Shown piece by piece: positions 1 through 64,000 of a stretch of 64,000 nucleotides of DNA. Origin of the DNA: Candidatus Ruthia magnifica str. Cm (Calyptogena magnifica). Lineage in GTDB: Bacteria > Pseudomonadota > Gammaproteobacteria > PS1 > Pseudothioglobaceae. Position 1 is the first letter of the stretch; each line of letters starts with the position of its first letter. The stretch covers positions 1 through 64,000 of the forward strand of contig NC_008610.1 of assembly GCF_000015105.1 (NCBI RefSeq). The letters are read 5' to 3'. Both the position numbers and the translations under genes were made by a program. Below the pieces are notes generated by a model. It was not told where the DNA came from. It searched no databases and saw only the letters and a program-made list of their open reading frames with translations.

Positions 1-38
1 TGCTTTAGTATATCATTACTTATTTTAATTTAGCTTTT

Positions 39-1331
39 ATGTCACAAACTTGGTCACAATGTTTAAACACTCTTAGAGACAGTATTCCCCTTTCTCAATA
101 TAGTGTATGGATACAACCCTTAAAAGCACTTGAAAACAACAACACCTTATCTTTATTAGCACCCAATTCACAAGTTCTTAATTACATTAATAAACACCTA
201 AAAGCTCAAATCAAAAATGCGGTTGCACAACACAACAAAAATTTAAAAATTTTTATAAGTATTGCATCTAATCAAAATACCCAACAGCATATCACTCCTT
301 TATTTGAAGACTATACATTTGATAATTTAATACTGGGCAATGCCAATCAAATGGCCTATGGCGCAACTAAACAAATTGCTGAAAATATAAAAACCTCGCC
401 CTATAATCCTTTTATTATCTATGGAGGCTCAGGACTTGGAAAAACACACTTAATGCAAGCCGCTGGACATTTATCAAAAGAAAAAAATCAAAATATTAAA
501 GTGATTTACGTACCCTTGATGGATTTTGTTAGAAATATTACCTCTAGCCTGAGGCACAATACTATTGAAAATATTAAAACTTTTTATCAGTCTGCTGATT
601 TATTATTGGTTGATGATATTCATTTAATTGCAGGAAAGGAAAAATCTCAAGAAGAGTTTTTTCATATTTTTAATTTCCTATTTAATGGTAAAAAGCAAAT
701 TATTTTTACCTGCGATCAATCGCCTAAAAACATAAAATCACTAGAAAATCGTTTAAAAACTCGATTTTCACAAGGTTTAAACCTACATTTAACTCCCCCA
801 GAATTAGAGATGCGTGCTGCTATTTTGCTTAAAAAATCACAAAATAAAAGAATTAACATCAACTTAACAGAAGACACTGCTTTATTTATTGCTACTCATA
901 TTGCTTCTAATGTTAGAGACCTTGAAGGGGCTCTTCTTAAACTCAAAGCTTTTGTTGATTTTTCAAAAATAAATCATGATTTTATTTCTAAAGAGATTGT
1001 CGAAACAGCCTTAGGTGATTTAATCAAACCCCAAATTAAAAACATTGATATTAATGATATACAAAAAGAGGTGGCTAAACATTATGCTTTAACCATCTCT
1101 GATTTAAGTTCAAAATCTCGTAAACAACACATGGTACTTGCCAGACAAATGGCAATATTCATTTGCCATGAATTAAGTTCTTTATCACTAAGTAAAATTG
1201 GAAAACATTTTGGAAATCGAGATCATTCCACCGTTTTACATGCAATTAAAAAAATCAAAGAAAAACACCTAGAAAACATTGAAATAAAAAATGATTACGA
1301 GTTAATAAAATTAAAACTAGCTAACTTATAA
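39..1331 (+). CDS. dnaA: Chromosomal replication initiator protein DnaA
   Basis: DnaA binds DnaA boxes at oriC, melts the adjacent AT-rich DNA and loads the replicative helicase. The 430-residue product has the full domain order. An N-terminal helical domain (about residues 1-75) is followed by a short linker and an AAA+ ATPase domain with Walker A GGSGLGKTHL near residues 129-138 and Walker B LLLVDDIH near 188-195. The C-terminal DNA-binding domain (about 335-430) carries the DnaA signature around GNRDHSTVLHAIKKI. The length is slightly below the 450-470 usual for the family because the linker is short. The ATG lies only 38 bases into the window, so its promoter is mostly outside. It is followed by a candidate origin and dnaN, the standard bacterial order. 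Identification is secure. Confidence 0.98.
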   Translation: MSQTWSQCLNTLRDSIPLSQYSVWIQPLKALENNNTLSLLAPNSQVLNYINKHLKAQIKNAVAQHNKNLKIFISIASNQNTQQHITPLFEDYTFDNLILGNANQMAYGATKQIAENIKTSPYNPFIIYGGSGLGKTHLMQAAGHLSKEKNQNIKVIYVPLMDFVRNITSSLRHNTIENIKTFYQSADLLLVDDIHLIAGKEKSQEEFFHIFNFLFNGKKQIIFTCDQSPKNIKSLENRLKTRFSQGLNLHLTPPELEMRAAILLKKSQNKRININLTEDTALFIATHIASNVRDLEGALLKLKAFVDFSKINHDFISKEIVETALGDLIKPQIKNIDINDIQKEVAKHYALTISDLSSKSRKQHMVLARQMAIFICHELSSLSLSKIGKHFGNRDHSTVLHAIKKIKEKHLENIEIKNDYELIKLKLANL

Positions 1332-1542
1332 ACATATATACAACCAACTTATCTAACTAACTATGAACAACACTAATAACTTAAACACTTTACAAAATTT
1401 ATACACATATCCACATTTTTTTACATAAAATACTTAAATTTTATCAATAGATTAAAACTTTATTTTTAAAAGAAAAATAACCATTATCAACATAAAATAA
1501 CTACACTAATAATAATAATAACTTTCTAAAAAGGATTTTTTG
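1332..1542. other. Candidate replication origin (oriC) between dnaA and dnaN
   Basis: This very AT-rich spacer contains a perfect DnaA box TTATACACA at 1399-1407. It is overlapped at its last base by ATATCCACA (1407-1415, one mismatch to TTATCCACA). A third one-mismatch box TTATCAACA lies at 1484-1492. A trinucleotide run of TAA units (about 1506-1521) sits just before dnaN and could belong to an unwinding element. Position between dnaA and dnaN plus clustered boxes is the usual signature of an origin in this class. No GC-skew calculation was possible, so the call is inference from motif and location. Confidence 0.6.
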
Positions 1543-2646
1543 ATGAACATACAACTCACCGTTAAAGAACTACTTACCCCATTGCAAATAGTTATTAGTG
1601 TAGTTGAAAAAAAACAAAAATTACCTATTCTTTCTCATGTCCTTATCCAACTTAAAGATAATTTACTAACTTTAACTACAACCGACATGGAAATTGAAAT
1701 AAGAGCCTCTCAAATTATAAAAAACCAAGAAGAAATTTCTTTTACTATTTATGCAAAAGACCTAATTGATATTATAAAAAAATTATCAGAAGATATAATC
1801 ATTGAATTTATCATTGAAAGTTCTAAAATTTACATCAAAGTTAATAAAAATTCATTTGAACTCAACACATCCAATCATCAAGATTTTCCGTCATTACCAA
1901 AAATAAAAAACAGCGATATTATTAAAATAAAACGACATGTTTTAAAAGATTTAATTGAAAATACTAGTTTTTCAATGGGTAGCCAAGATATTAGAACTTA
2001 CTTAAATGGTTTATATCTCGAAATTGACAAAAATAGCATTGTTGTTGTTGCAACTGATGGTCATCGACTTTCTATTGGAAAAGTAAAACAAACCCATAAC
2101 TTATCCAATAAAAAATCAGTCATTTTACCAAGAAAAGCAGTGTTCGAATTAACCAAACTACTTAACAAAAATGGATATAAAGAAATTGACATTCATTTAT
2201 CAGATAATTATTTTTATCTTATTAGTAATAACACGACTATTATTAGTCGATTAATTGATGGCAATTTTCCTAACTATTTACAAGTACTTCCAACAAATTT
2301 TAACAATATTATCATTATTAACCGCCTAGCTTTTCTAAACTCATTACAACAAGCCTCAATTTTTGTTGAAGAACGAACTAAAGGAGTTAAATTAGTATTT
2401 AAAAACTCTAAATTACATATTTTTTCACATTCTGAAAGAGGACAAGCAAAAACGCAAATTAATATTAAAAATTTTGATAAAGAAATTGAAATTGCATTTA
2501 ATATTAATTACTTAATTTCAATTTTAGAAAAATTACACACCAATGAAATTAATATGATAGTTCCGGATGGAAAAAGCCAATCCTGCTTATTAAGTAGTAT
2601 GAATGATGATATTTACCAATATGTTGTCATGCCTATGCGTATTTAA
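1543..2646 (+). CDS. dnaN: DNA polymerase III beta subunit (sliding clamp)
   Basis: DnaN forms the ring-shaped dimer that tethers DNA polymerase III to the template. The product is 367 residues, close to the usual 366, with three repeated clamp domains and the conserved C-terminal ending YVVMPMRI that closes the third domain. The ATG at 1543 is preferred over an upstream TTG at 1540 because AAGGA (1531-1535) lies seven bases before it. In most gammaproteobacteria the next gene is recF; here about 300 AT-rich bases and then gyrB follow, with no recF. Identification is secure. Confidence 0.97.
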   Translation: MNIQLTVKELLTPLQIVISVVEKKQKLPILSHVLIQLKDNLLTLTTTDMEIEIRASQIIKNQEEISFTIYAKDLIDIIKKLSEDIIIEFIIESSKIYIKVNKNSFELNTSNHQDFPSLPKIKNSDIIKIKRHVLKDLIENTSFSMGSQDIRTYLNGLYLEIDKNSIVVVATDGHRLSIGKVKQTHNLSNKKSVILPRKAVFELTKLLNKNGYKEIDIHLSDNYFYLISNNTTIISRLIDGNFPNYLQVLPTNFNNIIIINRLAFLNSLQQASIFVEERTKGVKLVFKNSKLHIFSHSERGQAKTQINIKNFDKEIEIAFNINYLISILEKLHTNEINMIVPDGKSQSCLLSSMNDDIYQYVVMPMRI

Positions 2647-2889
2647 TATTTGAATTATGATTGAAAAAACTAATGAATTAGTACACGAAAAACAAAATAC
2701 CATATCTTTTTATATAAATTATTTTATTTAATTAAAATCAGATTAAACCAAAAAGTTTATACATTATATTATCCAAATTTTTAAATTAAAGCCATCATAA
2801 AAACAGTTTTAAATTTTTATTTAATTTAAAAGAAATATTTTGATAATATACTACTTTGTCCATGTTAAACATAACAGTATAAACCATAA

Positions 2890-5354
<2,465 letters not shown>

Positions 5355-5384
5355 AAAAAATAAAATACAAATAAGGAGACAAAT

Positions 5385-6272
5385 ATGTCAAAAAAACACC
5401 CAGTTATTGTAGTAATAGGCTCATCAGGTGCTGGAACAACCTTTATTAAACGTGCCTTTGAGCATATTTTTAGAAAAGAAAGTATCAATCCTTTGATTCT
5501 AGAGGGGGATAGTTTTCACAAATATGATCGAACCTCAATGAAGGAAAATGTTAAAAAACAAGAAGATTTAGGTAATAATTTCTTTTCTCATTTTGGTCCA
5601 GATGCTAATTTATTTGAAAAAATAGAACAAACTTTCAAAGATTATGGAAAAACAGGTAAATGTGACCGTCGTTATTATTTACACTCTGAAGAAGAAGCTG
5701 TCGAATACAACCAACGTTTAAGTACCTATTTAAGCCCTGGAGAGTTTACCCCCTGGAAAAAAGTAGATGATACTACGGATTTATTATTTTATGAAGGTTT
5801 ACATGGTGCAGTAGTTACAGATGATATAGATATGGCACAACATGGTGACTTAAAAATTGGCGTTGTTCCCAGTGTGAATCTTGAATGGATTCAGAAAATT
5901 CATCGTGATAATGCAGAAAGGGGCTATTCAGAAGAAGAAATAGTTGATACCATTTTACGTAGAATGCCAGACTATATTAACTATATAACACCACAATTCT
6001 CTCAGACAGATATTAATTTTCAACGTGTTGCAACGGTAGATACGTCCAATCCTTTTATTGCTAGAGACATTCCAACACCAGATGAAAGTTTTGTGGTGAT
6101 TCGCTTTAATGATTTAAACAAAACACCAGTTGATTTTGTATACTTATGTAGTATGATTAACAACTCATTTATGTCCAGACGCAATACTATCGTTGTTCCA
6201 GGTGGAAAAATGAGCATAGCAATGGAAATTATTCTTTATCCGATTATCAAAAAAATGATTAAAAATAAGTAA
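5385..6272 (+). CDS. prkB: Phosphoribulokinase (class I, Calvin cycle)
   Basis: The enzyme phosphorylates ribulose 5-phosphate to ribulose 1,5-bisphosphate, the RuBisCO substrate, and so marks an autotroph. The 295-residue product has the P-loop GSSGAGTT at about residues 12-19. It has the length and layout of the octameric proteobacterial class I enzyme, including EGDSFHKYDR and the segment DLLFYEGLHGAVVTDD. AAGGAGA lies just before the ATG. It sits directly behind gyrB rather than in a cbb operon with RuBisCO, so its transcription may be shared with gyrB. The alternative symbol is cbbP. Confidence 0.95.
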   Translation: MSKKHPVIVVIGSSGAGTTFIKRAFEHIFRKESINPLILEGDSFHKYDRTSMKENVKKQEDLGNNFFSHFGPDANLFEKIEQTFKDYGKTGKCDRRYYLHSEEEAVEYNQRLSTYLSPGEFTPWKKVDDTTDLLFYEGLHGAVVTDDIDMAQHGDLKIGVVPSVNLEWIQKIHRDNAERGYSEEEIVDTILRRMPDYINYITPQFSQTDINFQRVATVDTSNPFIARDIPTPDESFVVIRFNDLNKTPVDFVYLCSMINNSFMSRRNTIVVPGGKMSIAMEIILYPIIKKMIKNK

Positions 6273-6903
6273 ATTTTTCTTTTAAGCAGATACAAACAAC
6301 ATGAATCCATTTGAAACTAAATTTTAGTGATACTTTTAGAAAAATATCTTACTGTTAATATTTATTTCAAACTTCATTATAAATTAATTTTTCCTTATAT
6401 TTTTTAGATCTGCTTAGACACACAATACTTTAAAAAAGTTCTATATAATATAGCTAGGTTTTTATAAAAGAGACACTCAGTGCTTATTATCCATAACTAT
6501 CTATATTTATCAAGGTGCAACAATTAAGTAAATTTTGAGTGCGCAGATTCAAGTTTTTCTGGAACTTTAGTGATAATTTTTTCACATTTTTAACGCCATT
6601 TATGATTATAAATTTAGCTTTGTTCTTGCTAATATTATGTCAGATTGAATTTTTCTTTCTATTACTACACTATTTCTCTTAAAAGCAGAATTATAAGCGT
6701 TATAACAGTCAATATAAGTGAATAAATATTCAATGATGTTTATAGTTGTGGATAAAAAGAACTTGTTCAATATTACAATTTTCTACAGAAAGAAAAACCA
6801 TATTAAAACCTTAGTCACGAACTTTCTTACAACTGAGAATTTAAACATAAAACACTTCTACTTTTTAAAGTAAGTCCTTGTTTTATATGTATTCAATAAA
6901 GAC
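6273..6903. other. Gene-free, AT-rich gap between convergent prkB and leuS
   Basis: About 630 bases without a recognisable gene in any frame. It holds a DnaA-box match on the minus strand (6747-6755, reading TTATCCACA) and a 9-bp inverted repeat with arms 6283-6291 and 6408-6416. Both are within chance expectation for DNA of this composition. The frequent stops and lack of GC-rich hairpins suggest eroded former coding DNA, but no family can be named. Confidence 0.5.
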
Positions 6904-9354
6904 TTATTTAACAACAATATTAACTAATTTATTAGGCACGATAATCACTTTAACGATAATTTTACCTTTAGTAAATTTGGTAATATTCTCATTTGCCAAT
7001 GTTTGTGCTTCAATTTGTGCATTATCTACATCAGTACTGAACATTAATTTAGTACGTAATTTTCCATTGACTTGAACAATGATTTGCATTTTATCTTGAA
7101 CTAGTGCTGATTTATCAACATTTGGCCATGGTTCATTGATAATTGCTTTTATATTGCCTAATTTTTTCCATAAATAATGGCAAAGATGAGGTGCAATTGG
7201 ACTTAAAGTTTTAAGTAGAATGTGGATAGATTCTTGACGGATCGCCATAGAAGTTTTGCTGGTATCATTAAATTTTGATAAGGTGTTACACAGTTTCATG
7301 AGTGCGGCAATAACGGTATTAAATAAATATCTACGGCTCATATTATCGGTAATTTTACTAAGTGTTTGATGGGTTTTTAGGCGTATGTCCTTTTGAGCTT
7401 TGTCAAAATTATTCAAAGTACCAATAGCATGACTTTTATGATCTTGGATAAAATCCATAATCAAGCGGTAAACCTTATTAATAAATCGATGTACACCTTC
7501 TAAGCCTGAATCACTCCATTCTAGGTTTTGGGTTGGTGGTGCGGCAAATAAGATGAATAAGCGCACTGTATCAGCACCATATTTTTCAATCATTTGTGCA
7601 GGATCAACAGTATTACCCTTGGATTTACTCATTTTAGCACCATCTTTGAGCACCATCCCCTGGGTGAGTAAATTTTTAAAAGGTTCGTCATTTTTAATAA
7701 AACCTTCATCACGCAATAATTTATTAAAAAATCGAGCATATAGTAAGTGTAAAATAGCGTGCTCAATGCCACCAATATACTGATCTACACCACCATTTGC
7801 TAGCCAATAATTAGCACGCTTATCTAACATTTTATCGTTATTATCTTTGCAAGTGTAGCGGGCAAAATACCAAGATGATTCAAAGAAAGTATCTAAAGTA
7901 TCAGTTTCTTGTTGTGCCATCTTGCCACATTTTGGGCAAGTAGTTTGATAAAATTCTGGCATTTTTTTGATGAGCGAGCCAACACTATCAAAACTCATTA
8001 CCTCAGGTAAGACAACTGGTAAGTCAGCTTCAGGCACTACCACTATTCCACAATTTTGGCAGTTAATAATGGGGATTGGACAGCCCCAATAACGTTGACG
8101 TGATATACCCCAGTCCTGTAGGCGGTAGTTTGTTTTTTTCCTACCTAAATTTTTATCTGTTAAGGTCTTAGCAATTTCGTTAAAGGCTTGGTCAAAATTC
8201 AAGCCGTTAAATTCACCTGAATTAAACAATACACCTTTATCTGTCATAGCATTTTTATCAATACTTATATTTTCATTAATAACTTTTTTTATGGCAATAC
8301 CATATTTTTTTGCAAATTCATAATCCCTTTTATCGTGTGCAGGAACACTCATAACTGCACCCGTACCGTAGCCAATTAAAACAAAATTAGCAATCCAAAT
8401 AGGCACATCATCGCTTGTAATTGGATGTATACATTTTACTCCTAAGTCAATACCTTTTTTATCTATGGTTTTCATTGTTTCTTTGGTGATTTGTATGGTT
8501 TTGCATTCGTCAATAAAAGCTTGAACTTGTGGATTATTTTTGCCAGCCTCAAGCGCAATAGGATGTTCACTAGAGATAACTAGGTAGGTAACACCCATGA
8601 GTGTGTCTGGACGAGTGGTGTAAACTTTAATCGAATCGGCATTATGTCTAGGAAAGTCAACCTCTAGGCCAACAGATTTACCAATCCAATTTTTTTGCAT
8701 AGTTTTAACCGCATCTGGCCAACCATCGAGTTTATCTAAACCATAAATTAATTCATCGGCATAATTTGTGATACGCATAAACCATTGTGAGATTTTTTTT
8801 TTCTCAATCAGTGCATTAGAACGCCATCCACGCCCATCAATCACTTGTTCATTTGCTAATACGGTTTGATCAACAGGGTCCCAATTAACAATAGCATTTT
8901 TCTTATACACCAAGTCTTTTTCAAATAATTTAATGAATAACCATTGTTCCCAGCGATAATATTTTTGGTGACAAGTAGCAATTTCTCGTGACCAATCATA
9001 GCCAAAACCTAGTTTACTTAACTGATCTCTCATATAATCTATATTTTCATAAGTCCATTTGGCTGGAGAAACTTTATTCTCTAATGCAGCATTTTCAGCC
9101 GGTAGACCAAACCCATCCCAGCCAATCGGTTGCATGACATTTTTGCCTTGCATTTTTTGATAGCGAGAAATAACATCGCCAATACTATAATTACGCACAT
9201 GACCCATGTGCAAGCTCCCAGATGGGTATGGAAACATACTCAAGCAGTAATATTTTTCCTTTGAAGTGTCTTCACTAACTTCAAAAGATTTATTTTCTTG
9301 CCAATATTTTTGCGCTTGCGCCTCAATTTTTTGAGCGTTATATTCTGAGTTCAT
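6904..9354 (-). CDS. leuS: Leucyl-tRNA synthetase
   Basis: LeuRS charges tRNA-Leu with leucine and edits mischarged products. The 816-residue class I synthetase has the HMGH form of the HIGH motif near residue 49 ([15 protein letters not shown]) and KMSKSKGN near residue 573. The CP1 editing insertion lies between them and contains the [12 protein letters not shown]-type segment. The C-terminal anticodon-binding and small terminal domains follow. It is about 40 residues shorter than the E. coli enzyme (860). It is read on the minus strand, 32 bases downstream of pyrD. Confidence 0.97.
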
Positions 9355-9386
9355 AAGGTATTTTTGTTCATATTAGGATCACAGAC

Positions 9387-10325
9387 TTATATGGATGAAT
9401 TGAGCTCTAATATACCAACTAAATCACCAATATTGTTTAAGTTATTTTCGTTTAAATATTCACTAATACCATCATTGATTTTATGACACACTAATGGATC
9501 ATAAAACAGTGCTGTACCTATGCCAATAGTTGCTGCACCTGCGATGATAAATTCTATTGCATCGTTAGCAGTGGTAATGCCACCTTGACCAATTATGGGC
9601 ACATTGTAATGTTTACTAACTTGATAAACTTGATGTACTTTTAACAGAGCGATTGGTTTAATAGCAGGGCCAGATAAACCACCTTGATTATTACCAATGA
9701 TTGGTTTTTTGGTTTTAGTATCAATACTCATACCCATAAGTGTGTTAATCACTGCTAAAGCATCAGTACCTGCATCAATACAACGTTGAGCGTTTAAAGC
9801 AATATCAGTTTGGTTGGGTGATAATTTAGTGATAATTGGCTTTGAGGTATTTTTCCGACAAATATCAACAACTCGATAAGAGATATCTGGGTCATTACCA
9901 AATGTTACGCCGCCTTCTCTAACATTTGGACAAGAGATGTTAATTTCAATTGCGTCAATATTTGTGTTATCAAAGCGTTTAGTAATTTCGCCATATTCCT
10001 CAATGGATGAACCAGAAATATTAATAATAAAATGTGTTTCAGTTTTATCTAAATTCGGTATAATATCGTTAATCACCACATCCGTACCTGGATTTTGCAA
10101 ACCAATAGCGTTTATCATACCACTAGGCGTTTCACATACTCTATGAGGGATATTGCCAAGTCTTGGCTCTAGAGTTGTACTTTTAAGACATATAGCACCT
10201 ACATCGGTATTAGAAAATCCATCAATTCGTGTATACTCTTCACCAAAGCCAACACAGCCTGATAAAAGGACAATGGGTGAGTTTAATGAAAGTCCGCAGA
10301 ACAGGGTTTTTAAGTTATTTAGCAT
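9387..10325 (-). CDS. pyrD: Dihydroorotate dehydrogenase, class 1B catalytic subunit type
   Basis: The enzyme oxidises dihydroorotate to orotate in pyrimidine synthesis. The 312-residue FMN barrel protein has KSTTLEPRLGN and NAIGLQNPG. Its active-site loop NISCPNVREGG carries the catalytic cysteine of class 1 enzymes instead of the serine of the membrane-bound class 2 enzyme common in gammaproteobacteria. There is no N-terminal membrane-targeting helix. Class 1B enzymes normally act with the iron-sulfur/FAD subunit PyrK and NAD; no pyrK is present in this window, so it must lie elsewhere or another electron acceptor is used. It is divergent from bioD with 39 bases between the starts. Confidence 0.92.
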   Translation of the reverse strand: MLNNLKTLFCGLSLNSPIVLLSGCVGFGEEYTRIDGFSNTDVGAICLKSTTLEPRLGNIPHRVCETPSGMINAIGLQNPGTDVVINDIIPNLDKTETHFIINISGSSIEEYGEITKRFDNTNIDAIEINISCPNVREGGVTFGNDPDISYRVVDICRKNTSKPIITKLSPNQTDIALNAQRCIDAGTDALAVINTLMGMSIDTKTKKPIIGNNQGGLSGPAIKPIALLKVHQVYQVSKHYNVPIIGQGGITTANDAIEFIIAGAATIGIGTALFYDPLVCHKINDGISEYLNENNLNNIGDLVGILELNSSI

Positions 10326-10364
10326 GGGTGGTATTATACATTTTTGCTGTTAAAATTATTATTC

Positions 10365-11006
10365 ATGAAAGGATTATTCATTAGTGGTAGTGGTACCAAT
10401 GTTGGTAAAACATTTGTTGCCCAATATTTAATTAGATTATTGTCAAACACTCTTAAGGTTAGTGCTAGAAAGCCAGTTGAAAGTGATTGTGAAAATAAGA
10501 ATGGGCGGCTAATTCCAAAGGATGCCTTGTTATTATCCAAGGCTTGTAATATTAATGAGCCAATTGACAAGGTGTGCCGATATAAGTTAGAATCGTGTAG
10601 TAGTGCGCAAATGGCAAGCCAAGACTCGGGATTAAAACTTACTTTAGATGATTTAGTTGATGCTTGTATGTCAGATGAATTTGTTATTGTTGAAGGGACG
10701 GGTGGATTACTTTCTCCAATAGCGAGACAAGCATTAAACAGTGATTTAATTCAAGCACTTGATATGCCAGTAGTGCTAGTGATTAAAGATGAGTTAGGTG
10801 CAGTTAATCAAGCGTTACTTAGCATTAACTCTGCGCAGAGTTGCGGGCTTAGTATAAGCATGTTGGTGTTGAATCAGATTCAACCTAATTTTTTGAAAAA
10901 TGCACAAGCAATCAAGCAACATACGGATATTGATATCAATGTGTTTAATCAAAATCATTTAGCGTCATTTGAAAGAAAAGTTAAAAAAATCCTATTAGTG
11001 ATTTAA
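10365..11006 (+). CDS. bioD: Dethiobiotin synthetase
   Basis: BioD closes the ureido ring of dethiobiotin from diaminopelargonate, CO2 and ATP, the penultimate step of biotin synthesis. The 213-residue product starts MKGLFISGSGTNVGKTF, with the P-loop GTNVGKT in the family position and the later conserved EGTGGLLSPI. The ATG at 10365 is chosen over an in-frame TTG at 10344 because it places the P-loop at the normal distance from the N-terminus. A clear ribosome binding site is not visible. It stands alone, away from other bio genes in this window. Confidence 0.93.
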   Translation: MKGLFISGSGTNVGKTFVAQYLIRLLSNTLKVSARKPVESDCENKNGRLIPKDALLLSKACNINEPIDKVCRYKLESCSSAQMASQDSGLKLTLDDLVDACMSDEFVIVEGTGGLLSPIARQALNSDLIQALDMPVVLVIKDELGAVNQALLSINSAQSCGLSISMLVLNQIQPNFLKNAQAIKQHTDIDINVFNQNHLASFERKVKKILLVI

Positions 11007-11193
11007 TCAAACAGTTTTAAGTTTGGTTTCAATTTAAAAAAATATACCTTCGTCATTTTTTACCTGTATAAATGATAGCAATCGCATTGATAGGCATAAA
11101 GTGTTAACTTATTTTTTAGAAAATATTACTTTAAAGCTAAGATTATAATTATTATAGGTTATAGATTGTGTTTCTAGTAATATTTAGAATAAT

Positions 11194-11226
11194 CTGGTTG
11201 TGTTAAAATTTCTTTAACACAACCAG
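11194..11226. terminator. Perfect 14-bp hairpin between convergent bioD and sspA
   Basis: The arms 11194-11207 (CTGGTTGTGTTAAA) and 11213-11226 are perfectly complementary around the 5-base loop ATTTC. The site lies between the ends of convergent bioD and sspA, so it could end transcripts from both sides. There is no T-run on either side, so it would be an atypical intrinsic terminator or an mRNA 3'-end stabiliser. Confidence 0.5.
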
Positions 11227-11288
11227 TAAAAAATAGGTGATGGAGTTGCGTGATAAGCTTTAAGTAGAACACAATACAGACATGTTTT

Positions 11289-11918
11289 TTAGTTGTATTC
11301 TCTTTCACAATCGGTTAGACTTATTTTGAAGCTTTCTCTAGAAAAAAGTCTATTTGCATAATTTGTAACGGCTTTTCCTGGTGTGCCTAGCACAATATCA
11401 AGTTTTTTTAAACGCCATAATAAAGCGCCTAGACAAGCATCAACAATAGTCATATTGTCACTCTTAAAGAAGGCTTTATAAGCAAATAAAGGCACCAATT
11501 CAATTAGATTATTTTTTAGAATTTTACGTGCTTTGTTGGCGTCTTTTTTGATGCCTAATTCAATGTTGTTTACCAATTCAAACAAACAACCAGGTGCTCT
11601 GGTAAATCTAAAGATAAGCAATCTTTTCTCTGATTTTTCAATAGGGTCCACAGGTAGTAATGGTGGGAACGGAAAACGTTCATCAAGATATTCCATCACC
11701 ACTGAAAGGTCGTATAAAACAATACCTCTATCAAACAAAGTAGGCAATGATTGATATGGATTAAGCTCTAGAATTTCTTCAGGAATTTCTTCAAGCTTTA
11801 AATTTAATACCCCTCTTTCAATATTTTTTTCAGCCATGATGAAGCGTACTGCATGAGACTGTATATCTTGTGGTGAAGAATAAAGCGTTGTTGAAGATGG
11901 ATTAGGTTTTGTTAACAT
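11289..11918 (-). CDS. sspA: Stringent starvation protein A (GST-fold)
   Basis: SspA is a glutathione S-transferase-fold protein that binds RNA polymerase and modulates transcription under starvation and acid stress. The 209-residue product has the SspA hallmark stretch NPYQSLPTLFDRGIVLYD and the following VVMEYLDERFPFPPLLPVDP, then an all-helical C-terminal domain. It lies downstream of petABC on the same strand, the common arrangement in gamma- and betaproteobacteria (pet operon then sspA, often sspB). No sspB follows here. A weak hairpin separates it from petC. Confidence 0.94.
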   Translation of the reverse strand: MLTKPNPSSTTLYSSPQDIQSHAVRFIMAEKNIERGVLNLKLEEIPEEILELNPYQSLPTLFDRGIVLYDLSVVMEYLDERFPFPPLLPVDPIEKSEKRLLIFRFTRAPGCLFELVNNIELGIKKDANKARKILKNNLIELVPLFAYKAFFKSDNMTIVDACLGALLWRLKKLDIVLGTPGKAVTNYANRLFSRESFKISLTDCEREYN

Positions 11919-11942
11919 AATAATTATTATTAAAAAATAATA

Positions 11943-11970
11943 ATAACAGTGTTTTTTAAGACGCTGTTAT
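11943..11970 (-). terminator. Possible attenuating hairpin between petC and sspA
   Basis: The arms ATAACAGTG (11943-11951) and CGCTGTTAT (11962-11970) pair with one G-T wobble around a 10-base loop. Read on the minus strand, the hairpin follows the petC stop and is followed by an A/T-rich stretch containing a run of Ts just before sspA. It may partly terminate pet operon transcripts. Confidence 0.4.
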
Positions 11971-11996
11971 AGAGTGAACTTTACTTGTATTAGAAA

Positions 11997-12863
11997 TTAA
12001 TTTTTAGTACGCCATTTGCCGTACTTAATATCTTTCCAATATTCTTTTTTCATTAAATAGGAGAAAATGAACAAGATAAACAAAAAGCCCAATACTTTAA
12101 TACCAAGGTCAAATCGTACTAGTTTAGCTGGCTCACCAACATAGTCTAGAAAATTGCTAATATCTCTGATATCTTGTTCAAATTCTTTGCTAGATTTGTT
12201 TTGTTTCAATTGCCATAGAACATCTGGCATGGAGGCGTTTTCTAGTATATGGTTGTTTACACCAAACACACGTGAATCGTCTTTATAAAATCCACGTAAA
12301 TAGGAATATATCCAATCTACGTCTTTTGAACGTGACACTAAAGACAAGTCTGGATTACTGCCAAACCATTGTTTTGCATTAGAAATAGACATGGCTGAAG
12401 TAATTAGTGAACCCACTTTTTCGTTGGTAAATATTAGATTTTTTTCAACCTCTTTATCAGTGGCTTTCATTAAGTTTTCTTCAATTTCTTCTTTAGAAAT
12501 TTTTTTTAAAAAACTTTTAGCTTGGTCGGGGCTAGTAATTTCACTATCAAGTGCTCTTGAAAGAGCCACAAAATCATCATGTTTTAGTGATTGATTATTT
12601 AACACAGCTATTTTTGCTTTCTCATAAGCAGCAATGACATCATCTAAGAATAAGTCCTTTCCAATACGATTGTAGCGCATAAATTGGATTGAATGACAAC
12701 CAGAGCAGTAATTCATAAATAACTTTACACCTCTTTGTAACGATTTTTTATCATTTATGTCAGTATTAGCATGATCTAAATGAACTTCAGTTGATGCTAA
12801 GACATTAAAATAGAAGGTTATAATCGATATTATAAGTATTACATGTAATTGTTTTTTCATCAT
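11997..12863 (-). CDS. petC: Cytochrome c1 of the bc1 complex
   Basis: Cytochrome c1 passes electrons from the Rieske centre to soluble cytochrome c. The 288-residue precursor has an N-terminal signal peptide (about residues 1-23), a single CXXCH heme site CSGCH at 53-57, a methionine in NASMPDVLW as probable sixth ligand, and a C-terminal membrane anchor (about 256-274). Its start directly abuts the petB stop. GGAG precedes two consecutive ATGs, and the second (12860) has the better spacing. It is the third gene of petABC. Confidence 0.95.
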   Translation of the reverse strand: MMKKQLHVILIISIITFYFNVLASTEVHLDHANTDINDKKSLQRGVKLFMNYCSGCHSIQFMRYNRIGKDLFLDDVIAAYEKAKIAVLNNQSLKHDDFVALSRALDSEITSPDQAKSFLKKISKEEIEENLMKATDKEVEKNLIFTNEKVGSLITSAMSISNAKQWFGSNPDLSLVSRSKDVDWIYSYLRGFYKDDSRVFGVNNHILENASMPDVLWQLKQNKSSKEFEQDIRDISNFLDYVGEPAKLVRFDLGIKVLGFLFILFIFSYLMKKEYWKDIKYGKWRTKN

Positions 12864-14087
12864 TTACTCCGTTACTCTTGTTGGCACTATTTTTGTTTTT
12901 CCAATGGAGGTAAACCAAGGCATTAAGATAAAGAATCCAAAATAAGTGACTGTAAATATTCTTGCTAATAGTGCATTAATTGGTGTTACTGGCTGCATGC
13001 CTAAGTAACCAAGTATGACAAAACTGATAACAAAAATTCCTAGAGCGACTTTATAAGGCCATGAGCGATAACGGATTGATTTCACGCTAGATTTATCCAA
13101 CCACGGAAGTGCAATTAAAATTAATAATGCTGAAAACATGCCAACAACACCTGGGAATTGTGAACTAAACATAGGCGGAATGGCTCTTAATACTGAGTAA
13201 AAAGGTGTCAAGTACCAAAGTGGTGCAATATGACTAGGTGTTTTAAGTGGGTTTGCTTCAACAAAATTAGCATTTTCTAAAAAATAGCCATTCATTGCTG
13301 GGGCGAAAAATACAACAGCTGAGAAAATCATTAAAAATACTATCACGCCAACAATATCTTTAACACTGTAATATGGATGAAATGGAATGCCATCTTTAGG
13401 AATGCCATCTTTGTTTTTATTTTTCTTGATTTCTATCCCGTCTGGATTATTTGAGCCCACTGTGTGTAATGCCACAATGTGCAAAAACACCAAAATAACT
13501 AAAATTAACGGTAAAGTAATCACGTGTAATGAAAAGAATCGATTTAAAACAGGGTCGCCAACTGCATAGTCACCTAAGATAAAGGTTAGAATGTCTGGGC
13601 CAAATACGGGCACAGAGCCAAATAGTGAGATAATCACTTGTGCGCCCCAATATGACATTTGTCCCCATGGTAATACGTAGCCCATAAAGGCTTCTGCCAT
13701 TAATGCAATATATAGTACCATACCTAAAATCCAAATCAATTCACGCGGGGCTTTGTATGAGCCATAAAGTAAACCACGATACATGTGCAAATAAATAACA
13801 ATAAAAAAAGCAGAGGCGCCTGTTGAGTGTAGATAGCGAATGAGCCAACCCCAGTTAACATCACGCATAATGTATTCAACTGAAGCAAAGGCATGTATTG
13901 CATCAGGTTTAAAGTGCATAGTTAAAAAAATGCCTGTTACAATCTGCATGACCAATACTAACATAGCCAATGAACCAAAAAAATACCAAAAATTAAAATT
14001 TCTAGGAGTGTAATATTCTGCTAAATGCTCGTTCCAAACTTTGGTTAGTGGGAATCTTTGATTAATCCAGTTTTTATTGTTATTCAT
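12864..14087 (-). CDS. petB: Cytochrome b of the bc1 complex
   Basis: Cytochrome b is the membrane core of the bc1 complex, carrying both b hemes and the quinol and quinone sites. From the ATG at 14087 the product is 407 residues. It starts MNNNKNWINQRFPLTK and is preceded by AGGAG. Translation from an upstream in-frame start would overlap petA and is not favoured. About eight membrane segments are visible, with paired histidines in the second and fourth helices (HSTGASAFF and FSLHVITLPL regions) and a PEW-like quinol-loop region at PLWYLTPFYS. It is preceded by petA with 13 bases between. Confidence 0.96.
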   Translation of the reverse strand: MNNNKNWINQRFPLTKVWNEHLAEYYTPRNFNFWYFFGSLAMLVLVMQIVTGIFLTMHFKPDAIHAFASVEYIMRDVNWGWLIRYLHSTGASAFFIVIYLHMYRGLLYGSYKAPRELIWILGMVLYIALMAEAFMGYVLPWGQMSYWGAQVIISLFGSVPVFGPDILTFILGDYAVGDPVLNRFFSLHVITLPLILVILVFLHIVALHTVGSNNPDGIEIKKNKNKDGIPKDGIPFHPYYSVKDIVGVIVFLMIFSAVVFFAPAMNGYFLENANFVEANPLKTPSHIAPLWYLTPFYSVLRAIPPMFSSQFPGVVGMFSALLILIALPWLDKSSVKSIRYRSWPYKVALGIFVISFVILGYLGMQPVTPINALLARIFTVTYFGFFILMPWFTSIGKTKIVPTRVTE

Positions 14088-14100
14088 CCTATTCTCCTGA

Positions 14101-14697
14101 TTATGCTTTTGGGTTAATGCCAATTCTAATGAGAGAATCTGCGACAAAATAATAAGGTGGAATAACCAAATTTGTTGGTGCTGGAACGCCAGCATAAACT
14201 CTACCTGCTAAGTCAAACTTAGAGCCATGGCAGGGACAGTAAAAACCACCTTTCCATGTATCTCCACCAAGATCGGCAGAGCCTAGTTTAGGTCGATAGG
14301 TTGGCGAACAGCCTAAATGGGTACAAACACCAACAATAACGGCAATATTAGGATTAATTGAGCGATAAATATTTTTAGCGTATTCTGGTTGTTGAGAGAG
14401 TTTATTACTGTCAGGGTCGGTTAAGATACTATTCAACGTACTTAAATTTTCAATGGTTGTTTTATCACGTTTAAAAATCCAAACGGGCTTTTTTCGCCAT
14501 AGAACCCTAACTAATTGTCCATTATCCAACTTACTAATATCAACATCAACTGGTGCGCCAGCAGCTTTTTCTCTTGCTGAAGGCATCCATGATGATAAAA
14601 ATGGCACCAACACAAAACCAACACCTACTGCACCAATTACGCTTGTAGCGCCCGTTAAAAAACGTCTTTTTTTTAAGTCTATCTCTTGTTTTGACAT
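14101..14697 (-). CDS. petA: Rieske iron-sulfur subunit of the bc1 complex
   Basis: This subunit carries the 2Fe-2S cluster that accepts electrons from ubiquinol. The 198-residue product has a twin-arginine-type N-terminus (KKRRFLTGAT followed by one hydrophobic segment, about 15-35) that serves as Tat signal and anchor. The two cluster boxes are CTHLGC (C125, H127, C130) and CPCHG (C154, C156, H157). It is the first gene of petABC, with AAAGGA ten bases before its ATG. A TATAAT reading on the minus strand at 14756-14761 is a plausible -10. Confidence 0.97.
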   Translation of the reverse strand: MSKQEIDLKKRRFLTGATSVIGAVGVGFVLVPFLSSWMPSAREKAAGAPVDVDISKLDNGQLVRVLWRKKPVWIFKRDKTTIENLSTLNSILTDPDSNKLSQQPEYAKNIYRSINPNIAVIVGVCTHLGCSPTYRPKLGSADLGGDTWKGGFYCPCHGSKFDLAGRVYAGVPAPTNLVIPPYYFVADSLIRIGINPKA

Positions 14698-14801
14698 AGG
14701 GTTACAATCCTTTATTTTGAAAAATCGAAATAAAATCTAATTTTAGACCCAAATCATTATAATGTATATCAGCTTTATATAATAGATAATTGTTATGAGA
14801 G

Positions 14802-15107
14802 CTATTTGTTGATATTAATTTTGATTTCTACGTGTGTTATAGACACAAGCGCTGGTATTTGTATCAAAAGTTCTAGCAATGTCACTAATTGCTTTTGAGC
14901 TCTAAAGGCAATGGCTTGGTTATGAGTTATTAATGTTGCTGTGTTATCCCTAATTAAACATAATTCAAGTGGTTTTAATGTATCTTGTAAAAGCTTAGCC
15001 AACTCAATGTTGATTTGATTATAGGTCTTTGCTTGGGCAAATAGTTGCCCAAGTTGGCCACTAGGCATAAAACTTGCAAGATTTGTTAGGGCTTTATACT
15101 GACACAT
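14802..15107 (-). CDS. dciA: DUF721/DciA-like protein next to secA
   Basis: A 101-residue protein divergent from secA with 52 bases between the starts. The C-terminal half has the DUF721 pattern: a short beta region containing LELCLIRDNTATLITHN, then FRAQKQLVTLLELL and a final beta strand. DUF721 proteins include DciA, the ancestral loader or partner of the replicative helicase DnaB in bacteria that lack DnaC. A DUF721 gene beside secA is a common proteobacterial arrangement. The family assignment rests on pattern and position, and the helicase role is inferred from the family. Confidence 0.65.
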   Translation of the reverse strand: MCQYKALTNLASFMPSGQLGQLFAQAKTYNQINIELAKLLQDTLKPLELCLIRDNTATLITHNQAIAFRAQKQLVTLLELLIQIPALVSITHVEIKININK

Positions 15108-15159
15108 TTGTATATCTATGAGAAAATGGGTTATTTAAATTAATTTAAACATATCCTAT

Positions 15160-17838
15160 ATGAGTATTTTAAATAAAGTTTTATCAAAAATTATTGGTTC
15201 TAGAAACGATCGATTCATTAAGGTATTGTACAAAACTGTTGATAAAATTACTGAATTGGAGTCAAAAATGCAAGCACTTAGTGACGAACAACTCAAATCT
15301 AAAACCCAAGAATTTAAAGATAGAATTAACAATAAAGAGACCCTAGATTCAATTCTTGTTGAGGCGTTTGCCGTGATTCGTGAGACATCAACACGAGTAT
15401 TAGATCTTAGACACCATGATGTGCAACTCATTGGTGGCATGGTACTTAATGATGGTAATATCGCAGAGATGGGCACAGGCGAAGGTAAAACTTTAGTGGC
15501 AACTCTACCTGCCTATCTTAATGCGCTTAGCGGTAAAGGCGTACACATAGTCACTGTGAATGACTACTTAGCAACTCGTGATGCACAATGGATGGGCAAA
15601 GTATTTGATTTTTTAGGCATGAGTGTGGGTGTTATTGTCTCAAATATGGCACATGAAGACAAGCAATCAGCCTATCTGTGTGACATTGCTTATGCAACTA
15701 ATAATGAGTTGGGTTTTGATTATCTTCGTGACAATATGGCATTTACTTCTGAGCAAAAAGTGCAACGTATACTTAATTTTGCCATTGTGGATGAGGTGGA
15801 TTCTATTTTAATTGATGAGGCTAGAACGCCTTTGATTATTTCTGGTCCAGTGGATGATTATGCACAAATTTATCAGACTATTAACCATATGATTCCTAAT
15901 TTTACAAAGCAAATAGAAAATGGAGAAGGCAAAGAAATAGTCATTGAAGTGGCGGGTGATTATACCGTTGATGAAAAGCACAAGCAAGTGTTTTTGACTG
16001 ATGATGGTCATGGTAAAGCTGAGCACTTATTAATTGATGCTGAAGCCTTACCAGAGGGTGTTAGTCTTTATGATGCGAGCAATATTTTACTAATGCAACA
16101 TATTAATTCAGCATTACGTGCGCATATTTTATTCCAAAAAGATGTGGACTATATTGTGCAAGATGACGAGGTTGTGATTGTTGACGAATTTACTGGCAGG
16201 ACTATGCCAGGTCGTCGTTGGTCAGAAGGGCTACATCAGGCTATTGAAGCTAAAGAAGGAGTGAGCATTAAAAAGGAAAACCAGACGCTTGCCTCAATTA
16301 CTTTTCAAAACTATTTTAGACTTTACACAACACTTTCAGGTATGACAGGTACTGCCGATACTGAAGCTGTGGAATTTCAAGATATTTATGGTCTGGAAAC
16401 CTTAGTTGTTCCACCTAATAAACCGTCAGCACGTGCAGATAAATCAGACAAAATTTATTTAACAACACAAGAAAAATTTGAAGCTATTGCATTTGATGTT
16501 GCCAATTGCCAGCAAATTGGACAGCCAGTTTTGGTAGGTACTAGCAGTATTGAAAATTCAGAATTAATTTCAACCCTATTAGAAAAAAACAATATCAAAC
16601 ACGAAGTTTTAAATGCTAAACAGCATGAGAGAGAGGCAATTATTATTGCTAATGCCGGTAGTATCGGTGCAGTGACCATTGCGACTAATATGGCAGGTCG
16701 AGGTACGGATATTGTACTTGGTGGTAAATTGTCTGAAGAGGCAACTGATAAGCAAAAAGTTGATTGGAAAATTCAGCATGACGACGTTATTAAAGCAGGT
16801 GGCTTACATATTGTGGGCACAGAACGTAATGAGTCACGTCGAGTGGATAATCAATTACGTGGTCGTGCTGCCCGTCAGGGAGATGTTGGTTCAACGCGTT
16901 TTTATTTGTCATTAGAAGATAATTTAATGCGCATTTTTGCCAGCAAAAAAATGGCATCTATGATGCAAAAATTGGGCATGGAAAAAGGCGAGGCGATTGA
17001 GCATAAAATGGTCAATCGAGCTATTGAAAACGCCCAAAGAAAGGTAGAAGGTATGAACTACGATGCACGTAAACACCTTTTAGAATATGATGATGTTGCC
17101 AGTGATCAAAGAAAAGTTATCTATCAATTACGTGATGATTTGATGAGTGTCAGCGATGTTCAAGATCGTTTTATTAGTATTAGAGTAAAAGTCATTGAGC
17201 AGTTTTTTGCAGACTATATTTCAGCTGAATTGATGGAAGAGGATTGGGATGTTGAAGGCTTACATAATGCACTAAAATTAGACTATTCAGCTGATTTTCC
17301 ATTAAAACAATGGCTTGATGAGGGTATTGATATTGATGAATTACAATTAAGAATTATTCAAGGACTCAGTACAATTTGTGACCATAAAGAAAAAATCGTT
17401 GGTACTAAACCTATGCGTGAATTTGAAAAATCAGTTATGTTGCAGACTCTTGATCACTATTGGAAAGAGCATTTAGCAGCTATGGATTATTTACGCAAAA
17501 GTGTTAATTTACGTGGTTATGTGCAAAAAAATCCAACGCAAGAATATAAGCACGAATCGTTTGCTATGTTTACCTCGATGCTAGACACCATTAATATTGA
17601 AATTGTTAAATCTCTATCAAGCGTTACTATTAATGAAAATACCAATGTATCAGATGTTGAACAGGAAAATAATGAAGGTGTGCAGGTTCAGCATGAAGAA
17701 GTTGAAACCTTGGGTGTTAATGACGCTGAATTAGAAATTGCGAAACAAAATAAATTTCAAAAAAGAAAGAAAAAAGTAGGGCGAAATGATCCTTGTTCTT
17801 GTGGTTCAGGAAAAAAATATAAAAAATGTCATGGCTAA
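15160..17838 (+). CDS. secA: Preprotein translocase ATPase SecA
   Basis: SecA drives post-translational export of unfolded proteins through SecYEG. The 892-residue product has Walker A GTGEGKT near residue 105, the DEAD-like segment [17 protein letters not shown], a preprotein cross-linking domain, the second nucleotide-binding fold with [10 protein letters not shown], and [12 protein letters not shown]-like motif VI. The C-terminal zinc-binding SEC-C tail [14 protein letters not shown] is intact. Its last bases overlap the start of anmK. Identification is secure. Confidence 0.98.
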
Positions 17839-18889
17839 CTACATCGGCTTAATGTCTGGTACTAGTCTTGATGGTGTTGATGGAGTTATTATCAATGGAA
17901 TGGGTAGGAAAGTACTAACACAAGCTTATTTACCCTATTCTGACAAGCTAAAGAAAAGCCTATTAGAACTTACCCAAAATTCAAAAACTTTATTAGAAAA
18001 TCTGGCTAATATTGACATTCAAGTGGCGAATTGTTTTTCTGATACAGTATATTTATTATTGCAACAAGCAGGGCTTAAGGTAAAGAATATCAAAGCAATT
18101 GGCTCACATGGTCAAAGTATTTTCCATAAGGGTGGTAAGTATTCAATGCAAATTGGACATGGTGCATTGATTGCCGAACAAACAAGTATTACCACAGTGG
18201 CTGATTTTCGTATGCAAGATGTAGCCGCTGGTGGGCAAGGCGCACCACTCACACCGCTTTATCATCAGCATATACTTAATGGCAAAGACGGCGTAATTAT
18301 TAATCTGGGTGGTATTGCTAATATCACTCATAGTTTTAATGGTGGAGTAGTCGGGTTTGATACAGGTCCTGCTAATACATTACTAGATAACTGGATAAAA
18401 AAGAACAAAGGATTGGATTATGATCAGGACGGTGTTTGGTCGCGTTCTGGACTAGTGAATGAATCCTTATTAAATTCAATGCTTGCAGATGATTATTTTT
18501 ATCAAGGCTACCCTAAAAGCACAGGTCCAGAATATTTTAATTTAGACTGGCTCTCGCAACATCTAAATGGCACTGAGCAACCTGAAGATGTACAAAGAAC
18601 GCTAATAGAGCTCTCAGTGATGAGTATTTCTGCAAACATTCCCTTAGGTGCAGATACGTATTTATGTGGTGGTGGTGTACACAATTTATTTTTATTTGAG
18701 CGTTTGGTTTATCAAAACCCTGATAGCAAAGTTACATTAACTAATGATTTGGGTGTATTTGTGGATTATGTAGAAGCTGCTGCATTTGGTTTTTTTGCTC
18801 AACGAACTTTAGCAGGTTTACCGTCAAATTTACCGTCGGTAACAGGCGCTAAGAGCGAAAGGGTATTAGGAGCAATTTATGCAATTTAA
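17831..18889 (+). CDS. anmK: Anhydro-N-acetylmuramic acid kinase
   Basis: AnmK phosphorylates and opens 1,6-anhydro-MurNAc, returning peptidoglycan fragments to synthesis. The 352-residue product starts [19 protein letters not shown], the family N-terminal phosphate-binding motif. It also has the sugar-kinase segments [10 protein letters not shown] and [12 protein letters not shown] and the later CGGGVHN. The ATG at 17831 overlaps the secA stop by 8 bases, and the 3' end overlaps pyrC by 11 bases, so the three genes are translationally coupled. Retention suggests active cell-wall recycling. Confidence 0.94.
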
Positions 18890-19913
18890 AATGATTCAAC
18901 CGGATGATTGGCATTTGCATGTGCGTTCAGGTGCAGCATTAAAATCAATTATTGGTATGACAGCAGCGCAAATGGGTAGAGCAATTATTATGCCTAATTT
19001 AAACCCACCTGTGACTAACGCTCTTCAGGCATGCACTTATAAAGAGGAAATTTTATCTGCTCTGCCAAAGGGCAGCAAATTTAACCCATTGATGGTTTTA
19101 TATTTGACTGACAATACCACACCTAAAGACATTCAAGAAGCGATTGATAATAGCGTTGTAGCAGCTAAGTTGTATCCTGCAGGGGTAACGACTAACTCTG
19201 ATAGTGGTGTGACCAATATTGCCAAACTGTATCCGACACTGGAGAGTATGCAAAAATTAGACATACCACTTTTGGTGCACGGTGAAGTAACGCGTGCTGA
19301 AGTGGATATTTTCGACTGCGAGGCAGTTTTTATTGATGAGGTCTTGAATCAAGTGGTGAGTGATTTTCCTGAGTTGAAAATTGTATTTGAACATATTACC
19401 ACTAAAGACGCCGTTGATTTTGTTTTGGCAAGTCATCATAAAATAGCAGCAACTATTACACCACATCATCTTTTGCTCAATAGAAATGATATGTTGATGG
19501 GTGGTATCAAGCCACATTATTTTTGTTTGCCAGTTTTAAAGCGTAAGAATCCTCATCAATTAGCACTATTAGACGTTGTAACTAGTGGCAATTCTAAATT
19601 TTTCTTAGGTACAGATTCTGCACCACACACTAAGGCGAATAAAGAGTCTGCTTGTGGTTGTGCTGGTATTTTTACCGCACATTGTGCCATTGAACTTTAT
19701 GCGATGGTTTTTGAATGCCAAAATTCAATAGATAAGTTAGAAGGATTTGCCTCAAAATTCGGTGCAGATTTTTATAATTTACCCTATAATATACAAACCA
19801 TTACACTTAAAAAACAAGATTGGACTGTTCCAGAAAGCTATCCTTTTGCATATAGCGATATTGTGCCATTTATGGCAACTAAAACACTTAGCTGGAAACT
19901 TATAGGATCGTGA
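18879..19913 (+). CDS. pyrC: Dihydroorotase (E. coli PyrC type)
   Basis: PyrC cyclises carbamoyl-aspartate to dihydroorotate. The 344-residue metalloenzyme has the zinc-binding DWHLHVR motif at the N-terminus and AAKLYPAGVTTNS, containing the lysine that is carboxylated to bridge the two metals. It also has the metal ligands in LVHGEV and FEHITT and the catalytic aspartate in GTDSAPHTK. Together with pyrB and pyrD in this window it accounts for three consecutive pyrimidine steps, though the genes are scattered. It overlaps the end of anmK. Confidence 0.96.
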   Translation: MQFKMIQPDDWHLHVRSGAALKSIIGMTAAQMGRAIIMPNLNPPVTNALQACTYKEEILSALPKGSKFNPLMVLYLTDNTTPKDIQEAIDNSVVAAKLYPAGVTTNSDSGVTNIAKLYPTLESMQKLDIPLLVHGEVTRAEVDIFDCEAVFIDEVLNQVVSDFPELKIVFEHITTKDAVDFVLASHHKIAATITPHHLLLNRNDMLMGGIKPHYFCLPVLKRKNPHQLALLDVVTSGNSKFFLGTDSAPHTKANKESACGCAGIFTAHCAIELYAMVFECQNSIDKLEGFASKFGADFYNLPYNIQTITLKKQDWTVPESYPFAYSDIVPFMATKTLSWKLIGS

Positions 19914-20041
19914 ATAATACCAGTACCAGTTAGATAGGCCAATCACCATTAGTGGATTATTCTTATGTGTTTTCATTTTTATTGCCTGCTCTTAAAATAG
20001 GTGCAATGAAATATGTTAAGTTTAGATAATTAATTCATATA

Positions 20042-20250
20042 CCACTTTGTGTAAGTTTTGACTTGAATAAAAAAAATAAATTAGATTTATCTCAAAGAGC
20101 TTTAGCGAAAAAACTGTAAGTAGCACCTACGTTTATTTTAAAAATTAAAATAGTTGTATATTTAGATATTATAAAGCTTTAAGACTTAACTCTTATCAAG
20201 TTATTGATTTATTTTCTCAACTTGATAAAAAAATTCTTAAAGAAGGCTAC
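20042..20250 (+). pseudogene. Possible remnant of an XRE-type helix-turn-helix regulator
   Basis: This lies inside the 337-base gap between pyrC and ribF, which has no intact gene. Reading from about 20042, one frame gives FDLNKKNKLDLSQRALAKKL followed by a stop at 20117-20119 and then VAPTFILKIK. This resembles the helix-turn-helix of XRE/Cro repressors (SQRALAKKLGVAPTFISKIE-like). A second frame further on reads YYKALRLNSYQVIDLF and SQLDKKILKEGYSESKK without a stop. The two readings suggest a small regulator gene disabled by stop codons and a frameshift. The call is from pattern only and may be coincidental. A 10-bp inverted repeat (20193-20202 and 20219-20228) also lies here. Confidence 0.35.
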
Positions 20251-21153
20251 TCAGAGTCCAAAAAAGTTTTTGGCATCTTTAACGTCTGACTTTATTTGTC
20301 GTTTTAGTGCTGAAAAAGAATCAAATTTTTGTTCATCACGAATTTTATATTTGAATACAGTCTTGGCATTTTCACCATAAATCTGGCTGTTAAAATCAAA
20401 TAAAAAAGCTTCTAATAAAATTATTTCGCCCCCAATTGTGGGGCGTTTACCAAGATTGCATACACCGTTATAAATCTTACCATTTAATTCTACATTAACG
20501 GCAAACACGCCTAATAATGGGCTTATTTTTCTTTTAATGAGAATATTAATGGTGGGAAAATCGATAGCTCTGCCTTGTTTTTGGCCATGAATGATTTTTC
20601 CTGAGATTGAAAATTCTCGTCCTAATAGCTGATTTGCTAAGTTAAAATCACCTTTTTTAAGTGATTGTCTGATTTTTGAACTACTAACTCTGTGAAAGTT
20701 GTGAAGCACGGTAGGTGTTTTTTCTACTTCAAAATCAAAAGTTTGTAGTAAAGAAAAATCACCTGTTCGGTTGGCGCCAAAACGAAAATCATCGCCAACT
20801 ATACAGTGTTTAATATTGAGTTTTTTTAGCAGAATCTGCTGAATGAAGGCATCAGCAGAAAGTTGTGAGAATGGCGTATTAAAGTTAATTAACAAGTATT
20901 CCTCTAGTCCAAGATTTGTAAGCAAGGCGTGTTTTTGTTTAAAACTACTTAATGTGGCTTGCATATGTCCAAAAAAGTGTTGTGGCGTTGGTGAAAATGA
21001 AATAAGCACTGATGGTAAATTCATGATTTGTGCTTTTTTAACCAAAGTTTTGATAATTTTTTGATGTCCTATATGAACACCATCAAAGTTGCCAATGGTA
21101 ACGACACTGCCAAAATGAGATTTTAAATTTTGTAAGCCACGAATGAGTTTCAT
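20251..21153 (-). CDS. ribF: Bifunctional riboflavin kinase / FAD synthetase
   Basis: RibF converts riboflavin to FMN and then FAD. The 300-residue product has the N-terminal nucleotidyltransferase motif TIGNFDGVHIGHQ (about residues 19-31), the KKLNIKHCIVGDDFRFG segment, and the C-terminal flavokinase domain with GRAIDFPTINI and GVCNLGKRPT. The length is close to the usual 305-315. It follows the mutY pseudogene on the minus strand by 11 bases. Confidence 0.96.
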   Translation of the reverse strand: MKLIRGLQNLKSHFGSVVTIGNFDGVHIGHQKIIKTLVKKAQIMNLPSVLISFSPTPQHFFGHMQATLSSFKQKHALLTNLGLEEYLLINFNTPFSQLSADAFIQQILLKKLNIKHCIVGDDFRFGANRTGDFSLLQTFDFEVEKTPTVLHNFHRVSSSKIRQSLKKGDFNLANQLLGREFSISGKIIHGQKQGRAIDFPTINILIKRKISPLLGVFAVNVELNGKIYNGVCNLGKRPTIGGEIILLEAFLFDFNSQIYGENAKTVFKYKIRDEQKFDSFSALKRQIKSDVKDAKNFFGL

Positions 21154-21164
21154 AAACGTTTATT

Positions 21165-22172
21165 TTAGTTTAATTGGCAGATGATGTTATCAACTGGTTT
21201 TGGTACGCCAATATTTAACCGAGATAAAGATTTGAATTCACCTTTGACATCCTGGCAGTGAATGAGTAAATGATAGTGGGTGAATCTGTGTTTAAAAGTG
21301 ATTAGATTTTTTTTTACCATAGCTGATGGGTGAAGATCAGCTATGGTTTGCTGAATGTCTTTGTCATTATCTGCGCATTCTACAAAGCTCCATAACCCAC
21401 CACAAATGCCATTGTTTGGGCGTTTTTGTAGATAGATATTGTGTTCATCTTTAAAAATTAGCATGGCAATTGAGCGTGTGGCTTTGTTTTTCTTTGGCTT
21501 TTTCTTTGGGTATTTATTTTGAGTGTTAGTTTGTTGTGCCAAGCAATCAGATCGGATTGGGCACTGTTCACAATCTGGTTTACGTTGGGTGCACAGGGTT
21601 GCGCCTAGATCCATGATGGCTTGTGTATAGTCTGCATTGTGTTCATTAGGCGTATGATATTTGGCTAAGTGTCAAAGTTCTTTAAGTGTTTTGCTTTGTC
21701 CGTAATGACCTTTAACTTGATGGTATCTTGAAAGTACACGTTTAACATTGCCATCAAGTATGGCATAGTTTTGATTAAAGCTAATGGATAAAATAGCACC
21801 TGCTGTGGATTCGCCCACACCATGCAAGTCAATTATTTGTTTAAATTTAGTTGTAAAATTGCCTTGGTATTGGTTCATGATAATATTGTCAGTTGTGTGT
21901 ATGTTTCTTGCTTTGGAGTAATATCCTAAGCCTGCCCATTGAGCTAATACTGAATCTTCAGAAGCTCTGGCTAAGGAGACCAATGTTGGAAAATGCTGAA
22001 TAAAATTATTAAAATAATCAATAACCGTTGTTACTTGAGTTTGTTGCAACATGATTTCACTCAGCCAAACATGATAAGTATTGTTTGGCGTGTCTTGTTC
22101 CGTTTGCCAAGGTAGGTAATGACGACCAAATTTATCAAACCATTTCAGTAGTGGCCTTGAGATTGGGCGCAC
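21165..22172 (-). pseudogene. mutY: Adenine DNA glycosylase MutY interrupted by one in-frame UGA
   Basis: MutY removes adenine mispaired with 8-oxoguanine. The reading frame runs from a GTG at 22172, overlapping the metA TAG by one base, to a stop at 21165, 335 sense and nonsense codons, close to the family length. It is broken only by TGA at 21674-21672. The frame is the same on both sides. The stop replaces a tryptophan conserved in the family (the LWxLxE position), consistent with a single TGG to TGA change. Everything else looks functional: SEIMLQQTQV with the catalytic glutamate, LHGVGESTAGAI helix-hairpin-helix, ILDGNVKRV with the catalytic aspartate, the 4Fe-4S cysteines C-x6-C-x2-C-x5-C, and the NUDIX-like C-terminus. 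TGA acts as a stop in neighbouring genes, so recoding is unlikely. Confidence 0.9.
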
Positions 22173-23227
22173 TATTTTAAATTAAGCGGGTCGTGTGGAT
22201 TAATACCATCCATAAATGGCTTATCAATGTCTTCATGAGTTACTTGATAAACGCAACCAATCCAATTATTGATGATAACATTAGTGGCGTTACTCCAAGT
22301 ATTATTTAGGGTTTTACTAATTAGTTGCTCAGGAAAATCTGTAATGCTAAATTCTGAGGATAAAAGTTTGGTTTTGTACTCATTGAGAATAGCTTTACTT
22401 TGTTCGGTTAAATAGTGTTCAGGAAAAGGTGGATAGTCATCTCGTGTTTTTTTTAAAAAGGCAATAATATCACGTTTGTATTCTTTTAATAAGCTAATAG
22501 TGTCGTATTCTGGATGGCCTTGGAAAAATACAATTCTTAATAAATCTTCGCTAACTCCTAAGTGTACACCAATTTTACTTTCAACCAAAATTTTAACCCC
22601 AGTAGTATCAAATTGTGTTTTTGAAATTTCATTAAAGCGAGAATGTGGAACATCAAAGCGTGTATTCACGCCATTCATTAAAGGGTGTTGTCGGTCTAGT
22701 ACTTGGTGTGGAAATACACCCCAACACTTTTCACCAATGGCTTGACGTTTTTGTCCATATCTAAACTCCAAGACGGCATGCGTCGCTAAACACGAGCATA
22801 ATGTTGAAGTAACGTGGTTATACGACCAATCAACTACTTCTTTTAATTCTTCATAGAAAGGTGCTTTTTGTAAATCTTCTTGTTCAATATGTGCGCCTGT
22901 AATAATCAGCGCATCAAGTCCTTGGGTTTTAATATCTACGAAAGTTTGATAATGTTGTTTGACGTGTTTACTTGTTGTTTTTCCGTGCTTGATTGACAAT
23001 AGTGTAAATGGATGTAGATAAAATTGTGCAATTTGGTTAGAATGCCCAACAAGGCGAAAAAATTGGCGTTCGGTTGTTTCAAGTGCAGCATCTGGCATCA
23101 TGTTTAATAAGCCAATATGTAATTCACGAATGACTTGGTTGTTTGCCCTGTCTTTTGATAGAATGGTTTCACCTTCATCTTTAAGGCGTGAAAAAGCAGG
23201 CAAGTTTGAATGTGCAATTAGTGGCAT
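22172..23227 (-). CDS. metA: Homoserine O-succinyltransferase (MetA family)
   Basis: MetA acylates homoserine at the entry to methionine synthesis. The 351-residue product has the family N-terminus with LHIGLLNMMPDAALETTERQF, the substrate region ITGAHIE, the catalytic cysteine within STLCSCLATHAVL, and the histidine/glutamate pair in FFQGHPEYDT. Whether it uses succinyl-CoA or acetyl-CoA cannot be read safely. Its ATG overlaps the stop of the preceding P-loop gene as TAATG, and its TAG overlaps the mutY GTG, so the three were translationally coupled. Confidence 0.9.
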   Translation of the reverse strand: MPLIAHSNLPAFSRLKDEGETILSKDRANNQVIRELHIGLLNMMPDAALETTERQFFRLVGHSNQIAQFYLHPFTLLSIKHGKTTSKHVKQHYQTFVDIKTQGLDALIITGAHIEQEDLQKAPFYEELKEVVDWSYNHVTSTLCSCLATHAVLEFRYGQKRQAIGEKCWGVFPHQVLDRQHPLMNGVNTRFDVPHSRFNEISKTQFDTTGVKILVESKIGVHLGVSEDLLRIVFFQGHPEYDTISLLKEYKRDIIAFLKKTRDDYPPFPEHYLTEQSKAILNEYKTKLLSSEFSITDFPEQLISKTLNNTWSNATNVIINNWIGCVYQVTHEDIDKPFMDGINPHDPLNLK

Positions 23228-24063
23228 TAGTTCATTGCTCCATAAATAAGCTCAAAGACTTCATCAGCATTCTTGCACCGATACAGGCCCTCACTATCAA
23301 TGGTGTAACCATATTTTTTAGCAATGGCTTCATATTTTGGCTTGCGGTGTTCAAGCAAGCGTGGAAATACCCAGCGTACAAACTCGTTTGGATCTATTTG
23401 TGCGACATAAATTAACTGGTTTTTTTGTAGGTAAATACTCAATTGTTGTTTCAGAAAATTAGCCTGATAATACAAAGGTTTTGGATGTGTTTGTGCACAT
23501 TCAACCAAAGCGGTTTCGTTGGTTTTGCTGGCTCTAATGTAGAGAATTACTGTGTTGTTAGCTAGGGTTTGATATACCTGCTCATTGTCTAATTCACACA
23601 GGCTGCCACCTGCATCATTAATAAAATGATTAAATCCTTGTGTTTTTGCTTTTTGTATAAATTGTGGTACGTCAAGCATGGCCTTTGTTTCTGCGTTTAA
23701 GTGCATCGTTTGACGGGCAATAAAAGTGCCAATTGGTGTACCACCTAACTCAGGATTACCAGCTTTACCTAAAAAAGCAGATACTGATGATAAATTATCA
23801 AAGGTAATGTGATTTTGAATGCTGATAGATTCGTTATCCAGCAGGTCTTTTAGCCATTTGTCTTGTCGGATGTAGTTCTTTATGTTGTCTAAAATTTTAT
23901 CATTCAAATATTCAGCGCCAATGCGATAATCTCCAGAATAATGAAAGTATTTATCTTGATAGCTAAGGAGTTTTGCTAAGTGTGTTTTACCCACGCCTGA
24001 CATACCTAATAGCGTTAAGCATTTATGACTAGAGTTTTTGAATTTAATGGCTGATAGTTTCAT
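23227..24063 (-). CDS. P-loop ATPase/kinase-like protein of unknown function
   Basis: A 278-residue protein with a clear Walker A motif, LLGMSGVGKTHLAKLLS, near residues 18-34. A possible acidic phosphate-site segment, FINDAGGSLCEL, lies near 166-177. The spacing from the P-loop and the size resemble small-molecule or shikimate-kinase-like folds, but no substrate motif is recognised. The C-terminus is hydrophilic. It is linked to metA by a TAATG overlap and follows alaC by 27 bases, so it may be tied to amino-acid metabolism. I can name no established function. Confidence 0.85.
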   Translation of the reverse strand: MKLSAIKFKNSSHKCLTLLGMSGVGKTHLAKLLSYQDKYFHYSGDYRIGAEYLNDKILDNIKNYIRQDKWLKDLLDNESISIQNHITFDNLSSVSAFLGKAGNPELGGTPIGTFIARQTMHLNAETKAMLDVPQFIQKAKTQGFNHFINDAGGSLCELDNEQVYQTLANNTVILYIRASKTNETALVECAQTHPKPLYYQANFLKQQLSIYLQKNQLIYVAQIDPNEFVRWVFPRLLEHRKPKYEAIAKKYGYTIDSEGLYRCKNADEVFELIYGAMN

Positions 24064-24090
24064 GATTTTGAATTTGCATCAAATTCGTTT

Positions 24091-25278
24091 TTATAGCAAG
24101 CCATCTTGTCTAAACATTTCGCGAATGCCTCGGATTGCTTGGCGGGTTCGATGTTCATTTTCAATCAGTCCAAAACGTACGTATTGATCGCCATAACTTC
24201 CAAAACCGATGCCAGGTGATACGCCAACTTTTGCGATTTTTAGCAGTTTTTTGGTAAATTCTAATGAGCCCATGTATTGATAAAATTCAGGAATTTTTGC
24301 CCAAACAAACATCGTGGCTTTAGGCGGTGTCACCACCCAACCAACTGATCTCAAACCACCACAAAGAACATCACGTCTGTCTTGGTACATATTAGATATT
24401 TCTTTTACACAGCTTTGATCTCCTTCTAGCGCTTCAATAGCGGCGATTTGAATGGGAGTGAACATGCCATAATCTAAGTAAGATTTAATTTTTGCAAGCG
24501 CATCCACTAAGGTTAGGTTGCCCACCATAAAGCCCACACGCCAACCTGGCATGTTATAGCTTTTTGACAACGAGAAAAACTCAACAGCAATCTTTTTAGC
24601 GCCTTCTACTTGTAAAATACTAGGCGCTATGTAATCATCAAATACAATGTCTGCATAGGCCAAATCCTGAACCACCCAAATTTTATGTTCTTTGGCAATT
24701 TTTATAACTTTTTTTAAAAAGTCCAATTCAGCACATTGTGTGGTTGGATTGGAAGGATAATTTAAAACCATAATTTTTGGCTTTGGCCAAGTGTTTTTAA
24801 TAGAACGTTCTAATTCTGTTAAGAAATCATCATCCGGACCACAAGGAACATGCTGAATATCTGCACCTGCAATCACAAATCCATACGGATGAATAGGATA
24901 TGCAGGATTAGGCACTAATACCGTATCGCCACTACCCACAACTGCCTGTGCTAGATTAGACAGCCCTTCTTTAGAGCCAATAGTAACAATGGCTTCAGTT
25001 TCTGGATCAATATCAACATCAAAGCGTCTTTTATACCAATTGGCAATGGCTTTTCGTAATCGTGGAATACCGCGGGAAGTAGAATAACGATGAGTGTCTT
25101 TACGACGTGCTGCTTCTACCAGTTTTTCAACAATATGATCAGGTGTTGGCTGATCTGGATTGCCCATGCCAAAGTCAATAATATCTTCACCACGAGCTCT
25201 AGCCTTGGTCTTTAGTTCGTTAGTAACTGCAAAAACATAAGAAGGTAGTCTTTTTATTCGTGGGAAATCATCGTTCAT
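24091..25278 (-). CDS. alaC: Alanine aminotransferase (AlaC-type, PLP class I)
   Basis: This PLP-dependent aminotransferase probably makes alanine from pyruvate and glutamate. The 395-residue product starts [16 protein letters not shown] and has [31 protein letters not shown], and the PLP-lysine motif [15 protein letters not shown]. The C-terminus contains the conserved arginine in [12 protein letters not shown]. The N-terminal and lysine-region sequence matches AlaC/YfdZ better than aspartate aminotransferases. The exact substrate is inferred from the family. Confidence 0.9.
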
Positions 25279-25308
25279 TGTTGTTTGGTTTGTATTAGTT
25301 AGGATGAA

Positions 25309-25639
25309 TTATTGAATGGCTAATAATTTAACTTCAAAAACTAGTGTAGCATTTGGTGGAATAAGATCGCCTGTACCCTATTATCTCTCCATAAGCTAGT
25401 TTTGAAGGAATGGTGAGTTTACGCTTACCACTAACGCGCATACCATTAATACTTTGGTCCCAGCCAGCAATGACTTGTATAACACCAAGTTTAAAATCAA
25501 AAGGCTTGTTTCTATCAATACTAGAGTCAAACTTTTTGCTATTGGTGAGCCAGCCAGTGTAATGCATTGAGACAGAATCGCCAACTTTGCAAATAGCACC
25601 TGTACCAGTTTCTAAATTTTGTATTTTTAAATTAGCCAT
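25309..25639 (-). pseudogene. FKBP-type peptidyl-prolyl isomerase with 3' frameshift
   Basis: FKBP isomerases speed proline cis-trans isomerisation. The open frame 25639-25334 gives 101 residues with typical FKBP features (VGDSVSMHYTGWL, FDSSIDRNKPFDFKLG, VIAGWDQSINGMRVSGKRKLTIPSKLAYGE). It then runs into an unrelated tail, IIGYRRSYSTKCYTSF. In another frame the proper ending reads GTGDLIPPNATLVF then EVKLLAIQ and a stop at 25309-25311. About 7 bases lie between the codons for GE and GTGD where one codon is expected, so a net insertion of about 4 bases near 25375-25382 has displaced the last strand of the fold. It is either a recent pseudogene or an assembly error. It is followed by alaC. Confidence 0.8.
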
Positions 25640-25649
25640 GTTTATTTTC

Positions 25650-26450
25650 CTAATAAATTAATGTAATATGATATGAGCTAAATTTTCTAATGTTTAACAC
25701 ACCCGTATCAAGCAATAAGTATTGTCCTTTAATGCCTTGCAAAATACCTTCAATTTTAGGGGTTTTATCAAAATTTAATGAGCTAATTTTGCTAGGGTAT
25801 TTTACCACAGGGTAGTTAATTTCTAGAGCTTCATTATCTAGCATGATTGCGCTCAAAGTATCAATTAAGTGAGATATTGTTTTGAACAAATCATCGCGTT
25901 TTGTACTTAAATTGGTGTGTTCCACCTCGTTTTTTAGCATTTTTCTCCAGTTGGTTTTATCATTGACATAATCTTTAAGTGCCATTTCAATTTTGCCTGA
26001 TTTGAGTCGATTATTCATCTCAAGTATTGGCAGTGCAGTAATTGCTCCTTGATCAATCCAACGGCTAGGAATGTTGCTTTTACGAGTAATACCAACCTTT
26101 ATCCCAGATGAATTGGCTAAATAAACAATATGCGGATTAAAGCAATTATTTAACCCCCATTGTGGTTCACGGCACGTACCAAGGTGATGATGGCAAGTTT
26201 CAGGTTTCATAATACACAAATCACATCTGGCTAAACGTTGACAACAAGGATAGCAAAATCCTTGAGAGTAACTTTTATTGGTACGTTCTTTGCAATTTGA
26301 GCAAACAATTTCACCATTAAATTCAAGGCTAATTGATTGATTGATTAAATCATTCATATTTAGCAATTTATCACCCATTGGCAGTTGATACTGTACTACA
26401 CCACTATTTAAGTGGGTATGCATTTTTGCAATAAGTCCATTAATTTGCAT
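25650..26450 (-). CDS. DUF2797 family protein with zinc-binding cysteines
   Basis: A 266-residue protein of the DUF2797 family, recognised by its N-terminal QYQLPMGD-like strand region and its cysteine cluster: CSNC, then CYPCCQRLARCDLC, then CHHHLGTCREPQWG, about residues 49-115. A GIY-YIG-like segment (VYLANSSGIKVGITRKSNIPSRWIDQGA) follows. The cysteines look like structural zinc sites. The biochemical role of the family is not established. It lies 5 bases after purC on the minus strand. Confidence 0.8.
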   Translation of the reverse strand: MQINGLIAKMHTHLNSGVVQYQLPMGDKLLNMNDLINQSISLEFNGEIVCSNCKERTNKSYSQGFCYPCCQRLARCDLCIMKPETCHHHLGTCREPQWGLNNCFNPHIVYLANSSGIKVGITRKSNIPSRWIDQGAITALPILEMNNRLKSGKIEMALKDYVNDKTNWRKMLKNEVEHTNLSTKRDDLFKTISHLIDTLSAIMLDNEALEINYPVVKYPSKISSLNFDKTPKIEGILQGIKGQYLLLDTGVLNIRKFSSYHITLIY

Positions 26451-26455
26451 GGTTT

Positions 26456-27334
26456 TTAATCTTGCATCAATCGTTGCTGAACTTCTTTGTATTTGTTAGC
26501 GATTTGTTGAATAATGGATTGTGGTAGTGTTGATGCAGGCGGGCTCTTGTTCCAATCTAGTGTTTCTAGATAATCACGCACAATTTGCTTGTCAAAACTT
26601 TTTTGGCTAGTGCCTACTTGATAATCAATCTTTGACCAAAAGCGTGATGAATCAGGTGTTAGTACTTCGTCCATTAAGGTTAATTGATTGTGTTCATCCA
26701 AACCAAATTCAAATTTGGTGTCAGCGATAATAATGTCACGCTCTAAAGCATAATTAGTAGCAAATTGATAAATTTTAAGACTTACTTGCTTGACTTGTTC
26801 AGCTAGGCCTTGACCTAAAATTTTAACCGTTTTATCAAAATCAATATTAGCATCATGTTCGCCTAAATTTGCTTTTGTGGAAGGGGTGTAGAATGCTTTA
26901 GGTAACTTTTCGGCTAGTTGTAGATTGGTGGGTAGTTTTATGCCACAAACCTTGCCTGTTTGTTGATAGTCTTTCCAACTAGAGCCAATAATGTAGCCAC
27001 GAACAATAGCCTCAATAGCAAGTGGGTTGAGTTTTTTGACAATAATACCACGACCTTTGATTAGAGTTGCTTCTTTGGTATTTAGAATACTATCAAGTGG
27101 CTCAAGGGTTAAGTGGTTAGGTATGATATGCCTGGTTTTTTCAAACCAAAAATTTGCTATCTCGGTTAAGATGATACCTTTATTGGTAATAGGATCGTCA
27201 AAAATAACATCAAAGGCACTGAGTCGGTCGGTGGTAACAATTAGCATGCGTTTATCATCAATGTCATAAATATCTCTAACTTTGCCTTTTTGAATTAGTG
27301 GTAGGCTTAGGTTTGTGTTAAATAGTGTTCCCAT
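26456..27334 (-). CDS. purC: Phosphoribosylaminoimidazole-succinocarboxamide synthase
   Basis: PurC joins aspartate to CAIR in purine synthesis. The 292-residue product is of the longer SAICAR synthetase form. It has QKGKVRDIYDIDD (nucleotide binding), LSAFDVIFDDPI, the signature VRGYIIGSSWKDYQQTG, and the acidic IIADTKFEFGLDE and LMDEVLTPDSSRFW. It is first in a minus-strand run with the DUF2797 gene and the FKBP gene. Upstream is an eroded gap. Confidence 0.96.
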   Translation of the reverse strand: MGTLFNTNLSLPLIQKGKVRDIYDIDDKRMLIVTTDRLSAFDVIFDDPITNKGIILTEIANFWFEKTRHIIPNHLTLEPLDSILNTKEATLIKGRGIIVKKLNPLAIEAIVRGYIIGSSWKDYQQTGKVCGIKLPTNLQLAEKLPKAFYTPSTKANLGEHDANIDFDKTVKILGQGLAEQVKQVSLKIYQFATNYALERDIIIADTKFEFGLDEHNQLTLMDEVLTPDSSRFWSKIDYQVGTSQKSFDKQIVRDYLETLDWNKSPPASTLPQSIIQQIANKYKEVQQRLMQD

Positions 27335-27844
27335 GGTTTACGTGTGCGTAAGTTGCTTAATTTAAGTATCATTTTAATCAAATATATGGCTAGGTTTGCA
27401 AATTCTTATTATTTGCGTATACAGCCTTCAGTAATTGCCTTAACGTTGTTATAAGGTGTATTACGATTTATTAAAATTGACCATGAAATTGGTTCGAGCA
27501 ATGCAGCAAGGGGACAGTCTTTTTTGTTTTAAGGTTCTTTTAATTTAGGTGATTTCTATGCCATGTATGAGTATGTCTTAAATTTGTTTGATGGCAATGA
27601 TGGTTTTATTAAAAATGAGTTTTTGGTATCAAATTTTTTGAAGAGTCTTTTGAAGTGCATGACAATGCAAAATCTGCATTAATAACAACTATTATTCGTA
27701 ATAAATTGTTTGTATTTTGCACTAAAAAATATAATATTAAACCGTATTGCAGAGACCGTAGATATATCAAAAAGTAATATATAAAGCTAGATTATTTATC
27801 TGACCTTAATCCACCTATCTGGCGTGTTTGAATTTATATTCAAA
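27335..27844 (+). pseudogene. Eroded region with a frameshifted ORF remnant
   Basis: This 510-base gap has no intact gene, but two adjoining plus-strand frames look protein-like. From 27548 one frame reads GDFYAMYEYVLNLFDGNDG then FIKNEFLVSNFLKS. A second frame then reads FFEESFEVHDNAKSALITT, IIRNKLFVFCTKKYNI and KPYCRDRRYIKK and ends at TAA 27775-27777. The overlap of the two near 27635 indicates a one-base frameshift. I cannot name the family. The first 200 bases hold nothing recognisable. Confidence 0.4.
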
Positions 27845-28963
27845 CTATAAACTAGATAAAATCTTATTAACTTTGATTTTAAAGTCCTGTAGATTGGCAC
27901 GGCTAATACCTTTTTGTGCGGGTAGTTTATAAGTGAGAGGGTTTCTTCTTTTACCTTTGTAATGTAACTCATAATGAAGGTGTGGACCTGTTGAGCGTCC
28001 TGTTGAGCCTACATAGCCAATTATTTGACCTTTTTTAACCTTTTTATCTTTGTACAGGTTATTGGCATATTTTGATAAATGTGCATAAACAGTGACGTAA
28101 TCAAAACCATGTTGAATAATGACGACCTTGCCAAGTGCACCTTTTTTATCTTTAGTGGTGATTATGCCATTGGCAGTAGAATAAACAGGCGTACCATAGT
28201 TGGCTGCATAATCAACGGCCCGATGGGGACGCCAAGTTTTTAAGATTGGGTGGTAACGTCTGAGTTGAAATTTAGAGCTGATACGCTTGTATTTTAAAGG
28301 TGCTTTTAAAAAAGATGAACTCAGGGAGTGGCCAAAACGATCAAAATAACCGGTATGTCCATGTTTATTTTTATAAGCAAATGCCTCAATGGATTTATTT
28401 TTGATAATACTTTGGTAAATGATAGCCACTGGTTTGATATTATCATTATTAACAATGATAAATCGGTCGCCCTTTTTAAGGTCTGTATTAAAGTTTAGTT
28501 GCCGTGAAAGCGCTTTAACAATGAGATTGATAGTGCTAAAACCAATCCCTTCTTTTTGCGCATCAACACCAAAGGAGTGGTTAATTCTAACCACTGTTAT
28601 GGACAAATTAATAGGTATTTGTTTAGATTGTTTTTTGAGAATAGTGGAAAAATAATTGTTGTTAAGTATAACATTTAGGTTCGTTTTACGATTTAACTGA
28701 TAAGTTAGGGATTTAAACTGTCGATTATTACTCAGCCTAATGGTTAGCTTATGACCAATAGTAAGCTGGTTAAGCTTTTTATTGTTTTTATTGGCAAAAA
28801 GCAGATTAGCTAGCAACCGACTAGACAGTCCAAGCTTGGAAAAATATTGGCTTAGCGAGTCACCACGCTTAATAGTAAAGTGATATGCGTTGTTGTTAGC
28901 ATAAGCAGATGCTATGCTAAAAGATATCAATATTAGTAATATATTTGTATAGAGCTTACCCAT
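27845..28963 (-). CDS. M23 murein endopeptidase, MepM-like
   Basis: This is a peptidoglycan DD-endopeptidase that cuts cross-links to allow wall growth. The 372-residue product has a signal peptide or anchor (about residues 4-22), a LysM/OapA-like region (about 28-75 with KRGDSLSQYFSKLG), and a C-terminal M23 domain with the zinc ligands in RAVDYAANYGTPV and HLHYELHYKG. This is the MepM/YebA layout. Its start overlaps the dxr stop by 8 bases, an unusual partner, and it ends the uppS-cdsA-dxr series. Confidence 0.88.
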   Translation of the reverse strand: MGKLYTNILLILISFSIASAYANNNAYHFTIKRGDSLSQYFSKLGLSSRLLANLLFANKNNKKLNQLTIGHKLTIRLSNNRQFKSLTYQLNRKTNLNVILNNNYFSTILKKQSKQIPINLSITVVRINHSFGVDAQKEGIGFSTINLIVKALSRQLNFNTDLKKGDRFIIVNNDNIKPVAIIYQSIIKNKSIEAFAYKNKHGHTGYFDRFGHSLSSSFLKAPLKYKRISSKFQLRRYHPILKTWRPHRAVDYAANYGTPVYSTANGIITTKDKKGALGKVVIIQHGFDYVTVYAHLSKYANNLYKDKKVKKGQIIGYVGSTGRSTGPHLHYELHYKGKRRNPLTYKLPAQKGISRANLQDFKIKVNKILSSL

Positions 28964-30107
28964 ATTGCTTGATTATTTCACGGGTCATTTCACGAGCAAC
29001 AAGGTCGTTATTGACAACCTCCTCTAAAGAGTTTGGTGTTGTGTGTTTCATGGCACTTAGTGTTTGGTCAATAATTTTTGGTATATCTAGAAAGTTGATT
29101 TGATGATTAAGAAAATATTCAACTGCAATTTCATTGGCTGCATTCATGGTAATCATAGCGTTGCCACCCTTATTTAGCGTTTCAAAGGCTAGTTTTAGGC
29201 AAGTAAATTTTTCAAAATCTGGCTGATAAAACTCTAAGGCAGGAGTATTAGTCAAGTCAAGCGCAGTAACACCAGAGTTAATACGTTGTGGATAACTCAT
29301 GGCATATGAGATAACTGTACGCATATCTGGTTTACCTAATTGAGATAATGTTGAGCCGTCTTTATAATAGACTGATGAGTGCACAATGCTTTGCGGGTGT
29401 ACCACCACATCAATTTGTTCTGGTGTAAGTGAAAATAAGTAATAGGCCTCAATCACTTCCAGCCCTTTGTTCATCATAGTGGCAGAATCAACCGAAATCT
29501 TACGCCCCATTGACCAGTTTGGATGTGCACAGGCCTGATTTGGGGTGATGTATTTAAATTTGCTAATCGGTGTATGCAAAAATGGGCCACCACTGGCAGT
29601 TAACTGGATTTTGTTTAAGCCTGATCTACCACTTTGTAGACATTGGAAAATTGCGCTATGCTCTGAATCAACAGGAATCAGTTCGGCATTAAATTCTTCT
29701 ACTGCTTTCATAAAAATATCACCTGCCAATATTAACGATTCTTTATTTGCAAGCATAATGCGCTTACCTGCTTTAACGGCGCAAAGTGCTGAGGACATGC
29801 CAGCAGTGCCCACAATAGCAGCCATAACAAAGTCGGTATCTTGATGAGCAACAACTTTATCTAGCGCTTGAGTACCACTAAGTATTTGTGTATCAGTCGT
29901 AATGATGGTTGATAATTTTTCAGCAGACGACTCGTCTACCATGATTGCATAATTAGGTTGATATTTGTTACACAGTTCAAGCATTAATTGCCAGTTGGTA
30001 TTGGCACTTAGAGTAAAAATGTTAAATTTATCAGAGTGTAAATCTACCACCGACAAAGTGCTTTTACCGATAGATCCAGTCGCACCAAGCAGGGTTATAT
30101 TTTTCAT
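28956..30107 (-). CDS. dxr: 1-deoxy-D-xylulose 5-phosphate reductoisomerase
   Basis: Dxr makes MEP, the committed intermediate for isoprenoids by the non-mevalonate route. The 383-residue product starts with the NADPH-binding TLLGATGSIGKSTLSVV. It has the metal- and substrate-binding PVDSEHSAIFQCL, LTASGGPF, NWSMGRKISVDSATMMNKGLE, and HPQSIVHS. The ATG overlaps the cdsA TGA in an ATGA arrangement. Isoprenoid precursors feed UppS, encoded in the same operon. Confidence 0.97.
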   Translation of the reverse strand: MKNITLLGATGSIGKSTLSVVDLHSDKFNIFTLSANTNWQLMLELCNKYQPNYAIMVDESSAEKLSTIITTDTQILSGTQALDKVVAHQDTDFVMAAIVGTAGMSSALCAVKAGKRIMLANKESLILAGDIFMKAVEEFNAELIPVDSEHSAIFQCLQSGRSGLNKIQLTASGGPFLHTPISKFKYITPNQACAHPNWSMGRKISVDSATMMNKGLEVIEAYYLFSLTPEQIDVVVHPQSIVHSSVYYKDGSTLSQLGKPDMRTVISYAMSYPQRINSGVTALDLTNTPALEFYQPDFEKFTCLKLAFETLNKGGNAMITMNAANEIAVEYFLNHQINFLDIPKIIDQTLSAMKHTTPNSLEEVVNNDLVAREMTREIIKQYG

Positions 30108-30904
30108 ATTAAGTCAAGTCCCAGTAGAAAGAATGGTGCCGCCGCTGTGAGCGAGTCAATTCGGTCTAGAATGCCACCATGTCCAGGCAGAATTTGTCCA
30201 CTGTCTTTAATATTTGAGATACGTTTAAATAAGCTTTCAAATAAATCACTTAATACTGACACACTAGCAACTATAATGGTTAATAGTAAATAACTCAAAT
30301 ATTGTTTGGTAGCTATATTTTGATATTGTAAAAACATAACCATCACCACTAAGGCAACACCAATGCCACCAATCATGCCCTCGATTGATTTTCCTGGACT
30401 TACTTTTGGTGCTAGTTTCCGTTTACCAATTGCTTTTCCGACAAAATAAGCGCCAGAATCAGCACCCCAAATAATTAGCATGAGTAACAAGAAATATTTA
30501 GCGCCATATTGTTGTTGTAAAGTAATTAATGCAACCCACATAGGTACTAATAACAATACGCCACTTATGACACGAACAATAAACGGATTAAACCACAGAT
30601 TGGTTTTATTGGGATAGCTTAATATCCAGTATAAATTAACTATCCACCATAAAATAGATAAGTAAAGCACAAACTCAATAATTTGTACGTTGTTTTGGAT
30701 GATGAGAGCGCATGCAATAATACCAACCACCAATAATAGTCTAGCAATTAAGCGCTTAAATTTAATTAAATATGAGAATTCCCATGCGCCAAGTGCAACA
30801 AAAATTAAAAGCAATTGTGTAAAGTAATGACTGGACATGGAGAATATTGCCCAAACAAATAATGGCGCTAAAATGAAAGCGGTAATGATTCTTTGTTTTA
30901 GCAT
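30104..30904 (-). CDS. cdsA: Phosphatidate cytidylyltransferase
   Basis: CdsA makes CDP-diacylglycerol, precursor of all phospholipids. The 266-residue protein has seven to eight membrane segments. It carries the family signature near the C-terminus, FKRISNIKDSGQILPGHGG followed by ILDRIDS. Its start overlaps the uppS stop by a few bases, and its TGA overlaps the dxr ATG. The order uppS-cdsA-dxr is widespread in proteobacteria; the usual next genes (rseP, bamA) are not present here. Confidence 0.96.
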   Translation of the reverse strand: MLKQRIITAFILAPLFVWAIFSMSSHYFTQLLLIFVALGAWEFSYLIKFKRLIARLLLVVGIIACALIIQNNVQIIEFVLYLSILWWIVNLYWILSYPNKTNLWFNPFIVRVISGVLLLVPMWVALITLQQQYGAKYFLLLMLIIWGADSGAYFVGKAIGKRKLAPKVSPGKSIEGMIGGIGVALVVMVMFLQYQNIATKQYLSYLLLTIIVASVSVLSDLFESLFKRISNIKDSGQILPGHGGILDRIDSLTAAAPFFLLGLDLI

Positions 30905-31614
30905 GATTTTTCTTTAAGTCTTATGCCAAAACGTCGATTACGATTATTAAAGTTGTTGATGGCTTTGTTTAATTCAAATTCATTAAAATCTGGCCATAGT
31001 GTTTCTGTGAAATAAAACTCACTATAAGCAATATCCCACAGTAAAAAATTACTAATCCTAAGTTCTCCACTGGTGCGAATTAACAAATCAACATTTGGTT
31101 CATCGGCTAATGACAGATATTGTGAAAAGCTATCTATATTAATATTGCTAGCTTTTATGTCGCCATCAATAGCTGCTTTTGCTATTTTAGCTGCTGCCTG
31201 AGCAATATCCCATTGACCACCATAATTAGCTGCAATTACTAGCGTTAAGCCAATATTGCTAGCGAGTAGTGCCTGTGCATCAAGTGCCGTTTGTTGTATT
31301 TTGGCAGGAAATAAGGACATATCACCAATTATTTTTAGTCTAATATTGTGCTCATTGAGTTTTTTAACCTCTTGTTTAAGCACGCCAAGAAATAGCTTAA
31401 ACAACAAAGAGACTTCTTCAGTCGAACGATTTTTATTCTCACTGCTAAAAGCAAATAAAGTAAGTGTTTTAATACCACGTATTACACAAGCTTTAACAAC
31501 ACCATGCACCGCTTTAATCCCTTGTTGATGTCCTAGAATACGAGGCAAAGAGTGTTTTGATGCCCAACGACCGTTGCCGTCCATAATAATTGCGATGTGT
31601 TTAAGCGTGCTCAT
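30898..31614 (-). CDS. uppS: Undecaprenyl diphosphate synthase
   Basis: UppS adds eight isoprene units to FPP to form the C55 lipid carrier for wall synthesis. From ATG 31614 the product is 238 residues starting MSTLKHIAIIMDGNGRWA, the family N-terminus with the catalytic aspartate. Later motifs are FAFSSENKNR and LLIRTSGELRISNFLLWD. A longer in-frame extension to 31719 is rejected because it adds 35 non-homologous residues and covers the promoter. No ribosome binding site is visible before the ATG; see the adjoining promoter entry. Confidence 0.95.
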   Translation of the reverse strand: MSTLKHIAIIMDGNGRWASKHSLPRILGHQQGIKAVHGVVKACVIRGIKTLTLFAFSSENKNRSTEEVSLLFKLFLGVLKQEVKKLNEHNIRLKIIGDMSLFPAKIQQTALDAQALLASNIGLTLVIAANYGGQWDIAQAAAKIAKAAIDGDIKASNINIDSFSQYLSLADEPNVDLLIRTSGELRISNFLLWDIAYSEFYFTETLWPDFNEFELNKAINNFNNRNRRFGIRLKEKSC

Positions 31615-31624
31615 AACAAGCTGA

Positions 31625-31640
31625 ATTATACCTATACAGA
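31625..31640 (-). promoter_or_regulatory. Promoter -10 very close to the uppS start
   Basis: On the minus strand a perfect TATAAT (31630-31625), preceded by AGG, lies 10 bases before the uppS ATG. A normal transcription start 6-7 bases after the -10 would leave only about 3-5 bases of leader, so the message would be essentially leaderless. A weak TTGGAC -35 lies 18 bases further up. The -10 context GGTATAATTC matches those before tRNA-Thr and tRNA-Phe. Confidence 0.45.
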
Positions 31641-31959
31641 GCATAACAGTCCAAAACCTACTTTGGAAAAAGAAAATACTTTTTAAAAAATATAATCTAC
31701 TGCTAATTGTTAAAAACACTTACAAATACAAGAAAAATATCCAATGTTACAAAATCTAGTAACAAGCACTTTCAAAAATACCTACAAGCTTCTAACACAT
31801 ATTTTTTTAATTTAGTTCCATAATCTTCAGTGTTTTTACTTACTATTGAAACACAATCCCTTGATAAATTTACCTACTTAGACTTAAATACACAATATAC
31901 TTATAACCTCAACAGTACAGTCATTGTTTAAAAAAAGACAACAAAACAATAGTACCATA

Positions 31960-33240
31960 ATGTGTAGTGCTCTAGATTCTACAGACTCAGATAATGTCAA
32001 TCTAAAAAATAAAGCCGAAAGTTTAATTAACGATAAAGCTAATAAATTTTTCAATTAGTCTAGTTCTGGTAGCATGTAAATCAGCATTTAAGAACTTAAT
32101 TCAAAAGAGATAGATTATCATATTAAAATCCATTAATTTAAGTATTGGTAAGCGTTACATAGTCCAAGGCTATGATATGTTTATCGATTTTGAAATCAAA
32201 TCTGTACATATGTTTAAGCATCGGCTTAGAGTATCAATGTACCAATTTTAGTAGCGATATTAATATTTATGATCCGTTTTCAGATAAAAATTCATTGGCG
32301 ATTGCTTTGAGTAAACCTTGACAGGTTATGATATTCAGCTCACTGTACAAACCCATTGCTCTCCTTAGGAAAAAATCAAAGGCACGTATTACTTTTGGAT
32401 GTTAAAGCTGGAGACAACATCCAATGTATGGAGATTGAGCTTACCCTTTCAATTAGTTTTTAATTTTGGCAAGAAGATTCTAATACTACCCGGAGTGTAA
32501 ACTATGACAAGTTAAATTTTAAATTGTCCTTTAATGACAACGAGTAGTTCATCAATTTTGCGATTACTGATAAGCCCTTGAAAACCAGTAGTAAGATGAA
32601 TTTTCTTAGATTGAGTCCTAACAAAATTCATATTTATAAATACTAGTACTACTGATAGTGATGACAATGTTTGCTGTATATTACTGGATTGATTATTATA
32701 ACTTGTACAGGCGGATATTTATATAGATGAAGCAACAGAGGTTACAATGAATGTTTCTGTGCTATGTGTTGCAGTTGATTATTAAGGTTCAGGAGAACTT
32801 AAGATAAGTGCCATATCTTTTATCAGGTGTTGCTTATCGATTAGCAAGTGGCGCTTAAGGCAGAAAATAGCAAACCTATTGTAAACATTGTCAAGTACGT
32901 CTGTCATGACGACTAAGAACACACGAGTGATTAAGTGGTGTTGAATTTAGCAGTATCATTCCAATTGATTTGAACACTCAGAAGTATGTCAATACCCCAA
33001 GATAATATTGGTTTGATGTTGATAATAAGTTCACTTTTTGAAAAAAATTCAGGCGATGTCACATTGTACACCATTAATATTTTAGTGGTTGATATGACTG
33101 ATATTGATGGACGTGGTAATATCAGCATTCAAAATACTATTGAGGTATTTCAAGTAGGCATAATAGTAGCTACTATTCATACGACTAAAAGACTTTGGAA
33201 GACGTACTGGGTGAGTACAGCAGGGCAAAACAATTGAGGA
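31960..33240 (+). pseudogene. Degraded invasin/intimin-like inverse autotransporter adhesin
   Basis: No open frame spans this region, but short readings on the plus strand follow one another in different frames, as in a shattered large surface protein. Near 31960: NLKNKAESLINDKANKFFN, like the segment before an inverse-autotransporter barrel. Near 32140-32290: LSIGKRYIVQGYDMFIDF, then NFSSDINIYDPFSDK. Near 32318-32580: LTGYDIQLTVQ, KIKGTYYFW, DVKAGDNIQ, QEDSNTTRS, KLNFKLSFNDNE and NFAITDKPLKTSSKMNF. These follow the beta-strand order of the intimin/invasin barrel (PF11924 type), ending in NKIHIYK. Near 32710-33150: VDEATEVTMNVSV-like and TLYTINILVVDMTDIDG readings resemble Ig-like passenger repeats. 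At least three frames and several stops are involved. The 345 bases upstream (31615-31959) hold no recognisable gene. Confidence 0.6.
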
Positions 33241-34313
33241 CTAGGTACACACAAGCCAAAGTACGCAATTTAAGGTAGAAGAGGAAGTAGTGGTTGAGAC
33301 GTGTTTAGTGGGCAGCATGGTACACCTTTTCCGGTCAAGATATGCGTGTTTTTGTGGAATTCTGCTGAGAATGGGGCACCATAATCTGTCTACGGTTATA
33401 CTCAAATGCGGAGCTACTCATTAAGAATTACGGCTTTAATGTTAGGCTTCTAAAAGACTAGGCGTCTCTTGAAGGTGTTAATTTGATTATTTTTTACTTA
33501 AACGAATTTTAAAGGTGTTTGTTTACTTTGTTTTTGGGTAATGCCTAGTTATTGATGATTCAGAGAAATTGTAAATAAGGTCAGAGTGTAATTTATTCAA
33601 TATTTTTCTTTGGTTTTCTTAAAAAATACAGGAATAAGCTAAATTAAATGCAGAAATCTGTATAAGTTCAGAAGTTATTACCTTTTCTTCATTTTTGATA
33701 AAAGTAAAATGAACGGGGACAAATTATAGGTAAAAGTGCAATCATTATAGACGGATACAATGGAGAGTCTTTGGTTTTAGAATCAGTTATAATTTAAGAT
33801 ATTTTTACAATGGATAAGAAAAATGAATAACAATGAGATTTTAAACAAGGCGTTGCATTTAAGTGTAATTGATAAGTTTGTGTGGTTAATGTATTATTAA
33901 AAGCTTAAATTCGTATTGCTCATATAAGCGCTTAAATTCTTCTTGGTTGGCAAAAAAGCATCGTATAAAGCAGGACGTAGCAGTTAGAGATGCTTGTAAA
34001 AAAGTTAATACAAGGTTGGAATCTTGTAAGGTAGATCAGATGGAAGTTGCGTTTGAAGAATTTTTTTACTGATGAGTATTAAATATTTGAAACAAGAAAA
34101 AATAAAATTAGATGGTTCAGTAAAGTATTATGAAGCGCAGCAAGCTAGATTAGTCCTGTCTGTTCTAGACAGGTATTGAAGTATATAATATAGTATTAAT
34201 ACCAATTTTTAACATAAAATTTTGCATATTATTTTAGAAAAAATAGATATATTAATTGTTGCTATTGGGTATCAACATAAAACACCTGATTTTTGGCAAA
34301 ATAGAATTTAAAA
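33241..34313. other. Gene-free eroded region before hisF
   Basis: About 1.07 kb without an intact gene. Short plus-strand readings may be further remnants. One starts at 33823 with MNNNEILNKALHLSVIDKF, faintly like small addiction-module components. A 35-codon ORF at 34072-34179 reads MSIKYLKQEKIKLDGSVKYY and so on. A reading just before hisF gives KIDILIVAIGYQHKTPDFW. None can be assigned. A 7-bp hairpin (CCTGTCT 34155-34161, AGACAGG 34167-34173) lies within the small ORF and has no T-run after it. Confidence 0.5.
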
Positions 34314-35081
34314 ATGCCTTTAGCAAAAAGAATTATCCCTTGTCTTGATGTGTGTAACGGTCGCGTGGTTAAAGGCACTAAGTTTGTTGATATTAAAGAT
34401 GCAGGCGATCCAGTTGAGGTGGCTAAGCGTTATGACTTTGAGTGTGCTGATGAGATTACTTTTTTAGACATTACTGCATCAATTGAAGGTAGAGATACTA
34501 TGATACATATGGTTGAGGCGATTGCTGAGCAAGTATTTATTCCACTGACTGTGGGTGGTGGCATTCGTAAGGCGGTGGATGTTCGTGCGATGTTAAATGC
34601 TGGAGCAGACAAAGTTGCCATTAATTCTGCTGCTATTTTTAATCCCAATCTAATCAATCAGTTGAGTGAAGAATTTGGCTCACAATGCATTGTGATTGCG
34701 ATTGATGCAAAAAAAGTTTCTGACAATAAATGGGAAATATTTACTCATGGTGGACGAAAATCTACAGGTATTGATGCTATTGAGTGGGCGGTTAAAATGA
34801 CGAAAGGTGACAATGGTGCTGGTGAGGTGCTGCTTACTTCAATGGATTGTGATGGCGTCAAGACAGGCTTTGATTTGTTACTCACTAAGGCAGCTTCTGA
34901 TGCGGTGGATGTGCCTATTATTGCCTCTGGTGGTGTGGGTAATTTAGAACATTTGTCTGAGGGTGTGTTACAAGGTGGTGCTGATGCAGTGTTGGCAGCT
35001 AGTATTTTTCATTTTGGTGAGTATACGATACAACAAGCCAAACAAGCCATGCAAGAAAATGGTATAGAAGTCAGACTATAA
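34314..35081 (+). CDS. hisF: Imidazole glycerol phosphate synthase cyclase subunit
   Basis: HisF uses ammonia from HisH to form imidazole glycerol phosphate and AICAR in histidine synthesis. The 255-residue (beta/alpha)8 barrel has the catalytic aspartates in [15 protein letters not shown] and VIAIDAKK. It also has the phosphate-binding loops LTVGGGIR and IIASGGVGN. The length is standard. No other his gene is beside it, so the operon is dispersed in this genome. It leads into the oxidase-assembly cluster. Confidence 0.97.
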
Positions 35082-35149
35082 TACTTGGTTTTTTAGTTTC
35101 TCAGTATTTTTAAGTGTATTATTAAGCGTTTTATACGCATAAGATTTTT

Positions 35150-35680
35150 ATGAACTCTAAGAAAGAATTGTGGATATTGTTGGCATCCTTTGTATTGCCA
35201 ATTGCTTTTGGAACGGCTTTCTTTTACTTAAGTCCTACTTTTTTTACTCAACATACGGTTAATTATGGTGAGTTTGTTAATCCTATTATTACCACTACAA
35301 AACAAGATATTACTTTTATTGACACCCAAAGTGGCTTGCAAGGTTTATGGACATTGACCTACACAACTAAAAAATGTGACAATATTTGTATAAAAGTATT
35401 ACAAGATATGAGGACTGTTCGTATTTTGATGAATGAAGACATGCGCCGTATTCAAAATTTGCTGTTAATAACAAACAAAGCCAAAACGCAACAAGTAGAT
35501 ATATTAGTTGGATATGCTAGTGAGGTGTTTAATCGACAACTGAATCAGTTTCCAGAAAATAGTTTATTTTTGATTGATCCACTTGGTAATATGATGCTGC
35601 GTTACAATTCTAAAAATTTAGATATTAAGCGTGTTATTAAAGATTTAAAACGCCTATTTAAGTATTCACGTATTGGCTAA
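35150..35680 (+). CDS. SCO/thioredoxin-like membrane protein, probable oxidase assembly factor
   Basis: A 176-residue protein with one N-terminal membrane segment (about 8-28) and a periplasmic domain. The pair CDNIC (C76, C80) has the CxxxC spacing of SCO copper chaperones. LFLIDPLGNMMLRY near the C-terminus matches the LxDPxG strand of SCO and thioredoxin folds. Genes of this type sit with ctaA and ctaB in gammaproteobacterial cox clusters and are thought to help metallate or reduce the CuA site. It is followed 6 bases later by ctaB. The function is inferred from motif and position. Confidence 0.75.
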   Translation: MNSKKELWILLASFVLPIAFGTAFFYLSPTFFTQHTVNYGEFVNPIITTTKQDITFIDTQSGLQGLWTLTYTTKKCDNICIKVLQDMRTVRILMNEDMRRIQNLLLITNKAKTQQVDILVGYASEVFNRQLNQFPENSLFLIDPLGNMMLRYNSKNLDIKRVIKDLKRLFKYSRIG

Positions 35681-35686
35681 TAAGAG

Positions 35687-36586
35687 ATGATAATACCTTT
35701 AATCAGTGACTTACTAGCTCTGTGTAAACTTAAAGTAGTGGCATTGATATTGTTGACGGCAGAGGTGGGTATGTTTTTAGCTGTACCTGCGCCGTATTTA
35801 CCTAATGGATTGTTGGTGCTGAGTGCTTCAATTGGTATTAGTATGGCAGCTGCTTCAGCTGCAGTGTTTAATCATGTGGTTGATGAACAGATTGACGCTC
35901 AAATGTCTCGAACTAACAAACGTCCTTTGCCACAAGGAAAAGTAAGCAGAAACCAAGCATTAATGTGGGGCGTATTTTTGGGACTTGTTGGTCTTGGTAT
36001 TTTACAATTGTTTGTTAATACTATTACCATGGTGCTTACATTCGTTTCATTGATTGGCTATGCTATTATTTATACCTTGTATCTTAAACGCGCAACACCG
36101 CAAAATATTGTTATCGGTGGTGCAGCAGGTGCAGCACCTCCGGTACTAGGTTGGACAGCGGTATCTGGCACCCAAGGTATTGAGTATGCTTGTTTGTTGT
36201 TTTTAATTGTTTTTATTTGGACGCCACCACACTTTTGGGCATTGGCCATTCATCGGGTTGAGGAATATAAAAAAGTTGACGTGCCAATGTTACCAGTAAC
36301 ACATGGACTGGCCTATACTAGAACACAGATTTTATTATACACAGTGTTATTGTTGTTAGTTAGTTTGTTGCCTTATTTGGCGAGTATGTCAGGGCTTATT
36401 TATTTAGTAGTAGCAATAGCGTTAGGTATTAGATTTTTGATGTATGCGATTAAGATTTATAACAATCCAGATGATAAAAGAATTGCTTGGTGTACTTTTG
36501 TGTATTCAATTAATTATTTAATGTTGTTATTTGTTACACTATTATTTGATCATTATTGGCTAATATTGCCTTTGGAAGTTTTTTAA
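35687..36586 (+). CDS. ctaB: Protoheme IX farnesyltransferase (heme O synthase)
   Basis: CtaB/CyoE attaches a farnesyl tail to heme B to form heme O, the precursor of heme A for the aa3 oxidase. The 299-residue protein has about nine membrane segments. It has the prenyltransferase signature NHVVDEQIDAQMSRTNKRP near residues 61-80 and a second acidic loop at HRVEEYKKVDVPMLPV. The next gene starts at the base after its stop. It works with CtaA (encoded at 37.1-38.1 kb), which converts heme O to heme A. Confidence 0.95.
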   Translation: MIIPLISDLLALCKLKVVALILLTAEVGMFLAVPAPYLPNGLLVLSASIGISMAAASAAVFNHVVDEQIDAQMSRTNKRPLPQGKVSRNQALMWGVFLGLVGLGILQLFVNTITMVLTFVSLIGYAIIYTLYLKRATPQNIVIGGAAGAAPPVLGWTAVSGTQGIEYACLLFLIVFIWTPPHFWALAIHRVEEYKKVDVPMLPVTHGLAYTRTQILLYTVLLLLVSLLPYLASMSGLIYLVVAIALGIRFLMYAIKIYNNPDDKRIAWCTFVYSINYLMLLFVTLLFDHYWLILPLEVF

Positions 36587-36778
36587 ATGAAAGGTTTTGG
36601 GCAAGTATTTAAAGCGGTAACATTTGCCATGATTGGCGTGGGTAAAAAAGAAGACTTGGCTAAGGACTTTGCGCGTACTGAAAAACAAGGCCCATGGGCC
36701 TACATTATTGTTGGACTAATTATGACCTTTGTTTTTATTGGTTTAATAATAACGGCTGTTAAGTTGGTATTGCTTTAG
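36587..36778 (+). CDS. DUF2970 small membrane protein
   Basis: A 63-residue protein with one C-terminal membrane segment (about 38-60) and the DUF2970 pattern FKAVTFAMIGVGKKEDLAKDF. In related bacteria this gene usually lies between ctaG and coxC. Here it follows ctaB with no spacer, so it seems to have moved within the oxidase gene set. The family is linked to cytochrome oxidase by neighbourhood only; its function is unknown. Confidence 0.8.
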   Translation: MKGFGQVFKAVTFAMIGVGKKEDLAKDFARTEKQGPWAYIIVGLIMTFVFIGLIITAVKLVLL

Positions 36779-36961
36779 TTAAGCTTGTTCAATAATGATA
36801 TCAAGCGTAATTGCCATTTCTTTAGCGTGGTCCTGGTGTGGATTGATTAATAATCTAGTTAACAAAATTAGTATTGTCCACTTGTTTTTCCTTACCTATT
36901 TTCAGATATTTTTGGCTTAAATATAAAGAAATCCTAGGAGAAATTTATTCTTGTAAGTCTG

Positions 36962-37117
36962 TTAGTAATTGAGCGAGGAAAGTAAAAAATAAGCCAAGAT
37001 AAGCATAATGACACTTAGTCCAAGGAGCAAATTACGTGTTCTTTTAATTTTCGTGCAGTCCAATTTGTCACTATAAGTGATAAATTGTTTGTTATTGTGA
37101 TTTATTAAGTTTTTCAT
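36962..37117 (-). CDS. Small single-pass membrane protein downstream of ctaA
   Basis: A 51-residue ORF on the minus strand, 22 bases after the ctaA stop. It has AAAAGG seven bases before the ATG. The product has a hydrophilic N-terminus (residues 1-27) with basic residues KIKRTR, then one hydrophobic stretch, NLLLGLSVIMLILAYFLLSS, forming a probable membrane helix. I recognise no family. Its place after ctaA suggests a role in heme A synthesis or oxidase assembly. The remaining bases 36779-36961 hold no gene, apart from a minus-strand reading ending NPHQDHAKEMAITLDIIIEQ that lacks a start codon. Confidence 0.5.
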   Translation of the reverse strand: MKNLINHNNKQFITYSDKLDCTKIKRTRNLLLGLSVIMLILAYFLLSSLNY

Positions 37118-37139
37118 AAATATACCTTTTGATAGTTAT

Positions 37140-38111
37140 TTATGTCGGCACTTTAAAGGTTTTATGCACAAGTTTAACAATACTAAGTAACAATAATAAT
37201 GCCACTATATTATGCAAAACCGCTATTATTATTGGTAATAAAAGGACGACATTAAAAATACCAAGTGTGATTTGTATTGTTAATAAAATAGTAATTAATA
37301 TTAAATTTGACCTTAAGTGAGTGTAATTTCTAAATAAATAAATAAGTAGCAGTATGAATATGGTAGTTATTAGGGCGCCAATACGGTGAATCATTTGAAT
37401 GGCAGAACGTGCCGGGTTTTCTAATATACCGTATTCATAATTGATCTCAAATGGACCCCAGTACAATGCACCAGAAAAATCCATATCGGGCCACCAGACA
37501 TTCAAGCATTTTGGAAAGTATTCGCCACAAGACAGTGCTGCATAGTTGGTACTAGTCCAACCACCGAGGGCAATTTGCAAACTCAGTGCACCCAGGGTAA
37601 TTAATAGTATAAATTTATGTTTTTTTAGGGTGTGTTGGTAGATTGCCGGTGGTTTGCTTTGGTTAAGTAGCATCCAAATTAGCAATGTAGTTGTTACAAA
37701 GCCACCCATTAAATGTAAAGTGACAATGACAGGATGCACCAATAGGGTAACGGTCCAGATGCCAAATACGCCTTGCAGTATAACAAAAAATGCATTAAAT
37801 CCAGGTAGTTTTAATGACTGATGGCGTTGTTGCTTGCCTTTTAGTACTAGGAAAAATAGGATAAGTATTATCAGACCAAGTGTGGAAGCAGTATAACGAT
37901 GCAGCATTTCTTTCCAGCCTTTTGCAACCTCTAATGGGCGTGAAAACCCTTGAATGGTAGTACCATCTTTAACATCAGGAACACTTAATTGACCATAACA
38001 CCCTGGCCAGTCTGGGCAACCTAATCCAGCGTCACTTAAACGTGTGTAGGCACCTAGAATAACAACAATAAATGCTAAGATAATTGATACTTGCAGTATT
38101 TTTCTAAACAT
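37140..38111 (-). CDS. ctaA: Heme A synthase (COX15/CtaA family)
   Basis: CtaA oxidises the methyl group of heme O to the formyl of heme A. The 323-residue protein has about eight membrane helices in two similar halves and the N-terminal GAYTRLSDAGLGCPDWPGCYG motif of the COX15 family. Conserved heme-ligand histidines appear in MLHRYTAS and MIHRIGA, with another in each half (HLMGG, LHNIVA). It is read away from the coxB cluster and towards ctaB, so the heme A pathway genes converge. Confidence 0.94.
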   Translation of the reverse strand: MFRKILQVSIILAFIVVILGAYTRLSDAGLGCPDWPGCYGQLSVPDVKDGTTIQGFSRPLEVAKGWKEMLHRYTASTLGLIILILFFLVLKGKQQRHQSLKLPGFNAFFVILQGVFGIWTVTLLVHPVIVTLHLMGGFVTTTLLIWMLLNQSKPPAIYQHTLKKHKFILLITLGALSLQIALGGWTSTNYAALSCGEYFPKCLNVWWPDMDFSGALYWGPFEINYEYGILENPARSAIQMIHRIGALITTIFILLLIYLFRNYTHLRSNLILITILLTIQITLGIFNVVLLLPIIIAVLHNIVALLLLLSIVKLVHKTFKVPT

Positions 38112-38204
38112 TTATTACCGTAAAAACCATCTTGTATATTTTATAAAATAGGATTTTTGTAAAAGTGTTTCTAAAAAGAAATACGGAGCGTTTTTAATTG
38201 GTTG

Positions 38205-39029
38205 TTACTCTATTTTTCCAATCATAGATTTATAGGCATGCCAAGTGGCGTGAGCCAATATTGGGACAGCAACCACCATGCCTATAAAATATGGCGTTAA
38301 TAAACCGGCTAAAACAATAACACCAACAATTGGCACCCATATTAACATTACAATTTTATTGGCTAATGCAGTTCTAATGCTGGCATTAGCAGCTGTGAAT
38401 GGATCAACATCTTGATCCAATACCATAGGAAAAGAAAACCAACTAATCATGAAAGATATCCAAGCAATAGCAATAGTGAAAATGCCATAAACAATTAAAA
38501 ATAATGGGTTATTAAAATTACTAATATCAGCCAAAATAGCTTCTATAATTGTCTGGCTTTGGTTAACAAAAGTGTCGGTGTTAAGCACTGCATAAATAAG
38601 TGGTGTAAACACCATCCATATAATTGCTAATACAATCAAAATTACAGATAAAAATAGTGAAGGACAAGAGCCATTAGCCTTGAAAGCGGACTTTATAACC
38701 ATTAGTATAGAACCAAGAGAAAGATTTTCTCCAGCAGATAAACGTTTTGAGGCGTCATACATGGCCATGGCGGAAATAGGGCCAAATATAATAACTACAA
38801 TAGCTAATAAAGGAGCTGAAAGGTCACCAAGTGTCGGTGAGTTTGATAAAAAATTCCAGTAAGAATAGGTAAATGAAGTAAATAGTGCGCCATAAAATAA
38901 TGCCAATGTTGGACACTTTATAAAATCTTCTACACCTTGTTTTAGCCACACAAAAGGCGCACCATAACTAACTTGTTTAATATGAGCTTTTTTATTTAGG
39001 CCTTTAGCCATCCGCTGTGTTTGTAGCAT
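38205..39029 (-). CDS. DUF2189 integral membrane protein
   Basis: A 274-residue protein with about six membrane segments. It shows the DUF2189 pattern, including a soluble N-terminus followed by WLKQGVEDF, then GPISAMAMYDASKRL and a later FPMVLDQDVDPFTAANAS. The ATG at 39029 has GAGGAAG about nine bases upstream; a second ATG at 39011 is possible. It is divergent from coxB, and such genes are often found near cytochrome oxidase operons. No function is established. Confidence 0.8.
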   Translation of the reverse strand: MLQTQRMAKGLNKKAHIKQVSYGAPFVWLKQGVEDFIKCPTLALFYGALFTSFTYSYWNFLSNSPTLGDLSAPLLAIVVIIFGPISAMAMYDASKRLSAGENLSLGSILMVIKSAFKANGSCPSLFLSVILIVLAIIWMVFTPLIYAVLNTDTFVNQSQTIIEAILADISNFNNPLFLIVYGIFTIAIAWISFMISWFSFPMVLDQDVDPFTAANASIRTALANKIVMLIWVPIVGVIVLAGLLTPYFIGMVVAVPILAHATWHAYKSMIGKIE

Positions 39030-39109
39030 TTTTTAACTTCCTCAATAGATCCAATGTCATCTACATTAAAACAGACCTTTTTATACCTGTCAAGAAAATA
39101 GTTAAATAA

Positions 39110-39138
39110 TTGACTCAAATCAAGGAAGTTTACTATTA
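39110..39138 (+). promoter_or_regulatory. FNR-like box and possible promoter upstream of coxB
   Basis: TTGACTCAAATCAA (39110-39123) matches the FNR/ANR consensus TTGAT-N4-ATCAA with one mismatch. It also begins with a -35-like TTGACT, followed by -10-like TACTAT (39131-39136) or CTATTA (39133-39138). It lies about 100 bases before the coxB ATG, in the spacer between divergent genes, so oxygen-responsive control of the aa3 oxidase is possible. A single near-consensus match in AT-rich DNA is weak evidence. Confidence 0.35.
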
Positions 39139-39240
39139 TTTGTGAATGAGAAAAATAATTGTGTATCATATGGTAACAGTTTTCAGTACAACAATGCATA
39201 GATAATCTGTGATATTTGTTTATTTTTTAGGGAGAGATTT

Positions 39241-40350
39241 ATGAGCAAATTGACGTCTCGATTGGGCGGGTTGATTGCGATAATGTCAGCAAATGTATTT
39301 GCTGAGTATGATTTTAACATGACGCAAGGGGTTACCTCAATTAGTCGTGATATTTATGGCTTGCACATGATGGTGTTTTGGATTTGTGTTGCTATTGCCG
39401 TTATTGTGTTTGGTGTTATGATTTATTCGCTGGTTGTACATCGTAAATCTCAAGGTGCAGTGGCTGCAAATTTTCACGAAAGTACAAAGGCTGAACTACT
39501 TTGGACGGGTATTCCTATTATCATCTTAATATCAATGGCAATTCCTGCTTCGACTGTACTGATTGATTTAGAAGATACTGCTAAAGCAGAAATGACCATT
39601 AAAATTACAGGGCATCAGTGGAAATGGCAATACGATTATCCTAAGGAAGGCATTAGTTTTATTTCTAACCTTAAACAAGACTCTAAAGATGTAATCTATT
39701 CTGGAAATAGGCGTAAAAATTATTTATTAGAAGTAGACAATAACTTGGTATTGCCAGTAGATACTTCTATTCGTTTTTTAATTACCTCAAATGATGTTAT
39801 TCACAATTGGTGGGTGCCTGATTTTGGTGTGAAGCAGGATGCTAACCCAGGTTTTATTAATGATGCATGGGCGCAAATTGATGAGGTTGGCACCTATCGT
39901 GGCCAGTGTGCTGAGCTTTGTGGTAAAGACCACGGTTTTATGCCAATTGTGGTTGATGTGGTTTCAAAATTAGACTACGCTAAGTGGGTATTAAAGCAAC
40001 AGGCAGCTAAAGCAGCAACACTTGCTAAGTCAAACAAAACTTGGCGTGAAGAAGAGTTAATAAGCCTAGGTCAAAAAGTTTATAATACAAACTGTTCTAG
40101 TTGTCACGGTATTACCGGCAAAGGTATTCCTGGTGTTTTTCCAGCACTTAAAGGTAGTTCTATTGCAACTGGTGATATCAAAAAACATATTAATATTGTT
40201 TTACATGGAAAAGCTGGAACAGCAATGGCTAGTTATAAAAACATACTAGGAGATGCTGATATTGCGGCGGTAATTACTTTTGAAAGAACTGCTTTTGGCA
40301 ATCAAATGGGTGATTTAATTCAACCAGCACAAATTAAAGCGGCTCGATAA
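39241..40350 (+). CDS. coxB: Cytochrome c oxidase subunit II with fused cytochrome c domain
   Basis: Subunit II receives electrons from cytochrome c at its CuA centre. The 369-residue product has a signal peptide, two membrane helices (about 40-62 and 86-106) and a cupredoxin domain with the CuA motif CAELCGKDHGFM near residue 222. An extra C-terminal cytochrome c domain carries heme site CSSCH near residue 284. The fused heme makes it a caa3-type subunit II. AGGGAGAG precedes the ATG. It heads coxB-coxA-small ORF-ctaG-coxC. Confidence 0.96.
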   Translation: MSKLTSRLGGLIAIMSANVFAEYDFNMTQGVTSISRDIYGLHMMVFWICVAIAVIVFGVMIYSLVVHRKSQGAVAANFHESTKAELLWTGIPIIILISMAIPASTVLIDLEDTAKAEMTIKITGHQWKWQYDYPKEGISFISNLKQDSKDVIYSGNRRKNYLLEVDNNLVLPVDTSIRFLITSNDVIHNWWVPDFGVKQDANPGFINDAWAQIDEVGTYRGQCAELCGKDHGFMPIVVDVVSKLDYAKWVLKQQAAKAATLAKSNKTWREEELISLGQKVYNTNCSSCHGITGKGIPGVFPALKGSSIATGDIKKHINIVLHGKAGTAMASYKNILGDADIAAVITFERTAFGNQMGDLIQPAQIKAAR

Positions 40351-40372
40351 CTAAAGAACATAGGAGAATATC

Positions 40373-41989
40373 ATGACAACAGCAATAGCAACAGCAACAA
40401 CTTACACTAACGACCATCACGGTCCTGAAAAAGGCTTAATGAGGTGGATTAAAACGACCAATCACAAGGATATTGGTTCACTATATTTATGGTTTGCATT
40501 TACTATGGTGCTTATTGGTGGTGCTATGGCAATGGTCATTCGTATGGAGTTGTTCCAACCAGGCATGCAACTGATTGAGCCACAATTTTTTAATCAGATG
40601 ACAACCATGCATGGTTTGATTATGGTATTTGGTGCAATTATGCCAGCGTTTGTTGGTTTGGGTAATTGGCTCATTCCAATGATGATAGGCGCGCCTGATA
40701 TGGCATTACCACGGATGAATAATTGGTCTTTTTGGATTCTACCATTTGCTGGTGGCATTTTATTAAGTACGTTTTTTATGGAAGGTGGCGCACCTGCATT
40801 TGGTTGGACGTTTTATGCACCATTATCAACAACGTTTGCACCAAATAGCACCGATTTCTTTATTTTTGCGGTGCATTTATTAGGCTTTTCATCTATTATG
40901 GGCGCGATTAATATTATTGCAACTGTGCTTAATATGCGTGCACTAGAAATGAAACTCATGGACATGCCACTGTTTGTATGGACATGGTTAATTACCTCAT
41001 TTTTGTTGATTGGTGCGATGCCAGTACTTGCGGGTGCAGTTACTATGATGTTGACAGATCGTAACTTTGGTACGGCATTTTTTGATGCAACAGGTGGTGG
41101 TGATCCAGTATTGTTTCAACATATCTTTTGGTTTTTTGGCCATCCTGAGGTTTATATTATGATTTTACCAGCGTTTGGTGTGATTTCACATATTGTTCCA
41201 GCCTTTGCGCGTAAGCCTTTATTTGGTTATTCATCGATGGTTTATGCTACTGCGTCGATTGCATTTTTATCCTATATTGTGTGGGCGCACCATATGTTTT
41301 TAACTGGTATGCCAGTTGCAGGTGAGTTGTATTTTATGTACGCAACCATGTTGATTGCTGTACCAACGGGTGTTAAGATATTTAACTGGGTGTCAACTAT
41401 GTGGCGTGGATCTATGACCTTTGAAGCACCAATGTTATGGGCGATTTCATTTGTATTCTTATTCACGATTGGCGGTTTTTCTGGTTTAATGCTGGGTATT
41501 GCACCGGCTGATATTCAGTATCACGATACTTATTTTGTGGTTGCGCATTTTCATTACGTATTGGTGACAGGTGCATTATGGTCTATTATTGCAGCAACAT
41601 TCTATTGGTTGCCTAAATGGACAGGAAAAATGTACAATGAAACTTTAGCAAAGGTGCATTTTTGGTGGGCGGTTATTTCAGTGAATATATTGTTCTTCCC
41701 TCAGCATTTTTTAGGTTTGGCGGGCATGCCAAGGCGTATTCCTGATTATTCATTGCAGTTTGCTGATTTTAATATGATTTCTTCTATTGGTGGTTTTGCG
41801 TTTGGCACGTCATTTATTCTATTCACTTATATTGTGATTGATTGTATTCGTAATGGTAAACCAGCAGATTCTCGCCCTTGGGAAGGCGCTAAAGGTTTAG
41901 AATGGACTTTAGAGCCTAAGGCACAGTATCATAGTTTTAATACGCCACCAACAAGAACATTAATTGAGCAAGAATCTCAGCACTCTTAA
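40373..41989 (+). CDS. coxA: Cytochrome c oxidase subunit I (aa3 type)
   Basis: Subunit I holds heme a and the heme a3-CuB site where oxygen is reduced. The 538-residue product has twelve membrane helices. It has the heme-ligand histidine in [10 protein letters not shown], the CuB signature [17 protein letters not shown] (crosslinked His-Tyr), the CuB histidine pair in WAHHMF, and [13 protein letters not shown] with the a3 and a ligands. The stop TAA overlaps the ATG of a 32-residue ORF. Identification is secure. Confidence 0.98.
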
Positions 41990-42087
41990 TGGCAAATAAA
42001 AATAATCAAGGTGTGGCAATTACTGTGGCAATTACTAGTGCTATTGTAATAATCGTGTTTGTAGCAACCATTGTATTATATGGCTGA
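41989..42087 (+). CDS. Very small membrane protein, candidate oxidase assembly peptide
   Basis: A 32-codon ORF beginning on the last base of the coxA stop (TAATG) and overlapping the start of ctaG by 8 bases. The product [20 protein letters not shown] and so on is a short polar head followed by one membrane helix ending LYG. Many beta- and gammaproteobacteria have a 30-45 residue single-helix protein at this exact place, annotated as cytochrome oxidase small assembly protein. Sequence conservation within such short proteins is low, so the call rests on position, overlap coupling and topology. Confidence 0.65.
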   Translation: MANKNNQGVAITVAITSAIVIIVFVATIVLYG

Positions 42088-42613
42088 AATGGAAAGCAGG
42101 CAAAAGATAACAAAAAAGTTTTGGATAAAATTAGTTATAGCTCCAATACTGATGTTTTTCTTTGCTTATGCAATGGTTCCTATTTATGATGTATTTTGTG
42201 AAATTACTGGATTTAATGGCACAACAGGCAGAGTGGATAGTGAACAAAAGTATGTTGTAGATGAGACGCGGAAGATTGAGGTTAGTTTTTTTGCTATGAC
42301 AATGAGCGGCTTTCCAATCCAGTTTGGGCCTAAAGTAAGCTCAATGGAGGTAGTGCCTGGTAGGTTTTATACCACCAGCTATATTGCTAAAAATAATACT
42401 GATGAGGTTGTTGTCGGACAAGCAATTCCTAGTGTTGCACCGACAGATGCTGCATTGTATTTTAAAAAATTAGAGTGTTTTTGTTTTAATAAACAAGTAT
42501 TTAAACCGCATGAGCAAGTTGAGATGACATTGCGATTTGTAATTGAGCCAGAATTGGACGAACGTATTAAAGATGTGAGTCTATCTTATAATTTTTTTAA
42601 ACTTAAGAGCTAA
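42080..42613 (+). CDS. ctaG: Cytochrome c oxidase assembly protein CtaG/Cox11
   Basis: Cox11 delivers copper to the CuB site of subunit I. The 177-residue product has one N-terminal membrane helix (about 16-38), then the periplasmic Ig-like domain with YDVFCEITGFNG. The copper-binding pair CFCF lies near residue 134. The ATG at 42080 is preferred over an upstream TTG at 42071; another ATG lies at 42089. No strong ribosome binding site is visible, and translation may depend on coupling with the preceding small ORF. Confidence 0.94.
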   Translation: MAEMESRQKITKKFWIKLVIAPILMFFFAYAMVPIYDVFCEITGFNGTTGRVDSEQKYVVDETRKIEVSFFAMTMSGFPIQFGPKVSSMEVVPGRFYTTSYIAKNNTDEVVVGQAIPSVAPTDAALYFKKLECFCFNKQVFKPHEQVEMTLRFVIEPELDERIKDVSLSYNFFKLKS

Positions 42614-42630
42614 AAAAGTGGGGAAAAAAT

Positions 42631-43515
42631 ATGAACGAACAAGATTATTATGTGCCAAGTGGCACTTATTGGCCCATTATTGGTTCAATTGGTATCGTTA
42701 CTTTATTTGTAGGTTTTGCTAATCAAATGCATGGTGCTAGTTGGGGTGGGCCAATCATGGCTTTGGGGCTTGCTATTTTAGTGTTTATGTTGTTTGGCTG
42801 GTTTGGTCAAGTTGTGAAAGAAAGTACCAATGGAATATACAACAGCCAAGTTGATCGCTCGTTTCGTTGGGGTATGAGTTGGTTTATTTTTTCTGAGGTG
42901 ATGTTTTTTGGCGCATTTTTTGGCGCGTTATTTTATGCAAGGCAATTATCAGTCCCCTGGTTAGGTGGTGCAGATAATAATATTTTCACTCCAGAGTTAT
43001 GGAATAGTTTTAGTGCAACGTGGCGGCAAATTGCCTTCAACACGCCGGGTGCAATTTTACAATCAGGTATAACGATTTCTATACCAACACAACTGGTTGA
43101 TGCTTGGGACTTGCCAGCACTTAACACTGCATTATTATTATTATCAGGCGCTACTTTAACGTTTGCACACCATGCATTGCGCTCAGATCATCGTAATAAA
43201 ATTATTGGCTGGCTGATTGCCACCATTGTGTTAGGTGTTTTATTTTTAGGTTTTCAAATTACTGAGTATGGACATGCATATCATGATGGTCTAAAATTGA
43301 CCTCTGGTATTTATGGATCAACGTTTTATATGCTAACTGGCTTTCATGGTTTTCATGTAACGGTGGGCGTGCTTATGTTAACGGTTATTCTTTATCGTGT
43401 ACAAAAAGGGCACTTTAGTTCGAACAGTCATTTTGGTTTTGAAGGTGTTGCTTGGTATTGGCATTTTGTAGATGTGGTTTGGCTGGGTTTGTTTATCTTT
43501 GTATACTGGTTATAA
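42631..43515 (+). CDS. coxC: Cytochrome c oxidase subunit III
   Basis: Subunit III stabilises the oxidase core and sustains proton uptake. The 294-residue product has seven membrane helices and the conserved WGMSWFIFSEVMFFGAFFGA and GFHGFHVTVG segments, ending in WYWHFVDVVWLGLFIFVYW. GGGG lies nine bases before the ATG. In related cox operons a DUF2970 gene usually lies between ctaG and this gene; here only 17 bases separate them. Confidence 0.97.
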   Translation: MNEQDYYVPSGTYWPIIGSIGIVTLFVGFANQMHGASWGGPIMALGLAILVFMLFGWFGQVVKESTNGIYNSQVDRSFRWGMSWFIFSEVMFFGAFFGALFYARQLSVPWLGGADNNIFTPELWNSFSATWRQIAFNTPGAILQSGITISIPTQLVDAWDLPALNTALLLLSGATLTFAHHALRSDHRNKIIGWLIATIVLGVLFLGFQITEYGHAYHDGLKLTSGIYGSTFYMLTGFHGFHVTVGVLMLTVILYRVQKGHFSSNSHFGFEGVAWYWHFVDVVWLGLFIFVYWL

Positions 43516-43578
43516 TTAGTTATAGAATCGAAAACAAAATTCAGTTTAGGGTCTTTTGTTTATCGTGTAGGAAGTTTA

Positions 43579-43803
43579 ATGACACAAATTATTATTATCA
43601 CCATTATTGTTACTATTTTTATAGCACTAGGTTTAGGTTTATGGGGTATGCTTAGAGGTGGGTCAGCCGGTTCAGATAAAATGTTTAAATCATTAGTGAT
43701 ACGTGTGGTCTTGTCCTTATTCTTGTTTATCTTAGTTATGTTTTCTGCATTTATGGGTTGGATAGAACCAAATGTGGTTATGATGGACGCATCCACACTT
43801 TAG
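43579..43803 (+). CDS. Twin-transmembrane protein (DUF2909)
   Basis: A 74-residue protein of two membrane helices (about 3-25 and 40-62) separated by a short loop with the MLRGGSAGSDKMFKSLVIRV pattern of the DUF2909 family. It lies between coxC and surf1, the usual place in this class. GGAAG precedes the ATG, and its TAG overlaps the GTG start of surf1 by one base. The family is tied to oxidase biogenesis by neighbourhood only. Confidence 0.82.
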   Translation: MTQIIIITIIVTIFIALGLGLWGMLRGGSAGSDKMFKSLVIRVVLSLFLFILVMFSAFMGWIEPNVVMMDASTL

Positions 43804-44504
43804 TGACTAAACGTACCATTATACCTGCAGTTTTAATACTTTTAAGTATTTATGGGCTAGTATCGTTAGGATTTTGGCAACTTGAGCGTGCTGATGAAAA
43901 ATGGGCAATTGAGCATGAGATTGTCTTGGCACAACAAAGTCCAGTACAATTGGTAACAAACGTAGATGAACTATTAAATAAAGAATATTATCAAGTTTTA
44001 CTAAAAGGTCATTATGACGCCAATAAACAGTTTATTTATGACAATCAAATTGTTAAAGGTAATGCTGGTTATTATGTGCTTACGCCATTTGTGTTAAGTG
44101 ATAAAACTGCTATTTTAGTAAATCGAGGCTTTGTATCTTGGCATGGAAAGCGCGAACAATTGACTGATATCAAGCTAGACAATTTGCCAAGAATTGTTAA
44201 AGTGGAGTTGATTAAGCCTGTTGAACGTATTAAACTCAAAAAACAACCAATCAAGTCAAATTTTCCGATATTAATTCAATCTTTGAACTTGGACGAACTA
44301 TCCACGCTGTCTAATTATAAAATTATTGCCATGTTGGCACGTCTTGATATTAAAGCCAGTGATGGTTTTTTCAGGCAATGGCAGCCTTTTTACGGCAGTG
44401 CTGATAAGCATTTAGGCTATGCACTACAATGGTTTTTAATGGCCTCGGTGTTGAGTATTATTGCTTTAAGATTGTTGATAAAAAAAATAAAAAAAATTGA
44501 TTGA
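43803..44504 (+). CDS. SURF1 family cytochrome oxidase biogenesis protein
   Basis: Surf1 helps insert heme a into subunit I. The product of 233 residues has two flanking membrane helices (about 8-26 and 208-226). It has the family motifs LGFWQLERADEKWAIE, the G-Y/F pattern KGHYDANKQFIYDN, ILVNRGFVSW, and the ending HLGYALQWFLMA. The GTG at 43803 is chosen because it gives the normal N-terminus and overlaps the preceding TAG; the longer reading from 43758 runs through DUF2909. The cbb3 operon follows after about 110 bases. Confidence 0.92.
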   Translation: MTKRTIIPAVLILLSIYGLVSLGFWQLERADEKWAIEHEIVLAQQSPVQLVTNVDELLNKEYYQVLLKGHYDANKQFIYDNQIVKGNAGYYVLTPFVLSDKTAILVNRGFVSWHGKREQLTDIKLDNLPRIVKVELIKPVERIKLKKQPIKSNFPILIQSLNLDELSTLSNYKIIAMLARLDIKASDGFFRQWQPFYGSADKHLGYALQWFLMASVLSIIALRLLIKKIKKID

Positions 44505-44525
44505 TATTAAGTAACTATGATATGG

Positions 44526-44555
44526 TTGACTGTATCATGAGCGTTAGTGTAGAAT
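44526..44555 (+). promoter_or_regulatory. Probable sigma-70 promoter of the ccoNOQP operon
   Basis: TTGACT (44526-44531) and TAGAAT (44550-44555) are separated by 18 bases and lie about 60 bases before the ccoN ATG. Both hexamers differ from consensus by one base. This separates the cbb3 operon from the upstream cox genes. No convincing FNR box was found here. Confidence 0.5.
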
Positions 44556-44617
44556 TCAGACCCCATTTCTTGTATTAAGGAACTAGGAATATTAACTAAA
44601 AATAAAGAGGGCTATTG

Positions 44618-46036
44618 ATGAATTTAACAGAAAAGTATGATTTGGGTGTTGTTAAATGGTTTGCTATTATGGCATCTGTTTATTTAGTAGTAGGCACACT
44701 ACTTGGAGTATACATTGCCTCTGAATTAGCCTTTCCGTTTCTTAATCATTTGGGTACAGATTTACCTTATTTTCAATTTGGTCGATTGAGACCTTTGCAC
44801 ACTAATACTGTTATTTTTGCTTTTGGTGGTTCGGTGCTGATGGCATCCGCTTTTTATATTGTACAGCGTACAAATCAAACTCGACTTTGGTCCAATAAAA
44901 TGGCTTGGTTTACGTTTTGGTCATGGAATACTGTGATTGTTTTAGCGGTCATTACGCTGCCTTTAGGCTTGACCCAATCTAAGGAGTATGCAGAATTAGA
45001 ATGGCCGATTGATATTTTAATTACTTTGTCATGGATCACTTATTTATATAACTTTATTATGACCATTCATATTCGTAATAGCAATAAAGTGCCACACGTT
45101 TATGTGGCTAATTGGTTTTTTATGGGCATGATGGTCATGGTTACTTATCTTCATGTGGTTAATAATTTATCCATTCCAGTTGGTGCCTTTAAATCCTATT
45201 CAATTTTTTCTGGTGTACAAGATGCAATGATTCAGTGGTGGTGGGGCCATAATGCTGTTGGCTTTTTCTTAACAGCAGGTTTCTTAGGTATTATGTATTA
45301 TTTTGTACCAAAACAAGCCCAACGTCCTATATACTCTTATCGCTTGTCAGTGATTCATTTTTGGGCACTAATGTTTGGTTATGTTTGGTTAGGTGCGCAC
45401 CATCTTCAGTATACAGCATTACCAGATTGGGCAGGTTCATTGGGCGCAACAATTTCACTCGCCATGATTATTCCATCATGGGGCGGCGCGCTTAATGGCA
45501 TCTTGACGTTATCAGGCGCTTGGGATCGTTTACGTGAAGACTATATCTTACGTTTTTTGATTATGTCTTTAGCATTCTATGCCATGAGCACATTTGAAGG
45601 TCCAGTGATGGCGGCGAAGACGGTTAATGCATTATCGCATTACACAGATTGGACGATTGGTCATGTGCATTCTGGCGCATTGGGTTGGAATATTATGGTG
45701 GCAGCAGGCGCGATGTATCATATGATTGAAAAAATCTATAACATAAAAATGTCACAAAAACTCTTAGGTATCCACTTTTGGGTGCATACAATTGGCACGG
45801 TGGTTTATATTGTGGCAATGTGGGTATCTGGCATCATGCAAGGCTTGATGTGGAGGGCCTATGATGAGTACGGCACATTGGCTTATACGTTTGCCGAGTC
45901 AGTATCAGCCATGCATCCTTATTATGTCATGAGAGCTGCAGGTGGTACATTAGTATTAGTAGGTGCAATTATCATGTTAATTAATATTGTGACAACCATT
46001 CGTAGATCAGGCGCCGATCAAACATCTAACGTATAA
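44618..46036 (+). CDS. ccoN: cbb3-type cytochrome c oxidase subunit I
   Basis: CcoN is the catalytic subunit of the high-affinity cbb3 oxidase, with heme b and the heme b3-CuB centre. The 472-residue product has about twelve membrane helices. It has the early histidine in [16 protein letters not shown], the CuB ligand region [31 protein letters not shown], and [15 protein letters not shown]. The ATG at 44618 is preferred over TTG 44615 because AGAGG ends seven bases upstream. It is the first gene of ccoNOQP. Confidence 0.97.
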
Positions 46037-46049
46037 ATAGGGGCGGACT

Positions 46050-46781
46050 ATGGTAAATAAAAACGTAAAAGAAAGTTTACAAGTCAAGCTAGAAAAGAAT
46101 ATTTTTGGCATGTATTTGTTTATGGCGCTATCAGTGTCACTAGCAGGCATTGTGGAAATTGTTCCTTTGTTTACTAATCCTGAAGCGGTCAAAGATAAAG
46201 TGATTGCAATTGATGGCAGTACAAAGAGTTTATTATGGCCTCGTTCTGAAGGTCAAACACTCTCTAATTGGGCTCCTGGTGATGGTGTAAGGCCTTTAAC
46301 TGCTTTAGAATTAGCAGGTCGTGATATTTATCAGCGTGAAGGTTGTTATTTATGCCATTCACAAATGATACGTCCATTTAGAGATGAGAAAGAGCGCTAT
46401 GGCCATTTTTCTTTAGCGGTGGAGTCAAAGTATGACCATCCGTTTCAGTGGGGCTCTAAAAGAACAGGTCCAGATTTGGCACGCGTTGGCGGTAAATATT
46501 CTGATGAATGGCATATTTTACATTTACGCCATCCACAAGAGGTTGTGCCAGAGTCGGTCATGCCAAAATATCGCTTCTTAGAAAGTGCTTTGGTTGATGG
46601 CGAAACAATCGCCACACACATGAGTGGTTTGTCTAAAGTTGGTGTGCCTTATACGCAAGCAGATATTGCACAAGCACCAGCTATGGTTGAAGGTAAAAAT
46701 GAAATGGATGCAATGGTGGCTTATATGCAATCATTAGGCAGTATGATTAAATTTGAAGATGGCGTTGTTTACAGAGAGTAA
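46050..46781 (+). CDS. ccoO: cbb3-type cytochrome c oxidase subunit II (mono-heme)
   Basis: CcoO is a membrane-anchored cytochrome c that passes electrons to CcoN. The 243-residue product has one N-terminal helix (about 22-44). Its heme site lies near residue 98 in [20 protein letters not shown], and MPKYRFL carries a likely methionine ligand. GGGGCGG lies before the ATG. Its final base is shared with the ccoQ start. Confidence 0.97.
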
Positions 46782-46927
46782 TGACCCTAGCCCTAGTTGA
46801 CAAAATTGGCGTCATTGTGACGATTATTATATTTGTATTATTAACGATTGCTTATTTTTATACCTTTAGACCAAAAAATAAGAAAAAATTTGAAGACTTA
46901 CGCAATTTTGTGAACGACAAAGACTGA
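46781..46927 (+). CDS. ccoQ: cbb3-type oxidase subunit CcoQ
   Basis: A 48-residue protein starting on the last base of the ccoO stop (TAATG). It has one membrane helix (about 9-29) followed by YTFRPKNKKKFEDLRN, the usual CcoQ/FixQ ending after the helix. CcoQ stabilises the complex by helping CcoP associate. It is easily missed because of its size. Position between ccoO and ccoP and the topology make the call firm. Confidence 0.88.
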   Translation: MTLALVDKIGVIVTIIIFVLLTIAYFYTFRPKNKKKFEDLRNFVNDKD

Positions 46928-46944
46928 GCTAAGAGGGGAAAATA

Positions 46945-47847
46945 ATGAGTGAACATAAAAATCCACTCCCAGGTGAGAATAATACAGGGCATTTTTGGGA
47001 TGAAGAAAATGACATTAGAGAGTTAAATAATCGCCCACCAAGATGGTATATGCTGTCCTTATATATTGGCATATTTGCTATTGTGGCTTATACACTCTAC
47101 TACCCAACTATTCCTTGGTTTGGTGGGCATAATAAAGGCTTTGCTAGTTGGACGCAAATTAGCGAAATGAATGAAAGTATTACTCAATTAGAGGCTTATC
47201 GTGAAAAAAGATTTGCTGATACTGAAAAATCTATTGCTGAAAAATCATTAGAAGAAATTGTACTTGATGATGAGTTAAGAGCTTACGCCATAAAAACAGC
47301 TAAGGTTCTATTTGGTGATAATTGTGCAGCTTGTCATGGCTCTGCTGGTCAGGGAAATGTAGGCTTTCCAGTTCTGGCTGATGATGATTGGCTATATGGC
47401 GGTAAGTTGTCACAAATTAGCACAACCATTGCTAATGGCCGCAAAGGGAATATGCCAGCGCGTATGTTAGGTATTTCAGATGCTGATGCAAACACATTAG
47501 CTACTTTTTTAATTGAAACAGGCAAGGGTAAAAACGGTAATCCAGATCCAGCTTCTAAGGCTTTATATATGAGCAAAGGTTGTATTGCTTGTCATGGCCC
47601 TAATATGAAGGGTAATCAATTATTAGGCAGCGCTAATTTAAGTGATAGTATTTATCGTTTTAAAGCAGATAATCAACATGCATCAGTCGTGCGTACAATA
47701 TTACATGGTGTAGGTCAAGTAAGTGATCCATTAACACAAGATGCTGTTATGCCAGCATTTGGTCATTCAAATGTTATTGATGCTGTTCAAATTAAAAAAC
47801 TTACTGTTTATGTGCATCAATTAGGTGACGGTATTGTTGTTAAATAA
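46945..47847 (+). CDS. ccoP: cbb3-type cytochrome c oxidase subunit III (di-heme)
   Basis: CcoP is the diheme entry point for electrons into the cbb3 oxidase. The 300-residue product has an N-terminal soluble part with WDEENDIRELNNRPPRWY, one membrane helix (about 33-54), and two heme sites, CAACHG near 126 and CIACHG near 212, with methionines in GNMPARM and AVMPAFG as likely ligands. GAGGGG precedes the ATG. No ccoGHIS accessory genes follow in this window. Confidence 0.97.
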   Translation: MSEHKNPLPGENNTGHFWDEENDIRELNNRPPRWYMLSLYIGIFAIVAYTLYYPTIPWFGGHNKGFASWTQISEMNESITQLEAYREKRFADTEKSIAEKSLEEIVLDDELRAYAIKTAKVLFGDNCAACHGSAGQGNVGFPVLADDDWLYGGKLSQISTTIANGRKGNMPARMLGISDADANTLATFLIETGKGKNGNPDPASKALYMSKGCIACHGPNMKGNQLLGSANLSDSIYRFKADNQHASVVRTILHGVGQVSDPLTQDAVMPAFGHSNVIDAVQIKKLTVYVHQLGDGIVVK

Positions 47848-47902
47848 AGTGCTTAATGCTTCTATTATGAGATTTTATTAAAATATTTATTAGCTTTGTA
47901 GG

Positions 47903-47908
47903 TATAAT
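47903..47908 (+). promoter_or_regulatory. Promoter -10 of tRNA-Thr
   Basis: TATAAT at 47903-47908, in the context GGTATAATTCTC, lies 12 bases before the mature tRNA. The same 12-base context occurs before tRNA-Phe (TATAAT at 53236-53241). No clear -35 is seen. Confidence 0.5.
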
Positions 47909-47920
47909 TCTCCATCTAAT

Positions 47921-47993
47921 GCCGAAGTAGCACAGTTGGTAGTGCAACTGATTTGTAATCAGTAGGTCGCCAGTTCGAGTCCGGCCTTCGGCA
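47921..47993 (+). tRNA. tRNA-Thr (anticodon TGT)
   Basis: A complete cloverleaf can be drawn. The acceptor stem GCCGAAG/CTTCGGC is perfect, the D arm is GCAC/GTGC, and the anticodon stem is ACTGA/TCAGT with loop TTTGTAA and anticodon TGT at 47954-47956. The T loop is TTCGAGT. The T stem GCCAG/CCGGC has an A-C mismatch (47972 with 47982). CCA is not encoded. It stands alone after ccoP. Confidence 0.93.
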
Positions 47994-49388
47994 TCAAATT
48001 TTTTAAGATTATCACTTAGATAGCTATTTTTAACCTATACACAAGGTGTTTTATCAGCATTTACTCTTTTTAATATACTAAGTTATACTGAAAAAAATAG
48101 TAATATGAGTAAAAATATTTCTACCTACTTTTTAGACATACTTAATAAATTATTAGAATTTTTTACATTCATGATGATGGTTATTGTAGGCAGTTACGCT
48201 TTTTTGGTTTTCAAGATTTTTGCTCATCTTTTAGTAAGGATTAACAAAATGCGTAATATGATGAATGTGATTGGCAGATTAAGAAGGGTTATATTGGTGA
48301 GTCTTGGCAAAGCCAACCGCATTACTGTGTTCAATATTACCTGTACAAGTAGTAACTTGCCCACTAGAATCATTTTGATGATGAAGCTGAAATAATTATG
48401 CCTATACCGTATCCAAATAGTATCAATATCTATTCGTGTACCCTTTGTATGGGCTAATAAGCCTGTTTGGTTTATTTAGTAGTAGTTTAGAGAATAGTAC
48501 TTATAATCAAACATTTATCTTTAGAGCTTTTTAGTATTATCTGCATTTGTGTTATGATTTTTAATCTCATCTTATACGGCAATACTGACTAACTAAAAAT
48601 AGGATTAGTTTTTTTATTGGTGTACATATCGATTGATTTTAAAAGACGAGTAATTTTATCCAAATGTCATCCTTTTTAAGCTCTACTAGCACTTTTGAAA
48701 AAATTTTTGAATAGGGATATTCAAATATATTGTTAATTTTGTTGTGTATCAAGTACCGGTCTATTTTTTATTTAGTGGTTTTTAGTTGCAACACTTAGGC
48801 ACTTAACTAAGCTGGTTGTACGTTATCAGTCAAAAATTGAATGAAAATTGATGATTTTTTGCCATTAAATTAGCTACTACTTTTCTGGAAAATACAACAT
48901 GGTTGTTTTTAACAAAATTTGTAGATACATCGTAGTTATGGGAGGGGATATTGTCGAAACTACATCTTTTTTGCTGATAATATGCTACGATCTCATCGTC
49001 TCTTTCGTCAATTTTGGTTAATTTAAATAGCCCCTTATTATTAATATAAAGTTTAGAATATTCAGTTGCATTAAAAGCCATCATCTTATTTTTGTAAAAT
49101 TACTCAACTTGTACGGTAGGCAGAAGTCTACTTTTATTATATCATCATATTCTATTTTGTGGTACTGTGTGTTTTTATTGTGGTATTATTTGCTTGAGGC
49201 TTGCAATATGGGTGGTGGCTTTTCTAAGAATGAAAAAACATTGGGCGTTGAGTAGCTTGTTTGAGTTGAGTGAGAATGTCTTGCTTAAAATAACAAAACC
49301 GTAATAGATAAAGATCAATTATTGATTCGTAACATTTGCATAATGTTTGATGCATATGTTGCTTTGAGCAAAACTCAATTTCCAAAAA
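47994..49388. other. Eroded gap between tRNA-Thr and lolA with two doubtful ORFs
   Basis: About 1.4 kb without a recognised gene. A 96-codon plus-strand ORF at 48105-48395 starts MSKNISTYFLDILNKLLEFF and has one membrane-like stretch (about residues 18-45). Its last third looks random and a better reading (FDDEAEIIMPIPYPN) continues in another frame, so it may be a truncated membrane-protein gene. An 84-codon minus-strand ORF at 48830-49084 (MMAFNATEYSKLYINNKGLF and so on) has no ribosome binding site and no recognised family. The remaining sequence is AT-rich with many stops. Confidence 0.4.
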
Positions 49389-49970
49389 CTATCTAAGTAC
49401 ATCAAATTCTGGTGCAAGGTTTAGCTCAAAGGCGTTTATTTTAATGTTTGGGTTGATGGATATTGAATCAAAGTTGACTAAAATTGTTTGATCTAGTTTA
49501 TTGTTAAACGTAATTGCTTGTAACACATCATCTTTAAAGCCAAAACTCAATTGGTTGGCTTGCTGAGTGCTATACCAATCAATCTTATCTTTTGTGTGTG
49601 TATATTGTGGCGTATGACTGATATCGCTAGGTTGACTAATCAGCCAATATAATGGTGTTTGTGTTAAGTTGGTTGCTTGTATTAAGCTGGCTTGTTCTAA
49701 TTCAATATCGATTAGCCACAATTCAGTATTATTTAACAGTAGTATTCGCTCGTTTGGTATTAGTGTATGCCAAATAAGTTGTTGTGGGCGTTTAAATAGT
49801 AAAGTTCCAGAAGAACTGGCTAACAGTGTGCCTGTGTTGCTATAGGTGATTTGTGTAAAATTGGCACTTAAACGTTCAAATGAGTTGAAAAAATTAGAAA
49901 ACCCGTGATTACTGTTAGCAAAGCTAAAATTAGAAAATATAAGTATTAGAGTGCTTAAAAAATTAGTCAT
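49389..49970 (-). CDS. lolA: Outer-membrane lipoprotein carrier protein LolA
   Basis: LolA ferries lipoproteins across the periplasm from LolCDE to LolB. The 193-residue product has a signal peptide (about 1-18), then FERLSANFTQITYSNTGTLLASSSGTLLFKRPQQLIW, here cited only as the QFTQ-to-RPQQL region typical of LolA, and LLNNTELWLIDIELEQ. Its start overlaps the ftsK stop by 8 bases. The ftsK-lolA pairing is common in gammaproteobacteria. Confidence 0.92.
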   Translation of the reverse strand: MTNFLSTLILIFSNFSFANSNHGFSNFFNSFERLSANFTQITYSNTGTLLASSSGTLLFKRPQQLIWHTLIPNERILLLNNTELWLIDIELEQASLIQATNLTQTPLYWLISQPSDISHTPQYTHTKDKIDWYSTQQANQLSFGFKDDVLQAITFNNKLDQTILVNFDSISINPNIKINAFELNLAPEFDVLR

Positions 49971-52230
49971 TAGTCATTAGTTTAGGCGCTAATACTTGAC
50001 GATTACCAGACTTGTTCATACTACTCACCACGCCACTATTCTCCATATCTTCAATAATACGTGCTGCACGGTTATAGCCAATACGCATGCGACGTTGTAG
50101 ACTAGAGATTGAAGCACGACCTGATGAGGTTACAATTTGTACTGCTTCATCATACAAAGCATCAAGTTCACTTGAGGTGTCTAAAGTGCTGTTTGAGTCT
50201 TGTAAATTATCCGATTCACTATGTGTGTTGAGAATGTCATCTAGATAATTAGTTTCAGAGTTTTCTTTTAAGAAACTAACTACGCGCTCAATCTCGCCGT
50301 CATCAACAAAGGCGCCGTGTACACGAGTAAGGTGTGACATGCCTGGTGTCATATATAACATATCACCCATACCGAGTAATTGTTCAGCGCCACCTTGATC
50401 AAGAATGGTACGCGAATCAACTTTTGAAGATACTTTAAAGGCAATACGCGTGGGTATGTTAGATTTAATCAGACCAGTAATGACATCCACACTTGGGCGT
50501 TGCGTGGCAATAATAATGTGAACACCTGAAGCTCGAGCTTTTTGTGCTAAGCGCACAATGAGCATCTCAACACGTTTAGCCTTGGCGCGATCCTCTTGGG
50601 CAAGGGCGCCAAGCATATCGGCATATTCGTCAATCACCAGCATAATCAGCGGTAGTACTTCTAACTCAGGCACTGTTTCATCTTCATCGGCGGTGCTTGA
50701 ATTAAATGATGAATCAAGCAGAGGCTTACCTTCATCCTTATATTTTTTGACCTTCTCATTAAAGCCTTCAATATTACGTACGCCAAACTTAGCCAATAAT
50801 GAATAACGACGTTCCATTTCATTAACACACCACCACAATGCAGAAGCAGCTTGGTTCATATCTGTTATAACAGGCGTAAGTAAGTGTGGAATATCAGCAT
50901 AACAAGCCAGTTCAACAATCTTAGGGTCAATCATAATAATGCGCACTTCTTCTGGCTTGGCTTTAAAAAGCACACTTAAAATCATTGCATTTAGCCCAAC
51001 TGATTTACCCATACCAGTTGCACCAGCAACAAGCAAGTGCGGCATTTTTGATAGATTAGCAGTAATGGGAATGCCATTAATATTCTTACCCAGACCCATG
51101 GTTAAAATAGAACTAGATTTGATAAAATTTTCAGAAGCAAGAATTTCTTTAAGGCTGATAATTTCACGTTGTGTATTTGGAATTTCCAAGCCAATAACAG
51201 GCTTTCCAGGGATAACATCAACAATACGCACACTTTTAACCAATAGAGCACGAGCCAAGTCTTTGTTAAGATTCATAATTTGACTGACCTTAACACCAGG
51301 TGCAAGCGATATTTCAAATTGAGTAACTACAGGGCCAGGAGTAACTGTAGTAACTGACACATAAAAACCAAAATCTTTAAGCTTGATTTCAACTTGCTGT
51401 GACATCTCTTTTAGTGCTTGTTTAGAATAACCCATAGTATGTTCAGTTGGCTCGTCAAGTAAATCTAGGCTTGGTAAACCAGTAACGATTGTCGTGTTAA
51501 ATAGATTATAAGAGGTACTTTTTTTAATGTTCTTATTTGATCTTTCCTTTCCTTTTTTTATTTTAGTAAGCGTGCTGGACTTGGAGGTGACAGAAGTTTT
51601 TATAGCTTTTTTAGTTTTAGACTGTGTTCTAATATCGAGTATTTTTGTAAAAATACGATTCAATATATCGCGAATAGAGGAGAAAATATTAATCCATGAA
51701 GTGCTACTAGCAATGCTAAAGCTAATCATCATAATACTAAGATAAATAATGAGTGCTGCAGAGCCAAATAAAATACCAAAGTAACGATGCATGGTAATAC
51801 CAATATAACCACCAGATGTGCTCGTATCTACGAAGTTTTGAGTTAAAAATGCTGTGCTAAAGACAATCAACGTGACAAGTGCGATAAAACGAAGGGTGGT
51901 TACTGAATATTTTGGCTTTTCTTGATCGGTACGTTTGTGGATATTCCAGCCTAGCCATATTAATGAGATTGGTATTAAATAGGCACCATAACCCAAAATA
52001 GATAAAGAAATATCACTTAAATAAGCACCAAATACACCTGAAAGATTAGCAACTGGCGCAACCAGAGCAACATCTCCAGAATAAGGATTTTCGTTAGCAG
52101 AATAGGTAAATAAGGCAGATAAAAAAATAAGACCCACGGCACTTAAAAAGATAAATAGTATTTCACTGACTATTTTGGTACGAGGTTTTTTTGAGTATCT
52201 TTTTGTGCTTATTTTGTTAATTTTTTTCAA
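49963..52230 (-). CDS. ftsK: DNA translocase FtsK
   Basis: FtsK pumps chromosome ends through the closing septum and activates XerCD at dif. The 755-residue product has an N-terminal region with four membrane helices (about 25-185) and a short basic linker. The RecA-like motor has Walker A GATGMGKSVGLN and Walker B MLVIDEYADML. The C-terminal winged-helix gamma domain (about 690-750, ASISSLQRRMRIGYNRAARI) reads KOPS. It is much shorter than E. coli FtsK (1329) because the linker is small. It is divergent from trxB by 48 bases. Confidence 0.96.
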   Translation of the reverse strand: MKKINKISTKRYSKKPRTKIVSEILFIFLSAVGLIFLSALFTYSANENPYSGDVALVAPVANLSGVFGAYLSDISLSILGYGAYLIPISLIWLGWNIHKRTDQEKPKYSVTTLRFIALVTLIVFSTAFLTQNFVDTSTSGGYIGITMHRYFGILFGSAALIIYLSIMMISFSIASSTSWINIFSSIRDILNRIFTKILDIRTQSKTKKAIKTSVTSKSSTLTKIKKGKERSNKNIKKSTSYNLFNTTIVTGLPSLDLLDEPTEHTMGYSKQALKEMSQQVEIKLKDFGFYVSVTTVTPGPVVTQFEISLAPGVKVSQIMNLNKDLARALLVKSVRIVDVIPGKPVIGLEIPNTQREIISLKEILASENFIKSSSILTMGLGKNINGIPITANLSKMPHLLVAGATGMGKSVGLNAMILSVLFKAKPEEVRIIMIDPKIVELACYADIPHLLTPVITDMNQAASALWWCVNEMERRYSLLAKFGVRNIEGFNEKVKKYKDEGKPLLDSSFNSSTADEDETVPELEVLPLIMLVIDEYADMLGALAQEDRAKAKRVEMLIVRLAQKARASGVHIIIATQRPSVDVITGLIKSNIPTRIAFKVSSKVDSRTILDQGGAEQLLGMGDMLYMTPGMSHLTRVHGAFVDDGEIERVVSFLKENSETNYLDDILNTHSESDNLQDSNSTLDTSSELDALYDEAVQIVTSSGRASISSLQRRMRIGYNRAARIIEDMENSGVVSSMNKSGNRQVLAPKLMTND

Positions 52231-52269
52231 AGTGGTTTATAATGCTTGGAATGTGTTCACAAAGTATAA

Positions 52270-53223
<954 letters not shown>

Positions 53224-53235
53224 ACTTTTTAAAGG

Positions 53236-53241
53236 TATAAT
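53236..53241 (+). promoter_or_regulatory. Promoter -10 of tRNA-Phe
   Basis: TATAAT at 53236-53241 in the context AGGTATAATTCTCT lies 27 bases before the mature tRNA. The context matches that before tRNA-Thr. Confidence 0.45.
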
Positions 53242-53268
53242 TCTCTTTTTGCCAAAAAAGAACATAAA

Positions 53269-53344
53269 GGCCACATAGCTCAGTTGGTAGAGCAAGGGAC
53301 TGAAAATCCCTGTGTCCCTAGTTCAATTCTAGGTGTGGCCACCA
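53269..53344 (+). tRNA. tRNA-Phe (anticodon GAA)
   Basis: The cloverleaf is complete: acceptor stem GGCCACA/TGTGGCC, D arm GCTC/GAGC, anticodon stem AGGGA/TCCCT with loop CTGAAAA and anticodon GAA at 53302-53304, and T stem CCTAG/CTAGG with all pairs matched. The 3' CCA is encoded (53342-53344). It lies between trxB and an eroded gap. Confidence 0.96.
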
Positions 53345-54173
53345 TATTCAATTAAGTGCACTAAAATGTGTTTTTTGTTAAAGCCAGTCAGAAGGCTATG
53401 TTTTACGTAAGTCATTATTTTATCAATTGTGTAGTTTAAAAAGTATCAAAGAAATGACGATGTTTTAGTGTATTAATTTATATTATAGTTTTATAATATA
53501 ATATATTTGCAATATTATTATTTTATGATAAAATACTTGCATGTTGCCACTCTCCCCTATGAACCCTCTCCTCAAGAGACAAGGTGGCGACATATTCATT
53601 TAGAATATGTTTGTGAAAATAAAACGTATACTTCTATTAATCAAGTACAATTTAACAGGTCTAACCTAAGCCTTCTGTTAATAAATTGCATTTTTAGACT
53701 AGTGTAGTATTTCAGAGCTAATATAGTTTTATTTGTAGAGTTGGAGAATTTTTTGAATCAGTGATACGCTTCTATAAATTTAATAATTTCACTAAGATTT
53801 TGAGCGTTTTTTCATTGTCAAGTAAATTAGTAATCATTTCTAAGACGGTCTTTATCTATGGTTGATACTTTTATAAAGCATAAGCCTATTATAATAACCC
53901 TGACACACTATTAACATGCTGGATTGTGCGCCTAATTTCTCCTTTTCATTAGCAGTTAGCAATTGAAAATATAGAGTTTATTAAAAATTTATGTCAATGT
54001 TTCAAGGGCAAACTTTCATGAAGATTATTTAAATAAATATTCTCAAATACTTCATTTAACTAGTCATTAAGTTTACGCAAGCAAAATAAGCCTAAAACGT
54101 CATGTGCTAGAGATAACATCGTCTGTATTTAGATGATGTAACGTGGTTTTAATTGATCAAATAAGTTTTTTAC
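53345..54173. other. Eroded gap between tRNA-Phe and pyrB
   Basis: About 830 bases without an intact gene. A 66-codon plus-strand ORF at 53507-53707 has no recognised motif or ribosome binding site and is not accepted as a gene. On the minus strand, between about 54110 and 53870, two frames give protein-like readings (MLSLAHDVLGLFCLRKLND, then QLLTANEKEKLGAQSSMLIV and QGYYNRLMLYKSINHR) broken by stops and a frameshift. This could be the remnant of a gene once downstream of pyrB. A 9-bp hairpin with one wobble (about 54117-54140) lies after the pyrB stop and could end its transcript. Confidence 0.4.
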
Positions 54174-55136
54174 TCATGATTTGTTAACAAGAATTTGCAT
54201 GACTGCCATACGTACTGCAATGCCATTAGTGACTTGTTGTAAGATGATTGATTGATTGCCATCAGCCACATTTGAATCAATCTCAACACCACGATTAGTT
54301 GGGCCTGGGTGCATTACAATAGCATCTGGTTTTGCTAATGCTAGGCGTTTTGGCGTGAGTCCAAAATTATCAAAATATTCTTGTTCATTGGGAATATCGG
54401 CTTCAATCATACGTTCTTTTTGTAATCTTAATACAATCACCACATCGCAATTTTTAAGCCCTGGCTCAATATCATCAAAATGTTTAACTACTGAACAAGG
54501 TGCCAAATTATATTGTAAGACTTTTGGGGCAATGAGGCGAATATCAGTCGTACCTAGTGTTTTAAGTGCTTGAATATCAGAGTGAGCAACACGTGAATGA
54601 GTGATATCGCCCACAATAGCGACTGATAAATTCTCAAATGTTTTTTTGTGTTGGCGAATGCTAAGCATATCAAGTAGTGCTTGGGTTGGGTGTGCATTAA
54701 TGCCATCACCTGCGTTTAGAATAGAGACATCTTTTAAATGTTGTACCACGTGGTGTGGTAGGCCATTTTGTTTATGGCGAATCACAAACATATCAATTTG
54801 CATAGCCTTAAGTGTGCGCATAGTGTTAAGCAAATCTTCATTTTTTTTGAGTGCTGAGTTTGCAAGGTCAACGTTAATGACATTGGCACTGCTGCGCATT
54901 GCGGCAATCTCGAATGTGTTACGCGTACGCGTTGATGGTTCAAAAAATAAATTAGCAACAAAAATATCATCTAGTGCTTTGGATTTTTTTAAATTACCAG
55001 AGACGTCAATCAGGCTATCGGCCGTATCAAGAATGTGAATTAAATATTGTTTAGAAAGACCCTCAAGACCTAGTAGATGAATTAATTTACCGGAGTCATC
55101 TAGTTGAATGTGGTTACTAATCAAATCTTTTTTCAT
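54174..55136 (-). CDS. pyrB: Aspartate carbamoyltransferase catalytic subunit
   Basis: PyrB joins carbamoyl phosphate and aspartate at the start of pyrimidine synthesis. The 320-residue product has the carbamoyl-phosphate motif FEPSTRTRNTFEIAA, then IRHKQNGLPHHVV, the HPTQALLDML motif, and MHPGPTNRGVEI near the C-terminus. It overlaps the 3' end of ruvX by 20 bases. No regulatory pyrI is present, and no pyrC-like dihydroorotase pseudosubunit follows. Confidence 0.97.
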   Translation of the reverse strand: MKKDLISNHIQLDDSGKLIHLLGLEGLSKQYLIHILDTADSLIDVSGNLKKSKALDDIFVANLFFEPSTRTRNTFEIAAMRSSANVINVDLANSALKKNEDLLNTMRTLKAMQIDMFVIRHKQNGLPHHVVQHLKDVSILNAGDGINAHPTQALLDMLSIRQHKKTFENLSVAIVGDITHSRVAHSDIQALKTLGTTDIRLIAPKVLQYNLAPCSVVKHFDDIEPGLKNCDVVIVLRLQKERMIEADIPNEQEYFDNFGLTPKRLALAKPDAIVMHPGPTNRGVEIDSNVADGNQSIILQQVTNGIAVRMAVMQILVNKS

Positions 55137-55545
55137 TGAGCCATGTTTGTAATATTAACTGTGATGATTGTTTGTCGACATCGTCACGTTGCGCGTTGTG
55201 ATGATGATGATTGTATTTTAAAAGTTTTTTGGCCTCATTTGAGGATAAATATTCATCGATAAACTCAACCTCAATTTGGTAGCGATTTTTTAACTTATTG
55301 CCAAACGATTTGGCAATAAAAGTCATTGTCTGCTCTTTACCTTGTTGGTTAAATGGCAAGCCAACGACGAACTTGTTAATATTATGAGCACTAATAACTT
55401 CATTAAATGCCACCCAATTGGTTGAGCCATTTTTATGGTGCTTAATTACCTTGATACCCGTTGCTTGCATGGTTAAACTATTGGCGATTGCAATACCAGT
55501 GCGCTTAGTGCCAACATCAAATCCCAAATAAGCGCTAATATTCAC
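55117..55545 (-). CDS. ruvX: RuvX/YqgF RNase H-fold nuclease
   Basis: YqgF proteins are RNase H-fold nucleases that resemble Holliday junction resolvases and process pre-16S rRNA in E. coli. The 142-residue product has the first acidic motif YLGFDVGTKRTGIAIAN and later VVGLPFNQQGKEQ and EFIDEYLSSNEAKKLL. It ends with a conserved aspartate (QRDDVDKQSSQLILQTWL). The ATG overlaps the mltB TGA (ATGA), and the 3' end overlaps pyrB. It belongs to the mltB-ruvX-pyrB unit. Confidence 0.93.
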   Translation of the reverse strand: MNISAYLGFDVGTKRTGIAIANSLTMQATGIKVIKHHKNGSTNWVAFNEVISAHNINKFVVGLPFNQQGKEQTMTFIAKSFGNKLKNRYQIEVEFIDEYLSSNEAKKLLKYNHHHHNAQRDDVDKQSSQLILQTWLNEKRFD

Positions 55546-56726
55546 TGAAGTTGTTGTAATAATTGATAGCCAACGTAGCCATCAATCGGTAAGTCGTTTT
55601 CTTTTTGGTAGGCTCGCGCTGCATGACGGGTCCTGGGGCCTGGAATGCCATCAGGTTCACCTGTATCAAAGCCAAGTTGGTTTAGTGTGGTTTGAATTTG
55701 TTTAATATTATTCCGACTCAGTGAAGGCTCGGTAATAGATTTTGCAAATAATTGATTTGCACCGATTAAACGATCAGACAAATGTCCCACAGATAATGCA
55801 TATAAAATTGAATGATTCCACCTAAGAATGGCGTGAAAGTTTTGATAAACTAAAAACGCTGGACCATTATAGCCCATAGGCAATATGAGCGAAGCTTGCA
55901 TGGTTGAATTGGGTAAATTGGTGTTATAAATTGTACGTATACCTAATGTTTGCCATTCATTGACTGTTTTTTTAGTGCTTAAATTTGCCAGATGATAATT
56001 AAAAGCTTTAGGAATGTTAACCTCACGCCCCCAACGTTCACCTTGGTGCCAACCATTTTTTTTTAGAAAATGTGCTGCACTTGCAAGAATGTCTGCTTGT
56101 GTGTGCCACAAATCAATTTTTCCGTCAGTGTTAGCATCTATAGCGTAAGCGGCGACATTGGTGGGTATAAATTGCATATTTCCCATTGCTCCTGCCCAAG
56201 AGCCTTGGGCATTTAAAGGCAGTTTTTTTTCATCAATCAATTTGAGTAAAGTTAATAATTCATGTGTAAAAAACTCACGTCGGCGCTTGTCAAAACTTAA
56301 TGTGGCAAGCGAACGAATTAGATGCATTTTGCCAACATTTTTACCATAATTGGTTTCTAAACCCCAAAAAGCCACAACAATTTGTGATGGTACGCCGTAT
56401 TTTTTATAATTTTCTTGTAGGTATTTTTGGTATTGTTGAAGCTTTTCCATGCCTTTGTCAAGCCTATTTTGATTCACTCTTAAGTTTAGGTAACGCCAAA
56501 AATTAAGATTAAATTCTGCTTGGTTACGGTCATATTCTAATACTTTTGGATTTGGCGTTAAATCATTAAAAGCGTTATTAAGTGTGGTTTGCGAGATGCC
56601 TAATTTTGTAGCTTGAAAACGAATATTGCTTAAGAATTGTTCAAAACTATACGTATTAGATAAACCTTGGGTATCATCTGCATATACAAGAGATGTCATC
56701 AGTAAAAAATAAATAAATCTTAACAT
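55542..56726 (-). CDS. Lytic murein transglycosylase, MltB family
   Basis: MltB-type enzymes cut glycan strands and form 1,6-anhydro-MurNAc ends, the substrate source for AnmK recycling. The 394-residue product has a signal peptide (about 1-16) and an SLT_2 domain with the catalytic glutamate in FWGLETNYGKNVG. SWAGAMGNMQFIPTNVAAYA and the DLWHTQADILASAAHFL segment follow. A C-terminal peptidoglycan-binding domain (about 325-390) has QTTLNQLGFDTGEPDGIPGP. No lipobox is seen, so it is probably periplasmic. It is divergent from apbE by 12 bases. Confidence 0.93.
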   Translation of the reverse strand: MLRFIYFLLMTSLVYADDTQGLSNTYSFEQFLSNIRFQATKLGISQTTLNNAFNDLTPNPKVLEYDRNQAEFNLNFWRYLNLRVNQNRLDKGMEKLQQYQKYLQENYKKYGVPSQIVVAFWGLETNYGKNVGKMHLIRSLATLSFDKRRREFFTHELLTLLKLIDEKKLPLNAQGSWAGAMGNMQFIPTNVAAYAIDANTDGKIDLWHTQADILASAAHFLKKNGWHQGERWGREVNIPKAFNYHLANLSTKKTVNEWQTLGIRTIYNTNLPNSTMQASLILPMGYNGPAFLVYQNFHAILRWNHSILYALSVGHLSDRLIGANQLFAKSITEPSLSRNNIKQIQTTLNQLGFDTGEPDGIPGPRTRHAARAYQKENDLPIDGYVGYQLLQQLQ

Positions 56727-56738
56727 ACCAAAATTATA

Positions 56739-57665
56739 ATGCCTACATTATTGATAATTTTTATTTTTTTATTTTTAAGTGCTTGTAGTGCTGATGAAAC
56801 AAGACAAACTATCACTGGTACTACAATGGGTACTAGTTATAGTATCAAAATCAACAATAACTATGTTTCACAATTAATGATTGATAGACGTCTTGATGAA
56901 ATTGAGCAGATATTTTCTACTTGGAATGAAACTTCTGAACTTTCACAATTGAATAAAGCACCGATTAATCAATGGATAAAGGTATCAGATGAATTGTTTT
57001 TTGTTTTAAGTCAAGCAAAAAAAATACACAAGCAGACGCAAGGTTTTTTTGATTCTGGCATGGGTCGGTTGATTAATATTTGGGGTTTTGGTACTATCAA
57101 AGTACAGGAAAAGCCCAGTCTAGAGAAGATAGGCCAAGCACTAGCAATTTCATCTATTGAGTATTTACGTTTGGATAATTCACGGGTTAAAAAACTTAAA
57201 GATGTGCATATTAATTTATCTGCCATTGCCAAGGGTTATGGTGTGGATGTGGTGACAAATATCCTAATCAAGAAAGGACTTAAAAATTTTATGGTGGAAA
57301 TTGGTGGTGAGGTAATGGTTCAAGGGCAGTGGACAATTGGCATTGAAAAGCCAAATCATAGCATGCCGATTGCCATTGAATTACAAAATCAAGCTGTTGC
57401 CACCTCAGGGGATTATCGCAATTATCTAAAATGGCAAGGTAAAAAATATCAACACATTATAAACCCCCATACTGGATTGCCTGCTAGTACTAACCTAAGT
57501 TCTGTTAGTGTGATTCACAATAGTGCTATGATAGCAGATGCCTATGCAACTGCTATGATGGCAATGGGTAGCCAAAAGGCTCAAATATTAGCACAACAAC
57601 TTAATCTATCAGTGGTGCTTATTTTGAGCCAGCAGTATGATTTTAAAGTGTTGAAAATTCGTTGA
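56739..57665 (+). CDS. apbE: FAD:protein FMN transferase (ApbE), lipoprotein
   Basis: ApbE attaches FMN covalently to threonines of target proteins such as the NQR/RNF complexes. The 308-residue product has a lipoprotein signal with lipobox LSAC (cysteine 16). It has TGTTMGTSYSIKI, IDRRLDEIEQIFSTWN, the VDVVTN region after LSAIAKGYG, and the C-terminal HIINPHTGLPA and DAYATAMMAMG motifs that bind FAD and metal. It is alone on the plus strand between divergent mltB and the rarA pseudogene. Confidence 0.95.
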   Translation: MPTLLIIFIFLFLSACSADETRQTITGTTMGTSYSIKINNNYVSQLMIDRRLDEIEQIFSTWNETSELSQLNKAPINQWIKVSDELFFVLSQAKKIHKQTQGFFDSGMGRLINIWGFGTIKVQEKPSLEKIGQALAISSIEYLRLDNSRVKKLKDVHINLSAIAKGYGVDVVTNILIKKGLKNFMVEIGGEVMVQGQWTIGIEKPNHSMPIAIELQNQAVATSGDYRNYLKWQGKKYQHIINPHTGLPASTNLSSVSVIHNSAMIADAYATAMMAMGSQKAQILAQQLNLSVVLILSQQYDFKVLKIR

Positions 57666-57683
57666 AATAAAGCTTGAATATTT

Positions 57684-57705
57684 ACACTGAACATGTCAGT
57701 GTTTT
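57684..57705 (+). terminator. Hairpin after apbE
   Basis: ACACTGA (57684-57690) and TCAGTGT (57696-57702) form a 7-bp stem with loop ACATG, followed by TTT and an AT-rich stretch. It begins 19 bases after the apbE stop. It is a plausible weak intrinsic terminator. Confidence 0.5.
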
Positions 57706-57720
57706 ATTTAAAATAAAAAC

Positions 57721-58950
57721 ATGCCTAACCATAGATCACTTGCTGAAATCTTAAGACTAAAGGGCCTAGATGATTTTTTGGTCAATCATGTTAAACACTA
57801 GGCATCCATTTCGTCAAGAGATTGATAACCAACGATTACACTCAATAATTTTATGGGGGTCATCAGATACGGGTAAAAGCACTTTAGCAAGGATTATTGT
57901 CAGTCAAGTCAAAGGATATTTTGAACAATTAAGTGCCGTGATGGGGCGAAAGAATTACGATCAGTAGTTGAAAATACTAAAAAACTCTAGAAAATAGGAA
58001 AACAAACACTGCTATTTGTAGATGAGATTCATCGTTTTAATAAAGTCTAGTAAGATGGCTTTTACTACATATTGAGTCAGGTTTATTAGTGCTGACTGGT
58101 GCAATGACTGAAAATCCTTCTTTTGAAATTAATAAAGCGCTATTTTCACGTTTAAGTGTTTATACACTAAATGTGTTGAACGTACAGGAACTTGAACAAA
58201 TATTACAAAGAGCGTTCAAGCATGAATCATTAACTTTACTGGATGAGACGCTTAGAATGCAAATTATTAGTGCAAACAACGGTGATACGTGCAGATTGAT
58301 TAATATTGTAGAGCAAATTTCTTTATCAGAATTAACCTCATTAAATTCTGAATCAATTAATCAGCTGCTACAAGATAAAATTAGTACCTTTGATAAAGGT
58401 GGTGATATTTTTTATCAACAATTATCTACTTTTCTAAATCAGTACGTAGTTCGTCTCCTGATGGGGCTTTGTATTGGATGGCAAGAATGTTGGTTTCTGG
58501 ATGCGATGCAAAAACGATTGCTAGACGTTTATTGGCAATTGCCTCAGAAGACATTGGCAATGCTGATCCATGTGTGCTAGAAATTACACTTAATACTTGG
58601 GATATATTTACGCGTATGGGCGCTAAAGAAGGCAATCGAGCGGGGCCAGCTGTGGTGTATGTGCAGTTGCACCAAAGTCTAATACCGTGTAAAGTATTTA
58701 ACTGAGCGATGGCTGAAGTCAAAAAACGCCAGATTTGCTTGTGCAAAAATATTTGTGCAATACGCCGACTCAGTTGATGAATGAATTGAGTTATGGAAAA
58801 GAGTATCGCTATGCACATGATGAGTCTGATGCATTTGCACGTGGGAAGACATATTTTCCAAACGAATTTGGTGGGCAGGTTTATCAGCCTAGCAATCGAG
58901 GTTTAGAGATTAAAATTGGTGAAAAATTGAAACAACTAAGAGGTTTGTAA
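57721..58950 (+). pseudogene. rarA: Replication-associated recombination protein RarA (MgsA), shattered
   Basis: RarA is an AAA+ ATPase related to clamp loaders that acts at stalled forks. The family sequence can be followed from ATG 57721 to TAA 58950 through several frames: MPNHRSLAEILRLKGLDDF, then NTRHPFRQEIDNQRLHSII, VKELRSVVENTKK-like, LLFVDEIHRFNK, LLTGAMTENPSFEINKALFS, LYWMARMLVSGCDAKTIARR, EDIGNADP, and finally YLCNTPTQLMNELSYGKEYR and FPNEFGGQVYQPSNRG. Frameshifts fall near 57780, 57945, 58075, 58440 and 58700, with extra in-frame stops such as the TAG after ENTKKL. The Walker A has become GSSDTGKS. It cannot make a functional protein. The downstream crcB ATG overlaps the last base of its stop. 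Confidence 0.92.
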
Positions 58951-59342
58951 TGAGTGTTTTGCTCACAATTCTATTAATTGGTGTCGGTGCAACTATTGGT
59001 GCTAGTATGCGTTATTATTTAATCCAATTAATGAACACTACACTTGGCTCAGGTTTTCCTTATGGCACTTTAGGCGTGAATGTCTTGGGCTCGTTTTTGG
59101 CAGGCATGTTGGTGGTGATTGTGCTTGAAAAAGCTGCCTTACGTGAAGCATACCGGTTGATGCTGCTGATCGGCTTAACTGGATCATTAACAACCATGTC
59201 AACCCTATCTTGGGAATCTATTGAAATGATTAGTCTTGGGCATTATGGACAAGCAGGGCTTAATATATTACTTAACGTTGTCCTATCTCTGTCTGCTGTT
59301 GGTATAGGCACAGCATTGACCCGATATTTATTGATTTCTTAG
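58950..59342 (+). CDS. crcB: Fluoride channel CrcB/Fluc
   Basis: Fluc channels export fluoride as antiparallel dimers. The 130-residue product has four membrane helices and the family motifs GVGATIGASMRYYL, GTLGVNVLGSFLAG and GLTGSLTTMSTLSWE, including the conserved asparagine and the TM3 Thr-Ser region. The start shares its A with the stop of the rarA pseudogene. The 3' end interlocks with convergent gshB, sharing 4 bases. No fluoride riboswitch was recognised upstream. Confidence 0.94.
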   Translation: MSVLLTILLIGVGATIGASMRYYLIQLMNTTLGSGFPYGTLGVNVLGSFLAGMLVVIVLEKAALREAYRLMLLIGLTGSLTTMSTLSWESIEMISLGHYGQAGLNILLNVVLSLSAVGIGTALTRYLLIS

Positions 59343-60301
59343 TAGCGATTAGTGCTAATTTTTTGTTCAATAACATTAAGTAATTCACCTGCAATATTAA
59401 GGTTAAATTGCGTATCTAGCTCGCGAATGCAAGTTGGACTGGTAACGTTAATCTCAGTAATATAATCACCAATGACATCTAACCCAACAAATATTAAGCC
59501 TTTGGTTTTAAGTGTAGGTGCGATTTGTTCGCATAGATATCTATCTCTATCACTTAATAGCTGTCCAACGCCTTTAGCACCAGCGGCAAGGTTGCCCTTA
59601 AAATTACCTTTGGCAGGAATACGGGCAAGTGCATAATCAACTGGTTTACCATTAATCAACAAAATACGTTTATCACCTTTGTCAATGTCGGGCAAAAACG
59701 CTTGAGCCATGATTGGGTGTTTACCGTTGTTTGTTAGGCGTTTTAATACGGCATCTATCGTTATATCATATGATTCAAGTTTGAAAATATCATATCCCCC
59801 CATGCCATCAAGTGGTTTAATGACAGCAGTATTTTGTGTTTTAATAAAGGCTTTAATCTTGTTTTGATTAGCACTGACCAGCGTTTTTGGCATACAATGT
59901 GGAAAATTAAGGGCAAATAATTTTTCATTGGCATCGCGTAAGGATTGGGGCTTATTAACGACTAATACACCTTTATTTTCAGCTTGCTCCAATAAATAAG
60001 TGCTATAAATATAGGTCATATCAAATGGGGGATCCTTGCGCATTAAAATGACGTCAAATTCATCAAGTGTCATAACTACATTAGTTTTTCTTTCAAACCA
60101 ATGATCAAGATTATTACTAACTGTGGTTTTTGCACAATCGGCAAATACTAGGCCATCTTGAGCAAATAAATCAGTGGTATCAAAGGTGTAAATCTCCCAA
60201 CCTCGTTTTGATGCTTCTAACATCATGGCTAAGGAAGAATCTTTTTTTGGATTAATAGTGCTAATATCATTCATTAATACGGCAATTTTTATTTTTTTCA
60301 T
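59339..60301 (-). CDS. gshB: Glutathione synthetase
   Basis: GshB adds glycine to gamma-glutamylcysteine. The 320-residue ATP-grasp protein starts with KIAVLMNDISTINPKKDSS. It has LMRKDPPFDMTYIYSTYLLE, the ATP-binding VIKPLDGMGGYDIFKLE, and the metal site FVGLDVIGDYITEINVTSPT. The length matches E. coli (316). It is convergent with crcB and lies upstream, in the opposite direction, of the initiator tRNA gene. No gshA is in the window. Confidence 0.96.
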   Translation of the reverse strand: MKKIKIAVLMNDISTINPKKDSSLAMMLEASKRGWEIYTFDTTDLFAQDGLVFADCAKTTVSNNLDHWFERKTNVVMTLDEFDVILMRKDPPFDMTYIYSTYLLEQAENKGVLVVNKPQSLRDANEKLFALNFPHCMPKTLVSANQNKIKAFIKTQNTAVIKPLDGMGGYDIFKLESYDITIDAVLKRLTNNGKHPIMAQAFLPDIDKGDKRILLINGKPVDYALARIPAKGNFKGNLAAGAKGVGQLLSDRDRYLCEQIAPTLKTKGLIFVGLDVIGDYITEINVTSPTCIRELDTQFNLNIAGELLNVIEQKISTNRY

Positions 60302-60318
60302 ATTGAAATATTATAGTG

Positions 60319-60324
60319 TATAAT
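60319..60324 (+). promoter_or_regulatory. Promoter -10 of initiator tRNA-Met
   Basis: TATAAT at 60319-60324 lies 13 bases before the mature tRNA, in the short spacer between gshB and the tRNA. No clear -35 is seen. Confidence 0.45.
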
Positions 60325-60337
60325 TTATACATTTTAG

Positions 60338-60414
<77 letters not shown>

Positions 60415-60461
60415 GTTAAGTTGCTTTTTTTATTATTTTATTAATGAAAGAGTTGATTAAG

Positions 60462-60483
60462 ACCCCCTTTCCAGGGGGTTTTT
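60462..60483 (+). terminator. Intrinsic terminator between tRNA-fMet and rimP
   Basis: ACCCCC (60462-60467) and GGGGGT (60474-60479) form a GC-rich stem with loop TTTCCA, followed by a run of Ts (60479-60483). It is the clearest intrinsic terminator in the window. It lies between the tRNA and rimP, so it probably attenuates read-through into the nusA operon. Confidence 0.8.
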
Positions 60484-60517
60484 GTTATGCGTAGAAAGGT
60501 GAATGAGTAGGAATAAT

Positions 60518-60982
60518 ATGGCAAGAGTGACTGACAAAATTACCCATTTAATTGAGCTTGTTATTAAGGACATGTGCTATGAATTGGTGGGTATTGAATA
60601 CGTTGCTAGCGGCAAACATAGTATCTTGAGGGTTTTTATTGATACAGATAAAAAAGGCGTTGGTGTTAACGATTGTGAAAAAGTCTCTCGTCAATTGAGT
60701 AGTATTTTTGACGTGGAGGAACCGATTAGTGGCCAATACACCTTGGAGGTTTCATCACCTGGTATTGAGCGCCCATTGTTCCATAAGGAGCATTATCAGC
60801 GTTTTTTAGGCGCTAATGTTAAGTTACGCATGGTTAGGCCGATTGATGGGCGGCGCAATTTTTTTGGTGTGATTGGTTGTGTTAATGAGGCTGATAATAC
60901 GTTTGAGTTGGTTGGTGAATTGGATCTGGTTATTTTGGATATTGATCTGATTGAAAAAGCAAATTTAGTGGTTGATTTTTAA
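60518..60982 (+). CDS. rimP: Ribosome maturation factor RimP
   Basis: RimP helps assemble the 30S subunit. From ATG 60518 the product is 154 residues, with ELVGIEYVASGKHSILRVFI, DCEKVSRQLSSIFDVEEPI and LEVSSPGIERPLF. The last is the conserved core leading into the C-terminal SH3-like domain. An ATG at 60503 is possible, but 60518 has AGGA five bases upstream and gives the normal distance to the ELVGIE motif. It begins the rimP-nusA-infB operon. Confidence 0.95.
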   Translation: MARVTDKITHLIELVIKDMCYELVGIEYVASGKHSILRVFIDTDKKGVGVNDCEKVSRQLSSIFDVEEPISGQYTLEVSSPGIERPLFHKEHYQRFLGANVKLRMVRPIDGRRNFFGVIGCVNEADNTFELVGELDLVILDIDLIEKANLVVDF

Positions 60983-61013
60983 GCCCAATTGGGTGATTTA
61001 GGAGAATAAAGAC

Positions 61014-62489
61014 ATGGACGGCAAAGAATTATTTTTGATGGTTGAGGCAATTTCAAACGAGAAAAACATTTCTAAAGAAGAGGTGCTTGAGTCGTTAGAA
61101 GAAGCATTGGCTATTGCTACAAAAAAACGTAATAATATTGATGCATATGTTGAAATTAACAGACAGACGGGCGAATTTTTAACCTTTAGGCAGTGGATGG
61201 TTGTGGCAGATGGTGAGACATTTGTTGATGATGATGGCACTGAGTTTGATTCAGAATTACATGTTTATGCAAAAGATGCGAGTGGTGTAGCGGTTGATGA
61301 TTATGTACGTAAGCCAATTGAAACACAAAAGTTTGGTCGTATTGCAGCGCAAATTGTTAAGCAAGTGATTGTCCAAAAGGTTCGTGAGGCAGAAAGAGAG
61401 GTGATTGTTAATGATTATTCCTCTCGTATTGGCGAGGTGGTTATGGTCACGGTTAAACGTGTTGATAGAGGCAATGTTTATGTGGATACGGGTGGTGGCG
61501 TTGATGGCATGATTCCTAAATTTGACCTCATTCCTAATGAATCAGTGCGTAAAAATGACCGTTTAAGGGCCTATATTAAAGAGGTGAAACCCTCTGTTCG
61601 TGGTGCGCAAATTTTCCTATCACGTAGTATGCCTGAAATGATGATTGAGCTGTTTAAAATGGAAGTGCCTGAAATTTCTGAAGGCGTGATTGAAATCATG
61701 GGCGGTAGTAGAGACCCGGGTTTGCGCTCGAAACTAGCAGTTAGAGCTAAAGATAGACGTATAGACCCCATTGGTTCTTGCATTGGTATGCGTGGCGCAC
61801 GTGTTCAGGCGGTGTCAAATGAGCTGAATGCTGAGCGTGTTGATATCATTCTTTGGGACGAAGATCATGCACAATTTGTGATTAATGCAATGGCGCCTGC
61901 GCAGGTGAGTTCAATTATTGTTGATGAAGATAAGCACTCAATGGACATCGCAGTTGAGGATGATCAGTTAGCATTAGCCATTGGTCGTGGTGGTCAAAAC
62001 ATTAAGCTTGCCTCTCGTTTAACTGGTTGGAGATTAAATGTGATGTCAACAACTCAAGCTGATGAAAAACAAGCACAGGAAACGTTAAAAATTAGCGATA
62101 AACTTGCCGACCAATTAGGCGTTGATTCTGAAGTGGCAGGCGTGTTAATTGAAGAAGGGTTTGGTAGTGTGGGTGAGTTGGTTGATGCAGATGCACAAGT
62201 ATTAGAAAACATAGAAGAGTTTGACGCATCAATGGTTGAAGAACTTCAAGAGCGCGCATCAGATGCACAATTAGTGCAGGCTTTGGGAGATGCTGAGGCT
62301 TCTGAGCTACTAATGAGTGTTGAAGGAGTTGGTGAGGACTTGGCAAGTGCATTAATTGAAGCAGATATTGTTACTGTTGATGACTTGGCAGAGTTGTCTA
62401 TTGATGACTTGCTCGATATTCAAAACATGGATACTGAAATAGCATCTAGTGTTATCATGATTGCAAGAGAAAATGAAGGATGGTTTTAA
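61014..62489 (+). CDS. nusA: Transcription termination/antitermination factor NusA
   Basis: NusA binds RNA polymerase and controls pausing, termination and antitermination. The 491-residue product has the N-terminal polymerase-binding domain (about 1-125) and an S1 domain (about 135-200, GEVVMVTVKRVDRGNVYVDT). KH1 and KH2 follow, with GSCIGMRGARVQAV and AIGRGGQNIKLAS. Two C-terminal acidic helix-hairpin-helix repeats (about 360-490) complete it, as in gammaproteobacteria. TAGGAG lies before the ATG. Identification is secure. Confidence 0.98.
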   Translation: MDGKELFLMVEAISNEKNISKEEVLESLEEALAIATKKRNNIDAYVEINRQTGEFLTFRQWMVVADGETFVDDDGTEFDSELHVYAKDASGVAVDDYVRKPIETQKFGRIAAQIVKQVIVQKVREAEREVIVNDYSSRIGEVVMVTVKRVDRGNVYVDTGGGVDGMIPKFDLIPNESVRKNDRLRAYIKEVKPSVRGAQIFLSRSMPEMMIELFKMEVPEISEGVIEIMGGSRDPGLRSKLAVRAKDRRIDPIGSCIGMRGARVQAVSNELNAERVDIILWDEDHAQFVINAMAPAQVSSIIVDEDKHSMDIAVEDDQLALAIGRGGQNIKLASRLTGWRLNVMSTTQADEKQAQETLKISDKLADQLGVDSEVAGVLIEEGFGSVGELVDADAQVLENIEEFDASMVEELQERASDAQLVQALGDAEASELLMSVEGVGEDLASALIEADIVTVDDLAELSIDDLLDIQNMDTEIASSVIMIARENEGWF

Positions 62490-62545
62490 TTTAGAGTTAG
62501 AATTTATTTTAAGTTAATAATTTTAAAAAAATATAGGCAAAGCTT

Positions 62546-64000
62546 ATGGCACATACAGTTCAAACACTCTCTAAATTATTGAAAAAGACGCCTGATGAGG
62601 TAATCACAATTCTGGCTAATGCTGGTGTTGATGGTAAAAATTCAGATTCTGCCATTTCAGCAGAAGAAAGAAAAATTTTGATGAGTAGCCTTTCAAAACG
62701 TTCAAGTAGTAAATCTAGTATGTTTTCCTTTTCTAAGACTGGCATTAAGTCTAGTGCCAATTCAGCAAGTGGTGCCAAGGTGCAAGTTAAGAAAAAACGT
62801 CTTACAAAGTCAGCTACAGCGACTGATGAACAGCCTGAAATCGCTGTTAATGAAGTCGCTCAAGCCGTTCAAGTTGCCTTGGATGCTGGTCGTGATGCAG
62901 ATAAAAAATTATTAGCCCAAGATGCTAAACGCTTGGAGATGGTACGTTTGCAAAAAACTCAAGCAGAAGTGCTAAAAGCCCAGAAAAAAACTGTTAAACA
63001 GGCGCAAGCGCAAGAAATTGAGAAAAAAGCTGAAAAACCAAAAATGATAGATAAGTTCAAAGAAGATAAGAAACCTAAACGCTTACGCAATACACTTAAT
63101 GGCAATAATACTCGCAGGCAACTTCACGTTGCTAGACATAATCCAAATCGTAAACTAAAGAAAAAAGACAGAACACGCCTGTCACAAAAAGTACAAGAAG
63201 AGCAGGCGCAACACGCTTTCCAAAAACCTATTGAAAAAGTGGTTCACGAAATTGCTATTGCTGAAAATATTAAAGTAACCGAACTTGCACAAAAGATGGC
63301 TACTAAAGCTGGCGAAGTTCTTAAGGTGTTGATGGGTATGGGCGTTATGGCAACACTGAATGATGTGATTGACCAAGATACTGCCATGTTAGTTGTAGAA
63401 GAAATGGGACATAAAAGCATTGCTAGTGTTGAAGAAACCGTTGAAGATGTATTAATTGAGCAGTTAAAATCTAGTGGTAATGAAAAGGCCAGACCACCTG
63501 TTGTAACCATTATGGGACATGTTGATCATGGAAAAACCTCACTGCTTGATTATATTCGTCAAGCCAAAGTAACGCACGGTGAAGCTGGCGGTATTACGCA
63601 ACACATTGGCGCTTATCAAGTTCAGTCAAATGGTAATACCATTACTTTTATTGATACACCAGGGCATGCAGCGTTTTCTAAAATGCGCTCTCGTAGCGCT
63701 AATGCGACTGATATTGTTATTTTGGTGGTGGCTGCTGATGATGGTGTGATGCCACAAACGATTGAGTCTATCAAGCATGTACAAACCGCAGGTGTGCCAA
63801 TGATTGTTGCAATTAATAAGATAGATAAAGAAGGAATTGATATTGATAAAATTAAGCAAGTACTTTCAACGCATAATGTTATCTCTGAAGATTGGGGTGG
63901 CGATGTAATGATGATACCAGTATCAGCGTATACTGGAGAAGGCGTAGATGCTTTATTAGACGCAATCTCATTAACTGCTGAGGTTTTAGAATTTTCAGCT
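62546..64000 (+). CDS. infB: Translation initiation factor IF-2, 5' part
   Basis: IF-2 brings initiator tRNA to the ribosome as a GTPase. The first 485 codons lie in the window and the frame continues past its end. Visible are the N-terminal helical domain (about 1-50) and a charged, lysine-rich linker (about 60-215) that is shorter than in E. coli. The second IF2_N domain (about 230-280, [20 protein letters not shown]) precedes the G domain with [12 protein letters not shown] near residue 320, DTPGHAAFS and NKIDKEG. The ATG at 62546 gives [12 protein letters not shown]. It is third in rimP-nusA-infB. Confidence 0.97.

Follow-up and report, generated by a model that had tools for sequence, protein, structure and literature searches.

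A mutY pseudogene and a raised share of G:C to T:A substitutions in the clam symbiont Candidatus Ruthia magnifica

The mutY gene of Candidatus Ruthia magnifica is very probably (probability about 0.92) a true pseudogene that was lost after the lineage had diverged from the remaining clade II clam symbionts and well before the present. The in-frame stop codon, the changes at invariant residues, the intact copies in relatives and the raised share of G:C to T:A substitutions together point to a true pseudogene. The locus lies in the window analysed here, positions 1 to 64,000 of the single-contig genome of 1,160,782 bases, and its features are collected in Table 1. The finding of the pseudogene has already been published and is not new. 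According to the available part of Kuwahara et al. 2011 (PMC3202245), Rmag_0017 (21165-22172) is a mutY pseudogene via UGA at codon 167, it has in-frame deletions of 3 and 15 bp, and its encoded sequence is almost intact. The gene, coordinates, stop, codon number and both deletions are identical to those of the locus described here, and the statement of the initial annotation that mutY is disabled agrees with that paper. Our analysis goes beyond it in the lesions at invariant residues and in the substitution spectrum. The argument of PMC3202245 is built on rRNA G+C, and its main text never uses the terms transversion, spectrum, mutT or mutM. A literature search (titles and abstract starts, with incomplete coverage) found no study relating the substitution spectrum of vesicomyid symbionts to mutY, mutM or mutT. 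The spectrum test of the mutator consequence may be the new part, and we make this claim of newness weakly.

The frame was read on the minus strand from a GTG at 22172 to a TAA at 21165 and has 336 codons and one internal stop. With the stop read as tryptophan, it scored 336.1 bits against the mutY model TIGR01084 (cut-off 286.5) and 339.4 against the longer model PRK10880, which is below that model's own cut-off of 427. Pfam found HhH-GPD (PF00730) and NUDIX_4 (PF14815, 50.8 bits) in the read-through protein. Solved adenine glycosylase chains also matched it, the best being 1kg7 (2.9e-66), which we take to be the E. coli enzyme. The match to a curated model, the HhH-GPD domain, the four Fe-S cysteines and the NUDIX-like domain identify the frame as MutY; the NUDIX-like domain is present, yet it carries W257C and two deletions. 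A functional mutY gene has an uninterrupted frame, and this one is broken by the TGA at codon 167.

Table 1. Features of the mutY locus and its neighbours (positions in the window)
Feature	Position	Strand	Basis or remark
mutY pseudogene (Rmag_0017 in the literature)	21165..22172	-	frame, profile and domain matches, literature
N-terminal part, 166 residues: HhH-GPD with Glu39 and Asp140	21675..22172	-	frame, Pfam, homologue columns
In-frame TGA, codon 167	21672..21674	-	Trp in 108/108 distinct homologues
C-terminal ORF, 149 codons, with Fe-S cysteines and NUDIX domain	21165..21614	-	first ATG/GTG/TTG past the stop
Codon 87: Lys	21912..21914	-	Arg in 108/108 homologues
Codon 95: Asp (A95D)	21888..21890	-	Ala in 107/108 homologues
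Codon 107: Thr	21852..21854	-	Pro in 108/108 homologues
Codon 117: His (P117H)	21822..21824	-	Pro in 99/108 homologues; helix-hairpin-helix loop
Codon 257: Cys	21402..21404	-	Trp in 108/108 homologues; NUDIX domain
In-frame 3-bp deletion site, between codons 243 and 244	21443..21444	-	
In-frame 15-bp deletion site, about codons 302/303	21266..21267	-	placement ambiguous
metA, upstream; its stop shares one base with the GTG start of mutY	22172..23227	-	
ribF, downstream of mutY	20251..21153	-	

The frame was compared with 108 distinct homologues (109 loci less one duplicate), with the nearest relatives taken from among the matches listed. As the initial annotation had stated, the frame is open except for a single TGA at a conserved tryptophan, and the catalytic residues and the 4Fe-4S cysteines are kept: Glu39, Asp140 and Cys 194, 201, 204 and 210 are all present, at columns invariant in the 108 homologues. 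Glu39 and Asp140 are presumably the catalytic residues and the four cysteines the ligands of the Fe-S cluster. Its description of the gene as otherwise intact has to be given up, since R87K, P107T and W257C are at invariant columns, and A95D, P117H and two in-frame deletions were also found. Ten of the 109 columns with at least 85% conservation among the 108 homologues are changed in R. magnifica, and four of these are invariant (R87K, P107T, the stop at W167, and W257C). The remaining four departures are L91I, I119V, P231A and P264V, and positions 119 and 264 vary among the homologues too. Under nearly the same scoring, eleven relatives depart at 2 to 7 columns apiece, and these departures include P-to-V/I/K and W-to-F changes recurring in nearly all of them. 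The intact-frame relatives of the genus have extra codons at two places, and the resulting gaps of 1 and 5 residues in R. magnifica are the deletions for which Kuwahara et al. 2011 (PMC3202245) give lengths of 3 and 15 bp. A +1 or -1 slip at codon 167 would meet another stop within 10 codons.

The initial annotation had proposed a comparison with mutY of related symbionts, and among the 12 genomes of the genus the frame is intact in six (G002, G003, G006, G007, G010, and G011). One genome, that of R. magnifica, has this TGA, one has a fragmented remnant (G009), and four (G001, G004, G005, and G008) show only a weak match to another glycosylase. The remnant in G009 (C1:23320-23754) adjoins metA, is heavily fragmented and is an independent loss, and the sister lineage G006 keeps mutY. 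The available part of PMC3202245 reports that mutY is intact in six other clade II symbionts and that clade I lost it by deletion. From their place in the tree and their absent mutY, we infer that G001 and G008 are the published clade I.

If a near-cognate tRNA-Trp read the UGA at a low rate, some full-length MutY might still be made. The stop has the context CTT TGA C, and C follows none of the 27 TGA terminators among 173 genes. UGA followed by C would be expected to terminate weakly, and the frame past codon 167 stays open. However, a read-through MutY would still bear R87K, P107T, P117H, W257C and the two deletions, and the G:C to T:A excess described below argues for missing MutY activity, so that we regard a leaky stop as quite improbable. 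The prfB gene (RF2) passes its cut-off and has no internal stop, and 27 of the 173 genes end in TGA, and thus UGA is a stop codon in R. magnifica. Still less probable is a base-calling error in a gene that is stop-free in the organism: there is only one assembly and the 2011 study, in its available part, used the database sequence CP000488 (PMC3202245), but the other mutY lesions and the spectrum are independent of that base. Short reads of Calyptogena magnifica individuals have been published, and Russell et al. 2020 (PMC7473567) aligned them to NC_008610.1. If mutY is a true pseudogene, translation would end at codon 167 and leave an N-terminal half without the Fe-S cluster and the NUDIX domain. 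OG:A mispairs would then go uncorrected and G:C to T:A changes would accumulate, and MutM, which R. magnifica keeps, may hold the mutator effect down.

For the substitution spectrum, nine genomes of the genus contributed 200 to 400 kb each, and 173 orthologous genes with 15,531 fourfold sites were aligned. A substitution matrix was fitted for each branch by EM, with strands pooled and a matrix-logarithm correction, on one fixed topology. This was the protein tree of an earlier 170-gene set, ((((G002,G010),G011),G003),(G009,G006)),G000 with G001 and G008 as the other clade, where G000 is R. magnifica and supports are 96-100. A 44-gene protein tree differs in placing G009 and G006 inside G003 (support 80), and a 44-gene nucleotide tree moved clade I inward (supports 40 and 64); both keep G009 with G006 and G002 with G010. 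The spectrum is that of substitutions at fourfold sites, in which mutation and codon selection are combined.

An excess of G:C to T:A changes in the lineage, for which the initial annotation had suggested looking, is present. The ratio of G:C to T:A over G:C to A:T was 0.138 (0.111-0.169) on the R. magnifica branch. It was 0.200, 0.204 and 0.240 in the mutY-less lineages G009, G001 and G008, and 0.049, 0.059 and 0.091 in the all-intact lineages (G006, G011, and G003). The mutM-less terminal branches G002 and G010 had 0.079 and 0.060, which is no excess upon mutM loss. The pooled ratio was 0.072 in the three intact lineages and 0.224 in G001 and G008, which have long been without mutY, and the excess of R. 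magnifica over the pooled intact lineages was 1.93-fold (1.39-2.60). In each of 150 gene bootstraps, its ratio was above those of all five mutY-bearing terminal lineages. The cleanest pair is G009 and its sister G006, which differ about four-fold (0.200 vs 0.049). A simple parsimony count of R. magnifica against G003, unpolarised by an outgroup for the former, gave 92 to 632 vs 22 to 244, which is borderline (Fisher P 0.056) and agrees in direction. In one half of the genes, R. magnifica had 0.114 and G003 0.099.

The excess might instead have another cause, such as other repair losses, oxidative load or codon selection at fourfold sites, with mutY loss merely correlated. R. magnifica also lacks recA, as reported in the available part of PMC3202245. 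The stem of G002 and G010, both of which keep mutY, had a ratio of 0.121 (0.088-0.168), overlapping that of R. magnifica. When G:C to T:A was taken relative to A:T to T:A instead of transitions, R. magnifica did not stand out and the lineages were not separated. On the other side, mutY was lost three times separately on the tree (in R. magnifica, G009 and clade I) and the excess is found in all three, and the four-fold difference between G009 and its mutY-keeping sister also speaks for mutY. We consider another cause unlikely, although it is the most probable of the alternatives.

With 0.072 as the reference with MutY (G003, G006, and G011 pooled) and 0.224 as the reference without it (G001 and G008), the ratio suggests a fraction of about 0.44 (0.21-0.73) of the R. 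magnifica branch without MutY, if nothing else moved the ratio. Subsets gave an absent fraction of 0.28 to 0.63. The loss of mutY may thus have occurred around the middle of the branch. The locus had been described as a snapshot of the first step of loss, a view at odds with the several other lesions and with a spectrum suggesting that a considerable part of the branch passed without MutY.

The same annotation proposed that the loss could push the genome toward A+T. The spectrum weakens this proposal, as G:C to T:A changes make up about 12% of the G:C losses on the R. magnifica branch, where transitions dominate, and the predicted equilibrium G+C moves little (0.127 in R. magnifica and 0.134 at the intact ratio, each value inside the interval of the other). 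Fourfold G+C was 0.267 in R. magnifica. The six other clade II lineages ranged from 0.317 to 0.337, and G001 and G008 were at 0.175. Fourfold G+C was equal, 0.318 and 0.318, in mutY-less G009 and its mutY-bearing sister G006, for gene sets that differ in size. The excess is present, yet its size is not enough to make it the chief source of the A+T richness of R. magnifica, and mutY loss as the main cause of its lower G+C is not supported. This bears on the published proposal that the fall in G+C was driven by the loss of mutY. The greater genetic distance and lower G+C of R. magnifica were credited to mutY loss by Shimamura et al. 2017 (PMC5310779). In the available part of that paper the basis is distance, G+C and repeat density of ten genes, whereas in our spectrum most loss of G:C is by transitions.

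Marks of the loss were also sought inside mutY, by comparison with five intact relatives (G002, G003, G006, G010, and G011). On the R. magnifica side there were 30 nonsynonymous (the stop included) and 25 synonymous single-base changes. G:C to T:A made up 12 of the 30 nonsynonymous changes, compared with 261 of 2323 in 138 control genes (Fisher P 6e-5); this exceeds the prediction from the lineage's own neutral ratio and was noticed after the fact. Among synonymous changes there was no excess (1/25 in mutY and 133/2940 in the controls). Control genes were required to be present in at least four of six compared genomes, among which G009 could be included. The nonsynonymous to synonymous ratio of mutY was 30 to 25, or 1.2, and that of the pooled controls 0.79, with 27 of the 138 control genes at or above the mutY value. 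The intact mutY genes of the other lineages had 5:7, 7:23, 11:7, 9:0 and 10:10. Since the ratio of R. magnifica mutY is not extreme, the gene may have been under constraint for much of the branch.

Two further genes, mutM and mutT, were followed through the genus. In R. magnifica mutM is above the cut-off and stop-free. It is above the cut-off in nine of the 12 genomes and degraded in the other three, which all have mutY; the degraded mutM (fpg) loci are L134 in G002, L135 in G010 and L136 in G007. mutT is above the cut-off in seven of the 12, R. magnifica included. In G009 (L276) the match lacks the first 23 model positions, in G005 (L277) a remnant was found, and a profile search for mutT gave no match in G001, G004 and G008. 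A:T to C:G relative to transitions was highest in G009 (0.099). G001 and G008, in which mutT gave no match, had 0.063 and 0.052, overlapping the intact G011 (0.046) and G003 (0.045), and the stem of G002 and G010, both with mutT, had 0.073. A signature of mutT loss is thus suggestive in G009 only.

In the genus, six of the 12 genomes are without intact mutY and three without intact mutM, and none is without both. Among the 49 genomes of the family that are at least 90% complete and at most 5% contaminated, mutY is missing in 11, mutM in eight and both in none. In this scoring, mutY of G045, which is cut off close to the end of a contig, and mutM of G083, which is partial but passes the cut-off, were counted as present, and mutY of G075, of which there is only a piece, as missing. 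The chance of zero overlap is 0.11 for the family and 0.09 for the genus, with kinship ignored. In the 34 other family genomes, which are less complete or more contaminated, neither gene was found in six (G015, G018, G048, G059, G068, and G069), G057 has only a piece of mutM, and G067 has no mutM and a mutY with one internal TAG. We rejected the idea that joint loss of mutY and mutM is forbidden, because the lack of overlap is not significant and up to eight of the less complete genomes may lack both. Reciprocal loss of mutM and mutY is known in Sodalis of lice and in Blochmannia, according to the available parts of PMC11137140 and PMC4389277. In these insect symbionts one of the two genes is lost and the other kept, and the clam symbionts are alike in this, in small numbers and without significance. 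One could tentatively see the vesicomyid symbionts as a natural experiment in 8-oxoguanine repair, in which separate lineages lost mutY, mutM and mutT in different combinations, each loss marks the spectrum, losing both mutY and mutM is avoided, and the spectrum dates the losses, with that of R. magnifica mutY at about mid-branch; we hold it somewhat doubtful that this broader view is right as a whole.

Two other places in the window were noted. Between metA and an aminotransferase gene, an ORF of 278 aa (23227-24063, minus strand) has weak matches only (homoserine kinase-like and ABC ATPase). Positions 31720-34310, about 2.6 kb, are without a long ORF, the longest start-to-stop frame being 83 aa. 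It was compared with stretches of G001, G002, G003, G009, G010 and G011, and no match was found in those of G001, G002, G009 and G010. G011 has four matching pieces (71-89% identity) and G003 has one (68%), in both cases located elsewhere, and the region looks like a decayed gene region.
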